From the NCBI RefSeq assembly GCF_000428845.1, contig NZ_AUAS01000012.1, forward strand, positions 1-64,000: a DNA stretch of 64,000 nucleotides. The letters run 5' to 3'. Made by a program: the position numbers and the translations under genes. Positions 1-64,000 of this stretch are shown in pieces (position 1 is the first letter of the stretch; the number at the start of each line of letters is the position of its first letter). The notes under the pieces were generated by a model. The model was not told the DNA's origin, made no database searches, and saw nothing but the letters and a program-made list of their open reading frames with translations. This DNA is from Dyadobacter alkalitolerans DSM 23607 (lineage in GTDB: Bacteria; Bacteroidota; Bacteroidia; Cytophagales; Spirosomataceae).

Positions 1-17
1 GTGGCCGTTGCACAACT
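1..17 (+). repeat. IS left terminal inverted repeat
   Basis: GTGGCCGTTGCACAACT at the very start of the window. It pairs with the reverse complement of 1661-1677, differing at one base (C versus T at position 6). The repeat may extend left of the window. Confidence 0.8.
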
Positions 18-57
18 GATCATGAACTTGCCATAATCTCTGATTGTCTGATCTTTC

Positions 58-1602
58 TTAGAATGCGTGGGAAAAGACAGGAAAAATAGGAGAAGTGCGG
101 ACGTACCTGCGAATAATGGGCCTTGTATCCTCTAATGCTTCACTTTTTTGAGTTCTTCTTGTAAGTGATTTGAGGTATTTTTTCAGGTTGAAGCATGTTG
201 CGGCCATCAGCATAACTTTATGGGCTCCGGCTTTACCAATCACATTAATCTTTTTCAATCCATAATGATAAACCAGACTACCGAAGACTGGCTCTACTGT
301 ACTTTGGCGTAATCGCTTCATCTGGTAACCTCGTTTACTTAACTGCCTGTGATGGGCTCGGCGGTAGTGCTCATCATATGCAGTAGTTTGTATTCTTTTA
401 AACGGGGACTTGGGAGTACACGCATCTTTTAATACACATGGTAAACAGTCTTTTCGTGATGCTCGATAACCCTTTAGCAAGCGTCCATCTGAAGTCTGTT
501 CAAAATTTTTAAAAGGAATCGTTTTACCCATAGCGCAGATAAACTGATTTTTTTCCTTATCGTAAATCAGGCCTTCTCTTTCTGGTTTATACATACCGAA
601 AACTGGTATCCATCCGGTTATGTTTCTTAGCTCCAAAAATTCATAGTTAGGTCCATTAGAATAGCCGGCATCAGCTAAAAGATCAGTCATCCGAAGCTCG
701 TTCGCTTTAAGTCGATTTTGAACTTTGACAGTCATTGCCGGCAAGTATTGACTATCTCGTCCATCTGCAAAATCAGCCTGAATGTGACTGATTACACCTT
801 CGGCAGTATCTACCGACATGCTGCAGTGATAATTAAGCTTTCTTGCTTTACCAGGTTTTACCGAAATACGTGCATCCGGATCATTAGGACTGTAATGCGT
901 CTTATTACTGAAGAGTTGGGCTTTTTCGTGAGAAGCGCCGCTGGCACCGACCGGGTTTTTACGCAGTTTATCATGGACATGTTTCACACGGTTCAATTCG
1001 TGCTGTGGAGCTGTGATCAACCCCACTGTCGAAGCTGTGGCAGCGATTACTGGCTCTTGGTTTTCGCTATCTAAGGCTTCGAAGTGTCTTTCAATAGATT
1101 GAAAAGGTCTTTTCAGTTCAAGGCTTTCCATTGAAGCGTTGGCTTTAACCGGAGCAGAATCCATGGCCTGGGTATGTCCACTGACCATGCCCTTATCAAC
1201 ACACAAGGTAAAGACCTTATTAAATAAACTTTCAAAAACAGCAGCAGGATACAGTTGGCGAGTGCGACTGATGGTCGAATGCCAGGGCAGCTGTTCATCT
1301 ATGTCATATCCCAAAAAGTAAAGAATGTCCATCCGCATAGAACAGTGCTCAACGAGTTTGCGATCAGACGTTATGTTTTCGAGGTAACCTGTAAGCGTCA
1401 ATTTGAACCGGGTCGCCGGGCGAAATACGACAGGGTCGATGGATGGATTTCCAGTGCGACCATACAGATCATGCGTATCGCTGTAAATGGATTGTAGATC
1501 CAGAGTCTCTCTGAGCCTCCTATAAAAATTATCCTTTGGAATCCGCTCGGATAACTGGAAGCTTAAAAAGAGCTTTTCGGAGTAATTTTTTCTTCCTTGC
1601 AT
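58..1602 (-). CDS. IS1182 family DDE transposase
   Basis: Transposase of 514 residues that would cut and rejoin the ends of its own element. It starts with the family-typical MQGRKNYSEKLFLSFQLSER stretch and contains the expected acidic residues: MDSAPVKA (first D), LLADAGYSNG (second D) and VEPVFGSL (E). A longer frame reaches 1749, but those 49 residues lie beyond the right inverted repeat at 1661-1677, so ATG at 1602 is chosen. A five-residue in-frame insert, RPATR (15 GC-rich bases, 1408-1422), splits the motif that is usually PVVFFKL; this is judged from memory of the family and could mean reduced activity. Near the C-terminus are a CxxC...C stretch (DCLPCVLKDAC) and the sequence KRLRQSTVEPVFGSL typical of the family. 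Otherwise the frame is intact. Confidence 0.88.
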   Translation of the reverse strand: MQGRKNYSEKLFLSFQLSERIPKDNFYRRLRETLDLQSIYSDTHDLYGRTGNPSIDPVVFRPATRFKLTLTGYLENITSDRKLVEHCSMRMDILYFLGYDIDEQLPWHSTISRTRQLYPAAVFESLFNKVFTLCVDKGMVSGHTQAMDSAPVKANASMESLELKRPFQSIERHFEALDSENQEPVIAATASTVGLITAPQHELNRVKHVHDKLRKNPVGASGASHEKAQLFSNKTHYSPNDPDARISVKPGKARKLNYHCSMSVDTAEGVISHIQADFADGRDSQYLPAMTVKVQNRLKANELRMTDLLADAGYSNGPNYEFLELRNITGWIPVFGMYKPEREGLIYDKEKNQFICAMGKTIPFKNFEQTSDGRLLKGYRASRKDCLPCVLKDACTPKSPFKRIQTTAYDEHYRRAHHRQLSKRGYQMKRLRQSTVEPVFGSLVYHYGLKKINVIGKAGAHKVMLMAATCFNLKKYLKSLTRRTQKSEALEDTRPIIRRYVRTSPIFPVFSHAF

Positions 1603-1660
1603 TCCTGAAGTTACGAAAATCCAGGCAGTTATGGAAGAGCCTAAGGCTGTTTTTTTGCCG

Positions 1661-1677
1661 AGTTGTGCAACAGCCAC
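1661..1677 (-). repeat. IS right terminal inverted repeat
   Basis: Reads GTGGCTGTTGCACAACT on the minus strand, matching the left end in 16 of 17 positions. It sits 58 bases upstream of the transposase start codon and therefore shows that the open frame further upstream (to 1749) lies outside the element. Confidence 0.8.
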
Positions 1678-1791
1678 CACCGTTTCCGCGTACACCCGAC
1701 AAATAACATAATCAAGCAACCAATTAACAACTTCTATGAGCATTTGCACGGCGTTAGTGTCAAATACGCTGATGATAAGTAAATTTGTAAA

Positions 1792-2364
1792 GTGGAAAAT
1801 TCACTTATCTGTTATCTTCAGAGAATCAGATCGCTCTCCTCAGTTCAGAAGGAGTTGATATCTGCTGCGTTTCACCCTTTAAAAGTAAAGGAAGATGCCT
1901 GTCTTTTCACCGGCGGGACCGTGTGTCATCACCTGTATTTTATTACCAAAGGGGTCCTGAAATTTGTATCCTCTGACGATCAGGGGCATGAAGCCACCCA
2001 TTTCTTTCTTCAGGAAAATCACTTTTGTACCATCCTGGATAGTTTTCTCAATCAGAAAGTGACTGATGACCGCATTCAGGCCGCGTGTGAAGCCGAAGTA
2101 CTCAGTGTTAATTTTCTGGCACTGCAGAAGGTCTACATGCAGTTTCCTGAATTTAAATCTTTGCTTGATGACATCTTCCAGCGGCAGCTTCTGGAGAAGG
2201 TAAACTTGCGTAATGCCTACCTGAACAGAGATGCGCTTAGCCGTTACCTGTTGTTTATCGAAAGGCAGCCGGACATCGCCTTACGCGTCAAAATGCAGGA
2301 TGTGGCATCCTACCTCGGAATTGCACCACAGTCCCTAAGCCGATTGCGTAAACAAATTTCTTAA
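1792..2364 (+). CDS. Crp/Fnr family transcriptional regulator
   Basis: A 190-residue regulator with an N-terminal cyclic-nucleotide-binding-like beta-barrel (about residues 20-120; LFTGGTVCHHLYFITKGVLK is the typical strand-turn-strand) and a C-terminal helix-turn-helix (about 160-188, MQDVASYLGIAPQSLSRLRK). It lacks the FeS cysteine set of Fnr and the ligand is unknown. The start is GTG; no in-frame ATG lies close upstream. It is followed after 76 bases by an SDR-type protein on the same strand, a plausible target or co-transcribed partner. The IS element ends 114 bases upstream, so native promoter sequence may have been displaced. Function beyond DNA-binding regulation is not visible. Confidence 0.85.
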   Translation: MENSLICYLQRIRSLSSVQKELISAAFHPLKVKEDACLFTGGTVCHHLYFITKGVLKFVSSDDQGHEATHFFLQENHFCTILDSFLNQKVTDDRIQAACEAEVLSVNFLALQKVYMQFPEFKSLLDDIFQRQLLEKVNLRNAYLNRDALSRYLLFIERQPDIALRVKMQDVASYLGIAPQSLSRLRKQIS

Positions 2365-2440
2365 CGATGTTGCTTTTTAACATATGTGAAGTGTAGCCTG
2401 ATTGCAAATTCTGAATTTTGCAGCTGTTTAAATTTAACAT

Positions 2441-3178
2441 ATGGAAAATCAAGTAAACAGGTTATTAGCAGGAAAAAGGGTAGTTATCTTAGGTGGAAGT
2501 TCTGGTATCGGGTTGGCCACAGCAAAGGCCGCCGCAGATGAAGGTGCCGAAGTAATCATTGTATCAGGCACTCCACTGCGGATTAAGCAGGCCTTGCAAA
2601 CACTGCCCGCAACCGCGCAAGGGCACTCCGCAAACCTTAGCCGGGAAGAAAATATTAAAAACGCGTTCAAAGCAATCGGCCGTTTTGACCATCTAGTGTA
2701 TACGGCAGGCGAAAACCTGACTTTAAACACCATTGATGGAACAGAGTTGGCCGATGCGCAGCGGTTTTTCATCCTACGTTTTTGGGGCGCTTTTGCTGCG
2801 GTTAAATATGGTGCTCAGCTCATTAACGCAGGGGGCTCGATCACACTTACCAGCGGAACTGCAAACGCCCGTCCGGGAAAGGGCTGGAGCGTTGCCAGCA
2901 GCATCTGCGGGGCTGTTGAAGGCTTTGTTAGAGCGATGGCCGTGGAACTGGCGCCTGTACGAGTTAACAGCGTTGTACCTGGCGTAGTAAAGACTAACCT
3001 TTGGGGTGCCATGAGCGAGCAGGACCGGGAAGGACTTTACAACTCGATGGGTGAGAGCTACCTTGTCAAACGTGTCGGCGAAGCTAACGACATTGCCCAG
3101 GCACACCTGTATCTGATGAAACAACAATTTGGTACCGGACAAAATCTGGTTATTGATGGTGGGGGCTTATTGGTTTAA
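2441..3178 (+). CDS. SDR-fold oxidoreductase, atypical active site
   Basis: A 245-residue protein with the short-chain dehydrogenase fold. The N-terminal nucleotide loop is GGSSGIG (residues 18-24), the AGE motif corresponding to NNAG is seen as YTAGEN, and the C-terminal segment ends in the usual IDGGG. The catalytic YxxxK is missing: where classical members read YAASKGAVE this one reads ASSICGAVE, so Tyr and Lys are Ala and Cys. The upstream Ser (SGTANARPGKG) is kept. I recall similar proteins in Bacteroidota with the same change, so it is likely a subfamily trait and not a fresh mutation. Substrate unknown; it may be a binding protein or use another mechanism. It lies downstream of the Crp/Fnr gene and ends at a hairpin terminator. 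Confidence 0.82.
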   Translation: MENQVNRLLAGKRVVILGGSSGIGLATAKAAADEGAEVIIVSGTPLRIKQALQTLPATAQGHSANLSREENIKNAFKAIGRFDHLVYTAGENLTLNTIDGTELADAQRFFILRFWGAFAAVKYGAQLINAGGSITLTSGTANARPGKGWSVASSICGAVEGFVRAMAVELAPVRVNSVVPGVVKTNLWGAMSEQDREGLYNSMGESYLVKRVGEANDIAQAHLYLMKQQFGTGQNLVIDGGGLLV

Positions 3179-3194
3179 AACCATCTGAATGAAA

Positions 3195-3222
3195 AGAGCT
3201 GTATGGAGCGTTATACAGCTCT
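3195..3222 (+). terminator. Terminator after SDR gene
   Basis: Perfect 10-base stem AGAGCTGTAT / ATACAGCTCT with an 8-base loop, 16 bases after the SDR stop codon. The T-run comes late (about 3235-3241) so termination efficiency is uncertain. Confidence 0.6.
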
Positions 3223-3717
3223 CTTTATGCCGATCTTTTTTAAATGCAATGTACAATTCAGGTTCTAAACTTAATCACTAGGTGGTGGATCGGCTCGAAA
3301 GCTTCATGGACATGTCCGAGCGCCTGCCCTAGCCGCTTCGAAAGCGCCTGTCCAAAACGCCTTCTAAGCACAGATGTGGCGATATCAGCCGTCTAACTAT
3401 CATTTTCTGTACTGAATGCTTTTATCCGATCGAGTTAACCCACATTTCCATTAATTGCCGAATTTCATTTTAACCACCGTATTTTTTAAGCAATTTCTAG
3501 TTTGGATACTTCTGTAACACGTCTCACTAACTAGTTAAAGTTGAAGACAAACGACATAGAAATTTGAAATGGTCATTTGAGATAATCGCTATATAACTAA
3601 GAATTTAGTAGTTGATGTATCATCTATTCTCAGGAAACGGAGGAGGTTTTGCGAGATAATGCCAAAAGCGTTTTTTAAGTATATTTCGATAAAATACATC
3701 CAGATAAACAACGAACC
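3223..3717. other. Gene-free stretch, about 495 bases
   Basis: No credible gene. A short minus-strand open frame of about 44 codons (3259-3390) has arginine-rich sequence but no start codon and no family that I recognise; it may be a decayed gene end. The last 250 bases are AT-rich and probably hold the promoter of the downstream monooxygenase-like gene. Confidence 0.5.
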
Positions 3718-4020
3718 ATGTACTTACTTCACGGAAAATTAAATGCAAAGTCAGGCCATACCGAAGAGCTTGCAAATATTCTATTGGAAGCATCCACACT
3801 TATATCAACCGCAAAAGGATGTAAAATTTATGCAATCGGAAAGGATGCCAATGACTTAAATGCCGTCTATGTTACGGAAATTTGGGATAGCAAAGAAGAT
3901 CACGATAATTCATTAAAGGTGGACGGAGTAAAAGAACTAATAAGTAAAGCAATGCCTATTTTAGATGGGCAACCATCCAAAGGACAGGAGTTAGAAATTT
4001 TAGGTGGAGCAGGAGTGTAA
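3718..4020 (+). CDS. ABM-type putative quinol monooxygenase
   Basis: A 100-residue single-domain protein of the antibiotic biosynthesis monooxygenase (ABM, dimeric alpha/beta barrel) superfamily. The typical elements are the opening strand MYLLHGKLNAKSG, the helix EELANILLEASTLI, the strand with KGCKIYAIGKD, and the motif VYVTEIWDSKEDHDNSL that precedes the last helix. Family members act as cofactor-free monooxygenases on quinols or as small ligand-binding proteins; the substrate here cannot be told. It stands alone between long non-coding stretches, with a hairpin after it. No signal peptide, so cytosolic. Confidence 0.78.
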   Translation: MYLLHGKLNAKSGHTEELANILLEASTLISTAKGCKIYAIGKDANDLNAVYVTEIWDSKEDHDNSLKVDGVKELISKAMPILDGQPSKGQELEILGGAGV

Positions 4021-4039
4021 AACCTGCCTTCATCCGTTG

Positions 4040-4078
4040 CAGCTCACTTTGCCGGAACAAGCTGGGAGAAGTGAGCTG
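4040..4078 (+). terminator. Hairpin after ABM gene
   Basis: Perfect 10-base stem CAGCTCACTT / AAGTGAGCTG with a 19-base loop, 20 bases after the stop codon. There is no clear T-run, so it is a weak terminator or an mRNA 3' stabiliser. Confidence 0.45.
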
Positions 4079-4430
4079 TATATGTACAAAACTAAGAACT
4101 TCCACAAAACGCCATTGACCCTCTTGTTCTGTGTTTTCTCACTTAACATAAAAAGGGTTATTTGAACAAAAACCCCAGGCCTAACCAACGTTTATCTCTC
4201 CAATCGTTGCAGCTTAAAATATATCACAAAGGCCTGAATTGAGACACATATTCGTAAGGGTACGACACGGCTCTACCCTTAGTTCAAGCCAAATGGTTCA
4301 CATGTCAACCATTCCCCTGGGCCTGGTAATTGTCAAACATTCCGGACGTTTTATCAGACGCTTGGGTCTGATAATGTAGAGAGCTCAGTTTTGACAGGAA
4401 ATTGATGGGAAACAGCTTTGGTTTGCCTGC
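4079..4430. other. Gene-free stretch, about 350 bases
   Basis: Both strands are broken by frequent stops and I see no gene, RNA or repeat. It separates the ABM gene from the 3' end of the minus-strand DUF1963-like gene. Confidence 0.5.
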
Positions 4431-5321
4431 TTACGTATGTTGTACGAGGTAACAGGCAATCTTGGTTTCAGGCTCGAAGAAAATGTACAAGTTTCCGCTA
4501 ATTGCAAAATTCATTTTCTCAAAATACTGTTCCATACCCGGTTCAGATAGCACAATGTTAGATTCAGCTACTTTTACATCAAAATCCGTATCATTCCCTA
4601 ATTGACAAACAAACTTCATGATTTTATTGCTCCTGGGGCACCTTGGAATGTCTGGCGCCTGAATCCACCCAGGAACTCCACAACTCCCAAGACTTTCGGC
4701 GAAGGCATCAAAGGCCGCAGCTTTAATGCCTACTGGTTCATAAGATAATTTTGATTCAGGGTTTAACTCTTTGTAGGAAGTGCTAAGCATTAGATACTTC
4801 TCATGGTCAAGTATCTTGGGGCTAGTAGGATCTGTGTAGTCTAAAAACAACTTATCAATATCATAATAAATCGGACAGATTAAATGCAGATCGGATGGAA
4901 GCCATTCAAATGGCGCTTCCTGCCTTAGAAAGCCTAAATACTGAAAAGGAATTTGCCTGTGCTCGGAAGGTAACAAAAAACCCTCAGGTGTAACCCCACC
5001 CAGTTGATGTCTGCCTGCCTTGGATCTAACCAAACTATGGACTGAATGAGTGGGGATATCTCGAAAAACAAAGTCTTCTTCTTCTTTTCTTATCTCCCGA
5101 TCCTGGACATCTCCATATTCATAAAGTTTGCCGCTAACCAGTCTATTATCCACGAAAATAAACTCTGTACTCGACTCTAACTTCCTTGCAGTCTTTTTAT
5201 CGACGCCTTGTGTAGCAAGGACTTTTTCGCATTGATCATCCCCATTCAAAAAGTTTTCCCAGCCGGCCAGGAATATTCTTTTTTTTTCAGCTTTAAGCCC
5301 TGATACCAATTTTTCTAACAT
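4431..5321 (-). CDS. DUF1963/YwqG-like protein
   Basis: A 296-residue cytosolic protein without signal peptide or membrane segment. The C-terminal half carries the pattern that I associate with the DUF1963 (YwqG) family: CGVPGWIQAPDIPRCP around residues 216-231, then MKFVCQLGNDTDFD, then the closing SGNLYIFFEPETKIACYLVQ. The family function is unknown; members have a two-domain beta fold and are often near toxin or immunity genes. The N-terminal half (about 1-110) is lysine/glutamate rich and not recognised. It is flanked by non-coding DNA and by the pseudogene cluster at 5.5-7.3 kb, so it may be part of acquired DNA. Family call is moderate, existence of the gene is strong. Confidence 0.62.
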   Translation of the reverse strand: MLEKLVSGLKAEKKRIFLAGWENFLNGDDQCEKVLATQGVDKKTARKLESSTEFIFVDNRLVSGKLYEYGDVQDREIRKEEEDFVFRDIPTHSVHSLVRSKAGRHQLGGVTPEGFLLPSEHRQIPFQYLGFLRQEAPFEWLPSDLHLICPIYYDIDKLFLDYTDPTSPKILDHEKYLMLSTSYKELNPESKLSYEPVGIKAAAFDAFAESLGSCGVPGWIQAPDIPRCPRSNKIMKFVCQLGNDTDFDVKVAESNIVLSEPGMEQYFEKMNFAISGNLYIFFEPETKIACYLVQHT

Positions 5322-5558
5322 AAAGCCATTATGTAAAGTGTGAGTTACAAGAATAACAATAAGTCTGAAAGGTCATCTACCTCCGTTTCTCCCCTATAGA
5401 TTCAAGTGTTAAGCATTTTGGTCGTAAATGCGAATGAATTTCTTATAAAATAAACGTTCGTATAAATCGTAAGGATAATTTAGCAAAAAGGGTTTAATAT
5501 TATACTGTTATTATTATAAAATAATCCGATAACTCCGTTTTCGTCTAATCATTCAAAA

Positions 5559-6182
5559 ATGCTCCGGAATATCGCCTATTTACGTGTTTCGACGGCAGCG
5601 GCCGACCGTCCTTGGACCAAGACCTTGAAAAAAACAAAGCTGACATAGTGCACTTGGCTAATGAGAAGAATTTTAGGGAAAGTCAAATTTGTGCAAAACG
5701 TTTCCGGGAAAATTTCCTGGCTTAGCCGCAAAATCGGTTCAATCCTTGATGAGCTAAAAAAGGAGACGTCATTTTACTAAGGGAATTTTCCCGATTTGGA
5801 AGATCCATGCTGGAAATGATAGAGATCATATCTCTAGCAATGCAAAAAGGTGTTCGTATCCACAATGTAAAAGGAGCATGGTAACATGACGATTCGATTC
5901 AAAGTAAAGTGATGACAATGGTTTTTGCGATGGCATCAGAAATTCAAAGAGACTGATCAGCAAGCGCACAAAGGAGTCACTAGCCGCCAAGAAATTTTCT
6001 GGGATAAAACTAGGCAGGCCGACTGGCTCAGGCAAAGGTAAACTCGATCAATGCAGACCAGAGATCGAAGCATTGCTCCTCAGTGGTTCGAGTCAAAGTA
6101 CATTTCAGACCGCTACGGAGTAACAGAAGCAACTTTATCCAACTGGATTAAAAAGAATAATGTAAAAGAGACCGGGAAGTAG
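5559..6182 (+). pseudogene. Serine recombinase (invertase/resolvase) pseudogene
   Basis: Decayed serine recombinase. Reading across several frames gives, in order: IAYLRVSTA at the start (the catalytic Ser in YxRVS), LDQDLEKNKADIVHLANEKN, SWLSRKIGSILDELKKGD, VILLREFSRFGRSMLEMI, QKGVRIHNVKGAW, a stop, DDSIQSKVMTMVFAMASEIQ, LISKRTKESLAAKK, GIKLGRPTGSGKGKLDQ, and finally the HTH helix ISDRYGVTEATLSNWIKKN. At least four frameshifts and an in-frame TAA break it (frame changes near 5608, 5700, 5760, 5951, 6092; TAA near 5881). The order matches invertase-type resolvases of about 200 residues such as the Mpi group of Bacteroidota. No inverted-repeat invertible segment was found beside it. Confidence 0.85.
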
Positions 6183-6189
6183 CATAGCA

Positions 6190-6493
6190 GAAGGCAGGGC
6201 ATACCTCATATTGCAACAAAAATTAAACAATCGGTAGAACAAGTCATTACTCCGAAAAATATTTGTTAAAAAAAGATAGAGCGAAGACCACCATTTAATT
6301 TCGATCTTATATGCAAAACCCTCGAGCCAGCTATGCATCCCAAACCATGCAAGCGAGGAAGCAATCAAAATAGCCAGCAAACTTATGATTAGAAACTCTT
6401 CGAAACCATTCCTGCAACTGAGACCCTTAGCACCTTTCGTACACCAACTTCTCTTGTCCGTTGAGCAGCAGAAAGGAGGAGCGCGCATTGCCA
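6190..6493 (-). pseudogene. 3' fragment of an FtsX-like ABC permease
   Basis: On the minus strand one frame gives AAQRTREVGVRKVL, the signature that closes the periplasmic part of MacB/FtsX-type permeases, and after a frameshift (near 6390) another gives LAILIASSLAWFGMHSWLEG then FAYKIEIKWW, the last membrane segments. The upstream 650 or so codons are absent. Two intact relatives lie in the window (12568-15186 and 21168-23576), whose ends carry EQRTKEIGVRKVLGAS and QRTKEVGVRKVLGAS. This is a dead gene tail, probably left by a deletion. Confidence 0.8.
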
Positions 6494-6614
6494 AATATAT
6501 AATGATCCATGACGATGGTCCGACCCGGCAGTTTTGTTAGCGAAGAACACAATCCGCAGACAGGTGTAACGCCCCGGTAAGGCATATTTGGTTAGCGTTC
6601 AATATCATTAAGTT

Positions 6615-7323
6615 ATGAAAACAGAAGCGCCAGCTTAGTAAAATTTAGATCATTAACCGACTTGGATCGGGTGTTCGGGCTTTCTAAGCCTTTGCACCCG
6701 ATGGTAAGTCTCATCAACATCGAAGATATGACGATTAGTCCGGGAGCGCTGCCGACCTCAATGGTCTTGCCTTTTTACAAAATCGCCTACAAGATGAACC
6801 TGTGTGGTAAGCTAAGTACGGGCAAAGTTTTATGACTTTGGTGAAGGCGGCCTGGTGTTCACTGCGCCAGGTCAAATTTTTGAAAGTCCCAATGGCAATG
6901 CAAGCTCCGGTTACATTCTTCTTGTTCACCCGGACTTTTTCTTATCTTACCCTTTGGCCAGTACGATCAAGCAATATGGCTTCTTCACCTACGCTGCAAA
7001 CAATAGACGGAATTTTGGACGACTACTTTAAAAATGGAACAGCCTCTTAAAGCGGCCTTCCAACCGTTCAAATGCTGGCTGAAAAACTGGGCATGTCGGC
7101 AAGCTAGCTTAGCGATATGCTGCGCTCTTTGACAAGAGAAAATGCCCAGCACCATATTCAGGATAAACTCATGGAAAAAGCAAAGGAAAGGCTTTCCACT
7201 TCCAATTTGTCCGTGTCTGAAATCGCCCATGAACTGGGATTTGAGTACCTTCAGTCTTTCAGCCGCCTTTTCAAAACAAAAACAAGCCTTTCCCCACTTG
7301 CTTTCTGGCAATCATTTAATTGA
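6615..7323 (+). pseudogene. AraC family regulator pseudogene
   Basis: Remains of an AraC-type regulator of about 235 codons. After a broken start, one frame reads DLDRVFGLSKPLHPMVSLIN, EDMTISPGALPTSMVLPFYK and LCGKLSTGKVL; then a frameshift near 6830; then YDFGEGGLVFTAPGQIFESP, YILLVHPDFFLSYPLASTIK; then further shifts and stops (near 7015-7110); then the C-terminal HTH domain SDMLRSLTRENAQHHIQDKL, AKERLSTSNLSVSEIAHELG, FEYLQSFSRLFKTKTSLSPL is intact (7117-7323). The last 68 codons could still be translated from ATG at 7117 but would lack the sensor domain. Such regulators often sit next to SDR genes; none is adjacent here. Confidence 0.85.
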
Positions 7324-7415
7324 TAATGGAATATCAATCATCGATGTGCCGTACGTTAGTTGAGATATTGCCATCTTTCGATCCGCCCAGCCGAAAACGT
7401 TTTGTTTTTAGTAAA

Positions 7416-9905
7416 TTAATCCTGATCAAATCCCTCTTCGTCTTCTTCACCTCCTTTTTCCAGTCTAACGAATGCACCCCGACGCGGAGCAGGCATGATG
7501 CTGTTTTCGCCGCGCACTGTCTGCCATACTATTTCGCTAAAAACCAGGTCATCAATCGCATCGGGAATGGAAAGATCAAACTGGTCTGTTTTACGGGAGT
7601 TTTTATTAACCGCCACATTTTTCTGATCCAGATCCACTCCAGCTTCTTTTGAAGTGAATGTGCCCGGATTAACCTTATTATCAAAACACCTCCACATCGG
7701 TGTGGCCGCCGCATCGTACTGGCTCATGGGCTTGATCCCCAAAATCAACTCCATTGTACGCAGCATACCGGAAGTAGAATACATCGTATGGTCCACAAAC
7801 CCTCTCTTTACAAAACCGCCAGCCACAAATGCAATGGAACGGTGTGCATCCACGTGATCGGGTCCATTCTGAGCATCATCTTCGAGGATGAATACAACTG
7901 ATTCATTCCAAACCTTACTTTTGGAAAGGTGCTCAACAAAGCGCCCAACTGCCAGGTCATTATCAGCCACAGCAGCAAACGGCGTGGGCTTTCCTACACT
8001 GGCACCCGATGTATGATCATTACCAAACCTTAATGTATTCAATCTTGGGAGTTTGCCTGCGGCGAGTAATTCATCAAAATCCTTTTCCCATGCAGCTTCC
8101 CGATCAATATCCTTATAGCCCAGATTATAACCTTTGAAAGTCGGGCAATAATGTCCTTCAAGTGTTTTGATATTGGCTTTCCCCTCGTCTGCAAACCAGC
8201 CGTAACTGCGGAATGTTAGCCCGGCACGCAAGGCATGGTCCCAGATAAATCCGTCCCTGGGATGCGCGATTTCTTTCTGCCCCTCGTAATCATACGTGCC
8301 GCCACGACCTCCATAGCTGGTTACCCAGTTTTTCTCCACATAGTCATTGGCATAAGCAGCCGATGACCAGTTATGCCCGTCGGCACTCACCTCTGCATCG
8401 ACGTAAAAGTTATCGAGTAACACAAACTGACGGGCCAATGCGTGCTGGTTCGGTGTGATCTTTTCAGGAAACAAACAAAGGGAAGGGTCGCCATTTCCTT
8501 CCTTCATATCGCCCAGGACCTGGTCGTATGTACGGTTTTCCTTGATAATGTAAAACACATATTTAATCGGCGATTTATCACCCACTTTCATCGGGATCGG
8601 ATTACCAGCCTCTCCTTCCGCATTCAGCTCCTTATTTTTGGTATAAGGCGTGTTGGCATATACCACACGCGAGTACGCTGAAAGCGTTTGCGCCGAAGGT
8701 GCATCTATGATGGATAATGTACCTTTAAACAATCCTCCGATGTACTGCTCCCTGCCCGTGTATGCCTGCGGATTTGGCCCTACTTGTTGCGGAACTTTTG
8801 ATAAATTCGGGTTTGGACCTTTTGGATTTGCCTTAGACGAAAATCCTTTCCCATTAGTAACAAATATCTTTGAGCCAATTGTTTTCACAGCCGTCGGATA
8901 CCAGCCTGTCGGGATAAATCCGATGGAACGGCTGCGACCTTTGGTTTCTACATCAAAAACTGCCAGGCAATTATTATCAGCATTGGCGATGTATAAGGTT
9001 TTCTCATCTTCACTCAGTGCAAGCCCATTAGGCGTCGTACCCACAGGCGCATCCGGAAAAAGAGAAGTCGTTAATGTTTCCGACACTTGTCTTTTTGCCA
9101 GATCAATGAGCGCCACGGTGTTATCATTGCCGTTGGCTGCATATAAAAACCTGCCATCTCTGGTCAATAGCAGGTCGTTGGGATTTTTGTTGGTCGCAAT
9201 TTCCGCTGCAATCTGCTGTGTTTGTGTGTTTACGACCACCACCCGCGAGCCGCCCCAAAGCGAAACATAAAGCTCTTTTTTATCATTAGAAAGCAAACAG
9301 GTGTAAGCCGCCGCACCTAAGTTTAGCTTACCAATGGTTTTTTTGGTCTGAGCATCACAAACATAAAGCGCGCTGTCTTCTTTGGTCACCACATAAATCC
9401 GATTTTGAGCGTCGTCGACTGCTATTCCGGTAGGAGATATTTTGACGGGCCACGGTTTGCCCAGCACAATCGGCTCAGCAGCAACAAGTTGTTGGTCTTC
9501 TATTTTGTATACCAAAATCTTATTGTCGTTCCCACCTGAGGCATATATCATTTTCTCATCCTGACTGAATGCCAGACCAAGGTATGATTTGGCGACAATG
9601 GCAGTGTCCAGCACTTTCTCGGAAGCCGCGTCAATCAATGTAATGCTTTGGGTGCTCTGCCCGTTGTTAGTGACAGCCAGGTATTTTTTGGAAGGGGAAA
9701 CAACTAAGTTTAAAGGTAGGTCGTCCAGGTCCAGGCTACGGCCTACCGGTGTGAGTGACCAGCCATTGGGCAGGTCAATGCGTTTGGCGGAAAGTTGCTT
9801 ATACAAGGCTAATTCCTCGGATTGACCGCCTGCATTCCTTTTACAGCCGTAGCAGATGATGCCCGCCAGCATCAGGTAAATTGCAAATTTCAGATTTTTT
9901 GTCAT
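7416..9905 (-). CDS. YncE-type beta-propeller/phosphoesterase lipoprotein
   Basis: An 829-residue two-domain protein. A lipoprotein signal ends at Cys21 (GIICYGC). The first half (about 45-400) is a YVTN/YncE seven-bladed propeller, with blades such as IYASGGNDNKILVY, LYVSLWGGSRVVVVNTQTQQ and LYAANGNDNTVALIDL. The second half (about 450-800) is a phosphoesterase-family domain of the acid phosphatase/phospholipase C group: YIIKENRTYDQVLGDM near its start, SADGHNWSSAAYANDYVEKN, and FILEDDAQNGPDHVDAHR with likely metal ligands. It should act at the cell surface or in the periplasm on a phosphate ester. It is the second gene of a minus-strand pair, 31 bases after the TonB-dependent receptor gene, which suggests substrate capture and hydrolysis in one operon. 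Substrate unknown. Confidence 0.88.
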   Translation of the reverse strand: MTKNLKFAIYLMLAGIICYGCKRNAGGQSEELALYKQLSAKRIDLPNGWSLTPVGRSLDLDDLPLNLVVSPSKKYLAVTNNGQSTQSITLIDAASEKVLDTAIVAKSYLGLAFSQDEKMIYASGGNDNKILVYKIEDQQLVAAEPIVLGKPWPVKISPTGIAVDDAQNRIYVVTKEDSALYVCDAQTKKTIGKLNLGAAAYTCLLSNDKKELYVSLWGGSRVVVVNTQTQQIAAEIATNKNPNDLLLTRDGRFLYAANGNDNTVALIDLAKRQVSETLTTSLFPDAPVGTTPNGLALSEDEKTLYIANADNNCLAVFDVETKGRSRSIGFIPTGWYPTAVKTIGSKIFVTNGKGFSSKANPKGPNPNLSKVPQQVGPNPQAYTGREQYIGGLFKGTLSIIDAPSAQTLSAYSRVVYANTPYTKNKELNAEGEAGNPIPMKVGDKSPIKYVFYIIKENRTYDQVLGDMKEGNGDPSLCLFPEKITPNQHALARQFVLLDNFYVDAEVSADGHNWSSAAYANDYVEKNWVTSYGGRGGTYDYEGQKEIAHPRDGFIWDHALRAGLTFRSYGWFADEGKANIKTLEGHYCPTFKGYNLGYKDIDREAAWEKDFDELLAAGKLPRLNTLRFGNDHTSGASVGKPTPFAAVADNDLAVGRFVEHLSKSKVWNESVVFILEDDAQNGPDHVDAHRSIAFVAGGFVKRGFVDHTMYSTSGMLRTMELILGIKPMSQYDAAATPMWRCFDNKVNPGTFTSKEAGVDLDQKNVAVNKNSRKTDQFDLSIPDAIDDLVFSEIVWQTVRGENSIMPAPRRGAFVRLEKGGEEDEEGFDQD

Positions 9906-9936
9906 GGTGAGTTAGCAGAATTTTGTACTATATTTT

Positions 9937-11946
9937 TTAAAATTTTCCCGTCAAAGTAAGCCATAGACTGCGGCCGACGCCATTGATCCCCGAACCGTGT
10001 GTACGATAATCTTCATTACTAATGTTCTGTAAAACAGCGTTTAATGCAAAATACTTGGTCTCATATCCCGTCATTAAGTTCACTATTAACCAGCCCGGCG
10101 TGCCTCCTTTTGGGATGCGGTTATCTGCTGCGTCTCCCGCTGCCAACCTGGTTTGTTTGCCGGCAAACCATGCCTCCGGACGGGCAAACCATCCATTATT
10201 GCGATACTCTAGTCCAAACCTTCCGTTCAATGGCGGAATGCGACGGACCGGCTCCTTTTTGGTTACATTTTCACCAAAATTATAAGCAGCTGAGCCGTAC
10301 ACTTTCCAATCATTTTCAAAGACATATTCTGCCTCAAACTCCCCGCCCCTGACGTATGCACGCTCTACGTTTTCCTTTCGGTACACATCAATGCCATCTA
10401 TTTTCTGACCATCAACTTTCACGCGGGCAATCAGGTTGCGCAGATTGTTTTGAAATAATCCGGCACACAATGCAAGCCCGCCAGAATGGTATTTGTAACC
10501 CGCCTCAAAATTGTAGGATGTTTCGGGTTTGAGATCGTATGCAGGTAACTCGTACCGGAAATCGACGATTCCCAGTGTTCCCATATCATCAATGTTCGGT
10601 GCCCTGAAACCAGAGTGGAAGGATGTGTAAAAATTGGAATTTTCGCCAGGCAGATAAGAGATAGATGCATTCCCGACAAGTGCATGCGGCTTCACAGAAA
10701 CGCTACCCAGCGCTTCGTCGGCAACTTTTATATTAAAACCATTAAAGCGCCCGCCAAACGAAAACCGCCAGGCATCCAGCTTTACTTGATGAAGTGAATA
10801 AACTGCATAATTCAGGTATTTACTATCATCAGGATAGAGCCCGCGGCTGGCCAGTGGCGCGGCATCTGCTATTTGATCGGTCTTACTGCTCTTGACAACA
10901 TCATTGTAGATCTCTATTCCGGAACTGGCGTTCCAGAAAGGCGTAATGTCAGAGATTGCATTGATGATCAGCCCGGTAGTCTGCACTTTATCAGTCTCTG
11001 TGCGCAAACTGTTACTGCCATTTTTTCGGCTGAGCCGACCTTCATTAGTCGATTGGAAAGAGCCGGTCAGTGACAATTCGGACGCCCATTTACTGGATGT
11101 ATTGCCTTTTAATTTAACATAGCTTAAAGACCGTCTTTGCGGATCAAATTCATTCAGTGCAAAGTTTTCGAGCTTGTAACGATAGTACAGCGGCACGTGT
11201 TTTTGAGAAACCGATTGATGTGCCAGGGTCAGCGTCCATGAATCAGTCAGTTTCAAAAGCAGTTTCGCATCAAAGGCCCGGTCTTTGTAGCCACTCGGCG
11301 TTTGTTTGCCGGTAGTATCTCCACCTATCAGATCCCCAAAATTACGGATACTGATGCCGCCCGAGAATGCAGCACGCAAGCCCGAGAGCTCGACCCCTGC
11401 CCGTAATGTCTTTTCCATGTTACCCGTCGCGTAACGCGCTACTGCTTTGCCATGGACAGATATCTTTTCGGAAAATGCAGGAGTCGCAGTCAATAATTGA
11501 AGAGTGCCACCCAATGCATCCGAGCCATAAGCTACCGAACCACCTCCGCGTAAAACCTCCATTTTATTGATACTAAAAGGATCAATGGTGTTCAGGTACT
11601 GGTTGGGACCATAGCGAAATGTGCTGTTGTTCAGTCGGATTCCGTCTATTAGAATGAGCGTCTGATTTCCGGTTAGTCCGCGTAAAAAAGGCGATCCCGC
11701 TCCGTGCGTGGTTTTTTGCACAAAAACGCCGGTGGTCCCCATCAGGGCTTCCGGCGTTGTGCGGGGCTGATATGTCTGAAAACTTTTGGAAGAAAAAACG
11801 GAGATAGAGCCAGCTGTTTGAAACGTTTTTTCATTGGCCCGGCTGGCCGTAATGTTAACCTGACTTAATAATTCGGTCCGCAGCGAATCGTTCTTCTGTC
11901 CGTAAGCTGAAATACTTAAAAGAATAAGACCGTAGATTATTTTCAT
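9937..11946 (-). CDS. TonB-dependent outer-membrane receptor
   Basis: A 669-residue receptor. Signal peptide about 1-16 (MKIIYGLILLSISAYGQ). The plug domain (about 30-160) includes VNITASRANEKTFQTAG, TTGVFVQKTTHGAGSPFLRG, LILIDGIRLNNSTFRYGP and MEVLRGGGSVAYGSDALGGT; the rest is a 22-strand barrel ending in the typical aromatic terminus SLWLTLTGKF. It has no N-terminal CarboxypepD_reg extension and no SusD partner, so it resembles siderophore, haem or cobalamin-type receptors more than SusC glycan importers. It leads an operon with the propeller/phosphoesterase gene. The long 5' region (11947-12212) is shared with the divergent PadR gene. Ligand unknown; a phosphorylated compound is an inference from the partner. 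Confidence 0.9.
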   Translation of the reverse strand: MKIIYGLILLSISAYGQKNDSLRTELLSQVNITASRANEKTFQTAGSISVFSSKSFQTYQPRTTPEALMGTTGVFVQKTTHGAGSPFLRGLTGNQTLILIDGIRLNNSTFRYGPNQYLNTIDPFSINKMEVLRGGGSVAYGSDALGGTLQLLTATPAFSEKISVHGKAVARYATGNMEKTLRAGVELSGLRAAFSGGISIRNFGDLIGGDTTGKQTPSGYKDRAFDAKLLLKLTDSWTLTLAHQSVSQKHVPLYYRYKLENFALNEFDPQRRSLSYVKLKGNTSSKWASELSLTGSFQSTNEGRLSRKNGSNSLRTETDKVQTTGLIINAISDITPFWNASSGIEIYNDVVKSSKTDQIADAAPLASRGLYPDDSKYLNYAVYSLHQVKLDAWRFSFGGRFNGFNIKVADEALGSVSVKPHALVGNASISYLPGENSNFYTSFHSGFRAPNIDDMGTLGIVDFRYELPAYDLKPETSYNFEAGYKYHSGGLALCAGLFQNNLRNLIARVKVDGQKIDGIDVYRKENVERAYVRGGEFEAEYVFENDWKVYGSAAYNFGENVTKKEPVRRIPPLNGRFGLEYRNNGWFARPEAWFAGKQTRLAAGDAADNRIPKGGTPGWLIVNLMTGYETKYFALNAVLQNISNEDYRTHGSGINGVGRSLWLTLTGKF

Positions 11947-12092
11947 AGACGTGATATGTCAATATTGAATTCACATCAAATCTAGGCGTTCTCTGCTGGT
12001 TAAATTCAATTGATAAATTAAGGAATTATTAAGTCAATCGTGTAAGTGTTAGACAATAAGCCTTTGCATATGTCCATCAATGAACGATAACC

Positions 12093-12108
12093 TGTTCGTA
12101 TTTGAACA
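12093..12108. promoter_or_regulatory. Candidate operator TGTTC-N6-GAACA
   Basis: A perfect 5+5 inverted repeat with a 6-base spacer between the divergent TonB-receptor and PadR genes, 105 bases upstream of the PadR start. Could be a PadR or other dimeric regulator site; no second copy was seen. Confidence 0.3.
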
Positions 12109-12212
12109 ATATACTATCCATCCAGTCTCATAACTTCCAGTAATTGAGTATATTACAATCTGGGCACGAGATTTGATTTAACTTATTGTATATAATCAGG
12201 ACGCCGACTTTT

Positions 12213-12551
12213 ATGAAGAAAACAATCCTGGGAGAATTGGAAGAACTTGTGCTCCTTGTAGTAGCCGCAAGCACCGAGCAAATGTATGGGGTTCCTGTGA
12301 TGGAACAACTTCAATTGCATGCGGGCCGCAGCTTCACCATCGGTGCTGTTCATACAACATTGTATAGACTCGAGGAAAAGGGTTTCCTATCCTCTTCTGT
12401 GGGAGGCGCTACAACTGACCGGGGCGGAAGACGAAAGCGCTTTTTTGCGCTGACTGCAGCTGGTGCCACCGTACTAGCTGAAATCCGGACAATGCGAGAA
12501 AATCTCTGGCAAGCCATTCCGGAAGGAAAATTTAAGTTATTAGGCCAGTAA
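12213..12551 (+). CDS. PadR family transcriptional regulator
   Basis: A 112-residue winged-helix regulator: MKKTILGELEELVLLVVAAS opens the family's first helix, YGVPVMEQLQLHAGRSFTIG covers the recognition region, HTTLYRLEEKGFLSS is the classic helix plus wing turn, and RGGRRKRFFALTAAG the wing. A frame from TTG at 12186 exists, but ATG at 12213 gives the usual PadR beginning and is chosen. It is the first gene of an operon: the permease starts 16 bases after it. In Bacteroidota and Acidobacteria PadR genes of this kind commonly precede permeases with the prefix domain, and probably repress them in response to an unknown ligand. Confidence 0.9.
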   Translation: MKKTILGELEELVLLVVAASTEQMYGVPVMEQLQLHAGRSFTIGAVHTTLYRLEEKGFLSSSVGGATTDRGGRRKRFFALTAAGATVLAEIRTMRENLWQAIPEGKFKLLGQ

Positions 12552-12567
12552 CATAGCTCATCACAAC

Positions 12568-15186
12568 GTGACCCGAAAGCCTCAAAATCAGCAACCGAAA
12601 GCCCAACCTCCCCGCTGGGCCGACAAGCTTCTGGAATGGTTCATAGCACCGCACCTCCTAGAATTTGTACAGGGCGACTTGCATGAAGTTTTCTATAAAC
12701 AATTGGAAATGAACGGACTGTCCCGCGCTCGCCAGGGTTACGTATCGGCCGTATTCCACTGTCTGACACCGTTCTTTTACAAGCGTAACGCAACTTCGAA
12801 ACACCCGAATCCATCCCTTACCGATATGCTTCAATCCTATTTTACCACCGCCCGGCGCAATCTTGCCAAGAATAAAATGTACACAGCCATCAATGTCTTT
12901 GGGCTCGCCCTGGGTATGGCCTGCGCACTAATGATCGGTTTGTGGGTTCAGGATGAGCTCAGTTATAATCACTTTATTCCCGATGCAAAAACCGTCTTTT
13001 TTGTACGGACCAACTCGACCAACCGAAATACGGGAGAAATCGGCACGGGTGAAGTCACACCCGGGCCGCTACAGGATGCGCTTTCCAAAGACATACCCGA
13101 AATTGCCGCAGCCACAAAGGTCAATGCCTGGGCAGAGCTGCTGGTTAAGGTCGGAGAAAAAAGTGCCAAGGAGAAAGGATATTATGCCACGGACGATTTT
13201 TTTGGCATATTCGAATTTCCTGTTTTGAAAGGCAACCCACACATGGCGCTTGCGCAAACCAACCAGATAGTCATTACAGAAAAAATGGCTGCTAAATATT
13301 TTCCCAATACAGAGGCACTTGGAAAAACATTGCAGCTTAATAATGAAAAATTCTATGTCGTCGGTGCTGTGTTGAAGGATTTGCCAGGCAATTCAACTTT
13401 GAAGTTTAGCTGGGTGGTAAACTGGAAGGAGCAGGAACAGCCGTGGCAAAAAACCTGGGGCAACAGCTCTTTTTTAACCTATGTCCGGCTGCGGCAAAAT
13501 ACGACACAGATACAGGCTGAACAGAGTATGAAAGGCATTTACAAGCGCTATACGGATAAGGAGAACACCACCATGCCTATTCTTCAACCGATTACGGACG
13601 TTTACTTGTATGGTGAATACAAAATGGGCAAGCCGGTCGGTGGGCGGATCGAATATGTCCGGGTGTTTTCTGTCGTTGCAGCGTTTCTTTTGCTTATTGC
13701 CTGCATTAACTTTATGAATCTTGCCACAGCACGTTCTGCTACACGGGCCAAAGAGGTGGGTGTGCGAAAAGTGGTTGGCGCACTACGATCCTCGCTGATC
13801 GGGCAATTTTTAAGTGAATCTGTTCTCACCAGTGTCCTGGCCGTTGTCCTGGCGCTGGCTGCCGTGTGGTTCGCGTTGCCTGGCTTCAACCAGTTGTTTG
13901 GAAAGCAATTGGCCCTAAACCTTGCCAGTCCGGCGCTCTGGGCGGGGATTATAGCATTAACAATGCTGACCGGGCTTATGGCAGGAAGCTATCCGGCGTT
14001 GTTTTTGTCAGCATTAAGGCCGATAGCAATTCTTAAAGGCAAAATACAGTTTGGGAATGGTCCGGCACTCTTCCGAAAAATACTGGTTACATTTCAGTTT
14101 TCCTTATCCGTTTTTTTGATTGTTGGCATGCTTGCCGTGAGTAAGCAAATGCAGTATTTACGGACCAAAAATCTGGGTCTGGATCGTAACAATGTTATTT
14201 ACCTGACCCTGGAAGGCAATCTTACCAACCCCGAAAAGATGGAAGCTTTCAGGCAGGAAGTAATGAGGCAACCAGCCGTAGCATCGGCGACGGCCACGGC
14301 TATGCTCCCGGTCAACATCCAGGCAACATCGGGCGATTTATCCTGGCCGGGAAAAGATCCGAGCCTTGAAACCAATGTGACGGCGATGACGGTGGGAGCT
14401 GATTTTGTCAAAACCATGAACATTAAACTCGTGGACGGCAGGGACTTTCGTGCTGGCAGTGCAGCGGACTCGTCTGCCTACCTGATCAATGAGGCAACGG
14501 CCAGGCTGATGGGCGAAAAAAATCCTGTTGGCAAGGAGATCAAATTCTGGAAAGGCACCGGGCGTGTGATCGGACTTATGAAGGACTTCCATATGATTTC
14601 GCTGCACCAGGCTATCACCCCGCTTGTATTGACTTATATTCCCGAGAATTCGGGTTATTTATTAATAAAAACGCAGACGGGAAAAACGAAGCAAGCCCTC
14701 GCAGAGCTGAAAAATCTAGCCAGGCAATTCAATCCCGATTATCCTTTCGACTATCATTTTCTGGATGATGAGTATGAGAATCTTTACCGAAGCGAGCAAC
14801 AGGTCAATACGCTTGTCAATTACTTTGGTGTGCTGGCGATCCTGATTTCGTGTCTGGGGCTGTTCGGGTTGGCAGCGTTTACTGCCGAGCAGCGGACGAA
14901 GGAAATTGGCGTACGAAAAGTGCTCGGAGCAAGCTCTGCAAATATTGTCGGTCTTCTTTCTTCTGACTTTCTGAAACTCATCCTGATCGCATTGGTTCTT
15001 GCCTCTCCACTGGCATGGTGGGCTCTAAGCAGCTGGCTAGGCACATTTGCATACCATACAGGTTTAAGCTGGTGGATTTTCGCCATATCCGGCGTCGTAA
15101 CAACGTCCATTGCACTACTCACTGTCAGCTCCCAGGCAATCAAAGCCGCCTGGTTGAATCCTGTTTCTGCTTTAAGAACCGAGTGA
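12568..15186 (+). CDS. FtsX/MacB-like ABC permease with prefix domain
   Basis: An 872-residue membrane protein. Residues about 1-80 form the permease prefix domain found only downstream of PadR regulators (PPRWADKLLEWFIAPHLLEF, VQGDLHEVFYKQLE). Then come two MacB-like halves, each with a membrane helix, a large periplasmic domain (about 130-365 and 530-745) and three further helices with the FtsX core; signature sequences are RAKEVGVRKVVGA (middle) and EQRTKEIGVRKVLGAS (end). GTG at 12568 is the start. No ABC ATPase gene lies near; such orphan permeases are common in this phylum and their ATPase, if any, is encoded elsewhere. It sits between the PadR gene (16-base gap) and a CarboxypepD_reg protein gene (12-base gap). 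Cargo unknown. Confidence 0.88.
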   Translation: MTRKPQNQQPKAQPPRWADKLLEWFIAPHLLEFVQGDLHEVFYKQLEMNGLSRARQGYVSAVFHCLTPFFYKRNATSKHPNPSLTDMLQSYFTTARRNLAKNKMYTAINVFGLALGMACALMIGLWVQDELSYNHFIPDAKTVFFVRTNSTNRNTGEIGTGEVTPGPLQDALSKDIPEIAAATKVNAWAELLVKVGEKSAKEKGYYATDDFFGIFEFPVLKGNPHMALAQTNQIVITEKMAAKYFPNTEALGKTLQLNNEKFYVVGAVLKDLPGNSTLKFSWVVNWKEQEQPWQKTWGNSSFLTYVRLRQNTTQIQAEQSMKGIYKRYTDKENTTMPILQPITDVYLYGEYKMGKPVGGRIEYVRVFSVVAAFLLLIACINFMNLATARSATRAKEVGVRKVVGALRSSLIGQFLSESVLTSVLAVVLALAAVWFALPGFNQLFGKQLALNLASPALWAGIIALTMLTGLMAGSYPALFLSALRPIAILKGKIQFGNGPALFRKILVTFQFSLSVFLIVGMLAVSKQMQYLRTKNLGLDRNNVIYLTLEGNLTNPEKMEAFRQEVMRQPAVASATATAMLPVNIQATSGDLSWPGKDPSLETNVTAMTVGADFVKTMNIKLVDGRDFRAGSAADSSAYLINEATARLMGEKNPVGKEIKFWKGTGRVIGLMKDFHMISLHQAITPLVLTYIPENSGYLLIKTQTGKTKQALAELKNLARQFNPDYPFDYHFLDDEYENLYRSEQQVNTLVNYFGVLAILISCLGLFGLAAFTAEQRTKEIGVRKVLGASSANIVGLLSSDFLKLILIALVLASPLAWWALSSWLGTFAYHTGLSWWIFAISGVVTTSIALLTVSSQAIKAAWLNPVSALRTE

Positions 15187-15198
15187 CATTTAACTGAT

Positions 15199-16068
15199 AT
15201 GACCACCAAAAAATTAATAGTGTTATCTTTTTTGATAAGTCTGCCCATCACCTTAGTAGGCCAATCTTTTAAGGGAACGGTAATTGATGCTGTCAATGCA
15301 AAACCGTTACCTTATGCCAGCATAGGGGTGAAAGCAAAAAGCATCGGGGGAATAGCAGATGCAGACGGGCGCTTTCACATTGACATAAACAAGGCAGCAC
15401 CAACAGATACCATCATCGTGAGCTATCTGGGCTATGCGTCTGTAAAATTTATCAAACGGGAAATTTCGCAATCAGCCCACCAAATTAAGCTCAGCCCGGG
15501 CGCCCTGCAACTCCACGAAGTGATTGCACAAGGCAAACGGGAAATAATCCCGATTGGCAATCAGAAAGCAAGTGGGCAATACACGGGCTGGGGTGATTAT
15601 ATCAGTTCCAGAGGACGTCTAAGGGGTGTTGCTATTGAGACCAACGAGCTACCGTTGAAGCTGGCCAGGTTTAAGATGCATCTGGATGCATGTGAATTTG
15701 ACAGCGTCCGCTTTCGCTTGCATATTCTGCCTTTGGCCAAGGGCTACTCAGGCAATTTGAAGGCGGAATTAATTGATGAAAACATATTCTTTAATGTCAA
15801 CAAAGGCCAGAAATGGGTCAGTGTCGATTTAGCTCCTTACAATCTTGTCATTGATGAGAACATAGTCGTCGCCGTTGAATGGCTAGACGCATGGGTAAAA
15901 AAAGAAGCAAGGGATGAAAGTTACAAACTGACGATCTCTCTATCCAGAAAGGAAGGTTATATGTTTATCCGAAATACACCCGAAGAGCCTTTTCTGCCAA
16001 CAAAGTCCAAGTTCAGTCCCACAATGTATTTTGAAACCTATAAACCGGGTAATGAAGGCGTAGAATAA
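15199..16068 (+). CDS. Exported CarboxypepD_reg-like protein
   Basis: A 289-residue exported protein with a signal peptide of about 21 residues (LSFLISLPITLVGQ). Residues about 24-110 are a carboxypeptidase regulatory-like beta-sandwich (FKGTVIDAVNAKPLPYASIG, GGIADADGRFHIDINK, DTIIVSYLGYASVKF), the domain also used at the N-terminus of SusC-like receptors. Residues 115-289 are a second beta-rich domain of unknown family. There is no barrel, so it is not a receptor by itself. The gene follows the PadR-linked permease by 12 bases and is very likely in the same operon, suggesting an envelope-facing partner of the permease. Confidence 0.78.
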   Translation: MTTKKLIVLSFLISLPITLVGQSFKGTVIDAVNAKPLPYASIGVKAKSIGGIADADGRFHIDINKAAPTDTIIVSYLGYASVKFIKREISQSAHQIKLSPGALQLHEVIAQGKREIIPIGNQKASGQYTGWGDYISSRGRLRGVAIETNELPLKLARFKMHLDACEFDSVRFRLHILPLAKGYSGNLKAELIDENIFFNVNKGQKWVSVDLAPYNLVIDENIVVAVEWLDAWVKKEARDESYKLTISLSRKEGYMFIRNTPEEPFLPTKSKFSPTMYFETYKPGNEGVE

Positions 16069-16114
16069 GTAACTAGAAAGAAACTGACGTATCAATACTT
16101 CTTCTTCACTATCA

Positions 16115-17512
16115 CTAATTTTCCTTTACAAAGGTCGTTGCAAATCCATTTTCCGTCCAGGTGACTGTTTTGCCGTCGGCACTAAATATTAGTTCGATAC
16201 CCAGTCCAAGTTTGAAAGTATTTTTCCCGGTATAACTCAGCGGCATGGCTGCCTGATTGCCCTCCTGAACAAAAATCTCTCCGCTTTTTTGAGTAAAAAT
16301 TAATTTTAACACCTCGTTATTTTTCTCAGAATAAACGCCGACGTATTGATCAATGCCTTCAATATAAATTTTTTCCGGAGCTTTGAAGGCTTTGACAGCC
16401 GTGATGCCTTCCAGACTTTCCAGCCTGGCCATAAGGCCCCATCCATAAAAATCATTGGATATGCCAATCAGAAGATGATTTTCGCCTTCTCTGAGTTTGA
16501 GTTGAGTACTGCCATTTCGGATGGATATGCGTCCGTCTGGATACTTTTTCATGTTCTGAGGGAAGATATTCTTATCAGTATAAGTAATCTGGTCGTTGAG
16601 ATAAAGCCAGATTTCGTCACTAAAGCCCAGTTGTAAATTCGTTTTTACGGGTTCTTGTGTTGTGATGGTTGCTTTGAGCCAAACGATCCTTCTTTGATCA
16701 CTTCCGCCAAATTGCCTTGTGAGATTTACAAGCCCATACCGCTCCGCCTGCATTTTGGTGACAAATGATTCATTCTTTGGTATATCCTGCTGCCTGGTTG
16801 GTTCCATCCCTTTTGCAAGATAGGCCGGCTGACTGACTGTCCAGCTTCTGATATAATTAGCTTCATGTTCAGTAATATCTGCCGCCTCATTTGCATCCAA
16901 CCCTTCCGTTTCACCCGGCCTGACAATAAGGTTTCGAATATAGGAATCCCCTTCGAAAGCAATACTGCCCTCAGATATACGCCCTTCCAATTTAGGGATA
17001 TACAATCTCGGTTGATTGTTGACTAATACACGCATTTGCAGACCCGAAATAATGAGTTTGATGTGATTCCATTCGCCCGCTTTTGCAGGCGCAGGCGCTT
17101 GATACTGCGGATACATATCCCACATATTGACGCCATCTAAATAAGGGCAGTATTGAATTGCTTCATTGGCAAATGGGTTGGATACCTTTGGAACCCGCAA
17201 ATAGACAACCTCCTGTTCTTTTTGATTTTTCCTATGAAAATATACCGACGCAGCAAACTCTGTTTTGGCCGGATTAACGTCAAATTCAATCACACCGCTT
17301 TGAAAAACCACATTTTTTAGCACGACCTGCCCGGATCCCGGTGCTATTTTCATAACAGGTTTGTTGTCGTGTTCGGCAAATTCTACCTTCCCGGCTGAAA
17401 ATTCCCAATGCGCCGGATCAAGGGGTATAACATTGGGGAGTGCCTTCTTTTGTGCATAAAGCTGGCTGCACAATAAAAAGATAAAGACAAGCGTGGAAGT
17501 TATTTTTTTCAT
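16115..17512 (-). CDS. Secreted LamG/DUF1080-like protein
   Basis: A 465-residue secreted protein; signal peptide about 1-20 (TLVFIFLLCSQLYAQ). Residues about 30-200 look like a concanavalin/LamG-type beta-sandwich of the DUF1080 kind: FQSGVIEFDVNP, FAASVYFHRKNQKEQEVVYL, EWNHIKLIISGLQMRVLVNN and GRISEGSIAFEGDSYIRNL. The middle (about 230-370) resembles a second jelly-roll (LQLGFSDEIWLYLNDQITY), and the C-terminus (385-465) a small beta domain of the kind seen in DUF3471-like tails (YVGVYSEKNNEVLKL). No catalytic residues are recognised. It is divergent from a membrane-anchored HTH protein that also has a LamG-like outer domain. Confidence 0.65.
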   Translation of the reverse strand: MKKITSTLVFIFLLCSQLYAQKKALPNVIPLDPAHWEFSAGKVEFAEHDNKPVMKIAPGSGQVVLKNVVFQSGVIEFDVNPAKTEFAASVYFHRKNQKEQEVVYLRVPKVSNPFANEAIQYCPYLDGVNMWDMYPQYQAPAPAKAGEWNHIKLIISGLQMRVLVNNQPRLYIPKLEGRISEGSIAFEGDSYIRNLIVRPGETEGLDANEAADITEHEANYIRSWTVSQPAYLAKGMEPTRQQDIPKNESFVTKMQAERYGLVNLTRQFGGSDQRRIVWLKATITTQEPVKTNLQLGFSDEIWLYLNDQITYTDKNIFPQNMKKYPDGRISIRNGSTQLKLREGENHLLIGISNDFYGWGLMARLESLEGITAVKAFKAPEKIYIEGIDQYVGVYSEKNNEVLKLIFTQKSGEIFVQEGNQAAMPLSYTGKNTFKLGLGIELIFSADGKTVTWTENGFATTFVKEN

Positions 17513-17628
17513 GACCGATTAAGTTTTTTTGACAAATTTGCCTCAGTTGCTTATTGTTTATGCGCTGAAACCCGATCAAGTTCAATCAAAAATATTCATA
17601 GACTTAAAATGCTGCTAATAAGATAATT

Positions 17629-18921
17629 ATGCTCGATACAATTGGTGTTAAGTCGATACTTCGTTTGAAGGGTTTGGTAGAAGAACAGCTTGGATGGGGC
17701 CAGATAGAACAGTGGCGAAGCTATGATTTTGAAAAACTTTCTGGAAAAATTCATGAAAAAACGGGTGTTGTACTGAGCATATCAACGCTGAAAAGGATTT
17801 TTGGCAAAGTGAGCTATGAAAGCTCGCCTTCGGTGACTACGCTGAATACATTGTCTCAATTTGTGGGCTTCGAAGACTGGCGTGCATTCTGCAATTCTGA
17901 TAGAAGCGAAAAGCAATTAGCTGAAGTCTCCCATGAAGAGTCGAAGGATCAAAGAATCGAGACCAGTGAAAAAAAGGCTCGCTTGCTTCCAAAAGTCGTT
18001 TTTATGCTAGCAGTATCTTTGCTTAGCGGCTTGTCGATTTATTATATTTTTTCGAAAAAGGAGGCGACAAATAAGTATTCATTTGCTTCAAAAACTATTC
18101 AGACCGAGGGATTGCCTAATTCTGTCATTTTTGATTATGACGCTTCTGCCGCCGGCGAAAATGATTCTGTTTTTATTGCGCAAACCTGGGATGTCCGTCG
18201 GAAAGTGCCTGTCAGCCGTACGGATAAACATCATTCGACTATCTACTATTATCCGGGATATTTCAAGGCTAAACTGTTAGTTGGCAGCAAAATCGTTAAA
18301 GAGCATGATATACAGATTAAGACAAATGGCTGGCTTGGCTTAATTGCGGCCGATTGGGGTAAAGAGCCGTTTTATTTTAAGCAAAATGAAATTATTGGAG
18401 CAGGGAAAATATCTGTCAGCCAGGCATTGCTGCAAAAGTACAACATTCCAACCTTGCCAGAATTACCGTCGGTTCGCCTCTTTAATCAAAAAGATATCCA
18501 TGGAATTCAAACGGATCATTTCACTTATGAAACTGAATTGAAATCCGATCATATTGGTGGCGGCAATAATAGCTGTCAGCGCGTGGAAGTTTTATTGCAT
18601 TCAAAAACGGGCATTCTGATTGTCCCGCTGGTTCATCCGGCTTGCGTGGGGGATATTTCGCTGGCTGCATATGGATTTTACACCGATAGCCAAAGCGATG
18701 ATCTAAGCGGATTTGGTTGTAATTTGAATGATTGGGTAAAACTAAAAGTAGTGTGCATTAATCGCAGGATCCAGTTTTTGGTAAACGGCAGGGAAGCATA
18801 TAAAACCATCATAGCCGACCTGGCAACCGAAATTGTTGGTGTCCAGTACCGTTTCAGAGGCCCTGCTGCCGTCAGAAATACGAGGCTGCAAGGAAAATCT
18901 GGAAGCCAGGTGGTCTTTTAA
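17629..18921 (+). CDS. Membrane-anchored HTH protein with outer LamG-like domain
   Basis: A 430-residue protein with three parts. Residues about 10-90 look like a helical DNA-binding-like domain: FEKLSGKIHEKTGVVLSIST, LKRIFGKVSYESSPSVTTLN, LSQFVGFEDWRAFCN; I have seen this start in other Bacteroidota proteins. Residues about 124-143 are one membrane helix (VVFMLAVSLLSGLSIYYIF), followed by lysines. The outer part ends in a LamG-like domain (about 300-425: WVKLKVVCINRRIQFLVNGR, EIVGVQYRFRGPAAVRNTRL). The order HTH, membrane helix, outer domain fits a one-component transmembrane regulator or an anchored partner-binding protein. The divergent neighbour is a secreted LamG-like protein. No enzyme motif seen; the role is an inference. 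Confidence 0.68.
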   Translation: MLDTIGVKSILRLKGLVEEQLGWGQIEQWRSYDFEKLSGKIHEKTGVVLSISTLKRIFGKVSYESSPSVTTLNTLSQFVGFEDWRAFCNSDRSEKQLAEVSHEESKDQRIETSEKKARLLPKVVFMLAVSLLSGLSIYYIFSKKEATNKYSFASKTIQTEGLPNSVIFDYDASAAGENDSVFIAQTWDVRRKVPVSRTDKHHSTIYYYPGYFKAKLLVGSKIVKEHDIQIKTNGWLGLIAADWGKEPFYFKQNEIIGAGKISVSQALLQKYNIPTLPELPSVRLFNQKDIHGIQTDHFTYETELKSDHIGGGNNSCQRVEVLLHSKTGILIVPLVHPACVGDISLAAYGFYTDSQSDDLSGFGCNLNDWVKLKVVCINRRIQFLVNGREAYKTIIADLATEIVGVQYRFRGPAAVRNTRLQGKSGSQVVF

Positions 18922-18936
18922 AAGGAACAGTATAAA

Positions 18937-19365
18937 CTAATTCCGATGGTTATTCTTAAAGAAAACTTGAAGCAATGAAAAAATCTTATTCTCACTTTTA
19001 ACCTGCGTGTATGGGTCTTCAATAAAGGAAAGCTTATCTTTTAATTCATCCATGTTACGGGATGCGGGCGTGCTATAGCCCATCGCCCAGTTATCGAATG
19101 ATCTGACATTCACAGGTCCTTGAAAAAGCGGGATGACCTGATTATGGCGGTCGTCCCGCTTTATCTTTTCAAATAAGGAATGAATGGCATCCTTCTCTCC
19201 TTCCAAGACCTGTATAATGCTGCCGTTACAGTAAATCAAAACGCCAGTAATATCAGCCAAAGCATTATTTACACGGCTTTTTTCGATAATATTTCCCATT
19301 TCTCTCTCATCTAGGAGGACTCTTGATGAGCTCAGATATACAATTGAATGCATCATTAAAATCAA
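18937..19365 (-). CDS. BLUF-domain blue-light photoreceptor
   Basis: A 142-residue stand-alone BLUF protein that should bind FAD and respond to blue light. The flavin-pocket residues are present: Tyr10 (HSIVYLSSS), Asn34 (RVNNALADITG), Gln52 (GSIIQVLEGE), and the downstream Trp-x-Met (NWAMGY). Residues 100-142 are a short helical cap without an output domain. ATG at 19365 gives MILMMHSIVY; most BLUF proteins start one to three residues before the first strand, so ATG at 19353 is equally likely. Short BLUF proteins work through partner proteins; no obvious partner (EAL, cyclase) is nearby. It ends 15 bases from the stop of the convergent HTH-membrane protein gene. Confidence 0.9.
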   Translation of the reverse strand: MILMMHSIVYLSSSRVLLDEREMGNIIEKSRVNNALADITGVLIYCNGSIIQVLEGEKDAIHSLFEKIKRDDRHNQVIPLFQGPVNVRSFDNWAMGYSTPASRNMDELKDKLSFIEDPYTQVKSENKIFSLLQVFFKNNHRN

Positions 19366-19571
19366 TTAAAACCTCCGCTAAGGCGATCTCTTAACGTATA
19401 TGCTATTAGTTACATCGCTAACCAATATATGACAAAAACGTGTCAAAGCCTCGTTTTGCCCAGGTATTAACTATATTTTTAAATATTTACAAGCGAAATT
19501 TTCGGGACAAATATGTTCTTTGATTGTTAAAGTGCGGGGTGTTTTAGCTATTAAGTGTGCTGGCTTTTTCA

Positions 19572-20138
19572 TCAGCAACCACCTTTGCCAGCGGCACGTT
19601 TATAGATTACTTTTCCATCCCGTTCTACATAGTCGCCCGATATTATTGGATATAAATACTTGGGGGCGTGAGATACACTACGGCTTCTTATATTTATTTT
19701 GTCGCTAATTTTCAGGCTGTGCAATTGCCGAGGTTGATTAATAGCGTTTAGAGAATTCCTGTCGGATGGTTGCGGGCCAAAACTAAGAATGTAATCTTCA
19801 TCATTAATTCTGACCATCACCCCAAAACCCAATCGGGAGCCAGCTGGAAGAGACAGAGCGGTTACGGTAGCCTCCATATCGGTAAAAGCCTTTATATGTT
19901 TGCGTATTTTAGCTTCACCGGCATACACTTTTCTGCCTTCGGCAGACACTTTCCATTTTTCGTATCTTATAGCATCCGGGGTAGACTTCCATTTTTCCAG
20001 CGATGCTTTTCTTTCAGCATCGGTGCGTGAATTCGGGGTTGACTTTTCATAAACTTCATTTTTGATTTTACGATTTGCAAATACTAGTCCGCTTACCACA
20101 ACAAGTGGCAAAAGCAGCGCATAAATGATTTTTTTCAT
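19572..20138 (-). CDS. Exported protein of unknown function
   Basis: A 188-residue protein with an N-terminal signal or anchor (residues 4-21, IIYALLLPLVVVSGLVFA), a charged helical stretch (35-85, rich in Lys and Glu) and a beta-rich domain (88-180) containing GSRLGFGVMVRINDEDYILS and KYLYPIISGDYVERDGKVIY. It ends in GKGGC. I do not recognise the family. It stands alone and is divergent from the lipoprotein gene at 20377, with 238 bases between the two starts. Confidence 0.65.
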   Translation of the reverse strand: MKKIIYALLLPLVVVSGLVFANRKIKNEVYEKSTPNSRTDAERKASLEKWKSTPDAIRYEKWKVSAEGRKVYAGEAKIRKHIKAFTDMEATVTALSLPAGSRLGFGVMVRINDEDYILSFGPQPSDRNSLNAINQPRQLHSLKISDKINIRSRSVSHAPKYLYPIISGDYVERDGKVIYKRAAGKGGC

Positions 20139-20376
20139 GTTTTTGACAGGTTTTAATTTAAATAAATCTATTTGGCAAAGCTAAATGGTTGTATTCTGCC
20201 GGCTGTTAATGAGCTGTAAAAGAATGTAAACGATAAGTAAAATCAGCTTTAACAGACTGTCGTAGATTTTGCCGACAATGGATTTTTATAAAAATCTGGA
20301 AAAAAGTGCAACGGTTTGACCAGCTTCATTTGTCTGTATTGAAGGCAATGAAGCCATTCTCTAAACTACTCATTCC

Positions 20377-21021
20377 ATGAAGAAACTCTTATTCTCTGCA
20401 TTGATCCTGTCCGGTGCATTTTTCATCGGTTCCTGCACCGACGAATCGGTTGAAAAGAAAGAAGTAGTAGCCGAAGAATTCGACAAAGAAAGGTTTTACA
20501 GTCAAATCAGATCGGTACCTTTTTACATATCAAAAGCTTACCGGGTTGTTGGACAAGACACCATCAACGTGCTGGCAGACTCACTCAAAGTTCGCTACCG
20601 CGATGCTGTTTATGTAACCTTCCAAGCAAGCGGCGGGTCTGGCGAAATAGGTTATGTACAGTATTATGCCGGCTCTGCCTGGACCAATCCACCGTTCGCG
20701 CCGCCCGCAAAGGCTTTTAGTACCGAAATGAAGTTTTCCAGGCCTACCAACATGACTTTCAATTGGGATGATACCAAAAAAACCGTTGTCGTCACCTCTT
20801 CCGGATCTGACAATGCGTTCCGCCTGGTGCCTCCCGGTAAAAGCGCATACCTGGATACCAGCCGTTTTCACTACAATTATGACTTTGAGGCGGCCAAAGC
20901 AGGAGCCGACCAGAGTCTGACCTGGATTTATGATGATTACACCATTGTAATGAAACCCATGTATGTCTTTTACAAACATCCCGACGAGACCCTTTTTTTA
21001 AGAGGCATTGTGGTTTTTTAA
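20377..21021 (+). CDS. Lipoprotein of unknown function
   Basis: A 214-residue lipoprotein. The signal ends in the lipobox FIGSC with acylated Cys20, followed by TDESVEKK, so sorting to the outer membrane surface is possible. The mature part is beta-rich with no membrane segment: VRYRDAVYVTFQASGGSG, IGYVQYYAGSAWTNPPFAPP and LTWIYDDYTIVMKPMYVFYK. No family recognised and no catalytic motif visible. It is not clearly in an operon; the next gene, an FtsX-like permease, starts 146 bases downstream. Confidence 0.7.
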   Translation: MKKLLFSALILSGAFFIGSCTDESVEKKEVVAEEFDKERFYSQIRSVPFYISKAYRVVGQDTINVLADSLKVRYRDAVYVTFQASGGSGEIGYVQYYAGSAWTNPPFAPPAKAFSTEMKFSRPTNMTFNWDDTKKTVVVTSSGSDNAFRLVPPGKSAYLDTSRFHYNYDFEAAKAGADQSLTWIYDDYTIVMKPMYVFYKHPDETLFLRGIVVF

Positions 21022-21167
21022 GCGAACAGCGATGTCCGAAATCGCACAGTAAATTCTATCAAATAGCCGCTATAATCCGCTGTATGGCATTTTAGCATCG
21101 TGGAATGAAAATTGGGCCGTAAAGGGAAAAGTAGCTTTACGGACTTGACAATAACTTAGCGGTATAT

Positions 21168-23576
21168 ATGATGGTGCTCAACTACATGAAAATTGCCTGG
21201 CGTAATTTGCGCAAAAATCACGCGTACGCATTCATTAACATCACTGGTTTAGCACTCGGCATAGGCTGTGCATTGCTGATATTCGCGCTTGTCCGCTATC
21301 ATTATCAGACCGATCGTCACCACCGTAATTACGAGCGGATCTACCAATTTACATCGCGGTTTACATCCTCTACCAGCGAGTTCAACATTCAGGGCATCCC
21401 TTATCCCTTCGGCCAGGCGGCGCGAAACGACTACCCGGGAATTGAACATATCGCTATGCTGGAAGAGTGGTATTCACCGCTGGTAAGCGTACCCGTTGCA
21501 AAGCAGGCAGATAAGAAAGTAAAGGATAAAAATCACAACGGCGCATTTGTTGAACCCTCCTATTTCAGCATTTTCGATTACACCTGGTTAGCAGGCGGGC
21601 CCGAAGCGCTTACTGAGCCGGGCACTGTGGTTATCAGTGCTGAGATGGCCCGCAAATGCTTTGGTACTACCACAAACATTATTGGCCGGACCCTTCGACT
21701 GGATGCCCGCATCCCCGCGCGCGTAGTAGGTGTATTTGCAGATTATAAGGATAATACTGATCTGGATTATTCTATCCTGGCTGCCTGGGGATCTGTTAAA
21801 GAGCAGCTGGGGTCCCGGCCAGAAGATCAGCCTTTTGATAATACCAACGGCAGCACGCACTGTTACGCATTGTTTAACGACAATTTCACGGCAGCCGACT
21901 GGGAGCGGCAATTACCCTCATTTGTCAAAAAGTATAATCCAGCTAAAATCAAGGAGACCTCCTACCCAGCCATACCTTTCAGCACCACGCACTTATCGGC
22001 TGAGTATGGCGGAGTAAGCAAGGGATTATTGCTCTCTTTGACATTGATTGCCGTGCTGCTTATAGGAACTGCCAGTATCAATTTTGTAAATCTTGCCACT
22101 GCGCAGGCACTTAACCGTGCACGCGAAGTGGGCGTACGCAAAGTTTTAGGCAGCACAAAAGCACAGCTGTTCTGGCAATTTATAGGTGAAACCGCGCTCA
22201 TTGTCTGTGCTGCCCTGGCACTGGCCATCGGTATCTTTCAGTACGGACAGACGCTGGCCAATACGTCCCTGAATGGCCCGTTCCGGTTTACATTTTACTT
22301 TTCTACCTCGGTATTAGGTTGGTTGGCGTTACTTGTTATAACGGTTATTTTGCTGGCAGGTTTATATCCGGCCCTGGTTTTGGCTGGTTTCCGCCCGGTT
22401 GTAGCGCTGGCAGGGAGGCTCACCACGCATCAGGCAGGTGGTTTCAATCTCAGGCGCGGTCTGGTGGTAACACAGTTTGCCATTTCACAAATGCTCATTA
22501 TCGGCTTGATAGTCGTGGGCAGTCAGCTCCGGTATGTTCAGAGAAAAGACCTGGGCTTTCGAAAAGAGGCTATCCTGACGGTAAGCCTGCCAAACCTTCC
22601 AGCGCAGGATCTGGTTAAAATGCGTGCGTTCCGCAACCTGGCAACAGCCATACCTGAGGTAGGCCAGTTCAGCTACTCAATGGGCGGGCCTCCTCAGTCG
22701 GGTTGGAGCAGCGAAACCAGGGTTCGCCTTGATGGCCGCCCCAGCCAGGAGCCATACGGACCACAACAAGCCTGGATCGATGCCGACTATGTGGGCTTAT
22801 ATGGTTTAAAATTAATGGCCGGGCGCAATTTACAAGCTTCGGACACGGCTCGTGAAGCGCTTATCAACGAGACATTCATGCAGCGACTGGGATTTTCCCG
22901 CCCCACGGACGTTGTGGGCAAGGTCTTGCATAAGGCTGGCTTTGCGCCTTTGGAAATTGTAGGCGTTTTAAAAGATTATAACCAATCAGATCTGAAACAG
23001 CGCATTAAGCCCTTATTTCTGACCACTATGGCCACTGGTTTTTACTCCGCAAATATTCAACTACGCTCTGCCAACTACGCTCATGTGCTGGCTCGATTAG
23101 AAAAGGCCTATAATCAGGTGTATACCGACAGCTTTTTCGAACCAGCATTTGTCGATGAACAGATTCAGGAATTTTACCAGCAAGAGCAGACAATGGGCAA
23201 GCTCATTAACTTCTTCACCGGAATCGCCTTGGTCATAGGTTGCATGGGCTTATATGGACTTGTCTTATTTATGGTCACTCAGCGTACGAAAGAAGTTGGC
23301 GTTCGCAAAGTACTGGGCGCCAGCGTTGGGAGTATCCTTTGGCTTTTCAGCTGGGAGTTTATTCAACTGATTGGCATTGCATTTGCCCTTGCCGCACCTG
23401 CCGGGTGGTGGGCAATGAATAGCTGGCTGAAAAATTTCGAATATAAGATATCGATTAACCCTTTCGTTTTTCTGTTAGCACTTTTAGCATCAGTTCTCGT
23501 TGCACTGATCACTGTAAGTTTTCAAAGTGTCAGAGCAGCCTTAACGAACCCAGTGAAGTCTTTACGGAGCGAATAG
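21168..23576 (+). CDS. FtsX/MacB-like ABC permease
   Basis: An 802-residue orphan permease with the same two-half plan as the one at 12568 but without the prefix domain and without a PadR gene. It starts MKIAWRNLRKNHAYAFINIT after a short leader (ATG at 21171 or 21186 are alternatives), followed by the first helix GLALGIGCALLIFALV. Each half has an outer MacB-like domain and three helices; signatures are RAREVGVRKVLGSTKAQLFW in the middle and QRTKEVGVRKVLGASVGS near the end. It ends in the typical ALTNPVKSLRSE. No ATPase gene is adjacent. Transported substrate unknown; in this phylum such permeases are numerous. Confidence 0.87.
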   Translation: MMVLNYMKIAWRNLRKNHAYAFINITGLALGIGCALLIFALVRYHYQTDRHHRNYERIYQFTSRFTSSTSEFNIQGIPYPFGQAARNDYPGIEHIAMLEEWYSPLVSVPVAKQADKKVKDKNHNGAFVEPSYFSIFDYTWLAGGPEALTEPGTVVISAEMARKCFGTTTNIIGRTLRLDARIPARVVGVFADYKDNTDLDYSILAAWGSVKEQLGSRPEDQPFDNTNGSTHCYALFNDNFTAADWERQLPSFVKKYNPAKIKETSYPAIPFSTTHLSAEYGGVSKGLLLSLTLIAVLLIGTASINFVNLATAQALNRAREVGVRKVLGSTKAQLFWQFIGETALIVCAALALAIGIFQYGQTLANTSLNGPFRFTFYFSTSVLGWLALLVITVILLAGLYPALVLAGFRPVVALAGRLTTHQAGGFNLRRGLVVTQFAISQMLIIGLIVVGSQLRYVQRKDLGFRKEAILTVSLPNLPAQDLVKMRAFRNLATAIPEVGQFSYSMGGPPQSGWSSETRVRLDGRPSQEPYGPQQAWIDADYVGLYGLKLMAGRNLQASDTAREALINETFMQRLGFSRPTDVVGKVLHKAGFAPLEIVGVLKDYNQSDLKQRIKPLFLTTMATGFYSANIQLRSANYAHVLARLEKAYNQVYTDSFFEPAFVDEQIQEFYQQEQTMGKLINFFTGIALVIGCMGLYGLVLFMVTQRTKEVGVRKVLGASVGSILWLFSWEFIQLIGIAFALAAPAGWWAMNSWLKNFEYKISINPFVFLLALLASVLVALITVSFQSVRAALTNPVKSLRSE

Positions 23577-23630
23577 AATCTGTGGCATACATTTTTAACA
23601 CCTGACATTGTACACCAAATACTATAAACC

Positions 23631-23762
23631 ATGGGAATTAAGCCAGGACCTAAAAAAACCGCCCAGTCTACCGAAGAGCCAGACAAGCGTCAAAGGGATA
23701 ACAAGGAATCACCGGGCAACACGCCTTCATTAAAGCCACATAAACATAAAAAAGGCGATTAA
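23631..23762 (+). CDS. Small basic hydrophilic protein
   Basis: A 43-codon open frame, ATG to TAA, encoding MGIKPGPKKTAQSTEEPDKR and so on, with 11 Lys and 3 Arg, ending KPHKHKKGD. It is followed by a strong terminator and lies 54 bases after the permease stop. The composition is simple and disordered-like. Supported only by start, stop, spacing and the following terminator, so it is uncertain. Confidence 0.4.
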   Translation: MGIKPGPKKTAQSTEEPDKRQRDNKESPGNTPSLKPHKHKKGD

Positions 23763-23863
23763 CTTTGCTGTAAGCACGGCAATGCATGCTGCTAGACTGG
23801 CAGATACATTGCTTTGATGATGCTTGAAACTGTCTTTTCCGACACTTGATCATGCCGGTAAAC

Positions 23864-23899
23864 AAAACGGAGCTGCCCTATAAAGAGCAGCTCCGTTTT
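23864..23899. terminator. Bidirectional terminator
   Basis: A 13-base stem AAAACGGAGCTGC / GCAGCTCCGTTTT, 10-base loop, with T-run on the plus strand and A-run on the left. It separates plus-strand genes (permease, small protein) from the minus-strand DUF4270 gene and can serve both. Confidence 0.88.
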
Positions 23900-23934
23900 T
23901 TATTTCTATTTTAAAATTCCTTACCTGATAAGCT

Positions 23935-25329
23935 TTACCGAGCGTTAACCGAAGTATAATAGAGCTGCAATTTAACGCTGTTTTTGCTATGGCGCTGATT
24001 GCCGATTACCAGACGCTGGGCGCTTTTGGTAAATTCCGTATCGTAGGTGGGCTGCGCGGCAGTCTCGCTGGTATTGAATGGTGAAGTTCTGAAAATCAAA
24101 CCGGTTGTATTTTCACCACCGGCGGCTAAAACACTTGAAATGTAACCGCCTACATCAAAGAGGTAAAAAGCAGTGTTATTAAGCAGATCAACCTGATATC
24201 TTCCAAAAACGGGCGTTCCCGCCAAAGTCCTTGCCGGTTCAGGAAAGCCCGTGCTTCCTTGAAAGTATTCGTTGTTTTTGTCGACCAGATAGGCATACAA
24301 TGTATCAGGCGCGCGGTAAAAATTTGTCACCGAGCCTGCCAGCGGCGTTACGTGCAAAAATGCTTTGTTAACAACGGTATAGGGGTTGATTTTCAAATCC
24401 ATAATGGTCGGAAAATCAACGCGCGTCATCACACCCAGGCCGGCCTGAACAAAGGACATGTTACCCGATTGCTCAGAAGGCAGGGAAATTCTTTTTGTAT
24501 TAGGAAGCTTAACCAACTGCGTTCCTTTCCGGTCGCTAAGGATCTGATTGTAACCGATGCCGGACTTGATGATTGTTGAATCCCGCTTTACGCCATCGTC
24601 TTCCGTTAAATGATAATGCAGCTGAATGGATGTATGATCATCAAACAATCTGAACCCGACAAGTGGACCATTGTCCGAGGATCCCGGTACCAGTACGAGC
24701 CCTTTAACAAGATCGATCCATTCGGTGTTGCTGGGCAACTGATTGTTTTTACTCATTGAAAAAATCTGCTTTCCCAAAACATCAGAAAGCTTGATTCTAA
24801 GTCTTCCGCTGGATCTTGGAGTGGGAACTACCTTTACTTTGCCTAGTGCCGTCGCCTCGTAAGGCGTCTTATCGGTGTTGTAATATGCATTTTTGTCAAG
24901 CATGTTGGCCAGCAACTTGTGGACGGCAATGTTCATGGCAATCGTAGTATCGCCATACGTATAATTATCGTATCTCAGAGAAAGTACAAGCGAATCGTAA
25001 ACAGCAAGTTCAGGAACTACGAGCGCCGTTTGAATGGTAGGCTGGAAAAATGGAGTAGCTTGAAATTTACCAAAATAAGGGTCAATATTTCTTCCCAGTA
25101 AAAGTCTTCCCGAGCCTCCGGTAAATACTGAGTCTGTTCCAACCGAAGAAAGTGAAACCGATGCCGTATCTGAAAACGCCACGGAAAAGTCATCAACATT
25201 AGGCTGGACGATCGCTTCAATCTGATCACCGGTAGGTTCACAACCAGACAGTGAGGCTGTTACACCCAATATAATCAGTAGTCTAAAAACCGTTGAAGAT
25301 CTTTTAAGAAAATGCGAATTGAATTTCAT
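23935..25329 (-). CDS. DUF4270 lipoprotein
   Basis: A 464-residue lipoprotein; signal ends in SLSGC with Cys30. The mature part matches the DUF4270 family: FSVAFSDTASVSLSSVGTDS and GSGRLLLGRNIDPYFGKFQA near the start, YDSLVLSLRYDNYTYGDTTI, and near the end TTGLIFRTSPFNTSETAAQP with RLVIGNQRHSKNSVKLQLYY. The family is confined to Bacteroidota and has no assigned function; beta-rich, surface-exposed lipoprotein is likely. It has its own promoter (25354-25383) and is divergent from the Kelch/DUF4907 pair. I expect the three to be functionally linked, but the sequence alone does not prove it. Confidence 0.85.
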   Translation of the reverse strand: MKFNSHFLKRSSTVFRLLIILGVTASLSGCEPTGDQIEAIVQPNVDDFSVAFSDTASVSLSSVGTDSVFTGGSGRLLLGRNIDPYFGKFQATPFFQPTIQTALVVPELAVYDSLVLSLRYDNYTYGDTTIAMNIAVHKLLANMLDKNAYYNTDKTPYEATALGKVKVVPTPRSSGRLRIKLSDVLGKQIFSMSKNNQLPSNTEWIDLVKGLVLVPGSSDNGPLVGFRLFDDHTSIQLHYHLTEDDGVKRDSTIIKSGIGYNQILSDRKGTQLVKLPNTKRISLPSEQSGNMSFVQAGLGVMTRVDFPTIMDLKINPYTVVNKAFLHVTPLAGSVTNFYRAPDTLYAYLVDKNNEYFQGSTGFPEPARTLAGTPVFGRYQVDLLNNTAFYLFDVGGYISSVLAAGGENTTGLIFRTSPFNTSETAAQPTYDTEFTKSAQRLVIGNQRHSKNSVKLQLYYTSVNAR

Positions 25330-25353
25330 TTAGTGCAAGAACAGTAAAAAGTG

Positions 25354-25383
25354 CAAAATTATCATATGTAATCTTAATTACAA
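25354..25383 (-). promoter_or_regulatory. Bacteroidota-type promoter of DUF4270 gene
   Basis: Minus strand: TTG at 25383-25381, 19 bases, then TAATTTTG at 25361-25354, an exact TAnnTTTG -7 element. Transcription would begin near 25347, about 18 bases before the ATG at 25329. Confidence 0.65.
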
Positions 25384-25832
25384 CATCATTAAGATAAATG
25401 CGCCAATTTAAAAGTGCATTCACATGTTGCAACAAAAACGCAAAGCGTCACGTAAGGGTTAAAAATGCCAGCAATCAACGCCTGCCATTAGCCTGAATTA
25501 CGCCGCCGATTGTAGTTACGCACTGCGGCAGCAAACAGTGGCAAACCTGCTTGATAAACGTAAAACAGACCAGCCTATCTTAAACCAAACACAACAAAGC
25601 CTTATGACAACATTACGGATGCTACAAACGTTGAATGCAACAGAGAGGGTTAAACTTTTAGACAAAAAGTAACATATAATTTTACTTAGCAGTATCAAGA
25701 TGTTATGTTTGCAAAAAATTTGAAATTCCGTTTGCTGTTTTTAAAGCACTAATCCTTCTGATAGGCATGATTTCAGGGCCGTGTTATTGCCCAATATTCT
25801 TTTGTATCAATTAGTCAAACCATATTTTTTAC
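25384..25832. other. Intergenic region upstream of Kelch gene
   Basis: About 450 bases between divergent genes. It holds ATGTTGCAACA at 25434-25444, one base short of a palindrome that also occurs at 35254-35265, and TATGTTTG at 25704-25711, which fits a -7 element for the Kelch gene but lacks a clear TTG upstream. An open frame of about 42 codons from GTG near 25538 was considered and not accepted. Confidence 0.4.
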
Positions 25833-26861
25833 ATGTTTAATATCTTAAAAAAGACTTCATTAGCCCTTCTGGTTGCGTCAACCGCATTACTTTCGTTCAG
25901 TTGCAGTAAGGATGATCCCGAGGCAGACAAAATTGGAAACTGGTATAGAGCAGGCATTCCCAATTTTGGTGGATCTGCAAGGGCACGTGCAGTAAGCTTT
26001 GTCATTGGAAATAAAGGATATATCGGAACAGGTCTTACAAATGAGACTGTTCAAAGAGTAAAGGATTTTTGGTCTTATGATGCAACAACCAAAATCTGGT
26101 CACAAGTTGCTCCATTCGAAGGGTCAGGAAGAAATGATGCTGTTGCCTTTGTTGTTAATGGAAAGGCTTATGTAGGAACAGGTTTCGACGGCGTGACCAC
26201 AGTAGACGGCGGATACAAAAAGGATTTCTATCAATACGATCCTGCAACCAACAAATGGACAAAAAAGGCGGATTATGCAGGCGGAACACGCCAGTATGCA
26301 ACGGCTTTTGTTGCTGATAACAGAGCATATGTGGGCCTTGGATGGAATGGAAGCGGTTACTATCAGGATTTCTACGAGTACAATGTACAAACTGATAAGT
26401 GGACAGAAGTTGCAACATTCACAGGTGGAAAACGCAGAGGCGCACTAGCATTCACAGTGGGTGGTAAAGCTTATGTAGGCTTTGGTCAAAGCAATTCGGG
26501 CGCCGGATCCGAACCAAAAGATCTTTACAGCTTCGATCCCGCAGGAAACAGCGGAACGGGCGCATGGACCAGAATGGAAACCAACACGGATGATAAATTC
26601 ACCGGAAGAACTTACGCTTTGCCTTTGGTTATCAATGATAAAGCATACATCGTTGGTGGAAATGCCAAGTCGGACACATGGGAATATACACCCGGCACCA
26701 ACACATGGACTGAGGTTGCAAGCTTTGAAGGCGGCCAGAGAGGCTTTGCCGCTGGTTTTGCAATCGGTAACACGGGTTATGTAGGAACAGGCGGAAACAT
26801 TGTTGACGATTTCTGGGCTTTTGATCCTGCTGCTGCCAAAAATGATGACGATAACCTGTAA
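25833..26861 (+). CDS. Kelch-repeat lipoprotein
   Basis: A 342-residue lipoprotein; signal ends in SFSC with Cys24. The rest is a six-bladed Kelch beta-propeller. Each repeat has the GKAYVGTG strand and the FYQYDPATNKWT strand: IGNKGYIGTG, VNGKAYVGTG, ADNRAYVGLG, VGGKAYVGFG, INDKAYIVGG, IGNTGYVGTG, about 50 residues apart. It resembles the NanM-like or generic outer-membrane Kelch proteins, but no catalytic residues can be assigned. It is followed after only 2 bases by the DUF4907 gene, so they form an operon. Upstream, 503 bases separate it from the divergent DUF4270 lipoprotein gene. Confidence 0.9.
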   Translation: MFNILKKTSLALLVASTALLSFSCSKDDPEADKIGNWYRAGIPNFGGSARARAVSFVIGNKGYIGTGLTNETVQRVKDFWSYDATTKIWSQVAPFEGSGRNDAVAFVVNGKAYVGTGFDGVTTVDGGYKKDFYQYDPATNKWTKKADYAGGTRQYATAFVADNRAYVGLGWNGSGYYQDFYEYNVQTDKWTEVATFTGGKRRGALAFTVGGKAYVGFGQSNSGAGSEPKDLYSFDPAGNSGTGAWTRMETNTDDKFTGRTYALPLVINDKAYIVGGNAKSDTWEYTPGTNTWTEVASFEGGQRGFAAGFAIGNTGYVGTGGNIVDDFWAFDPAAAKNDDDNL

Positions 26862-26863
26862 TT

Positions 26864-27214
26864 GTGGGTAGCAAGAAAAAACTCATTTTATTTATAAGCG
26901 TACTGGCCTTTGCTGCTGTAACTTATATCTTTCTTTACAAAGGAGATATTGGTGCAGACGGCAAAGGCCTTCGCCGTCTTAGCGTAGAAGCATTCAAAGT
27001 TGAATCAGGCTGGGGTTACCGCATTCTTGACAACGGCACGCCCATTATTGAGCAGCGCAGCATTCCGGGAATTGCGGGGAACAGAGGCTTTCAGACCGAG
27101 CAGTCGGCCCTTAAAACGGGCAATTTGGTGGAGCGCAAGTTGCAGAGCGGCATTTTTCCACCCTCAGTTTCAGCCAGCGAGCTGGATAGCCTGGGGATTC
27201 AATACGGGCAGTAA
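26864..27214 (+). CDS. DUF4907 protein
   Basis: A 116-residue protein starting with GTG two bases after the Kelch stop codon, so translational coupling is likely. Residues 6-25 are a single membrane helix or uncleaved signal (LILFISVLAFAAVTYIFLYK). The outer part shows the DUF4907 pattern: VEAFKVESGWGYRILDNGTP, IIEQRSIPGIAGNRGFQTEQ, then a helix with LKTGNLVERKLQSGIFPPSV and SASELDSLGI. Function unknown. The gene order Kelch, DUF4907 next to DUF4270 suggests a surface or periplasmic complex. Confidence 0.82.
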   Translation: MGSKKKLILFISVLAFAAVTYIFLYKGDIGADGKGLRRLSVEAFKVESGWGYRILDNGTPIIEQRSIPGIAGNRGFQTEQSALKTGNLVERKLQSGIFPPSVSASELDSLGIQYGQ

Positions 27215-27249
27215 TCTTGATTGTCGGCTATCCTGCCGCGTGATTATCA

Positions 27250-28371
27250 TTAATCCTTCTTTGCTTGCTCAGCCGCTCCTGCATCCGCGTGACTGAACTG
27301 GTAATGACCCATCACCGGGTAATGATCCGAGTAATCTACGTTATTGAATGTAGTAAAGTCCTGGATATCAAGCCTGTCGCCACTATAAAACTGGTGGTCT
27401 ATGCGGATAAAATAAGGCAGGTGGTTGAATGTAAAGCCAAAGCCCTCCCCTTTTTCTTCAAATCCGTTTTTAAGCAAGCCGCGCATTTTGCTGTAAACAT
27501 ATCCGTAGGGAATCTCATTAAAGTCGCCGCATACAATGACCGGGTGCGGCGAACCATTGATCCAGGATTCGAGGATTCCCATTTCTACCGATCTTCTCAC
27601 AAAGCCATTCCGCATGCGCTGGAAAGTGATTTTTCCTTCTTTTTTAACGCCCTCGACCTGCTTTTGGCGCACCAGTGTACTGAGCTTTAATGTCATCGAA
27701 TAAAGGTGCACGGCAATGATGCGCACCGTATCTCCCTTTATTTTAATATCTGCTTGGAGAAGACCATTTTGCGCTTCAAAGATCGTATCCCTTTTTGCAA
27801 TGATAGGATATTTGGAAAAAATCGCCAGCCCGGCCGACTGCGTGGGGCTTCCTGATGTGTTCTTAGTGTAAAAGGCGCTGTGGCCATACCCGCTGCTGTC
27901 CAGTGCTCTATTAATATTAAAGAGGTTTCCGCGGTCACTGAAATATTCAGACATGCAGAGAATGTCGGCCTTCGAAGAAGTCATCCACGCTTTCATATCA
28001 CTTACGCTCTGCCTGACGTGGGGATCCTTTAAATCTTCGTTTCTTTGAAAGCTGTGCACATTATAGTTCATCACAGAAAATGACTTAGCCAGCATATCCC
28101 GGTCCGTATCGTTGCCGAAAGAATAAGTCCTAGGCAGAAAAAGCCCGGCCAGGGCGACCATAATCAGCGGAAGCAAAGCCCTTTTTCTTTCAACAATAAA
28201 CCAAATGGGTATACTGACCAGATGAATGATGACGACAACCGGAAAAGACATCATCATAAAACCAGCCACCCACCCTTTGGGCGGGACCCAGAGTATCATG
28301 ATGTAAATCAGCAGGGTATAAGTCGCAAAACACTTGTAGAGGAACCAGAGGAAATTTTTAAACCCTTTCAT
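27250..28371 (-). CDS. Membrane-anchored endonuclease/exonuclease/phosphatase protein
   Basis: A 373-residue protein with three N-terminal membrane helices (about 10-75: LLIYIMILWV, MMSFPVVVIIHLVSIPIWFI, ALLPLIMVALAGLFL) and a C-terminal EEP metallo-phosphoesterase domain facing outward. Motifs in order: VMNYNVHSFQRNEDL, ADILCMSEYFSDRG, AGLAIFSKYPI, VRIIAVHLYS, PVIVCGDFNEIPYGYVY, and the terminal DYSDHYPVMGHY. The Asn, Glu/Ser, Asp-x-Asn and Ser-Asp-His residues of the family are visible. Relatives cleave DNA, inositol phosphates or sphingomyelin, so the substrate is open. It is divergent from the rimP operon. Confidence 0.87.
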   Translation of the reverse strand: MKGFKNFLWFLYKCFATYTLLIYIMILWVPPKGWVAGFMMMSFPVVVIIHLVSIPIWFIVERKRALLPLIMVALAGLFLPRTYSFGNDTDRDMLAKSFSVMNYNVHSFQRNEDLKDPHVRQSVSDMKAWMTSSKADILCMSEYFSDRGNLFNINRALDSSGYGHSAFYTKNTSGSPTQSAGLAIFSKYPIIAKRDTIFEAQNGLLQADIKIKGDTVRIIAVHLYSMTLKLSTLVRQKQVEGVKKEGKITFQRMRNGFVRRSVEMGILESWINGSPHPVIVCGDFNEIPYGYVYSKMRGLLKNGFEEKGEGFGFTFNHLPYFIRIDHQFYSGDRLDIQDFTTFNNVDYSDHYPVMGHYQFSHADAGAAEQAKKD

Positions 28372-28439
28372 TAAGTCAATATCGCATTTTTCAACAAAAA
28401 TAGGGGATCAAGATGAATTTCGAAGACATCTGCTTTAAC

Positions 28440-28470
28440 TTGTACAAATGATAAAATATTTTTACCTTTG
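28440..28470 (+). promoter_or_regulatory. Promoter of the rimP operon
   Basis: TTG at 28440-28442, 20 bases, TACCTTTG at 28463-28470. This is an exact Bacteroidota TTG / TAnnTTTG promoter; transcription would begin near 28477, giving a leader of about 65 bases. Confidence 0.7.
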
Positions 28471-28498
28471 CAAATAATTCTATTTTGATCGATTGATT

Positions 28499-28523
28499 GA
28501 GGGGGTCTTAAATCCCCTTTTTT
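28499..28523 (+). promoter_or_regulatory. Terminator-like leader hairpin before rimP
   Basis: GGGGG (28501-28505) pairs with CCCCT (28514-28518), extended by A-T and G-T pairs at the base, with an 8-base loop and a run of six T. It looks like an intrinsic terminator located between promoter and start codon, 18 bases before ATG 28542. Placement suggests attenuation of the operon, or processing; no alternative antiterminator stem is evident. Confidence 0.55.
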
Positions 28524-28541
28524 ATTTGCAGTAAGCCGTAC

Positions 28542-29024
28542 ATGACAATAAAAGAGCAGTTGGAAGCTTTGCTGGAACCCCTTCTTGAGGATGGCAACTG
28601 TTTCCTTGTAGATATCATCATTAAGCCTTCCAAGGTAAGTCAAAAAGTTTCAATTCTTGTCGATAGCGATGAGGGGATAACCATTCAGCAATGTACATCC
28701 ATCAGCAGAAGATTGGCCAAGCAATTGGAAGAACTGGAAATTTTCGCAGATGCCTACACACTTGAAGTTTCATCACCGGGATTAGACCAACCTTTGCTTT
28801 TGTTGAGGCAATATCAAAAAAACCTGGGCAGAAATTTGAAGGTTACATTAAAAACGGGAGAGGTAATTTCGGGGACATTGATGGAGGCAAATGAAGAAAT
28901 TGTAAAATTACAGTTACCTGCACCTAAAAAGAAGACGAAAACACCCATCGACCCAGCTGAGTTGATCCGGGATATTCCGTTTGACGATATTTCAAAGGCT
29001 TTAATAGAAATTTCTTTTAAATAA
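28542..29024 (+). CDS. rimP: Ribosome maturation factor RimP
   Basis: A 160-residue cytosolic protein needed for late 30S subunit assembly. Residues 1-75 form the N-terminal alpha/beta domain (LEDGNCFLVDIIIKPSKVSQ, VSILVDSDEGITIQQCTSIS) and the motif YTLEVSSPGLDQPL, equivalent to the family's LEVSSPGLDRPL, joins it to the C-terminal SH3-like domain (GRNLKVTLKTGEVISGTLME). First gene of the rimP-nusA-infB operon, with gaps of 87 and 72 bases. It has an identifiable promoter and a terminator-like leader hairpin. Length is normal. Confidence 0.95.
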   Translation: MTIKEQLEALLEPLLEDGNCFLVDIIIKPSKVSQKVSILVDSDEGITIQQCTSISRRLAKQLEELEIFADAYTLEVSSPGLDQPLLLLRQYQKNLGRNLKVTLKTGEVISGTLMEANEEIVKLQLPAPKKKTKTPIDPAELIRDIPFDDISKALIEISFK

Positions 29025-29111
29025 AGTTACAAGCCAGAGCCAGTTTTCTGATTTGTAATCAATTATATAATATGTATAACTTAGTATCAGCAAATATCTA
29101 TAACATAAGCA

Positions 29112-30353
29112 ATGGATAGCGGAATATTAATTGAATCATTTGCCGAGTTCGCAAGCTCCAAAAACATCGATCGTCCAACGATGATCAGTGTTTTGGAAGA
29201 AGTGTTTCGCACAATGATTCGTAAGAAATACGGCACTGATGATAATTTTGATGTAATCATTAACCCAGAAAGCGGTGACCTTGAAATGTGGCGGACACGT
29301 GAGATCGTTGACGACAACTCAGAGGACATTTGGGATTACAACAAAATACCACTTGCAGAAGCCCGCAAAATTCAGGGTGACTTTGAAGTAGGTGAAGAAG
29401 TTGCAGAAGAGGTTAAGCTGGTTGAATTCGGCCGCAGGCTTGTGCAGACGGCAAGACAAACTTTGATCCAGAAGATCAAGGACATGGAAAAAGAAATCAT
29501 GTTCGAGAAATACAAGGATCAGGTAGGTGAAATGATCACCGGCGAGGTTTATCAGACATTACGTCATGAAGTGATCATCGTGGATTCAGAAGGTAACGAG
29601 CTTTCACTTCCACGCACCGAGCAGATTTCAAAAGATCGCTTCCGCAAGGGAGAGTCCGTTAAATCTGTGATCCACAAGGTGGAAATGAATAATGGTTCTC
29701 CAAAGATCACACTATCAAGAACTTCACCTGTTTTCCTTGAAAGACTCTTTGAAGTTGAAATTCCGGAGATTTACGATGGAATTATTTCAGTAAGACGTGT
29801 TGTTCGTGAACCAGGGGAGCGCGCCAAAGTTGCCGTAGAATCCTACGATGACAGAATCGATCCGGTAGGCGCTTGTGTAGGGATGAAAGGATCCCGTATC
29901 CATTCAATCGTACGCGAACTTGGTAATGAGAATATAGATGTTATCAACTACACAGACAACCTTGAACTGCTTATCAGCAGGGCTTTGAGTCCGGCCAAAG
30001 TAAGTTCGATGCAGATTGACCGCGATGCCAAACGTGTTTCTGTTTTCCTTAAACCCGATCAGGTTTCACTTGCAATCGGAAAAGGAGGTCAGAACATTAA
30101 GCTGGCCGGTAAGCTGGTTGGAATGGAAATTGATGTTTTCAGAGATATTGAAGAGCAAAACGATGAAGACGTCGATTTGACCGAATTCTCCGATGAAATT
30201 GATGAATGGATTATCAGTGAACTGCACAAAATCGGTCTGGATACAGCCAAGAGCGTGCTGGCACTTAATAAAGAAGAGCTTGTCAGAAGAACCGATCTTG
30301 AAGAAGCAACGGTTGAAGAAGTTCTTGACATTCTTCGAAAAGAGTTTGAATAA
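29112..30353 (+). CDS. nusA: Transcription termination/antitermination factor NusA
   Basis: A 413-residue RNA polymerase-associated factor for pausing, termination and antitermination. The N-terminal domain (about 1-125) starts ESFAEFASSKNIDRPTMISV and contains EVFRTMIRKKYG; the S1 domain (about 135-205) includes GEMITGEVYQTLRHEVIIVD; two KH domains follow (ACVGMKGSRIHSIVRELGNE and SLAIGKGGQNIKLAGKLVGM). The C-terminus (about 345-413) is acidic with a single helix-hairpin-helix-like repeat (ELHKIGLDTAKSVLALNKEE), the short Bacteroidota form without the second acidic repeat of E. coli. Second gene of the rimP-nusA-infB operon. Confidence 0.95.
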   Translation: MDSGILIESFAEFASSKNIDRPTMISVLEEVFRTMIRKKYGTDDNFDVIINPESGDLEMWRTREIVDDNSEDIWDYNKIPLAEARKIQGDFEVGEEVAEEVKLVEFGRRLVQTARQTLIQKIKDMEKEIMFEKYKDQVGEMITGEVYQTLRHEVIIVDSEGNELSLPRTEQISKDRFRKGESVKSVIHKVEMNNGSPKITLSRTSPVFLERLFEVEIPEIYDGIISVRRVVREPGERAKVAVESYDDRIDPVGACVGMKGSRIHSIVRELGNENIDVINYTDNLELLISRALSPAKVSSMQIDRDAKRVSVFLKPDQVSLAIGKGGQNIKLAGKLVGMEIDVFRDIEEQNDEDVDLTEFSDEIDEWIISELHKIGLDTAKSVLALNKEELVRRTDLEEATVEEVLDILRKEFE

Positions 30354-30425
30354 TTTACAATAACCGGCAGTTTTAATCCAGGGGTTAGATCTGCCAATGC
30401 AAAACTTTTTCTACTAATTGCTAAT

Positions 30426-33400
30426 ATGGCAGAAGATAAAATGATGCGCCTAAGCCAAGTGGCACGGATCCTGAACGTAGGAATTACTACGATCGTGGAT
30501 CACCTGTCTGCCAAAGGGTATAAGGTGGAGAGTAACCCGAATACAAAGATTAATTCTGATCAGATTGAATTTCTTGCGAAAGATTTTAAATCTGATGATC
30601 TGAGATCATCCCTTTCCTTTAAACCAGCTCAGACTGAAACTCCGGTAGAAACCAGGGAAGAAAAAGTAAAAAGTGATGTTGATGGAATTCTATACTTCAG
30701 AAACAGTGCTTCTAAACCAGAAGAGAAACCTGTTGTTGAAGAAACTGAATCAAATGCTCCATCCGCTTTTGAGAACCGCCTGCCTGGAATTAAGGTAGTC
30801 GGTAAAATAGATTTGGACGCAAAAAGACCTGCACCCGTACCCGCTGCTCAAGAACCTAAGACGGAAGCGCCTAAGGAAGTTGTAGCTGAAAAACCAGCTG
30901 CGCCAGCGCCAGCCGCTGTTGTTGAACCTAAGCCAGAGCCTAAACCAGAGCCTGTTGCTGAGGTAAAACAAGAGGCAGAGCCCGTTCAGCCAAAAGCTGT
31001 TGAGACTCCGAAAGAGCCTGTCAAGGAAGAGCCTAAGGCTGAACAGCCGCAGGAGACTAAGGCCGCTGAGGAGCAAAAACCAGCTCCTGCCCCAGCGCCA
31101 GAAGAAAAACCCCAAGCAGAAGCAGTGCAACCAGCGCCTGTGGCTGAAACGCCTAAGGCTCCGGAAACAGCCCCGGCTCTAAGCGAACCTGTGGCAGCTG
31201 CCGCCGAAGAAGCAGTTGAGTCAAACCTGATCGAGGCCAAAGGAGAGCAGCTTCGCGGTCTTCGCGTGATTGGTAAGATTGAGCTTCCATCCGATAAGAT
31301 CAAGAAAAAAGACCCTGTTGCATCCAGCAGTGATACAGCAGCAGATAAAAAACGCCGCAGAAAACGCAAGAGAATCCGTGATGGCGTTGTGGTTGCCGGT
31401 GAAAACCGCCCCGCAACAACAGCAGCAGATCCGAATGCACCGGCAAGGCCTAAGGAAGCTAATGTTCCACCGGCAGGAAATCGCACCGGAAACCGTCCGG
31501 CTGCACCGGGAGCACCAGGCACAACGCCGGCAGCAGGTAATGCATCTGCAAGAAGCGGCCCGGCAAATCGCAGTGGCGCAGCAGGCAACAACCGCCGTGG
31601 TGTTAAAAGAGAAGAAGTTTCAGATAAGGAAGTTTCAGATAACATTAAAGCTACAATGGCCCGCATGGGTGGTGGTAACACCAGAAATGTTGGCCGTGGT
31701 GGAAAAGGAACCCGTCGCAGGGACCGCGGAGATCAGAATGATCCCAACGGACTTGATTCGGACGAAACAAAAGTATTGCGCGTAACAGAATTCGTTTCTG
31801 CAAACGACTTGGCTTCACTGATGGACGTAACAGTTCAGGAAGTAATCTCGGTTTGTATGAGTATGGGAATGTTCGTTTCCATCAACCAGCGTCTGGATGC
31901 AGAAGCGATCACTTTCATCGCCGATGAATTTGGATTTGAAGTTGCCTTTATTTCTGCCGAAGAAGAAGTGCAGAATGATGTGCAGGAAGAAGTTGATGAC
32001 GAAGAAAGCCTGAAAGAAAGAGCGCCGATCGTTACCATTATGGGTCACGTTGACCACGGTAAAACATCGCTTCTGGATTATATCCGTCAGGAAAATGTGG
32101 CCAGTGGTGAAGCGGGTGGAATTACCCAGCACATTGGTGCATATAGTGTAAAAACCAAAACAGGCAAACAGGTAACATTCCTGGATACGCCGGGTCACGA
32201 AGCATTTACAGCGATGCGTGCCCGTGGTGCCAACGTTACCGACGTGGTTATCATCGTGATCGCAGCTGACGACAGCGTCATGCCTCAGACACGTGAAGCG
32301 ATCAACCACGCGCAGGTTGCCGGAGCACCAATCGTATTTGCATTCAGTAAAGTAGATAAGGCCGGGGCTAACACGGAAAAAATTCGTGAAGAGCTTGCCA
32401 ATATGAACCTTTTGGTTGAAGAATGGGGTGGAAAATACCAGACCCAGGAAATATCTTCCAAATCAGGTATGGGTATCGACGAGCTGCTTGAAAAAGTATT
32501 GCTTGAAGCCGAACTGCTTGAATTGAAAGCCAACCCTGACCGCCGTGCAGCTGGTGCCGTTGTAGAAGCATCTCTTGATAAGGGCCGCGGATATGTTACG
32601 ACCATCCTTGTACAGACGGGAACCTTGAAAGTGGGTGATGTGGTCCTTGCAGGTTCGCATTACGGAAAGGTGAAAGCCATGACTGACTATCTGGGTAGAA
32701 AGCTTAAATCAGCCGGACCATCCATGCCAGTTCAGTTGCTTGGTCTTAACGGTGCCCCGCAGGCAGGTGATCGTTTCAATGTATTTGAAAACGAGCGTGA
32801 TGCCCGCGATATCGCAACCAAGCGTGAGCAGATCCAGCGCGAGCAGTCGATCCGGACGCGTAAGCACATTACCCTTGAAGAGATCGGTCGTCGTAAGGCA
32901 ATCGGAAGTTTCCGCGAGTTGAACCTGATCGTTAAAGGTGACGTGGATGGATCGGTTGAAGCCCTTTCAGATTCGTTATTGCAACTATCAACATCTGAGG
33001 TGCAGGTGAACATTATCCACAAAGCCGTGGGTCAGATCTCCGAATCCGATGTCAACCTGGCCATCGCTTCTGATGCGATTGTGATAGGCTTCCAGGTTCG
33101 TCCTTCCTCGAATGCCAAGAAAATGGCAGAACAGGATCAGATCGAAATCCGTCACTACTCGGTTATTTACCAGGCGATCGATGAGATTAAGGATGCGATG
33201 ACTGGTATGCTTGCTCCTTCTATCGAAGAGATCATTACAGGAAATATTGAAATACGCGAAGTGTTCAAGATCAGCCGGATCGGAACCATCGCAGGTTGCT
33301 ATGTTACGGATGGTTATGTTAAGCGCAGCAATAAGATCCGCGTAGTACGCGAAGGAATCGTATTGCTGACCGGGGAAATCGACTCGCTGAAACGTTACAA

Positions 33401-33524
33401 AGACGACGTTCAGGAAGTTAGAAACGGTTATGAGTGCGGTTTGAGTATCAAGAACTTCAACGACATTGAAGTGGGCGACATCATCGAAAGCTTTGAGCTT
33501 CGTGAAGTGAAAAGAACACTTTAA
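30426..33524 (+). CDS. infB: Translation initiation factor IF-2
   Basis: A 1032-residue GTPase that brings initiator tRNA to the 30S subunit. The N-terminal IF2-N domain (about 5-55: [20 protein letters not shown]) is followed by a long Ala/Pro/Glu/Lys-rich linker (about 60-420), the second IF2-N domain (about 440-500), and the G domain with GHVDHGKT at 540-547, DTPGH (switch II) and SKVD. Domains II, III and IV follow, ending [20 protein letters not shown]. The long low-complexity N-terminus is normal for this phylum. Last gene of the operon; a strong terminator follows at 33543-33575. Confidence 0.97.
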
Positions 33525-33542
33525 TAGTTTAAGCGAATATGG

Positions 33543-33575
33543 AAAGCCCTGCTCCAAAACTGGATGCAGGGCTTT
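33543..33575 (+). terminator. Terminator after infB
   Basis: 10-base stem AAAGCCCTGC / GCAGGGCTTT with a 13-base loop and following T-run, 19 bases past the infB stop. The A-run at its left could also serve the convergent carboxylesterase gene. Confidence 0.88.
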
Positions 33576-33596
33576 TTGCTGTTTAGCGCTATAATG

Positions 33597-35237
33597 TTAC
33601 TTCATGTATTCTTTATCAAGAAACAGATAACGGTCCCTGTCGCTTTCTGTCTGCTGCTCGCTTTTCACGTCAATGTTCATGAACTTAACAGGAGCCTTGC
33701 CTGTGTTTGCATCCCACTGAGGAAGTCCTTTGCCGTTCGGATTACCCGTTTTAATAAAATTTGCAAAATAATCCACCATCGTTGCAGATACCTTATAATC
33801 ATCCGGCGTCCATTCGTATACCTTGTTGCTGGCAAGGTTTCCTAATGCGTACTCAATCTCAGAAGCGTGGGCTGCTCCTACTGCCGCAGGCGTCGCGGGT
33901 GCAGTTTTGGCAGCATCGCCCTTGATAACCCCGCCCGCAAGACCCGCCTTAGCATTACCCATCGCTGCCGACATAGCCGGGCGAATGCGCGAGAAAACAT
34001 ATCGATAGACAGGCTTGCCACCAGTTTGAATTTGCAGATCGGCCCATTTCCATGTGCTGTAAACAATGAAGCGGTCGCTGGAAAGCGCTGTTGCCGCTTT
34101 GACAACCTCAACATCCGAGGCAGCCGGATACAATTTCAGAACCTGCTCGGCTTTATCGTTATACAAACCGCTCACTGCTTTCTTGTAGTTTTCAAGCGTT
34201 GGCGCCTCAGCCTTTAAAACGACCTGGTAAGGAACTTCGGCGGAATTCCAGCCAACCAGGATGGGGATTTTTGCCTGCTGGCCGGCCTGGAAGATCTCAG
34301 GCAATGTTTTTGGCAGGAAATAACCATCAATTGTTGGCGTAGTGGCCGTGCGCGTCTGGCCGGGTGTATAGGCCGCTTCCAAAAGATCCGCAGCAGACAA
34401 AGCCCGGAGCTCTTTCAGAGAGCTGCCCGTTTTAACTCCTTTGGCAAATGCCTCGCCGATCTTTTCAGCTTCGTCCAAAGGCATCGATGCTAATGTAGGG
34501 TTAATTCCTGCCCCGCTCTCTCCTATCGCTCCTACAATAAGGTCTTTGGATAAAGGCGAAGCCATCTGCACCGAAACGGAAATTGAGCCTGCCGATTCAC
34601 CGGCAATGGTCACATGCTTGGGATCGCCACCGAACTTATCAATGTTCTTCTGCACCCATAGCAATGCTGCGTGCTGATCCAGGTAGCCGTAATTACCCGA
34701 GGATTTATTGGGAGATTCCTGCGTCAGCTCGGGATGTGAGAAAAAGCCAAAAATCCCCAGCCGGTAATTCAATGTAACCACCACAATGCCTTTTTTGGCT
34801 AATGTCTCTCCATCATACCGGGGCTCAGAACCATCACCGGCTGCAAGGCCTCCACCATAGAAATACACCAGGACCGGCATTTTTTCTTTCATCGTCTTGG
34901 CAGGCGTCCAGACATTTAAGTACAGACAATCTTCGCTCATATCTTTTGAGCGGAAGCCCATATCACCAAAAATCGGTTTCTGCATAGGCTTGTTGCCAAA
35001 CTGGTCCGCTTTGCGCACGCCTTGCCAGTTCTGGGCGGGCTGTGGTTCTTTCCAACGCAGCTCACCCACCGGCGGCGCAGCAAAAGGAACACCTCTGAAA
35101 ATCAAAAGCCCCGATCCGGCCTCCCGGGTTCCTTCCAGTGTCCCATTCTCGACGGTTACCTGATTACTTTTTTGGGCAAAGAGTGTCATAGAAGTGGTTA
35201 CGCAGAGCAAAAGTGCTAGTACTAAGTGTTTTGGCAT
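33597..35237 (-). CDS. Secreted carboxylesterase (type B)
   Basis: A 546-residue alpha/beta hydrolase. Starting at ATG 35237 it has a clean signal peptide (HLVLALLLCVTTSMTLFAQ); an upstream in-frame extension of 16 residues is unlikely. Family motifs: SEDCLYLNVWTPAKT, oxyanion loop VYFYGGGLAAGDGS, nucleophile elbow GESAGS with Ser215, and the His region VGAAHASEIEYALGN. The acid is in IPILVGWNSAEVPYQ. It would hydrolyse carboxylic esters in the periplasm or outside. It is divergent from a NrtR-like Nudix regulator gene, and the 142-base gap carries two palindromes, so control by that regulator is plausible. Confidence 0.9.
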   Translation of the reverse strand: MPKHLVLALLLCVTTSMTLFAQKSNQVTVENGTLEGTREAGSGLLIFRGVPFAAPPVGELRWKEPQPAQNWQGVRKADQFGNKPMQKPIFGDMGFRSKDMSEDCLYLNVWTPAKTMKEKMPVLVYFYGGGLAAGDGSEPRYDGETLAKKGIVVVTLNYRLGIFGFFSHPELTQESPNKSSGNYGYLDQHAALLWVQKNIDKFGGDPKHVTIAGESAGSISVSVQMASPLSKDLIVGAIGESGAGINPTLASMPLDEAEKIGEAFAKGVKTGSSLKELRALSAADLLEAAYTPGQTRTATTPTIDGYFLPKTLPEIFQAGQQAKIPILVGWNSAEVPYQVVLKAEAPTLENYKKAVSGLYNDKAEQVLKLYPAASDVEVVKAATALSSDRFIVYSTWKWADLQIQTGGKPVYRYVFSRIRPAMSAAMGNAKAGLAGGVIKGDAAKTAPATPAAVGAAHASEIEYALGNLASNKVYEWTPDDYKVSATMVDYFANFIKTGNPNGKGLPQWDANTGKAPVKFMNIDVKSEQQTESDRDRYLFLDKEYMK

Positions 35238-35253
35238 AATATAAAGGTTTGAC

Positions 35254-35265
35254 ATGTTGCAACAT
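35254..35265. promoter_or_regulatory. Palindrome ATGTTGCAACAT
   Basis: Perfect 12-base palindrome 16 bases upstream of the carboxylesterase start codon, within its likely 5' leader or promoter. A near copy (11 of 12) is at 25434-25444. Confidence 0.35.
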
Positions 35266-35294
35266 TTAAAGTATAAACCATACATTAATTTTAT

Positions 35295-35315
35295 ATTGTA
35301 TCAATATGTTACAAT
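35295..35315. promoter_or_regulatory. Candidate operator ATTGTA-N9-TACAAT
   Basis: Perfect 6+6 inverted repeat with a 9-base spacer midway between the divergent carboxylesterase and NrtR-like genes. Size and place suit a dimeric winged-helix regulator such as the adjacent gene product; this is an inference. Confidence 0.45.
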
Positions 35316-35379
35316 GATAATTTAAATTCTGCCTGTTAGCAAATCTTTTTGTTACTTGCCCATATAATGCAAGCAAGCC

Positions 35380-36126
35380 ATGGATCAGGATTTTAAAAAA
35401 CAGGAAACAAACTTTACAGGAGCAGGTTATCTGCCCGGAATTGCGATTGACACCGTCATTTTTGGTTTTCATAAAAATGAGCTGAAAGTGCTGCTGCTAA
35501 CCTATAAGAACACAGGTTTTTTTGCCCTGCCCGGCGGCTTTGTACATGAAGATGAAGACATTAATCAAGCCGCGCGGCGCATCCTTTTGCACAGGACGGG
35601 ACTGGAAGATATTTTTCTTGAACAATTTTACACGTTCGGGGAGAAAAGTCGGCATGATACTGAGCCGCTTAAAAAAATTATGGCTGCCCGCGGTTTTGTT
35701 CCGGATGATAAGCACTGGCTGCTGGCCCGCTTCGTATCTGTGGGTTATTACGCGCTTGTAGATTTTACCAAAGCGATTCCCAAACCCGACAGCATTTCAG
35801 ACAGCTGTGAATGGTTTAATTTAACCGAGCTTCCCAAGCTCATGCAGGACCACGAGCACATTCTGGCCAAAGCCCTGCAAACCATTCAGCTGGATTTAGA
35901 TCACAAACTGATTGGCTTTAACCTACTTCCCGAGCAGTTCACCATGGGCGAGCTGCAAGGACTTTATGAGACTATTTTAAACAAAAAGCTGCTCCGGGCA
36001 GCCTTCCAGCGCAAAATGCTGGGCCTGGGCATACTGGAACGAATCGCAAAAAAATGGACGGGAGGTGCTCATAAGGCTCCGTACTTGTACAGGTTTCTTC
36101 CCTATCCCAGCCCGGAGGCCCGATGA
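35380..36126 (+). CDS. NrtR/AraR-like Nudix-domain transcriptional regulator
   Basis: A 248-residue protein. Residues about 15-160 are a Nudix fold (AIDTVIFGFHKNELKVLLLT) and residues 175-245 a winged helix (LPEQFTMGELQGLYETILNK, LRAAFQRKMLGLGILERIAK). The Nudix box is ruined for catalysis: in the REuxEExG segment it has R67 but Ile68, His71 and Arg72 instead of the three Glu (RILLHRTG). Such proteins, for example NrtR and Bacteroides AraR, act as sugar- or nucleotide-sensing repressors. It is divergent from the carboxylesterase gene with palindromes between, so that gene and itself are the natural targets. Ligand unknown. Confidence 0.87.
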   Translation: MDQDFKKQETNFTGAGYLPGIAIDTVIFGFHKNELKVLLLTYKNTGFFALPGGFVHEDEDINQAARRILLHRTGLEDIFLEQFYTFGEKSRHDTEPLKKIMAARGFVPDDKHWLLARFVSVGYYALVDFTKAIPKPDSISDSCEWFNLTELPKLMQDHEHILAKALQTIQLDLDHKLIGFNLLPEQFTMGELQGLYETILNKKLLRAAFQRKMLGLGILERIAKKWTGGAHKAPYLYRFLPYPSPEAR

Positions 36127-36155
36127 GCACGCCGCGTCCGCTATAATAGATCCGG

Positions 36156-36338
36156 TTACATTCTGCCCGCCGAATCCGTGGACATTGTATCTGTCCCCAT
36201 TTCTGTCTGCATGGTATCCATACCTGTTGAATCCATATTTGCCTCAGTGCCTTCTGCATTTTTGTTGCCATTACAAGCTGCCAGACTCAGAAGTGCACTT
36301 AGGCTCAGGAATGAAACTACTCTTACGATCGCTTTCAT
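36156..36338 (-). CDS. Small lipoprotein
   Basis: A 60-residue protein with a clear lipoprotein signal (FLSLSALLSLAAC, Cys22). The mature part of 39 residues is a simple Asp/Thr/Ser/Met-rich tail (MDSTGMDTMQTEMGTDTMST) with eight Met counting its start and the final one. No Cys or His beside the lipid Cys. Similar small methionine-rich lipoprotein tails occur in this phylum; metal binding through Met is possible but not shown. It is convergent with the NrtR-like gene (29-base gap). Confidence 0.65.
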   Translation of the reverse strand: MKAIVRVVSFLSLSALLSLAACNGNKNAEGTEANMDSTGMDTMQTEMGTDTMSTDSAGRM

Positions 36339-36484
36339 AAATTTCGGTTTTAGGTGAAAATTTCTGCTTTATCAAAAAACCGTTCCATCATCACGCCTTC
36401 CGATACATTTTAAATGAGATATCCGCCTGTGAATGAGCAAGATTAAGCTACACAGATAGCGCGCGGGCTGGTCTGGGTTTATTT

Positions 36485-36500
36485 TTCCAATATTTTGGAA
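36485..36500. promoter_or_regulatory. Palindrome TTCCAA-TATT-TTGGAA
   Basis: Perfect 6+6 inverted repeat with a 4-base spacer, 154 bases upstream of the ABC ATPase gene, in a 315-base gene-free stretch. Role unknown. Confidence 0.35.
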
Positions 36501-36518
36501 TTCTGCATCTGTTCAATT

Positions 36519-36537
36519 TACTTTGAAACACAAAGTA
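36519..36537. promoter_or_regulatory. Candidate operator TACTTTG-N5-CAAAGTA
   Basis: Perfect 7+7 inverted repeat with a 5-base spacer, 117 bases upstream of the ABC ATPase start. The length suits a dimeric repressor. No regulator gene is adjacent. It is followed by TATATAG. Nothing else is seen in the 36339-36653 gap. Confidence 0.5.
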
Positions 36538-36653
36538 CTTTATATAGTTCCATACATACAGTCCATTACGTTTGAATATGCTTTCAAGGTTTACATTACT
36601 GCTTCTGAGTTTGTCCTATACCCCGACTCAGCAAATCATAAAAAATTGAAATC

Positions 36654-37562
36654 ATGAAACTGGAAATCAGTGGCTTATCAAAGTCATACCGGAATGACAG
36701 CTCCGGCGGAACTGTGCAGGCATTAGCCAACATCAGCCTTACTATTCCCAGCGGCATGTACGGTTTGCTAGGACCGAACGGAGCTGGAAAATCGACACTG
36801 ATGCGCATTTTGGCCACATTACAGGAACCCGATTCAGGCAGCATCAGACTTGGCGATATGGATGTGATCGCTCAGAAAGAGGAGGTGCGCAGGACACTGG
36901 GTTATCTCCCACAGGAATTCGGGGTTTATCCCAAAGCAAGAGCCGAAGAATTGCTCGAATATTTCGCCGTACTGAAAGGTTTTTCAAACCGCAATTCCAG
37001 AAAAGAGATCGTGGAAGCACTGTTACGCAAAACGAACCTGTGGGATGTGCGCAAGCAGCGGCTGGGCGGCTACTCGGGCGGAATGCGCCAACGCTTCGGT
37101 GTGGCTGTGGCGCTGCTGGGTAATCCTAAGCTCCTGATCGTTGATGAGCCGACGGCCGGCCTGGACCCTGCCGAACGCGTCAGGTTTCTGAACCTGCTCA
37201 GTGAGCTTGGGGAAAACAGTGTCGTGATCCTTTCCACGCATATTGTTGAGGACGTTTCCGAGCTCTGCACCAATATGGCCATCATCATCAAAGGAAAAAT
37301 ACTGCTCGAAGCCCAGCCGCTGCAAGCCGTATCGATGCTGAAAGGAAAGATCTGGCGAAAACTGATTGAGAAAAACCAGCTGGCCGATCTGGCGAGAGAT
37401 TACCGGATCATTTCCACAAAGCTGCTCAGCGGGCGTACAATGGTACACGTGCACAGCGAGCTGGCTGTCGGCAGTGGTTTCGAGCTGGTTGAGCCCAGTC
37501 TCGAAGATGTGTATTTTACTACCATGGCCGGAAACGATCATTTTAGCTCATACCAGAAATAA
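36654..37562 (+). CDS. ABC transporter ATP-binding protein
   Basis: A 302-residue cytosolic ATPase. Walker A GPNGAGKST is at residues 40-48, the Q-loop at YLPQEFGVYP, the signature in GGYSGGMRQR, Walker B in LLIVDEPTAGLDP and the switch His in ILSTHIVEDV. The C-terminal 80 residues are the usual coupling extension of the CcmA-like exporters. The gene is 10 bases upstream of the permease/M1 gene and is clearly its ATPase partner. A palindromic candidate operator lies upstream. Confidence 0.95.
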   Translation: MKLEISGLSKSYRNDSSGGTVQALANISLTIPSGMYGLLGPNGAGKSTLMRILATLQEPDSGSIRLGDMDVIAQKEEVRRTLGYLPQEFGVYPKARAEELLEYFAVLKGFSNRNSRKEIVEALLRKTNLWDVRKQRLGGYSGGMRQRFGVAVALLGNPKLLIVDEPTAGLDPAERVRFLNLLSELGENSVVILSTHIVEDVSELCTNMAIIIKGKILLEAQPLQAVSMLKGKIWRKLIEKNQLADLARDYRIISTKLLSGRTMVHVHSELAVGSGFELVEPSLEDVYFTTMAGNDHFSSYQK

Positions 37563-37572
37563 ACATTCAGCC

Positions 37573-40500
37573 ATGCAGTTTTTTGAGATCTTTCGCTTCG
37601 AATTTGTCTATCAGGCGCGCCGGCCCTGGCTATGGGTTTTTGCTGTGGTTGTAATGGTCCTATCGTTTCTAATGACGCGGGACGGATCGGTATCGGAGGT
37701 GCTTTATGCAGATTTTTTTCTCAATTCTCCATTTTCCATTGCCCTAACCACGGTCTTTGGCAGCTTGATATGGCTGGTAATTGCTGCTTCTGTCGCCGGA
37801 GAAGCCGCCGCCCGGGATGTGGCCGTGCGGATGTATCCGCTCATTTATACTTCTCCGGTCAGTAAGGCCCATTATTTGGGAGGACGCTTCTTTGCTGCAC
37901 TGCTGCTGAATGCTTGTATCCTGCTTTTTGTGCAGGCTGGCATTCTGCTGGGTGTTTACCTGCCGGGCGTAGATCCCGAGCTGATCGGACCCTTCCGGCC
38001 GGCCGCATTCCTGACAGCCTATATGTTCATTTCAATGCCCAATGCATTTGCGGCAACAGCAATCCAGTTTTGGCTGGCCGCCAGAAGCGGCCGGGTGATG
38101 GCTGGCTATCTGGGAAGCTTTTTCCTGATTTTTATGGGCTTTTTTGTGGCTTCGCTGCTGCTTTTCAAAAGTAGTTCCGGAACGCTGCTGGACCCGATCG
38201 GTATTCGTTTCCTGGTGGAAGACATTGCCCGTTTGTGGACGCCGATCCAAAAAAACACCCGCCTGCTCACCATGGAAGGCGCCTTACTTGCCAACAGACT
38301 TCTCTGGCTCGGCGTCGGTATGCTGGTTGCTTTGCTGGCATTTTTCACCTTTCACTTTAAGCACCGAACCGGCCGTAGTACGGCCAGCCGTTTCAAAGCA
38401 TTCAATACAGGGCCCGCGTTTAACACCGATCCAGCCAGTTTCCGGGCAACCAGATTAGTCCAGGATTTGCCGCCAGGTTTTGGATTTGCGTTTCACAGCC
38501 GGCAAACATTTGCCATTGGCTGCTCATCCTTTCAATCCATTGCCAGCAGCTGGGCAGGTCTTACCATGCTGATATTCATACCATTGCTGGCCATTTTGGT
38601 TATTACGGATCAGATGGGGGCAATGGGAACGCCGATTTTACCTACCACTTCGCGCGTGGCTGTGGAATTGACCGGCTCCATGTCCGATGAGCTCAACCGA
38701 TGGGTCATTGTGCCGTTTCTGATCATCTTTTTTGCCGGAGAGCTGGTCTGGCGCGAGCGTGACGCGCGAATCAACGAACTAACCGACACCATGCCGGGCT
38801 CGGAATGGCCACTGTTCCTGGGTAAATTCCTGGCGATGGCGCTGCTGCTCGGATTATTTATGGCTGCCCTTACTGCTGCCGGTCTGCTTTCCCAGCTATT
38901 GATGGGTTACTATGATTTCCAGATCGGGTTGTATCTGAAAATCATGTTTGGATTCCAGCTCACCGAGTATCTGCTTTTCGCACTTTTGGCCCTGGCTGTG
39001 CATGTCATTGTAGATCACAAATACATCGGGCACCTGGTGGCGATCCTGTGCTTTGTATTTATAGCGCTGCTGGCGGCAATGTTTGGCATCGAACATAACC
39101 TGCTTATCTACGGAGCCGGACCCAGGTGGTCTCATACGGAAATGGCCGGGTTTGGCAGTTCCGTCGGGCCGTGGCTATGGTTTAAGCTTTACTGGACGGC
39201 GTGGGCGGTGCTGCTGGCGGTTGCGGCGAAATTATTTTGGGTAAGGGGTTTAAGCAAAAAATCGTCAGCCAGGCTTTGGATTGCGCGTTTCCGACTTACC
39301 AGCGCAACCATTCTTACAGCAGGTTCAGCCGTCACGCTTATCCTGACTACCGGAGGTTTTATTTTTTATAATACCAATATTTTAAACAAATACCGGACGT
39401 CCTCCGATGTAAAGCAGCTGCAAGCCGACTATGAAAAACTCTACGGCCGCTACGCAGCAGCGCCCCAACCCACCCTGACGGCCACCCAGCTACAAGTTGA
39501 ATTCTACCCGGACCAGCGAATCATTACCATTCAAGGCACCTATACATTGATCAATACTCATCAACAGGCAATCGACTTGATCCATATCGCTACTGCCACA
39601 GGGGCAGTTGAAACGGCAAACCTGCGTTTTGACCAAAAAGCAAAGCCGGTTATTGAAGACAATGCGCACGGTTACCGCATTTATGTATTGGAAAAACCAC
39701 TTGCAGCCGGAGATACCATGCAAATGAAGTTCAACCTGCGGATTTCCCGCCAAGGCTTCGGCAACTCGGGCAATGACCCGGCTTTGCAGGAAAATGTCAG
39801 CTATTTTACCAGCGAGCACTTATTCCCGTTCATCGGCTACCGGCGGCATCGCGAGCTCATCGGCAGCGCAGACCGCCGAAAGTACGGGCTTGAAGCCCGG
39901 CCGGTCATTGCCTCATTGTATGCCCACGAAGGCCAGGCGCCCGGATCGCGCGGCGGGGGCGTTGCTTTTGATGCAGTAGTAGGAACGCACAAGGGCCAGG
40001 TAGCCGTGGCGCCTGGGGCATTGCGCCGAAGCTGGGCCCGCGGCAACCGAAGCTACTTTCATTACAGAACCGATGCACCCATAGGCAGCGAGTGGGCTTT
40101 TTTCTCTGCCAATTTTGCCATTCATAAATCGCGCTTGCCGGATACAGCCCAGCTTGGACGCGATATCGACATTCGCATCTATCATCACCCCGCGCATACG
40201 GAGCATGTAAAGCGCGTGGCGCAAAGTGCGCAGGCTTCACTGAAGTATTACATCAGCCAATTCGGTCCTTGTCCATACAATCACCTGACGCTCGTGGAAC
40301 ATCCCGGCGCGCGTGGGATTGGCGGCCACGCTGAGGCAAGCCTGATCTCTTACGGTCAGGGTTTTGCGTACTGGCTTGCCAAAGATGGAAATAATGGTCT
40401 TGATTTTCCATACTTTGTCATTGCCCACGAGGTGGCCCATCAATGGACGCTGCCCTATGCGGTAGTGGAAGGGTTATCGTTTCTCAGCGAAGGACTGGCG

Positions 40501-41208
40501 ACTTACTCTGCATTGCAGGCCGTGAAGGCCGCACGTGGCGGTCAGTCATTGCGCCAGCTTTTGCAGCAACTCCGAGAGCACCATCCGCACGCGCCGATAC
40601 GCCGCGGCGAGCCCTTGCTTCGGGCACTGGATCCGTATCTGGGTTACAGGCGGGGACCTTTCGCCATGTACGCGTTAAGCGAGTACATGGGCGCTGATAA
40701 AGTAAACGGTGCGCTTAGAGATTTGATTAAAAAACATGATGCACCCTCCGCACCGCTCGCTACCACGCTGGATCTGTATCGAGAGCTGAAAGCCGTTACG
40801 CCGGACTCTTTAAAATATCTTTTGCACGATTTGTTTGAGGTTAATACATATTGGGAATTCAAAACAGAGCGGGCTGTGGCAAAACAGACCAATGCTGGCG
40901 CCTGGGATGTCGTACTAACCTTTCAGGCGCGTAAAACGGTTTATGACAGCGCAGGTGTGGTGACCGAGCCAAAAATCGACGACTGGGTGCAGGTTGGTGT
41001 TTTTGCAGTTGGCGGCCAAGGTGACGGACTAACCAAACCGATCCAGGTTCAAATGCACCGCATCCGCTCCGGCAGGCAAACAATAACGCTTAACGTACCG
41101 CATAAGCCAGTCCGGGCGGGCCTGGATCCCTATCATTTGCTTGACTGGGAGCAGGGCTATGGCGATAATGTTCAGGAAATATCCTCAGCGCAGCCGGCCC
41201 TTCCTTAG
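37573..41208 (+). CDS. ABC permease fused to M1-type aminopeptidase
   Basis: A 1211-residue protein in two parts. Residues about 1-640 hold around twelve membrane helices in two ABC-2-like blocks, starting FRFEFVYQARRPWLWVFAVV. Residues about 690-1200 are an outward-facing gluzincin domain with HEVAHQW at 952-958 and a second Glu in FLSEGLATYS (E973). The spacing between His956 and Glu973 is 16 residues, shorter than the 18 of classical M1 enzymes, and the GxMEN motif is not seen (GIGGHAEAS), so activity is not certain. An open frame runs from 37366 but overlaps the ATPase gene; ATG at 37573 gives the natural start. The fusion is a known Bacteroidota pattern. It probably exports and trims or senses peptides; cargo unknown. 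Confidence 0.88.
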   Translation: MQFFEIFRFEFVYQARRPWLWVFAVVVMVLSFLMTRDGSVSEVLYADFFLNSPFSIALTTVFGSLIWLVIAASVAGEAAARDVAVRMYPLIYTSPVSKAHYLGGRFFAALLLNACILLFVQAGILLGVYLPGVDPELIGPFRPAAFLTAYMFISMPNAFAATAIQFWLAARSGRVMAGYLGSFFLIFMGFFVASLLLFKSSSGTLLDPIGIRFLVEDIARLWTPIQKNTRLLTMEGALLANRLLWLGVGMLVALLAFFTFHFKHRTGRSTASRFKAFNTGPAFNTDPASFRATRLVQDLPPGFGFAFHSRQTFAIGCSSFQSIASSWAGLTMLIFIPLLAILVITDQMGAMGTPILPTTSRVAVELTGSMSDELNRWVIVPFLIIFFAGELVWRERDARINELTDTMPGSEWPLFLGKFLAMALLLGLFMAALTAAGLLSQLLMGYYDFQIGLYLKIMFGFQLTEYLLFALLALAVHVIVDHKYIGHLVAILCFVFIALLAAMFGIEHNLLIYGAGPRWSHTEMAGFGSSVGPWLWFKLYWTAWAVLLAVAAKLFWVRGLSKKSSARLWIARFRLTSATILTAGSAVTLILTTGGFIFYNTNILNKYRTSSDVKQLQADYEKLYGRYAAAPQPTLTATQLQVEFYPDQRIITIQGTYTLINTHQQAIDLIHIATATGAVETANLRFDQKAKPVIEDNAHGYRIYVLEKPLAAGDTMQMKFNLRISRQGFGNSGNDPALQENVSYFTSEHLFPFIGYRRHRELIGSADRRKYGLEARPVIASLYAHEGQAPGSRGGGVAFDAVVGTHKGQVAVAPGALRRSWARGNRSYFHYRTDAPIGSEWAFFSANFAIHKSRLPDTAQLGRDIDIRIYHHPAHTEHVKRVAQSAQASLKYYISQFGPCPYNHLTLVEHPGARGIGGHAEASLISYGQGFAYWLAKDGNNGLDFPYFVIAHEVAHQWTLPYAVVEGLSFLSEGLATYSALQAVKAARGGQSLRQLLQQLREHHPHAPIRRGEPLLRALDPYLGYRRGPFAMYALSEYMGADKVNGALRDLIKKHDAPSAPLATTLDLYRELKAVTPDSLKYLLHDLFEVNTYWEFKTERAVAKQTNAGAWDVVLTFQARKTVYDSAGVVTEPKIDDWVQVGVFAVGGQGDGLTKPIQVQMHRIRSGRQTITLNVPHKPVRAGLDPYHLLDWEQGYGDNVQEISSAQPALP

Positions 41209-41228
41209 CTAATTGAGCTCTTTAAGGC

Positions 41229-41912
41229 TTAAATACTAACAAACCATCCGATTGTAAGCCAGAACTGCTGGGCTTTTGAAGGATTGTCGAATTCATTGAC
41301 ACGGTACTCGACTCCGAGCTCTATTTTGTTGTTGTCGGTAGCATTGTACCCCAAAGCAAGTAATCCGCGAATTTCAAGATCCGCATCGCCGTCTGACCAT
41401 ATGCCCAGATACTCGTTGTTGACTTTGCTGTAAAATTCACGGGGGTCGATCTGCCGGCCGCTTAATGGCAATTCCAGCCCCAGCCGATACCGCGCCCGAA
41501 ACTCAGGAGATTCCGATGGACTGAATGTTTCATCGGTCACGACCCGGTGCGCCAGGCTGATTACTTCCAGATTTTGAACATTACTGAATTGCTGAATGAG
41601 GCGGTGAGTGAATTCCTTGCCATCCCACCTGACCAGATAGCCCGCTCCCAGGGTGTTGTCTGCAGAGATTTTCCTGGTGACTACCGTACTTAAATCGGTT
41701 CTTTCATATCGCAGCCGGCGGCTGAGGGCGGTTTCAGGCTCTCTTTCGAAGAATATCTGTCTTGCTTCCAGCTTTGTATTCAGCTTCCAGCCGGGTGCAA
41801 GTTTTATATTCACATTAATTTGCGGAAGCGTGCCGGTCCTGAAATTGCGTTGACCCAATACGGCCAAAGGCAACATCACCAGGAAAAGACAGTTAAGAGC
41901 GTATCTGTACAT
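41229..41912 (-). CDS. DUF2490 outer-membrane protein
   Basis: A 227-residue exported protein with signal peptide about 1-20 (LNCLFLVMLPLAVLGQ). The beta-rich remainder has strands typical of the DUF2490 family: KLAPGWKLNTKLEARQIFFE, RYERTDLSTVVTRKI, NTLGAGYLVRWDGKEFTHRL, ARYRLGLELPLSGRQIDPRE, and the end KIELGVEYRVNEF, FWLTIGWFVSI. It is likely a small outer-membrane barrel. Its ATG overlaps the stop codon of the upstream gene by one base (TAATG), so the two are translationally coupled. Convergent with the ABC/M1 gene. Confidence 0.82.
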   Translation of the reverse strand: MYRYALNCLFLVMLPLAVLGQRNFRTGTLPQINVNIKLAPGWKLNTKLEARQIFFEREPETALSRRLRYERTDLSTVVTRKISADNTLGAGYLVRWDGKEFTHRLIQQFSNVQNLEVISLAHRVVTDETFSPSESPEFRARYRLGLELPLSGRQIDPREFYSKVNNEYLGIWSDGDADLEIRGLLALGYNATDNNKIELGVEYRVNEFDNPSKAQQFWLTIGWFVSI

Positions 41913-42502
41913 TAATAGATCAGATTATCCGTGTTACGCTGAACGATCTGATGAATGCTCACAATCGCTCCGTTTTCTTCGGCCAGCACTTCAAAATAAC
42001 TTTCCAGTTTATCCCTGGTCCCTTTCAATACAAGCTCATATCTGGTCTGTACGCCCTTTGCAGCCATGTTTTCAAGCAGGGATTTTTTCAATGCGGCCAC
42101 TGGCCCGTTCCAGTGAAGCTGTGTTTTCACGATCTTATAACGTGAAAATTCCTTGCGCAGATTATCCGTTAATGTGGCCCGGCTGCCTCCCTCCATGGCA
42201 TCTATACCCGACACGATTTCGACGTCCCGGATATTTCCTGATTCATCGAATTCAATGCTATACCGCTTTTTTGAATGTTTCAGTTTCGCTTCAATGGAAT
42301 TTCCAGTCAGGCTTTCTTCCCTATACCAATGAATTTTTGATTTTGTAAAAACCGAATTGACGAAGTCAGCCGCTGGTTGCGGAACCGCGTCGGGTTTAAT
42401 GCTGAATTCGCGCTCATACTTTTTCTGTGCTGAGCACGGATTCCATAGCACCCCGGCCATCAGCACAAAAATGAGATTTATGAAGGATTGTTTACTTTTC
42501 AC
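41912..42502 (-). CDS. Secreted PepSY-like protein
   Basis: A 196-residue secreted protein with signal peptide about 1-25 (FINLIFVLMAGVLWNPCSA). The mature part has a PepSY/BLIP-like repeat style: about 35-110 (VPQPAADFVNSVFTKSKIHW, KKRYSIEFDESGNIRDVEIV) and about 115-190 (YKIVKTQLHWNGPVAALKKS, RYELVLKGTRDKLESYFEVL). Such domains bind peptides or inhibit proteases; function here is not known. First gene of a pair with the DUF2490 gene (one-base overlap), 82 bases after the upstream MFS gene. Confidence 0.6.
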   Translation of the reverse strand: MKSKQSFINLIFVLMAGVLWNPCSAQKKYEREFSIKPDAVPQPAADFVNSVFTKSKIHWYREESLTGNSIEAKLKHSKKRYSIEFDESGNIRDVEIVSGIDAMEGGSRATLTDNLRKEFSRYKIVKTQLHWNGPVAALKKSLLENMAAKGVQTRYELVLKGTRDKLESYFEVLAEENGAIVSIHQIVQRNTDNLIY

Positions 42503-42584
42503 CAGCGCATTCGTTTAACATTATTTACTTATGCTTTAATAGTAACGTAAGCCTGAGCGAAAAAAGGTTCTGCAAACATTCTAA

Positions 42585-43898
42585 TTACCGCTCTTGATCC
42601 TGGATCTGGTAATGATAGGCTTTTTTGGATGGGATGCGGGAAAGCAGGATCAGTCCGAAAACGAAAATCACTAAAAGGGCCAGAATGCTGTTTCGCATGC
42701 TTCCCGTCAGGTACTCGACCGTACCGTAGATGAATGTGCCTACGACGATGGCGAGCTTTTCGGTTACGTCATAAAAACTGAAATAAGAGGCTGTATCAGT
42801 GATATTTTCGGGGATCAGCTTGGAGTAGGTCGAGCGGGAAAGCGATTGTATTCCACCCATCACCATGCCGACAGCGCAGGCGACAAAATAGAATTCCATG
42901 GCCTCAGTGGTGTAATAGGCCCCTGTACAGATTCCGATCCAGATAGAAACGCCAACCATCAGAGCGAAAATATTGCCGATTTTTCCTGAGAGCCAGGCGA
43001 ATGCAAATGAGCCGATGATGCCCACGATCTGAATTAGCAGAACCGTGACGATCAGGCTTTGCGATGGCAGTTTCAGCTCGGTTGCCCCAAAGATCGTTGC
43101 CACATACATAACTGTTCGCAGACCCATGGTGTAAATGAAAAATGCGCTGAGAAATTTTGCCAGAAAGGGCTGTTGACCCAAATTGAAATAAACCTTTTTA
43201 AGCTCTGCAAAGCCATTGAAAATCCAGTTTCCCGGCTTTTGCTTTGCGGCTTTATTAGCGGGTAAATATTTGAAGGGGATCTGGGCAAAAAGTATCCACC
43301 AAAGCCCGACGGTAAAAAAAGAAATCCGGGCAGGAAGCGCTTTATCGGTAATGCCGTAAAATCCGGGCGCTAAGATCATGCTCAGATTAAACAACAACAG
43401 CAGCACGCTTCCCAGGTAACCCAGAGAAAAGCCCCGGGCACTATATGCATCAAAGCGGTCTTCGGTGGCTATTTCGGGCAGGTAGGAATCGTAAAAAACA
43501 ATGCTTCCACTCCACCCGATCAGACTCAGGGCAAACAGGATGACGGAAGGCATCAGGGTGTCTTTGGTAAAAAAATAAAGCAGCATACAGCTGACAGCGC
43601 CCAGGTAGCAGAAGAACTTCATGAATTTTTTCTTCTTGCCACTATAATCGGCGACAGCGGTGCATAAGGGGATCAGAAGCGCAGTGATAAGAAAAGAAGC
43701 CGAAACTGTGTAGGTGAACAGCACCGAACTTTTGATTTGAAACCCAAAAAAATCAGTGAAAAGGTTTCCCGAAGCCTTTAAGGCAGTGGCGCTGAAATAA
43801 ACGGGGAAAATGCTTGATACGATAACAAGGGCGTGAACTGAATTAGCCCAGTCGTACATATACCAGGCGTTTATAATTTTTGGGTCGTTCTTTTTCAT
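42585..43898 (-). CDS. MFS transporter (UMF1/Atg22-like)
   Basis: A 437-residue inner-membrane protein with about twelve helices. It opens KIINAWYMYDWANSVHALVI, the UMF1-family start in which YDWANS is typical, and contains ALLIPLCTAVADYSGKKKKF, the loop-2 motif of MFS proteins. The end reads SFYDVTEKLAIVVGTFIYGT, also family-typical. Bacterial members are annotated as permeases of unknown substrate, often linked to amino acid or nucleoside efflux. Minus strand; a terminator of the upstream lipoprotein gene lies just before it, so it has its own transcription. Confidence 0.87.
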   Translation of the reverse strand: MKKNDPKIINAWYMYDWANSVHALVIVSSIFPVYFSATALKASGNLFTDFFGFQIKSSVLFTYTVSASFLITALLIPLCTAVADYSGKKKKFMKFFCYLGAVSCMLLYFFTKDTLMPSVILFALSLIGWSGSIVFYDSYLPEIATEDRFDAYSARGFSLGYLGSVLLLLFNLSMILAPGFYGITDKALPARISFFTVGLWWILFAQIPFKYLPANKAAKQKPGNWIFNGFAELKKVYFNLGQQPFLAKFLSAFFIYTMGLRTVMYVATIFGATELKLPSQSLIVTVLLIQIVGIIGSFAFAWLSGKIGNIFALMVGVSIWIGICTGAYYTTEAMEFYFVACAVGMVMGGIQSLSRSTYSKLIPENITDTASYFSFYDVTEKLAIVVGTFIYGTVEYLTGSMRNSILALLVIFVFGLILLSRIPSKKAYHYQIQDQER

Positions 43899-43925
43899 TC
43901 AGGGTTGAATTTGGCACAAAATAAT

Positions 43926-43954
43926 AAAAGCGGCAGATTTAACCGGCCGCTTTT
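43926..43954 (-). terminator. Terminator after 43982 lipoprotein gene
   Basis: 9-base stem AAAAGCGGC / GCCGCTTTT, loop of 11 bases, with T-tail on the minus strand (TTTTATTAT). It lies between the lipoprotein gene and the MFS gene. Confidence 0.75.
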
Positions 43955-43981
43955 ACTGAATTATACCAAAAAGTGAATTGT

Positions 43982-44446
43982 TTACTTGATCACAGGCTCA
44001 AAAACCATGATCGTTTCCTGCTCAACTTTGTCAACAGGCATTTTGCTTTTCAACTTCAATTTGCTGTTTGAAATTTCCACCACACCGAATTCGCCTGAAA
44101 ATCCGGAAATCTTAATGTCAAGCATTTTATCATCATTTTTCAAATACCACGTCCCGCCGTTGATAACCTGCTTTGAGCCTTGGTCAATGGCTTTGGTAAC
44201 ATTGTTTTGAAGGAATTGAATGTCCATAACTTCCTTAATGGCGCGCGTCTGCGTGTTCAAAAGGTTCAACGGGATGGTTTTACCGTTCAGGTCAGTTACG
44301 TCCGACATCCGCCATGGATAGTTGATCAGAATCTTGTCCTTTTCAGATAGCTGCGGGTTTGGATCCGGGTTCTCTTTTTTGTCTTTATCACAAGCCACCA
44401 GAAATAGGGCCAGAAAAAGAGGGGCAATAAGCAGTAATCGTCTCAT
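43982..44446 (-). CDS. Lipocalin-like lipoprotein of unknown function
   Basis: A 154-residue lipoprotein; Cys19 follows LFLALFLVAC. The linker DKDKKENPDPNPQ is followed by a small domain (about 35-154): DKILINYPWRMSDVTDLNGK, INGGTWYLKNDDKMLDIKIS, GVVEISNSKLKLKSKMP. The layout resembles the lipocalin-like DUF4923/DUF5004 group of Bacteroidota lipoproteins, but I cannot assign a family with certainty. An in-frame extension to 44623 exists but would lose the lipoprotein signal, so ATG at 44446 is chosen. A -7 promoter element TACTTTTG is upstream on the minus strand. Confidence 0.68.
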   Translation of the reverse strand: MRRLLLIAPLFLALFLVACDKDKKENPDPNPQLSEKDKILINYPWRMSDVTDLNGKTIPLNLLNTQTRAIKEVMDIQFLQNNVTKAIDQGSKQVINGGTWYLKNDDKMLDIKISGFSGEFGVVEISNSKLKLKSKMPVDKVEQETIMVFEPVIK

Positions 44447-44575
44447 ATCAGTTTTATATTTTATGTTCCAGGCAATTTCTTTTCTTACTTTGTCATTACT
44501 ATGTTGAAGTCTGCGCCTTTCACGGAAAGCGTTTCGCGGAAATCGTTTCCCGGAAAAAATCAAATTCCAATGTTG

Positions 44576-44583
44576 CAAAAGTA
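44576..44583 (-). promoter_or_regulatory. Candidate -7 element TACTTTTG
   Basis: On the minus strand, TACTTTTG fits TAnnTTTG and would give a leader of about 120 bases for the lipoprotein gene at 44446. The -33 TTG is at non-ideal distance (15 bases). Confidence 0.35.
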
Positions 44584-44606
44584 ACGAATTTGTCTGGTCA
44601 ATTCTT

Positions 44607-46238
44607 ATGATCCATTTTACCAATATGTATGTGAGGGTTTTTTACACCACTTTATTTTATTGTTTGGCCCAAGCTGTTCCCGTTTTAGCGCAGGATTGCC
44701 AGCCCGCTTATATACTAAATCCGGTCAAGGCCAATAACACGATCGAATGGCAAAAAATCCCTGAATTCACCCTGCCTTTTACGATCGTTTACAATGCAAC
44801 GCGGTTTGGCGATACGCAGTCGCAGCCGCTCAAACACGGATTTAGCCATCTTGCCACATTCAGCGGATCGGAGCTGGCAACATTGCCTGTTGCCAAGCGC
44901 GCATTGATCTGGTATGGCGTTGCCACATCGAGCGGCAACCAGCCCTGGGCAGATAATGCCCTGCGCAGCCCATGGGGAAACGATACGGCTGCTTACCGCA
45001 GTTTTTGGGACAACTATGCCGAAACAGCCAAAGGGAGTGATATCATTTGTATGGACATCGAGCGCATGCAGCGCGAAGACCGCGACATTCTCGCGTTAAA
45101 ATCCAATAGCCAGATCCCGCAGCATTACCGAGACTTGTCGGATACAGACTTCCTGGCAACCTATAAAAAAGATATGCGCTGGTGGTATACCGAAGCTGCC
45201 AAAAGGCTCAGGGCCAAGGGTGTGACCGCTCCGCTGAGCAGTTACAGTGATGTTCCCGTGCGAAATACCTGGCTGAACATTACCTCCAACAGCTGGCAGG
45301 ACTGGACCACCAACCCGGCGCGGACACATTATCTGGTGCAGGACAATGCAGGCAAAATCGGCGGCAGCTTTTACGATGCGCAGCAGTTTTTGACGCCTTC
45401 GCCTTACTATTACTATGGCTACGATAACCCGATCGGCAAGGATTACCTGTCCTATCTGCTCTTTAACATTGAGGCCAACCGCGCTTGGAGCGACAAACCC
45501 ATCATTCCGTTTGTATGGATGCGCATTCATGACAGTTATGATCCCAACACACCGCTGATTGCGCCATTTGTGGCAGAAGCAACGGCTATTCTCCCATTTT
45601 TCTCGGGAGCAAAGGGCTTGTGGCTTTGGGAGAACCCCGGCTTTCCGGGCAGCCGCCAGGAAAACTACGAGCCTTATGAACGCTTTATTTACGGACTTTA
45701 CCGGCTGTCGGCTTTCAAGGATATGTTTGAAGGAACTTATGAGCTGGTCATTCCGCAATCGGCGCGCGATCATATGGAGCGGCAAAACCCAATCTGGCGC
45801 GGCGTAGTAAAAGGCAACAACATTCTCATCGCTGCCCAGAACCCCTATGCGGCTGATAATGCCGAAACCGAGATTGTGGTTTCGCATCAAAAGTGGCTTA
45901 AAAACATTAAGCTGAAAGGAAAAGAAGTCTTTCTATGCAAGTTTGATCTTAATGATACGGTCACTGGCACCGAGCCTATCCTTTCGGATGCTTATGTTTA
46001 TGCTAATCCCGTCTCATTTGAAATGAATGTTGTTTTGAATGGCATGAATGGTGTTTCCAATGTGGCTTTTTCCCTGCTTAATACCAAAGGTCAGGTTGTG
46101 CTCACAAAGGAGCTCAAAGCCGTCGCGGGCGAAACGCGTGAGCGGATCGATTTACCGCGGTTATCTGCTGGCATATATTTTGCCCGCTTTGTCACCGAAA
46201 ACCGGACCATTACCAAAAAAGTGGTCATTCATCAATAG
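44607..46238 (+). CDS. T9SS-exported protein, possible glycosidase-like fold
   Basis: A 543-residue secreted protein. Signal peptide about 7-28 ([18 protein letters not shown]), a large central domain (about 30-440) and a type IX secretion sorting domain (about 465-543: [62 protein letters not shown]). The central domain has alternating helix and strand segments with [34 protein letters not shown] and [18 protein letters not shown], which recalls a TIM-barrel glycosidase, but no named family or catalytic pair can be assigned. It would leave the cell through T9SS and be surface-attached. The next gene starts 11 bases on. Confidence 0.75.
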
Positions 46239-46249
46239 CACTTACAACT

Positions 46250-48265
46250 ATGAACCGCCTGAGCCAGCAAACCAGCCCTTATTTACTCCAACATGCACAT
46301 AATCCCGTTGACTGGTATCCCTGGGGCGACGAAGCATTAAGCAAAGCAAAAACAGAAAACAAACCGATCCTGGTCAGCATTGGCTACTCGGCTTGCCACT
46401 GGTGCCACGTGATGGAAAGGGAATGTTTTGAAAAAGAGGACATTGCCCAGGTCATGAATGCACATTTCGTATGCATTAAGGTGGACCGCGAGGAGCGTCC
46501 CGATGTAGATGCTGTGTATATGGACGCCGTGCAGGCCATGGGCGTGCGGGGCGGGTGGCCACTGAATGTTTTCTTGTTGCCGGATAGTCGGCCGTTTTAT
46601 GGGGTTACCTATCTTCCACCGCAAAACTGGGTGCAGCTTCTGAAAAGCATCAACAACGCATTTGACAAACATTATGATGAGCTGGCTGGCTCGGCAGAAG
46701 GTTTTGTGCAGAACATGCTGATATCGGACACAGAAAAATATGGCCTTATAGCCAGCAGCAATGGTTATGAGACTGCCGAGCTCGATTCAATGTTCGAACA
46801 TTTGCAGCGGAATTTTGATACAGAAAAGGGCGGAATGGACCGGGCGCCCAAATTCCCTATGCCTTCCATCTACAAGTTTTTGTTGCGCTATTATGATATA
46901 AGCCAAAATCCGGAGGCGCTTGCCCATTTGGAATTATCGCTGAACCGCATTGCATTGGGTGGGATATATGATCACGTTGGCGGAGGCTGGGCCAGATACT
47001 CCGTTGATGACGAATGGTTTATCCCCCATTTTGAAAAAATGCTTTATGACAATGCGCAGCTGCTCAGCATTTACGCCGAAGCCTATTCACTTACCCAAAA
47101 TCCACTTTATGCCGACCGCCTTAACAGCACAATCCAATGGTTGCAGACTGAAATGCGAAACGAGCAAGGCGGATTTTATTCGGCACTGGATGCTGATAGT
47201 GAAGGTGTAGAAGGCAAGTTTTACATTTGGACAAAAGCAGAGCTGCAACAAACCCTGGGTGAAGACTTTGAATGGTTTGCCAAACTTTATAATGTTTCCG
47301 AGCATGGCAACTGGGAAGAGGGCCACAATCATTTGCATTTGACCCGGCCAGTTTTGCAAACGGCAAGCGCTTTGCGGCTAGATGTGGTTGATCTTGAAAC
47401 AAAATACAATGCTGCTCTTCAAAAACTGGCCGAAAAGCGCGCAGAGCGTATCCGGCCCGGTCTGGATGATAAGACGCTTACTTCCTGGAATGGATTATTG
47501 ATCAAAGGACTGGCGGATTCTTACCGGGCTTTGGGAGATGAAAACATTCGGGCGCTTGCCGTGTCAGCTGGTGTTTTTATCCGGGACAATATGATAGAGC
47601 AAAGCCGGCTTATGCATAGCTACAAAAGCGGCCAGGCCACAGTAACAGGCTTTCTGGAAGATTACGCGGCGGTGATCGAAGCTTACCTGGCTCTTTACCA
47701 GATCACATTTGATGAGCAGTGGATCACGCTGACTAAAAACCTGACTGATTATACCATCCAGAACTTTTACGATCAGCAGGAAGGCTTCTTTTATTTCACC
47801 GATATTTCCGGAGAAACGCTGATAACCCGTAAAAAAGAGCTTTTTGACAATGTGATCCCGGCCTCCAACTCGATCATGGCGCATAATCTTTATCTGCTTG
47901 GAATGATGCTGGATGATGATCAATACAGCAAAATTTCAGATGCCATGCTCTCCAAAATGAGCAAAGTGATGCTTGCTGACGTGCAATGGGTCACTAACTG
48001 GGCCGCATTATACTGCATCCGGGCCACACCAACAGCCGAAATCATCATTGCAGGCCCGGAAGCAGACGAAATTCGCAAAGACTTCGACCGCTTCTTCGTC
48101 CCCAACAAACTCGTCATGGGAACCACGACCCGCTCCGATCTCCCCCTGCTCCAAAACCGAACCGACATCAACGGAAAAACGGCAATCTACGTATGCTACG
48201 ACAAAACCTGCCAACTGCCCGTAACGGAAGTTGAATCAGCGCTCGATCAGCTGGCTGGGGTTTGA
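46250..48265 (+). CDS. DUF255 thioredoxin-domain protein (YyaL/SPATA20-like)
   Basis: A 671-residue cytosolic protein. Residues 1-165 are the DUF255 thioredoxin-like domain: [39 protein letters not shown] with CxxC at Cys49 and Cys52, [14 protein letters not shown]. Residues about 200-560 form an (alpha/alpha) barrel similar to N-acylglucosamine epimerase/glycosidase folds ([74 protein letters not shown]). The substrate is unknown in all organisms I know of. The start ATG lies 11 bases after the stop of the T9SS gene, so they may be co-transcribed. Confidence 0.93.
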
Positions 48266-48289
48266 TTTGGGGTTGTAAATTAAATGCTA

Positions 48290-48811
48290 CTAACCCAGCA
48301 GCGGATAGTACCGTTCTTCAATCACACGCATGTGGTGGATGGGGTGGCCGATGATGACGAAGCCTAGGGCGAGCGCGGAAATTTCGGATTTGAAAGCAAA
48401 GCCGGAGCGGAGCATCATTTCATCATTCATGCTTTTGTAAAGTGAGAGGGTGCTCTGCCTTACCTGATTGAATTCGACCATCAGGTCCTCAATGCTGCGC
48501 TGGTGTGCGATGGTGTTTGCTGCCAGAAGCCCCTCGTCGTAGCCCGGCAGGGTGGTTTTGTCGTTTCGGGAAAAACGCATGGCGCGGTAGGCCATAATAC
48601 GCTCGTTATCAATGATGTGTTGTAAAATATCCTTCACGCTCCATTTTCCTTCGGCGTAAGCCTGGTCTTGAAGGCTGGCTAGTTTTGTAATGTCAGTATA
48701 AACTTTGTCAGGTGCATATCGTTCAAATGCTTCGAAAATGCTAATGTCTTCAACCAGATTGATATAGCGGTCAAAAAACTGGGGCATTGGGTTGATCATT
48801 GATTTTATCAT
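48290..48811 (-). CDS. DinB family protein
   Basis: A 173-residue four-helix bundle protein. Characteristic elements are YAEGKWSVKDILQHIIDNER (first metal-site His), IAHQRSIEDLMVEFNQVRQS and the C-terminal GFVIIGHPIHHMRVIEERYY (HxxHH motif). The bundle normally binds a divalent metal by three His. Related proteins are DNA-damage inducible or bacillithiol transferase-like; the reaction here is unknown. An in-frame extension to 48904 is possible but lacks conserved sequence; ATG at 48811 is preferred. Convergent with the DUF255 gene. Confidence 0.85.
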   Translation of the reverse strand: MIKSMINPMPQFFDRYINLVEDISIFEAFERYAPDKVYTDITKLASLQDQAYAEGKWSVKDILQHIIDNERIMAYRAMRFSRNDKTTLPGYDEGLLAANTIAHQRSIEDLMVEFNQVRQSTLSLYKSMNDEMMLRSGFAFKSEISALALGFVIIGHPIHHMRVIEERYYPLLG

Positions 48812-48949
48812 GGCTGCAATCGCTTTTTTTAAGGCGAAAATATAAGAAAAATCCGCAGGATGCTTTTTACTGCACATTTGATACCATAGTATTTTAAACA
48901 ACACTTGCAGAATTGCACTTAACTTGATTACATTTGGATATAAATCCTC

Positions 48950-49507
48950 TTGAAATTGAAAAGACTGTTACCAATCGGATTGTTGGTTCTGTTGCTCTAC
49001 AACACGTTCGGGCTGACTTTCGCTGTACTTTTCTTTGATAATCATCACCTACAAGCACCCATTTCGTCCTTAAACGATGAAACGGTGGTTGTGAAAATGC
49101 ATTTGCCGTCACTTCCCTATTCGGGCGATCTGCAAATTACCGATCTGCCTCAGGGTCTTATCCGCCAAAACGACCAGTTTTACAATCCCACTAATGTCCT
49201 GCATCAAAACGACACGCTTTACGTCACTTTGACATCCAACCAGGTGGCCAGGGACGATTTTTTCGCATTAGCCAATGCCATGCAGATCCTGACCGATCCC
49301 AATGCAAAACTTCCTGAGGATCCGTATAGCAAAGCCATGAAAATGGTGGATCATCTGCTAAAAAACTATGTTTCCAACATTAATGAAATAAGCTTTCAAA
49401 ACGCATCATTTACCGAACAAGCGCCTTTATCGATGGTCTTGTATTCGAAAAATATCTATTCAGCCAACTTCATTCAGCTAACAAGCCCGCCTCCCGAGCT
49501 TAGCTGA
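48950..49507 (+). CDS. Exported protein, possibly first of haloperoxidase unit
   Basis: A 185-residue protein starting with TTG (MKLKRLLPIGLLVLLLYNTF as translated). Signal or anchor helix about 5-27 (LLPIGLLVLLLYNTFGLTFA). The outer part begins with FDNHHLQAPISSLNDETVVV and contains ITDLPQGLIRQNDQFYNPTN, LYVTLTSNQVARDDFFALAN and LSMVLYSKNIYSANFIQLTS. It is alpha/beta with no recognised family or active site. It is followed on the same strand by an outer-membrane protein and a haloperoxidase-like lipoprotein; the 142-base gap to the second may hide a promoter, so operon membership is probable but not certain. Confidence 0.6.
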   Translation: MKLKRLLPIGLLVLLLYNTFGLTFAVLFFDNHHLQAPISSLNDETVVVKMHLPSLPYSGDLQITDLPQGLIRQNDQFYNPTNVLHQNDTLYVTLTSNQVARDDFFALANAMQILTDPNAKLPEDPYSKAMKMVDHLLKNYVSNINEISFQNASFTEQAPLSMVLYSKNIYSANFIQLTSPPPELS

Positions 49508-49649
49508 ATCTTAGCGGATCACTAATCCCCAGCCGCAAGCCTACTATTTCATATATACCATTGCCCGCAAAAACGCTGTGTCTTTTTTGGAGATCGCACC
49601 GGCGCGGCATTATTCCTTATTAAAACAAATGCAACATTCTTTACGGAAA

Positions 49650-50573
49650 ATGAAGCAACTGGTCTTGTTGCTTTTTATAATCTTGCTGTGCGTGACAGGA
49701 AGAGCATTCGCTCAAATGCCCAACGACGCCATTTACATGTCGAAAAACACGGCTTGCCTGGCTCTTTCTTATGGCCACAGCTCCTGGGATAAATATTGGG
49801 AAAACAGCCTCAAACGCCCAAATCTCAACATTGGCACGCACACAACCCAAAACGCAATGGCCATGCTGGCCGTAGGTGTTACCAAAAATCTGAACGTGAT
49901 CGCAGGCGTGCCTTACGTATGGACCAAGACGAGCGCGGGCAACTTGATGTGGCAAAACGGATTCCAGGACGCCTCCCTTTGGCTTAAATATCGTTTTATC
50001 AACAAATCCGGGTTCTCTTTGCATGCCATAGGCGGGGCTTCTATCCCCATAGGCAACTACGTTCCCGACTTTTTGCCTATGTCCATTGGCATCCAGTGCA
50101 GGACGGCGACAGCCCGTTTGCTGGCCAGATATTGGAACCGGCCAACAGGCATTTACCTGACTGCATCAGGAAGCTATATTTTTAGAAGTAACATTAAGAT
50201 TGATCGCGATTCGTACCTGGCTGATGGTAAGTTGCACGGCACTAACCGGGTAAGCGTACCCAATGCTTTTGATGCGTCGGCCAGAATCGGCTACCAGAAA
50301 GCTGCCATCCAGGCCGAAGCTTTTGCTGAATATGGCGCCTGCGATGGCGGGGATAACATCCGCCGCAACGACATGCCTTTTCCATCAAATAACATGAAAA
50401 GTACTGTGGGCGGGGTTTATGCCAAATTTCAGCCGAAAAATATCGGCGTTAATGCCCGGGCCGCTTACGTTTTGGACGGAGCTAATGTGGGCCAGAGTAC
50501 ATCTTTCTCTGTTGGCGTGCTGTACCAGTTCCGGTATATCAAAGCTGACAAAAACCCAAACATGCATCAATAA
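49650..50573 (+). CDS. Outer-membrane beta-barrel protein (MetA-pathway transporter-like)
   Basis: A 307-residue protein, signal peptide about 1-21 (LVLLLFIILLCVTGRAFAQ). The mature part is repeated amphipathic strands: NAMAMLAVGVTKNLNVIAGV, ASLWLKYRFINKSGFSLHAI, GIYLTASGSYIFRSN, SARIGYQKAAIQAEAFAEYG, and ends in SFSVGVLYQFRYIKADKN. This resembles the phenol/MetA-pathway transporter-type barrels. ATG at 49650 is used; 49629 or 49578 are in-frame alternatives with weaker signal peptide structure. The haloperoxidase gene starts 2 bases after the stop codon, so the two are coupled. Confidence 0.75.
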   Translation: MKQLVLLLFIILLCVTGRAFAQMPNDAIYMSKNTACLALSYGHSSWDKYWENSLKRPNLNIGTHTTQNAMAMLAVGVTKNLNVIAGVPYVWTKTSAGNLMWQNGFQDASLWLKYRFINKSGFSLHAIGGASIPIGNYVPDFLPMSIGIQCRTATARLLARYWNRPTGIYLTASGSYIFRSNIKIDRDSYLADGKLHGTNRVSVPNAFDASARIGYQKAAIQAEAFAEYGACDGGDNIRRNDMPFPSNNMKSTVGGVYAKFQPKNIGVNARAAYVLDGANVGQSTSFSVGVLYQFRYIKADKNPNMHQ

Positions 50574-50575
50574 CA

Positions 50576-52132
50576 ATGAAAGTAAAATATATATCAAATA
50601 GCAGACTGCTGATTGCGTGCGGGTTGCTGATCACATTAGGGTTTTCTTCCTGTACCAAAACCATTGATGAGCCTACGGCTTCGGTTAATAACCCTTCCAG
50701 TATGGATGCCGATGCAGGCAACTGGAAACCATACGTGCTTACTTCTTCCAGCGAAGTGGAAGTAGCTGAGCCTAAGAATGCTGCGTCGGCCGAGTATAAA
50801 GCAGAAATTGAAAAATTAAAAGAGACAACTTCTAAAATCACGCCGCAGCAGCGGGATATCGTTAATTTCTGGGGTGCCGGCGCTGCTTTCCGCTGGAATG
50901 AGATTGGCCGTGAGCTGGCTGCCCGCTATAACACCCCGCCGGCATCCAACCAGGACGGCAAATATCCGCTGCCTGACCCGGCTAATCCGCTGGCTGACCC
51001 TAAATTTTCATTCGCTAACCCGCCTTACACGGCGCGCGCGCTGGCTTACCTGAGCGTTGCGCAGTATGATGCATTGGTAAGTGCCTGGAATTATAAGTTC
51101 AAATACAACCGTAAAGCACCTTCAAAAACAGACGCTTCTGTGCAGGCTATTTTGCCGGTTACCGATCTTCCTTCCTATCCTTCTGAGGATGCGGTCGTCG
51201 CCGAAGCCTCGTTTTTGGTTTTGAAAGCCATGTTTCCGGGGGAAGTGCCATTTTTGGAACAGAAACTTGCAGAGCATAAAAACAGCCGTTTATGGGCGGG
51301 TATGAATGTGGAAAGTGATATTGCCGCTGGTGCAGAACTTGGAAAAGCGGTAGGCGCCAAAGTTATGGCAAGAGCAAAGACAGACGGTATGGGCACGGCA
51401 AACAACCAGGCAGCAACAGCTGAAATGGTCGCTAACGCTAAAAAACTCGGCGTTTCCGAGCCTTGGGTGAGCCAGGAGATGCCTGCGCGCCCGCCCATGC
51501 TTCCAACATACGGATTTGTAACGCCTTGGAACTTTGACAAAGAAACTGTTAAAACATTGCGTCCCGGCCCGCCGCCAACCATCGGAAGTGCTGAATATCA
51601 GGAAAATATCAATGAGCTTTTGCAAATCGCCAAAAAGCAAACCCGTGAACAGGCGCGCATTGCCAGTTTCTGGTCAGATGGTGTGGGAAGCTATACGCCT
51701 CCGGGCCACTGGCACAGAAGAGCTGCTGACCTTTGCCATAAAAATGCGTATAGCGAAGTGCGCACAGCCCGAACGCTGGCGCTTTTGGGCACTACCTTGC
51801 AGGATGCAGGGATCTGCTGCTGGGACGTGAAATATTTCTATTACTACCCGCGCCCAAACCAGATGAACAGCAAAATCAAAACATCTGTGGGCTTACCTAA
51901 CTTCCCGTCTTACACATCCGGACACTCCACCTTCTCGGGCGCCGCGGCTGAATTGCTGGCCTACATTTTCCCGGAAGAAAAAAAGAAAATCGACGAAATG
52001 GCACAAGAAGCCTCCGTATCCAGAATGTACGGACTGATCCATTACCGCTTCGACTGCGAAGCAGGTCTGGCATCGGGCCACAAGATCGGCGAATACGCCG
52101 TCGTCAGAGCGAAAGCGGACGGGGCGAAGTAA
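50576..52132 (+). CDS. Vanadium haloperoxidase/PAP2-like lipoprotein
   Basis: A 518-residue lipoprotein; Cys26 follows TLGFSSC. The C-terminal domain has the three vanadate/phosphate-binding motifs of the haloperoxidase and PAP2 phosphatase superfamily: K-x6-RP in KYFYYYPRP, SGHS in YTSGHSTFSGAA, and SR-x5-H-x3-D in SRMYGLIHYRFD. The remaining helical part (about 60-400) contains FWGAGAAFRWNEIGRELAAR and AFLSVAQYDALV-like segments typical of vanadium-dependent haloperoxidases. Whether it oxidises halide or removes phosphate cannot be told. It starts 2 bases after the outer-membrane gene and ends at a bidirectional terminator. Confidence 0.88.
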   Translation: MKVKYISNSRLLIACGLLITLGFSSCTKTIDEPTASVNNPSSMDADAGNWKPYVLTSSSEVEVAEPKNAASAEYKAEIEKLKETTSKITPQQRDIVNFWGAGAAFRWNEIGRELAARYNTPPASNQDGKYPLPDPANPLADPKFSFANPPYTARALAYLSVAQYDALVSAWNYKFKYNRKAPSKTDASVQAILPVTDLPSYPSEDAVVAEASFLVLKAMFPGEVPFLEQKLAEHKNSRLWAGMNVESDIAAGAELGKAVGAKVMARAKTDGMGTANNQAATAEMVANAKKLGVSEPWVSQEMPARPPMLPTYGFVTPWNFDKETVKTLRPGPPPTIGSAEYQENINELLQIAKKQTREQARIASFWSDGVGSYTPPGHWHRRAADLCHKNAYSEVRTARTLALLGTTLQDAGICCWDVKYFYYYPRPNQMNSKIKTSVGLPNFPSYTSGHSTFSGAAAELLAYIFPEEKKKIDEMAQEASVSRMYGLIHYRFDCEAGLASGHKIGEYAVVRAKADGAK

Positions 52133-52151
52133 CCGTTTTAAATATTAAATA

Positions 52152-52183
52152 AAATGGCTTCCCGAGTGATCAGGAAGCCATTT
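52152..52183. terminator. Bidirectional terminator
   Basis: 11-base stem AAATGGCTTCC / GGAAGCCATTT with a 10-base loop between the convergent haloperoxidase and molybdenum hydroxylase genes; T-rich on both sides. Confidence 0.85.
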
Positions 52184-52211
52184 ATTGTTTATAAATACAT
52201 TAAAAACCGCA

Positions 52212-54374
52212 TTACCCCAGATTCCCAATATCAAATGGAAGCTTGCGGAGGCGTTTGCCGGTGGCGGCGAAGACGGCGTTGCCCAAGGCCGGGGCGATGG
52301 GTGGCAGGCCGGGCTCTCCTACTCCGCCCGGTGCTGCGCCGCTGTCTATGATATGGATGTCGATGGCCGGCATCTCGTTGAGGCGCATGATGTTGTATTG
52401 GTGGAAATTGCTTTGGTCGCTGATGCCATTGGTGAATGTGATGCCGTCTTTGATAGCGGCCGTAATGCCCATGACAATGTTGCCTTCGGTTTGCGCTTTC
52501 ACGTTATCCGGGTTCACATAATGCCCGCAGTCGATGACAGAGACCACTTTATCAATCTTAACTCCCTGGTCTTTCTTGGAAACTGTGATGCAACATGCCG
52601 AAATGCTGCTGAAAGAGCTGAATATGGCAAGCCCTTTTCCCGAACCGTCAGGCAATTTTTCTTCCCAATTTGCTTTTTCAGCCAATGTTTGAAGCACTTT
52701 CTTAAACCGGTCATCAGCAAGAATCTCCATTCGGGCTTGCAACGGATCTTTTTTGGCCAGATGCGCGAGCTCATCCAAGAAGCATTCCTGCCCCCATCCG
52801 AAGTTTGAAGCATAAACAGAACGCCACCAGACTACCGGGATGTCGGTTTTAACATGCGTCCAGCTTACCTTGGAAGCACCGTCGAAGCGATATTTATTGT
52901 TCTCTGTGGCCAACTCTCCGCTTAGCCAGGGATCTGCGTCGGTTTCTTTCAATCCACCAAAAACCTGACCGGAAATGGATTCGCCGATGGCGTGATGATG
53001 AAAACCAGTAATTTTACCATTTTCTACAAAACCCTGCATATGACTGAGCATTCCCGGCCGGTAAGGGCCTTGCGAAATGTCGTCTTCCCGCGTCCAGACC
53101 ACCTTAACGGGTTTCTTAACCACTTTTGAAATGTGGCAGGCTTCCAGCACAAAGTCGTGATATGCTTTCCGGCCAAATGCACCTCCCAGCAGCGTAACAT
53201 TGATTTTAACCTGCTCAGGTTTTACTTTCATATAGCCGCAAACATCTCGCAATGCCCAGTCGGGCCCTTGCACGGGCGCCCAGATTTCGACTGTTCCGTC
53301 ATCCTTGACATGCGCTATTGCATTTTCAGGCTCTATGGGTGCATGTGCTAAAAACGGCGTTTCGTAGTTGGCTTCGAGCTTGTCCTGAGCAGAAGTGTAT
53401 TTTGCAGTAAAATCGCCTTTCTCCTCAGCATTAATGCCCTCTTTTTTAGCCGCCTCGTAGGTGGCTGCGAAATAATTGGCTGTGCTTAAAGATTTTTCCA
53501 GATCACCATTATCCCATTTTACAACCAACGCCTTTTTGCCTTTCAGAGCGGCCCAGTAATTGGTGGCCACCACAGCTACGGCTTCCGAAGTGCGGTGCGG
53601 CATGGTCCTTTCGGTTTTGATAACCTGCAAAACGCCCTTGATCTTTTTCGCTTCCGTATCGTCGATGGAAGCCACTTTACCATGGATCATGGGCGAATGT
53701 AGAATGCTGGCATAAACCATTCCCGACACATCCACGTCGATGCCATACACCGCCTTGCCGTTTACGCGCTCGGGCACATCGAGTCTTTTATTGTATTTAC
53801 CAATGATCTTGAAATCCTTGGATTCTTTGAGCTTGGGATTTTTGGGAATTTCCAGCTTGGAGGCTTCATCGGCCAGCTCACCATAAGTCAGGCTTTTGCC
53901 GGTTGCCTTGTGAACGATTGTGGCATCTTCGGCGTGGCATTCCGAAACGGGGACATTCCACCTTTTGGCGGCAGTGGTTGTAAGCATTTCCCTGGCTGCG
54001 GCCCCGGCTTTGCGGATCGGAAACCACAGTTCGCGCACCGAACTGCTGCCTCCCGAAGTCTGGCTGCCGTATTTGCCCATTCCGTCGCTTTGCACGATGA
54101 GCACTTTTTCCAGGCTTACTTCCAGTTCCTCGGCCAAAAGCGACGGCACGGCTTGCGTTGAGCCCTGGCCCATATCCGGCCTTGGATTAACAAGGGTAAT
54201 GTTGCCGTTGGTGTCGATGATAATGAAGGGATTGATTTCCAGACGGAGCACAGCGGGCGTTATCTTTTTCAAAGAAGCGTCCGTGGTAAAACCCGAAATG
54301 CCTAATGCGAGCCCGAAAGTGGTAATACCCGAACCTTTCAGAAAATCGCGACGTGATGTTTGTATATTTTTCAA
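52212..54374 (-). CDS. Molybdenum hydroxylase large subunit (IorB-like)
   Basis: A 720-residue xanthine-dehydrogenase-family protein of the isoquinoline 1-oxidoreductase beta type. A twin-arginine signal ([10 protein letters not shown] at 7-16) exports it folded to the periplasm with its cofactor. The molybdopterin-binding chain includes [89 protein letters not shown] and [20 protein letters not shown]. The GEPGLPP segment holds the catalytic Glu. It partners with the adjacent [2Fe-2S] subunit (34-base gap upstream) and would oxidise an aldehyde or N-heterocycle. No cytochrome electron acceptor gene is adjacent. Confidence 0.9.
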
Positions 54375-54408
54375 TGTCTTTAAAGCTAATGTTGACTAAA
54401 AGTTGCCT

Positions 54409-54900
54409 TTAACGCTTTCCAATGCCGTTTTCCGAAACTTTCATCTCCCCGGCAGCCCGGTGGATGGCTTTCCGGATGCGATCATATGTGCCGCACCGGC
54501 ATAGGTTTCCGCTCATAGCCGCATCAATGTCGGCATCCGTTGGATTGGGTTTGGATTTGAGCAGCGCCGCAGCAGACATGATCTGGCCCGACTGACAGTA
54601 ACCACATTGCGGGACCTGCTCTTCGATCCAGGCCTTTTGAAGTACATTCATTTTGCCATCTCCGATGCCCTCAATGGTTGTGATCCTATCATTTTTACCC
54701 ACGCCCGAAACCGGCAGCTGACAGGAGCGTGTGGGCTCTCCGTTCAGATGCACCGTACAGGCTCCGCACAGGGCCATTCCACAGCCAAACTTGGTGCCTT
54801 TTAAACCGGCAAAATCGCGGACGACCCATAGCAAAGGCATATCGGGCTCGACATCAACTTTTACCTTCTTTCCATTCAGTGATAGATTGTATATCGCCAT
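54409..54900 (-). CDS. (2Fe-2S) small subunit (IorA-like)
   Basis: A 163-residue iron-sulfur subunit with two [2Fe-2S] centres. The plant-ferredoxin cluster uses Cys40, 45, 48 and 60 ([10 protein letters not shown]...SC) and the helical one Cys99, 102, 134 and 136 (CGYCQSGQ... CRC). It has no signal peptide and rides with the Tat-exported large subunit. First gene of the pair, with 34 bases to the large subunit. It transfers electrons from the molybdenum centre to an external acceptor. Length and motifs match isoquinoline oxidoreductase alpha subunits. Confidence 0.93.
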
Positions 54901-55073
54901 AGTAAAATATTATTAACATTATTCGCAAAAATGACCATCTAAATTACGAAAAAGGAAATTTTTTCAAATTTATATTTCGCAAAACCAGCGTTTTACGTGA
55001 TAAGCGGACAGACGCCTTTCGTCGGGACAAAAAACAACGTTAATTTTACCCCATCTCATTCTCAGACCTATTC

Positions 55074-56309
55074 ATGATTACAAACGACGCAGTTGTTCTT
55101 GGTTTATTAATGCTGATTTTAGCTGCTATTTTTTATACAGCTTCCGATGATAGCGCTGCCTGGAGGCGGTTTTATGCAGTAGTCCCACCGCTGTTGCTTT
55201 GCTATTTTATTCCCGGCCTGCTGAATTCGTTTGGCGTTGTTAATGGTCAGACCTCGCAGCTTTATCCGGTAATTTCCAAATATTTCCTTCCCGCTTGCCT
55301 TGTCTTTTTTACCATCGGCATGGACTGGCGCTCATTGAGCCGGTTAGGACCAAAAGCGTTGATTGCTATGCTGGTAGGAACGCTGGGGATCATGGTGGGC
55401 GGGCCATTTGCTTTGTGGATCGTGGGTCTGATCAGTCCGCAGACTGTTGCTGGCGAAGGTGCCGATGCGGTCTGGCGCGGGCTTGCCACCATTGCCGGAA
55501 GCTGGATCGGCGGCGGGGCTAACCAGACTGCATTAAGGGAAGTTTTTCAGCCCAGCGACGCGCTTTTTTCACAAATGGTGGCGGTGGATGTGCTTGTTGC
55601 AGAGCTATGGATGGCATTTCTGATCTACGGGGCAGGAAATGCCGTACGGATCGACCGCTGGCTCGGCGCTGACAGCCGGCCCATTGAGCAGATAAAGCAA
55701 CATCTTGATATACAGAACAAAACCAACGAGAACACGCCTGCCATGCGGGATTACATTTTCATGGGAGCAGCGGGCTTCGGCGCCACGGGAGCAGCACACT
55801 TTCTTGCAGACAATATCACGCCGTATCTGTCCGAAAACTACCCTTTTTTAGCTAAATACAGCCTTACCTCACCATTTTTCTGGGTGGTAACCATTGCTAC
55901 ATTCATTGGAATCGCCCTTTCGCTGACGCCTGTGCGAAGACTGGAACATGTGGGCGCCTCCAAGCTTGGTTCGGTATTCCTATATGTGCTGGTGGCAACG
56001 ATCGGAATGCAGATGGATCTGGGTGCGGTGGCAGGAAATCCGGGACTTTTTGCTATTGGCCTGATCTGGATCCTGACCCATGCCATCATTTTGGTTCTGG
56101 TTTGCAAATGGCTTAAAATCCCGTTCTTTTTTCTGGCAGTGGGAAGTCAGGCGAATGTGGGTGGCTCAGCTTCGGCGTCTGTGGTGGCCGCTGCCTTTCA
56201 CCCGTCACTGGCAACCGTCGGGGTTTTGCTTGCGATTCTGGGCTATGCGATCGGCACCTATGGGGGTTACCTGACGGCGCTGGTTATGCAATGGATCAGC
56301 GAGGGCTGA
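55074..56309 (+). CDS. DUF819 membrane protein
   Basis: A 411-residue inner-membrane protein with about eleven helices. It begins DAVVLGLLMLILAAIFYTAS and contains the family sequences FFTIGMDWRSLSRLGPKALI, GGPFALWIVGLISP and TIAGSWIGGGANQTALREVF, then FLADNITPYLSENYPFLA, GSVFLYVLVATIGMQMDLGA, and at the end FLAVGSQANVGGSASASVVA, SLATVGVLLAILGYAIGTYG. The two G-N-rich helix breaks (GGGANQTA and ANVGGSASA) suggest a pseudo-symmetric transporter, but no substrate is known. It converges with the MBL gene, with one base between the stops (56309 and 56311). Confidence 0.9.
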   Translation: MITNDAVVLGLLMLILAAIFYTASDDSAAWRRFYAVVPPLLLCYFIPGLLNSFGVVNGQTSQLYPVISKYFLPACLVFFTIGMDWRSLSRLGPKALIAMLVGTLGIMVGGPFALWIVGLISPQTVAGEGADAVWRGLATIAGSWIGGGANQTALREVFQPSDALFSQMVAVDVLVAELWMAFLIYGAGNAVRIDRWLGADSRPIEQIKQHLDIQNKTNENTPAMRDYIFMGAAGFGATGAAHFLADNITPYLSENYPFLAKYSLTSPFFWVVTIATFIGIALSLTPVRRLEHVGASKLGSVFLYVLVATIGMQMDLGAVAGNPGLFAIGLIWILTHAIILVLVCKWLKIPFFFLAVGSQANVGGSASASVVAAAFHPSLATVGVLLAILGYAIGTYGGYLTALVMQWISEG

Positions 56310-56310
56310 C

Positions 56311-57072
56311 CTACAAATCCAGCACAAGACCATCATAGGCCAGATGCACATGAGCAGGCAGCTCATTTTCAATGTCGGCATGCTTTCCTAGCTTATGGCT
56401 CATATGCACCAGATAGGCCTTTGGAACTTGCAGTTTTTCAATCAGTTCCAAAGATTGAGATAAAGTAAAATGAGAAAGATGCGGCTCTTTTTGCAGCGTA
56501 TCCAAAACCAGGACCTTCGATCCTAAGATCTTTTGCTGCTCTTTTTCAGAAATAAAATTGGCATCGGTAATGTAAGTAAAATCACCAACCCGGTAGCCGT
56601 AAACCGGCAACTTGTGGTGCATGGCCTCAATAGGCGTGAAGGTTACACTATGCACATCAAATGGCTCATTATCAATGTTATGAAGTTCAAAATGCGGCAC
56701 GCCCGGATATCTTTTTTCAGAAAAAGCGTAGGCGAACTCGTTTTGAATCTGCATTAAAACAGATTCTCTTCCGTAAAGTGGAATATCACGCTGGCTGCGG
56801 TGGTTGAAGGCGCGGATATCGTCGAGTCCGGCGGTGTGGTCCTTGTGCTGATGCGTAAAAATAGCTGCATCCAGGTCCTTTACATTGGCCCGGAGCATTT
56901 GCTGACGAAAGTCGGGCCCGGTGTCAATAACGAAAGATTTGCCATAAACCTGGATCCAAACGGAAGTCCTTAAACGCTTGTCGCGCGGGTCATCAGATCG
57001 GCAAACGGCACATTCACAGGCAATAACCGGTATTCCCTGTGATGTGCCGGTCCCTAAAAATATAATCCTCAT
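56311..57072 (-). CDS. MBL-fold metal-dependent hydrolase (PhnP-like)
   Basis: A 253-residue cytosolic metallo-beta-lactamase-fold phosphodiesterase-like protein. It opens MRIIFLGTGTSQGIPVIACE and has a cysteine pair CECAVC like PhnP. Metal ligands: THQHKDHTAG (HxHxDH), then the MHHKLPVYGYR loop, TDANF, and the C-terminal HMSHKLGKH. PhnP cleaves cyclic phosphodiesters in phosphonate metabolism; here no phn genes are near, so the substrate is open. The upstream response regulator gene ends 5 bases before its start, so they form an operon. Confidence 0.9.
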   Translation of the reverse strand: MRIIFLGTGTSQGIPVIACECAVCRSDDPRDKRLRTSVWIQVYGKSFVIDTGPDFRQQMLRANVKDLDAAIFTHQHKDHTAGLDDIRAFNHRSQRDIPLYGRESVLMQIQNEFAYAFSEKRYPGVPHFELHNIDNEPFDVHSVTFTPIEAMHHKLPVYGYRVGDFTYITDANFISEKEQQKILGSKVLVLDTLQKEPHLSHFTLSQSLELIEKLQVPKAYLVHMSHKLGKHADIENELPAHVHLAYDGLVLDL

Positions 57073-57077
57073 CAGGT

Positions 57078-57455
57078 TTATTCTGTCAAATGCGCGACCA
57101 CTTCAACCAGACGGTCAAAATTCAAAGGTTTCATCAGCGCATCGTCAAATCCTGCTTGTTTAAAGTCTTCATCCGAATAGTTTTTGGCGTTTCCGGTAAT
57201 GGCAACAATGGGCGTTTTAGCCTTTTTCTCGTTAGGCAATTTGCGGATGCTTCTTGCGCACTCCATTCCATCCATCACAGGCATATTGATATCCAGCAAA
57301 ATAATATCGAAATCCTCTTTTTCAAGAAGCTGCAAAACCTGCTCTCCGTTTTTCACGGACGTGATCTCGTAATGTTGAAATTCCAGAATCTTCCTTGCCA
57401 GATTTTGAATAACTGAGCTGTCTTCGGCAATGAGTACTCGTTTGGTGTATGACAT
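57078..57455 (-). CDS. Single-domain response regulator
   Basis: A 125-residue CheY-like receiver without output domain. The acidic pair is Glu11 and Asp12, the phospho-acceptor Asp55 (DIILLDINMPVMDG), switch Thr87 (VAITGNA) and Lys109 (LMKPLNF). It would shuttle phosphate between a histidine kinase and another protein. No kinase gene is adjacent. The gene precedes the MBL hydrolase by 5 bases. Divergent from the DUF1684 gene. Confidence 0.93.
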   Translation of the reverse strand: MSYTKRVLIAEDSSVIQNLARKILEFQHYEITSVKNGEQVLQLLEKEDFDIILLDINMPVMDGMECARSIRKLPNEKKAKTPIVAITGNAKNYSDEDFKQAGFDDALMKPLNFDRLVEVVAHLTE

Positions 57456-57641
57456 ATGATGGGTCAGGTATTGTGTTTAATAATTTGCCAGGGTCAATTT
57501 AGGGATATTTCATCCAAAGTCGCAACCTGGCGTGGTGCGAAGATTCAAAATTATCATAAAAAAGTAAATAAACATGTTATACTGTTTCAAAGCACCGTTT
57601 CGGGTGTAAGTTTGTGGTCCGATAAAAAATGATGAAGCGAT

Positions 57642-58301
57642 ATGTTCAAAAATAAAGTAATGCGATATAGCACCATTGCGATGGTAATCGCGATTCTAGC
57701 CTATTTTATAATAGAAAATTTCTCCGGAGCCGGCCCCAACACAAGCACCGATAATGCGGTCACTGATCCTGAACAGTATAAAAATGCGATACTTAAAGAG
57801 CGGGAAGCGAAAGATGAGCAGTTTAAAACAGCCGACGACTCTCCTATCAAGGACAAAGAAGGCTTTCACGGTCTGCATTACTTTCAGCCTGACCTGACTT
57901 ACCGCATCCGGGCGAGCATTTCGCCTTATACCAGTGATGATAAAGAAGTTATTGTCAAATACACAGACGGCACATCCGAGAAATATGAGAAATATGGTTA
58001 TGCCCATTTCAAAATCGGTGATCAGGCTTTAAAACTGCTCCTGCTGAAAAACGAGAGCGTGATTTCAGTGCTTTTCAAAGATGCATCTAACGGAAAACAA
58101 ACGTATGGGGGTGGCCGCTACCTGGATTACCCCCTTTCAGAGGTTAAAAATAATGTCATCATCCTCGATTTCAACAAGGCATATAATCCCTATTGCGTAT
58201 ATCAGGAAACTTACGCATGTCCGGTTCCGCCAGCCGAAAACACGCTTTCTGTTGCCATACCCGCTGGTGAACAAATGGAAATTCTGATTCATAACGAATA
58301 G
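57642..58301 (+). CDS. DUF1684 protein
   Basis: A 219-residue exported or anchored protein. Signal helix about 9-25 (YSTIAMVIAILAYFIIENF). The domain (about 45-219) matches DUF1684: KNAILKEREAKDEQFKTADD, GFHGLHYFQPDLTYRIRASI, YAHFKIGDQALKLLLLKNES, FKDASNGKQTYGGGRYLDYP and the closing ILDFNKAYNPYCVYQETYAC, CPVPPAENTLSVAIPAGE. The YGGGRYLD and NPYC segments are family constants; function unknown. A -7-like TAAGTTTG is at 57607-57614, 28 bases upstream of the ATG. Confidence 0.88.
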   Translation: MFKNKVMRYSTIAMVIAILAYFIIENFSGAGPNTSTDNAVTDPEQYKNAILKEREAKDEQFKTADDSPIKDKEGFHGLHYFQPDLTYRIRASISPYTSDDKEVIVKYTDGTSEKYEKYGYAHFKIGDQALKLLLLKNESVISVLFKDASNGKQTYGGGRYLDYPLSEVKNNVIILDFNKAYNPYCVYQETYACPVPPAENTLSVAIPAGEQMEILIHNE

Positions 58302-58373
58302 GGCAGTTTTATTTAAACATTTTGAAAAGGCAATAACTATCGCAGCCTTGCGGCGTCGTTCCAGTTAAATCCT

Positions 58374-58381
58374 TAATTTTG
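58374..58381 (+). promoter_or_regulatory. Candidate -7 element before pheT
   Basis: TAATTTTG fits TAnnTTTG 48 bases upstream of pheT. A TTG at 58348-58350 is 23 bases away, longer than usual, so the -33 element is uncertain. Confidence 0.4.
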
Positions 58382-58429
58382 TAATCCGGCTTCCAAGTCG
58401 GTTGAATCCATATTTTTGAAAGCATTCGC

Positions 58430-60859
58430 ATGAAGATCTCCTATAAGTGGCTTAAAGAATTAATAGAAATAACAGAATCTCCGGAAGAAATCGGCAAAAT
58501 ACTGACCGCAACCGGACTGGAAGTCGAAAGCATTGAGGAGATTGAATCCATCAAAGGAGGTCTGCAAGGCGTTGTGATCGGTGAGGTGCTTACCCGCGAA
58601 AAACATCCGGAAGCCGACCGTCTGAGCCTGACGACCGTTGATGTGGGCGGTGAAAATCCATTATCCATTGTTTGTGGCGCCGCTAATGTGGCTGCCGGTC
58701 AGAAAGTGGTGGTAGCAACCGTTGGAGCCACATTATATCCGACGGGAAGCGACCAGCCATTGGTTTTAAAGAAATCAAAAATCAGGGGCGCTCTGTCGGA
58801 AGGAATGATCTGCGCCGAAGATGAATTAGGGGTCGGCTCGTCACACGACGGGATTTTGGTGCTGGACACTGATCTTCCCAACGGCACACCAGCCAGCGAA
58901 TATTTTGGTATCTCTTCTGATTATCTAATAGAAATCGGCCTTACGCCTAACCGTGCAGACGCGGCATCACATTATGGGGTTGCGCGTGACCTGAAAGCCT
59001 ATTTTAATCGTGAGATAAAACTTCCGTCCGTTGATGATTTTGCAGTCAATAACGAAAACCTACCATTTGAAGTCGAAGTACGCAATCCGGAAGCTGCGCC
59101 CCGATATGCCGGCCTGACCATCACCGGTTTGAAAGTAGCCGAATCACCCGAGTGGCTGAAACAGCGACTGGCAACGATCGGAATCCGCTCGATTAATAAC
59201 ATTGTTGACATTACAAATTTTATCTGCCATGAGCTGGGCCAGCCCATGCATGCATTTGATGCCGATAAGGTTACCGGCAACAAGGTGATCGTTACCACCG
59301 TGCCAGCTGAGACAACATTTGTGACATTGGATGGCGTGGAAAGGAAACTTTCGGATTCTGATCTGATGATCTGCAATGCAGGGACAGGCGGCAATCCGGA
59401 GCCTATGTGCATTGCCGGGATTTTTGGCGGGCTCACTTCTGGTGTCACCAATGAAACCACTTCCATATTCCTTGAATCTGCCTATTTCTCGCCTGTATGG
59501 GTGCGTAAAACGGCACAGCGCTTTGCATTAAAAACGGATTCTTCTTTCCGCTTCGAGCGTGGAACGGACCCTAATATGCCTTTGTATGCGTTGAAAAGGG
59601 CAGCATTGCTGATACAGGAAATTGCAGGCGGCACTGTTTCCTCCAACATTACAGACATTTACCCAGATCCAGTTGCGGATTTTGAAGTGAAAATGACTTA
59701 CCGCAACATTGACAGGTTGATTGGTAAATCATTGGATAAAACACTCATTACTAATATTCTAAGCGGCCTGGATATAAAAATTCAGGACCAAACCGAAGCC
59801 GGTTTTACGGCCATAGTGCCACCTTACCGCGTGGACGTGCAGCGGGAAGCGGATGTGATTGAAGAAATCCTGCGCATTTACGGTTTCGGCCAAGTGGAAC
59901 TCTCTGAGGCGCTTAGCTCGGATTATTTGTCAGACTTCCCTGTTAATGATCCTGAAAAACTAAAACTGCGCGTTGCCGAGCTGCTGGTGGCAAATGGTTT
60001 TAACGAAATGATCAATAATTCGCTGACCAAGCCCGATTACCATGCCTCATTAGCGGAAAGTATTCAGGGTAACCCGGTCAAGATCCTGAATTATCTGAGC
60101 GAAGACCTGTCCGTGATGCGCCAGACGCTGATTTTTTCCGGTTTGGAGGTCATAGCTTACAATAGCAACCGCCGCCAGAAGGATTTGAAGCTTTTTGAGT
60201 TTGGCAAAACCTATAACGAGATCAGCGAAAAATATGTTGAAAAAGAAAGACTGGCTGTTTTCTTAACGGGCAACATAGGACAGGAAAGCTGGTTTGAGAA
60301 GTCACGTGAAGTCGTTTTCCATGATCTGGCAGGCTTTGTTATGCAGGTTTTATCAGCGGTTAAGATCAAGGATGTGGAAAGGGCTGAGGCAGATGCGGCG
60401 ATTTTTAAATTTGGAACAACATTAACATTAAACCGCAAGCCTGTTGTCACATTTGGACAACTTCAAGCGGCTATTGCTAAAAAGCTTGATATTAAGGCGC
60501 CTGTTTTTTACGCAGATTTTGATTGGGATTATATGCTCAAACAATACGATGCGTTTGTCCAGTACAAAGAAGTAGCGAAGTTTCCCGAAGTGCGCCGGGA
60601 TCTTTCGGTTGTGGTTAACAAGAACATTACTTTTGACGAGCTGCGCCAGATCGCGTATAAGACGGAAAGGCAGCTTTTGCGCGCAGTAAACGTGTTTGAT
60701 GTCTATGAAGGCGCGAACCTGGGAGGTAAGAAATCGTATTCGGTAAGCTTCATTTTACAGGACGATCAGCAAACATTGACCGACAAAGTGATTGACAAAA
60801 CCATGCAGCGGTTGATTTCTGCTTACGAACGGGAATTTGAGGCCGTGATCAGGAAATAA
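58430..60859 (+). CDS. pheT: Phenylalanine--tRNA ligase beta subunit
   Basis: An 809-residue cytosolic subunit of the alpha2-beta2 synthetase that charges tRNA-Phe. Domains in order: N-terminal (MKISYKWLKELIEITESPEE), EMAP/tRNA-binding domain (about 40-150, GEVLTREKHPEADRLSLTTV, ICAEDELGVGSSHDGI), B3/B4 editing domain (about 205-395, RYAGLTITGLKV, FRFERGTDP), B5 (about 400-475), catalytic-like domain (YRVDVQREADVIEEILRIYG) and the C-terminal anticodon-binding FDX-ACB domain (about 715-809, FPEVRRDLSVVVN). pheS is not in the window, as is usual in this phylum. It starts the cluster pheT, coiled-coil protein, zapA, rny. Confidence 0.97.
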   Translation: MKISYKWLKELIEITESPEEIGKILTATGLEVESIEEIESIKGGLQGVVIGEVLTREKHPEADRLSLTTVDVGGENPLSIVCGAANVAAGQKVVVATVGATLYPTGSDQPLVLKKSKIRGALSEGMICAEDELGVGSSHDGILVLDTDLPNGTPASEYFGISSDYLIEIGLTPNRADAASHYGVARDLKAYFNREIKLPSVDDFAVNNENLPFEVEVRNPEAAPRYAGLTITGLKVAESPEWLKQRLATIGIRSINNIVDITNFICHELGQPMHAFDADKVTGNKVIVTTVPAETTFVTLDGVERKLSDSDLMICNAGTGGNPEPMCIAGIFGGLTSGVTNETTSIFLESAYFSPVWVRKTAQRFALKTDSSFRFERGTDPNMPLYALKRAALLIQEIAGGTVSSNITDIYPDPVADFEVKMTYRNIDRLIGKSLDKTLITNILSGLDIKIQDQTEAGFTAIVPPYRVDVQREADVIEEILRIYGFGQVELSEALSSDYLSDFPVNDPEKLKLRVAELLVANGFNEMINNSLTKPDYHASLAESIQGNPVKILNYLSEDLSVMRQTLIFSGLEVIAYNSNRRQKDLKLFEFGKTYNEISEKYVEKERLAVFLTGNIGQESWFEKSREVVFHDLAGFVMQVLSAVKIKDVERAEADAAIFKFGTTLTLNRKPVVTFGQLQAAIAKKLDIKAPVFYADFDWDYMLKQYDAFVQYKEVAKFPEVRRDLSVVVNKNITFDELRQIAYKTERQLLRAVNVFDVYEGANLGGKKSYSVSFILQDDQQTLTDKVIDKTMQRLISAYEREFEAVIRK

Positions 60860-60894
60860 GAGTTTTGGTTGACAGCATTATTAAGGCCAAAAAA

Positions 60895-61239
60895 ATGGAA
60901 AGGAGCATCGAGCGCATCATTGAGCATAAGTTGACCGACCTTGAGAAAAAACTCGAGTTCCTGATCAACATTAAAGAGAAACTAAACTGGTCAATATCAG
61001 AGCTGCAACGCGAAAATGCCGAACTGCGTGCATCGAATAACCAACTCAAGGAAGAAGCAAAAGAAATAAAGAAAAAATACACTAGTTTGGAAAAAGACTT
61101 TAATAAGTCTAAAAGTTTCGCTAAAATTGTCACTAGTAAACTGACACCAACAAGCGGAATCGCCGAACTGAAAGACTCAGTTGAAAGATATATACAAGAG
61201 ATCGATAAGTGCATAGAATTGCTTGAAGATACCTTATGA
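60895..61239 (+). CDS. Coiled-coil protein (ZapB-like position)
   Basis: A 114-residue coiled-coil protein: EHKLTDLEKKLEFLINIKEK, LNWSISELQRENAELRASNN, QLKEEAKEIKKKYTSLEKDF. ATG at 60895 is the first credible start; a TTG start at 60865 just after pheT would add ten residues. Its stop overlaps the zapA start by four bases (ATGA), so translation is coupled. Place and structure suggest a ZapA partner in division, like ZapB, but homology is not claimed. The last 40 residues hold a second helix (AELKDSVERYIQEIDKCIEL). Confidence 0.75.
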   Translation: MERSIERIIEHKLTDLEKKLEFLINIKEKLNWSISELQRENAELRASNNQLKEEAKEIKKKYTSLEKDFNKSKSFAKIVTSKLTPTSGIAELKDSVERYIQEIDKCIELLEDTL

Positions 61240-61547
61240 AAAAAAATAACATACCCAATCCGGACGTTTCTGTCTTTATAAAACTGCTGGACAGGGGTTT
61301 CAAACTGAGCGTTCCGGCGGATCAGGAGAAATTCTACAGGGATGGGTATGAGGTGTTCATGCAACGCGTGCAGCAGCATAAATTAAAAGGAAAAGTATAC
61401 GGTGACATTGAAGCAATTGCACTTACTTCTATTGAATGCCTTGTAGCATTACAACGGAACCAGGAGCAAATGGATAATTTGGTGATGGCTTTTAAAAACA
61501 GGGTAGAAAAGCTTGATGAAACCATTACCAGCGCGATAGAAGGCTAA
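61236..61547 (+). CDS. zapA: Cell division protein ZapA
   Basis: A 103-residue cytosolic protein that cross-links FtsZ filaments. Residues about 5-45 are the ZapA beta-strand/globular part (VSVFIKLLDRGFKLSVPADQ, EKFYRDGYEVFMQR) and 60-100 the coiled coil (IEAIALTSIECLVALQRNQE). Slightly divergent, so the name rests on length, layout and genomic place. Overlaps the coiled-coil gene upstream by four bases, and rny follows 120 bases later. Confidence 0.82.
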   Translation: MKKNNIPNPDVSVFIKLLDRGFKLSVPADQEKFYRDGYEVFMQRVQQHKLKGKVYGDIEAIALTSIECLVALQRNQEQMDNLVMAFKNRVEKLDETITSAIEG

Positions 61548-61667
61548 AAGCTCGGCACCAAAAACCTTTATTTATACGGATTACTCTTTATCTTCTTTCA
61601 ATCCTTTCATCTTCGGCATTTTCACGCGGGTTAGTCGGTAAAACCAACTATATATAACCTTACTGAA

Positions 61668-63239
61668 ATGTCAAATTCATTAATTTTCATCCTTGTCCTG
61701 TCCGACATTATCGCCATTGGTGTGGGGATTTTCGCAGGAAAATTCATTTTTCAGAGGTCGTTTGACCAGAAAGAAAAGGAAGCGCAGGAGCGCGCAGCCG
61801 AAATTCTCCGTAATGCCGAAAGTGCTGCTGAAAACATAAAGAAAGATCGAATCCTTGAAGCCAAGGAAAAATACCTGAGACTAAAAGGTGAGTTTGAAGA
61901 AGATGCCAACAAAAAACGCGTGATCCTTCAAACCAATGAGCAAAAATTAAAGCAGCGCGAGCAAAGCCTTAACCAGACCATTGAAGCAAACAAGCGTCGC
62001 GAAAACGAGCTTGAAGCGCTGAAAACAAACTTGAACTCGCAGCTCGAAACGGCCACAAAACGCCGCGAAGAAGCAGAGAAGTCACTTGCACAACAGGTTA
62101 CTCAACTAGAAAAAATCGCGAATCTTACCGCCGATCAGGCGCGTGAGCAGTTAATAGACGCATTGAAAGCAGAGGCCGACACCAGGGCCGGATCGTATGT
62201 GAAAAGTGCGATGGAAGAAGCCCGCCTTACAGCCACCAAAGAAGCCAAAAAGATTGTTATCGAAACCATCCAGCGCACGGCCGCGGAACATGCGATCGAA
62301 AACTGCGTTTCTGTTTTCAACATTGAAAACGACGATATCAAAGGAAAGATCATTGGCCGCGAGGGACGTAACATTCGCGCCCTGGAAGCTGCAACGGGCG
62401 TTGAGATCATTGTAGACGACACCCCAGAAGCGATCGTGATCTCCGGATTTGATCCGGTAAGAAGAGAAATTGCCAGACTTTCGCTGCACCGCCTGGTTCA
62501 GGACGGAAGGATCCACCCGGCCAGAATTGAAGAGGTTGTTGCCAAAACACGCAAGAACATTGACGACGAGATTGTTGAGATCGGTGAAAGAACTGTGATC
62601 GACATGGGCATACACGGGCTTCACCCTGAGCTTGTTAAGATGATCGGCCGCATGCGTTTCCGTTCTTCTTACGGGCAAAACCTGCTGCAACATTCACGTG
62701 AGGTGGCTAAGCTTTGCGCTACGATGGCTTCTGAACTTGGGCTTAACACGAAACTGGCTAAAAGAGCTGGTCTGCTGCACGATATTGGTAAGGTCTGGCC
62801 GGAAGAATCCGACCTTCCACACGCAATATTAGGTATGGAGCTGGCCAAAAAATACAAGGAAAACCCTGAGGTGTGCAACGCCATTGGTGCCCACCACGAT
62901 GAAATTGAGATGACAAGCATCCTCTCCCCGATTATTCAGGTTTGTGATGCGATTTCAGGTTCTCGCCCGGGAGCACGCAGGGAAATGATGGAGTCTTACA
63001 TTCAAAGGCTGCGTGATCTTGAAAACATGGCATTGTCGTTTGACGGTGTTGAAAAATGTTATGCGATCCAGGCGGGCCGCGAGCTGCGCGTGATCATTGA
63101 CGCAGATAATGTTTCGGATGAAAAGGCAGGGATGCTTTCTTTCGATATTTCACAAAAAATTGAAAAAGAAATGCAGTATCCCGGACAAATTAAAATTACA
63201 GTAATCCGTGAGATGCGTTCAGTAGCGTATGCGCGTTAA
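61668..63239 (+). CDS. rny: Ribonuclease Y
   Basis: A 523-residue membrane-anchored endoribonuclease that starts mRNA turnover. N-terminal helix about 4-25 ([20 protein letters not shown]), long charged coiled coil (about 28-190), KH domain (about 210-275, [20 protein letters not shown]), HD domain with His371-Asp372 ([20 protein letters not shown]) and GAHHDEIEM, and the C-terminal [35 protein letters not shown]. All family motifs are in place. Follows zapA by 120 bases. Start ATG at 61668. Confidence 0.97.
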
Positions 63240-63254
63240 TCAGCCAAAAAATAC

Positions 63255-64000
63255 ATGAGTTACTCACTTCTTAGTAGTTCAGAGCTGTTGGATATCCAAA
63301 CGCTCGGGGAACTGAAAAAAGCAGGTTATCAATCCCGTTCCATTAAACAGGAACTACGTGATAACCTGATCGTTAGAATTAAAAACAAAGAGAATATTTT
63401 TCCCGGCATCTGGGGTTATGAGGAAACGGTCATTCCCGACGTGGAACGTGCGATCCTTTCGATGCACAACATTAATTTTCTGGGTTTACGCGGACAAGCT
63501 AAGACGCGTATTGCGCGGATGATGATAAGCCTTCTGGACGAATACATTCCGTATGTAAAGGACTCGGAGCTGCATGACGATCCGTTGGAGCCATTATCCC
63601 GTTTTGCAAAAGACGCTATTGAAGAATATGGCGACCAGACAGAAATTGCCTGGCTGCACAGAAGCGAGCGTTATACCGAGAAACTGGCAACACCAGACGT
63701 CTCTGTGGCCGATCTTATCGGTGATGTGGACCCTATCAAGGCCGCAACATTGAAGCTGCCTTATTCGGACGAAAGAGTGATCCACTTTGGGCTTATTCCC
63801 CGCTCGCATCGCGGTATTTTCGTAATTAACGAGCTTCCCGATTTGCAGGCCAGGATCCAGGTTGCACTTTTCAATATTTTGCAGGAAGGCGACATTCAGA
63901 TCCGTGGGTTCAAATTGCGTCTGCCGTTGGATATTCAGTTTGTTTTTACGGCCAACCCGGAAGACTATACCAACCGCGGAAGCATTGTGACACCATTGAA
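63255..64000 (+). CDS. AAA protein, Mg-chelatase/MoxR-like (partial)
   Basis: The first 248 codons of an AAA-type ATPase; it runs off the window. It starts ATG 15 bases after rny (MSYSLLSSSELLDIQTLGEL). Walker A is GLRGQAKT at 77-84, with Ala82 in place of the usual Gly but Lys83 and Thr84 kept; GIFVINELPDLQARIQVALF is Walker B with its arm, and VFTANPEDYTNRGSIVTPLK is the sensor-1 segment. These match the MgChlI/MoxR-type proteins annotated in Bacteroidota as Mg-chelatase. Such proteins are chaperone-like and often pair with a VWA protein, which would lie beyond the window. The last visible part is complete up to the lid region. Confidence 0.82.
   Translation, partial: MSYSLLSSSELLDIQTLGELKKAGYQSRSIKQELRDNLIVRIKNKENIFPGIWGYEETVIPDVERAILSMHNINFLGLRGQAKTRIARMMISLLDEYIPYVKDSELHDDPLEPLSRFAKDAIEEYGDQTEIAWLHRSERYTEKLATPDVSVADLIGDVDPIKAATLKLPYSDERVIHFGLIPRSHRGIFVINELPDLQARIQVALFNILQEGDIQIRGFKLRLPLDIQFVFTANPEDYTNRGSIVTPL

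Follow-up and report, generated by a model that had tools for sequence, protein, structure and literature searches.

What is the function of a locus in which the gene of a DUF4270 lipoprotein stands divergent from a gene pair encoding a Kelch lipoprotein and a DUF4907 protein? The locus is part of the window, i.e. the whole stretch of 64,000 nucleotides that was analysed, and in the original prediction it was read as one assembly of three surface proteins of unknown purpose. The core of the Bacteroidota β-barrel assembly machine (BAM) is BamADGH (PMC12611786). The canopy of this machine was described in 2025, and the paralogues BamG2 and BamH2 were left without a role. Two papers of that year report them without a function (PMC12578637, PMC12611786), and the word 'kelch' occurs in neither of the two.

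Results and Discussion

Pfam and the gene positions confirm the three predicted genes and the divergent orientation of the DUF4270 gene (Table 1; the Pfam cut-offs are 27 bits for DUF4270 and 25 bits for DUF4907). The same divergent order is found in Flavobacterium. The Kelch and DUF4907 genes had been described as overlapping with a 2-base gap. The gap is correct, the Kelch stop being at 26861 and the GTG start of DUF4907 at 26864, but there is no overlap in the window; of nine congeners in which it was measured, five have one of 4 bases. Between the divergent genes, candidate promoters can be proposed for both directions on the basis of the −7 element, which has the consensus TAnnTTTG. Nine of the ten intergenic regions of the window's genus were aligned, and at the TAATTTTG site two regions beyond the identical ones still fit the consensus.

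Table 1. Features of the locus in window coordinates.
Feature	Position	Strand	Basis
Surface lipoprotein with DUF4270 (464 aa), probably of BamH2 type	23935..25329	−	Pfam PF14092, 101 bits
TAATTTTG, candidate −7 element of the DUF4270 gene	25354..25361	−	identical in 5 of 9 aligned regions
TATGTTTG, candidate −7 element of the Kelch-DUF4907 transcript	25704..25711	+	8 of 8 bases invariant in 9 aligned intergenic regions
Kelch six-bladed β-propeller lipoprotein, 342 aa	25833..26861	+	several Pfam Kelch models above cut-off; structure model
DUF4907 protein, 116 aa	26864..27214	+	Pfam PF16250, 74.6 bits

We turn to the DUF4270 protein. In a phmmer search it matches chain G of PDB 9HJM (E 2.8e-8), which is titled 'DUF4270 domain-containing protein' in the entry; in the part of PMC12578637 that deals with it, 9HJM is the BAM complex of P. 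gingivalis. Judged by its sequence, the protein is almost certainly a member of the BamH family, the surface subunit of the Bacteroidota BAM, and the view that DUF4270 lacks a known function has to be given up in light of this match. Like the known BamH proteins (PDB 9HJM; Fjoh_0823, Bt4306, PGN_1735), it is a DUF4270 surface lipoprotein, and it is homologous to the P. gingivalis chain. BamH lipoproteins are recognized by at least two acidic residues among the six that follow the cysteine (PMC12578637). The DUF4270 and Kelch proteins, both of which had been predicted to be lipoproteins, have lipobox-like signals (C-EPTGDQ and C-SKDDPE, respectively) with at least two acidic residues after the cysteine.

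The window gene is the sole DUF4270 gene detected in its genome, being the single match with both PF14092 and a profile made from 12 canonical BamH proteins. The genome has one BamG, encoded on another contig, C15 (330 bits against a cut-off of 250), and no second one is found next to the window's BamH; exactly one BamG is present in each of 40 genomes of the window's family.

The DUF4270 loci examined fall into two kinds, with canonical BamH beside glgA and BamH2 beside a Kelch gene. The latter loci usually contain DUF4907 and, outside the window's family, often a second BamG. In a sample of 296 genomes of the phylum, DUF4270 occurs in 97 and DUF4907 in 24. The co-occurrence count that was suggested along with the original prediction gives a nearby DUF4270 gene at 21 of the 24 DUF4907 loci, which is more than chance. 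With a six-frame profile scan for the neighbors of DUF4907, a Kelch gene was found at all 64 loci examined and a DUF4270 gene (BamH2) at 58, in several gene orders, while five loci have BamH2 and Kelch without DUF4907 (L082, L088, L092, L290, L302). In the named Flavobacteriaceae loci (best 80 of 138), a BamG gene directly follows BamH2 in all 80, and a Kelch gene is present in 79.

It is important to point out that DUF4270 taken as a whole does occur apart from the other families in most genomes, an outcome that was named with the original prediction as its refutation, as seen from the phylum counts and from the window's family, where a glgA-linked copy stands alone in 74 of the 114 DUF4270-bearing genomes (121 sampled). 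This is not true of the BamH2 subfamily and the Kelch-DUF4907 pair. The idea of one envelope locus whose parts belong together is borne out. Its "unknown purpose" holds only in part, as DUF4270 corresponds to the BamH of the Bacteroidota BAM.

To which of the two kinds does the window gene belong? It differs from canonical BamH in lying outside the glgA-glmS interval, and it is probably of the Kelch-linked clade. A tree was computed for 94 DUF4270 proteins with a short search and without bootstrap; in it, a branch with SH-aLRT 95 splits 60 Kelch-linked from 34 canonical rows; the window gene is on the linked side, and the ten rows of its genus form one group with support 100. Alternatively, the gene could be a canonical BamH that was relocated next to an already present Kelch-DUF4907 pair, in which case the linkage seen in this genus would be incidental. 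This would agree with profiles made within the family, by which nine of the ten genus members score better as canonical (by 6 to 43 bits), with an AU test by which a tree that groups the genus and the canonical copies of the family is not rejected (p 0.285), and with a 56-row tree in which the window's copy and a canonical copy from another genome of the family (L083) group together inside the Kelch-linked set (86/74). The 94-row tree speaks against it, and so do profiles from outside the family, by which all ten members score 81 to 163 bits better as linked, i.e. above the top canonical control (linked-minus-canonical controls from the window's family: canonical −3 to 71 bits, linked 49 to 130 bits). 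The divergent gene order shared with Flavobacterium points the same way, as does one discriminating alignment column with the linked residue in all ten members, although this column is just 76% conserved on each side. We consider such a relocation improbable. The BamH2 lineage of the window gene is supported but not firm, and it is quite likely that the gene is both of this lineage and the only BamH of its genome.

The family sample also bears on the glgA site. One copy is DUF4907-linked in 18 of 18 two-copy genomes, and the DUF4907-linked copy is the only DUF4270 in 21 genomes, including all ten of the window's genus; one genome so counted (G353) has a second, weak fragment of 20.7 bits, below the cut-off. 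Canonical BamH is absent from the glgA site in the window's genome, as in ten of ten sampled genomes of the genus and in 11 of two further genera. Without BamH, the glgA-glmS interval is 211-243 bp long in the window's genus (ten genomes) and 121-205 bp long in a second genus (five genomes). No match to the DUF4270 profile was found in any of the six frames of 23 glgA loci, while the canonical-BamH profile gives weak matches in five of the 23. The best of these, with 24.4 bits (L194), lies mainly in a frame overlapping the glgA end, and since canonical BamH also starts over that end, we count it as neither a relic nor a second BamH. Our best reading of the homology to BamH, the linkage, the single copy and the empty canonical site is that in the window's genome canonical BamH has been replaced by BamH2, whose dedicated partners would be Kelch and DUF4907.

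For the Kelch protein, the AlphaFold2 model (m210a44092604; mean pLDDT 72.2, pTM 0.76) has the six blades that had been predicted, each of four strands, with an N-terminal strand closing one blade. An acidic run follows the lipid cysteine, and the C-terminal tail is acidic as well (NDDDNL). The matches listed in the fold search include Kelch domains of six blades from human KLHL/Keap1 proteins as well as the designed SAKe proteins. We also considered a mutarotase of the NanM/YjhT type, which shares the Kelch propeller, but the protein stays below all NCBIfam cut-offs (80.2 bits against 416, 77.2 against 256.35 and 57 against 243.2). Another parallel is BamI of the B. thetaiotaomicron and P. 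gingivalis BAM; in B. thetaiotaomicron it has a six-bladed propeller contacting BamH. As judged by lipobox and model, the window protein is likewise a surface lipoprotein with a six-bladed propeller. The likeness is one of fold, and BamI has an N-terminal Ig-like domain that is absent here; in the model, the first propeller strand, at residue 37, is only some 12 residues away from Cys24. No BamI chain is among the 50 fold matches listed or the best 60 of 75 in another search, which excludes nothing.

The DUF4907 protein has no lipobox. The "single-helix" description holds for the predicted N-terminal membrane helix (residues 4-28), but it overlooked a soluble part, modeled as three strands and helices (m1e710c99a539, mean pLDDT 78.6). 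A Foldseek search of the PDB gave no match with E ≤0.001 (best 0.17), and a second look none with Z ≥5. By sequence, the one PDB match of a 38-sequence profile is at chance level (E 1.2), the protein searched alone had no match, and no paper on DUF4907 was found in the literature searched. The protein is probably a membrane-anchored, periplasmic helper of Kelch.

On the question posed above, we lean slightly towards the locus encoding an alternative cap for the Bacteroidota BAM, located outside the cell and formed by BamH2 and its dedicated partners. The window's BamH2 would work with the single BamG encoded on contig C15. Kelch would be a dedicated surface partner. Within the canopy above BamA it would dock on BamH2, in much the way that BamI of Bacteroides touches BamH with its propeller, and with its peptide-binding face it would hold client proteins by their extracellular parts. 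Anchored in the membrane and probably periplasmic, DUF4907 would help Kelch. It appears somewhat probable that these two proteins are working parts of a BamH2-BAM; the positions given for them, including that of Kelch inside the cap, are putative.

Another option considered was that Kelch is itself the client, with BamH2 (and BamG2 where present) as its dedicated assembly or docking platform and DUF4907 as its periplasmic escort. Six of the 64 Kelch-DUF4907 loci have no DUF4270, which suggests that the pair also exists independently, and in two of the six DUF4907 is next to giant Kelch proteins carrying β-helix or Ig-like domains. However, a BamH2 that is the only BamH should serve all BamH clients, and a platform for one client is an unlikely replacement for a core subunit. 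We regard this alternative as unlikely.

The cap reading has to be compared with what is reported for BamH2 elsewhere. In B. thetaiotaomicron, BamG2-BamH2 (Bt1785-Bt1786) comprises a second BamG and a second, shorter BamH, putatively encoded in one operon; proteomics did not detect either protein, and the bamH bamH2 double deletion behaves like bamH alone (PMC12578637). BamH2 is thus not necessarily a working cap everywhere. The six Kelch-DUF4907 loci that have no DUF4270 and the five BamH2-Kelch loci that have no DUF4907 also count against the cap reading. On rich medium, the F. johnsoniae homologues show no appreciable expression (PMC12611786). The second BamG adjoins BamH2 in B. thetaiotaomicron as in our Flavobacteriaceae loci, whereas the 40 genomes of the window's family contain no BamG2, unlike both species. 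The BamH2 of these papers presumably corresponds to the Kelch-linked loci found here; as F. johnsoniae is outside the 80 Flavobacteriaceae loci kept, we infer the identity of its BamG2/BamH2 from related species.

The low expression in F. johnsoniae would also fit an outside-in sensor, in which Kelch senses the condition of the surface or of BAM and DUF4907 passes the signal across the periplasm to a neighboring LytS-type histidine kinase and LytTR regulator that turn on BamG2-BamH2. Genes for a kinase and a regulator are indeed found directly 3' of DUF4907 in 14 of 23 phylum loci (domains read in one example), 5' of Kelch in a third genus of the window's family, and in 79 of the 80 Flavobacteriaceae loci (best 80 of 138). 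Neither the window's locus nor any of the nine other loci read in the genus has such a pair next to it, and we consider the sensor an improbable explanation.

Conclusions

The preferred reading, an alternative BAM cap, can tentatively be extended to the phylum. Bacteroidota may possess an exchangeable cap, a BamH2-Kelch-DUF4907 module that is the only cap in several lineages and would add Kelch and DUF4907 to BAM as new subunits; the Flavobacterium version would have its own BamG2 and two-component control. If this is true, the BamG2/BamH2 paralogues gain a function. The locus names two likely partners of BamH2 and gives DUF4907 a constant neighbor. In several genera, a natural replacement of a core BAM subunit is indicated, and since the Kelch-linked BamH of these genomes must do the job of BamH, its function is open to direct test.

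The three genes lie at the positions originally predicted (see the table), and Pfam gives them the same family names, DUF4270, Kelch and DUF4907. The Kelch and DUF4907 genes had been described as overlapping with a 2-base gap; what stands is the spacing, the Kelch stop codon lying 2 bases upstream of the GTG start codon of DUF4907. By the searches made, each gene is single copy in the window genome, the Kelch search giving in addition two weak matches, both at one other place.

Features of the window and of loci of relatives (L numbers)
Sequence	Positions	Strand	Feature
Window	20377-21021		214 aa protein, lipoprotein-like N-terminus, no Pfam family at E 0.1
Window	23935-25329	-	DUF4270
Window	25833-26861	+	Kelch lipoprotein
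Window	26841-26858		acidic Kelch C-terminal tail NDDDNL, resembling tails of Flavobacterium Kelch proteins
Window	26864-27214	+	DUF4907
Window	27250-30353		phosphatase-family gene, RimP and 413 aa gene, downstream of Kelch-DUF4907; genes of matching length and strand also downstream in the other nine genus loci
L061	8090-8929		DUF6268 outer-membrane protein gene upstream of Kelch
L073	6178-10158		three tandem Kelch genes, then one DUF4907; no DUF4270 nearby
L083	8554-9363		short glgA (269 aa) beside canonical BamH; its match to glycogen synthase models is confined to their N-terminal half
L138	3-5475		DUF4907 beside giant Kelch reading frame (>1,650 codons; beta-helix or Ig-like domains), without BamH2
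L159	4901-10199		as L138

Residues 17-260 of the window's DUF4270 protein match chain G of 9HJM (E 2.8e-8), the single relevant chain among the PDB sequences, and this entry is the BAM complex of P. gingivalis according to PMC12578637. On this sequence match we identify DUF4270 as BamH, and the description of DUF4270 as a family of no known function has to be given up; one of the three proteins of the locus has a known function. BamH is reported to be a surface lipoprotein that BamG holds above the BamA barrel, within a core made up of BamADGH. F. johnsoniae behaves as if BamH were essential, whereas B. thetaiotaomicron and P. gingivalis tolerate its removal but then show defects in growth and envelope (PMC12578637, PMC12611786). 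Both papers give the paralogues BamG2/BamH2 without function, and the word "kelch" is absent from the main text of both, a result that could miss neighbours drawn in figures or supplements. Among the papers listed for DUF4270, BamH2 and BamH with BamG, none showed a link to Kelch, and a literature search on DUF4907 found no paper.

Of 296 genomes sampled across the phylum, 24 have DUF4907 and 97 have DUF4270. A Kelch gene adjoins DUF4907 at 24/24 loci and a DUF4270 gene is present at 21/24, or 20/23 with the window excluded; 18 of these 20 also have, adjoining DUF4270, a homologue of a protein that in the one example tested scored 396 bits, above the NCBIfam BamG cut-off of 250. At 14 of 23 phylum loci the genes directly after DUF4907 encode a histidine kinase and a response regulator of LytTR type (domains from one example). 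The canonical DUF4270 copies adjoin glgA, with glmS mostly on the opposite side, and in each of the 14 phylum genomes that have DUF4907 plus a pair of DUF4270 genes, the linked gene scores below the other. Each DUF4270 locus taken regardless of DUF4907 is of one kind or the other, with 18 of 20 glgA-linked and two Kelch-linked in a first set, and 56/56 glgA-linked in a second.

The neighbourhood is kept while the gene order varies. DUF4270 is divergent from Kelch-DUF4907 in the window's genus and in Flavobacterium, the other 29 linked loci of the family have Kelch-DUF4907-DUF4270 on one strand, and single-strand orders DUF4270-Kelch (L088 and L092) and Kelch-DUF4907-DUF4270-BamG (L075) also occur. 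With a Flavobacterium BamH2 as query, the best 80 of 138 relatives were analysed, nearly all titled Flavobacterium and one with an incomplete locus. Among these best 80, a BamG gene follows BamH2 in every case, and the surrounding ca 21 kb contain Kelch in 79, the histidine kinase in 79, the LytTR regulator in 79 and DUF4907 in 76. The same 80 Flavobacteriaceae loci include a DUF6268 homologue in 75. The original prediction that the three genes belong together is borne out, and the locus is real. The giant Kelch frames of L159 and L138 constitute a second kind of Kelch-DUF4907 pair.

We now turn to the window's family, sampled with 121 genomes. DUF4270 is present in 114 and DUF4907 in 48, at 52 loci, 39 of which have DUF4270 within 5 kb; of the other 13, three were read, all with Kelch beside DUF4907. 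Two DUF4270 genes occur in 18 genomes, one always DUF4907-linked and the second glgA-linked in all 14 that were read. The DUF4907-linked copy is alone in 21 genomes, namely 10/10 of the window's genus, five of a second genus and six of a third (one of these, G353, has an additional weak DUF4270 fragment under the cut-off), and genome G338 has one DUF4270 gene, Kelch-linked and without DUF4907. The glgA-linked gene is alone in 74 genomes (56 + 18 by locus reading), and DUF4270 was not detected in seven, five of them less than 90% complete. If those seven are included, 22 of the 40 genomes that carry the linked copy lack canonical BamH, as against 7 of the 81 that do not carry the linked copy (Fisher p 6e-8, with related genomes not independent).

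The absence is also visible at glgA itself. In 10/10 genomes of the window's genus canonical BamH is absent there, glgA and glmS being 211-243 bp apart. It is likewise absent in the five genomes of the second genus, where the gap measures 121-205 bp, and in G146, which belongs to another family and has a gap of 125 bp. For the third genus (six genomes), neither glmS nor a DUF4270 gene lies within 1.5 kb of glgA. Exactly one BamG was found in each of 40/40 family genomes, and therefore both BamH kinds would have to share it there.

The window's DUF4270 is likely, though not proven, to belong to the linked lineage. A tree of 94 proteins has a branch (SH-aLRT 95) that sets apart 60 Kelch-linked rows, the window's included. 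With profiles built from other families, 10/10 genus members score 81 to 163 bits better as the linked type, a range above the highest canonical control (71 bits). The alternative, that the genus groups with the family's canonical copies, is not rejected by the AU test (p 0.285); an initial tree with fewer proteins grouped the window's DUF4270 with a canonical copy from the same family, and with profiles built inside the family the canonical score exceeds the linked one in 9/10 genus members, the difference being 6 to 43 bits. Whichever lineage DUF4270 has, the only BamH of the genus now adjoins Kelch-DUF4907.

Acidic residues, a surface-lipoprotein sign in PMC12578637, follow the lipid cysteine in both window lipoproteins, Kelch and DUF4270. 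Among relatives picked by length, a simple pattern finds a lipobox in 48/68 Kelch and 48/60 Kelch-linked DUF4270 proteins, followed by at least two acidic residues in 33 and 34 of the respective 48. Of 61 Kelch sequences counted, which include two low-scoring paralogues, 47 have at least three D, E or N among the last seven residues. The AlphaFold2 model of the window's Kelch protein is a six-bladed propeller, whose nearest PDB folds are Kelch domains, several solved with bound peptides. In B. thetaiotaomicron, the six-bladed propeller of BamI contacts BamH (PMC12578637). By analogy, the Kelch propeller lipoprotein accompanying BamH2 may partner it in a manner recalling BamI; BamI, however, has an Ig-like domain that the window's Kelch protein lacks, and we do not claim the latter as BamI.

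The DUF4907 model has a membrane helix, then three strands and helices, and structure comparison gave no clear likeness to any solved protein. A lipobox is found by pattern in 14 of 55 DUF4907 relatives, with two acidic residues in one of the 14. Because DUF4907 is lipoprotein-like without an acidic run in Flavobacterium and helix-anchored in the window, a location on the periplasmic side is suggested.

Two findings are new here: BamH2 is linked to Kelch and DUF4907, and canonical BamH is repeatedly missing where the linked copy occurs.
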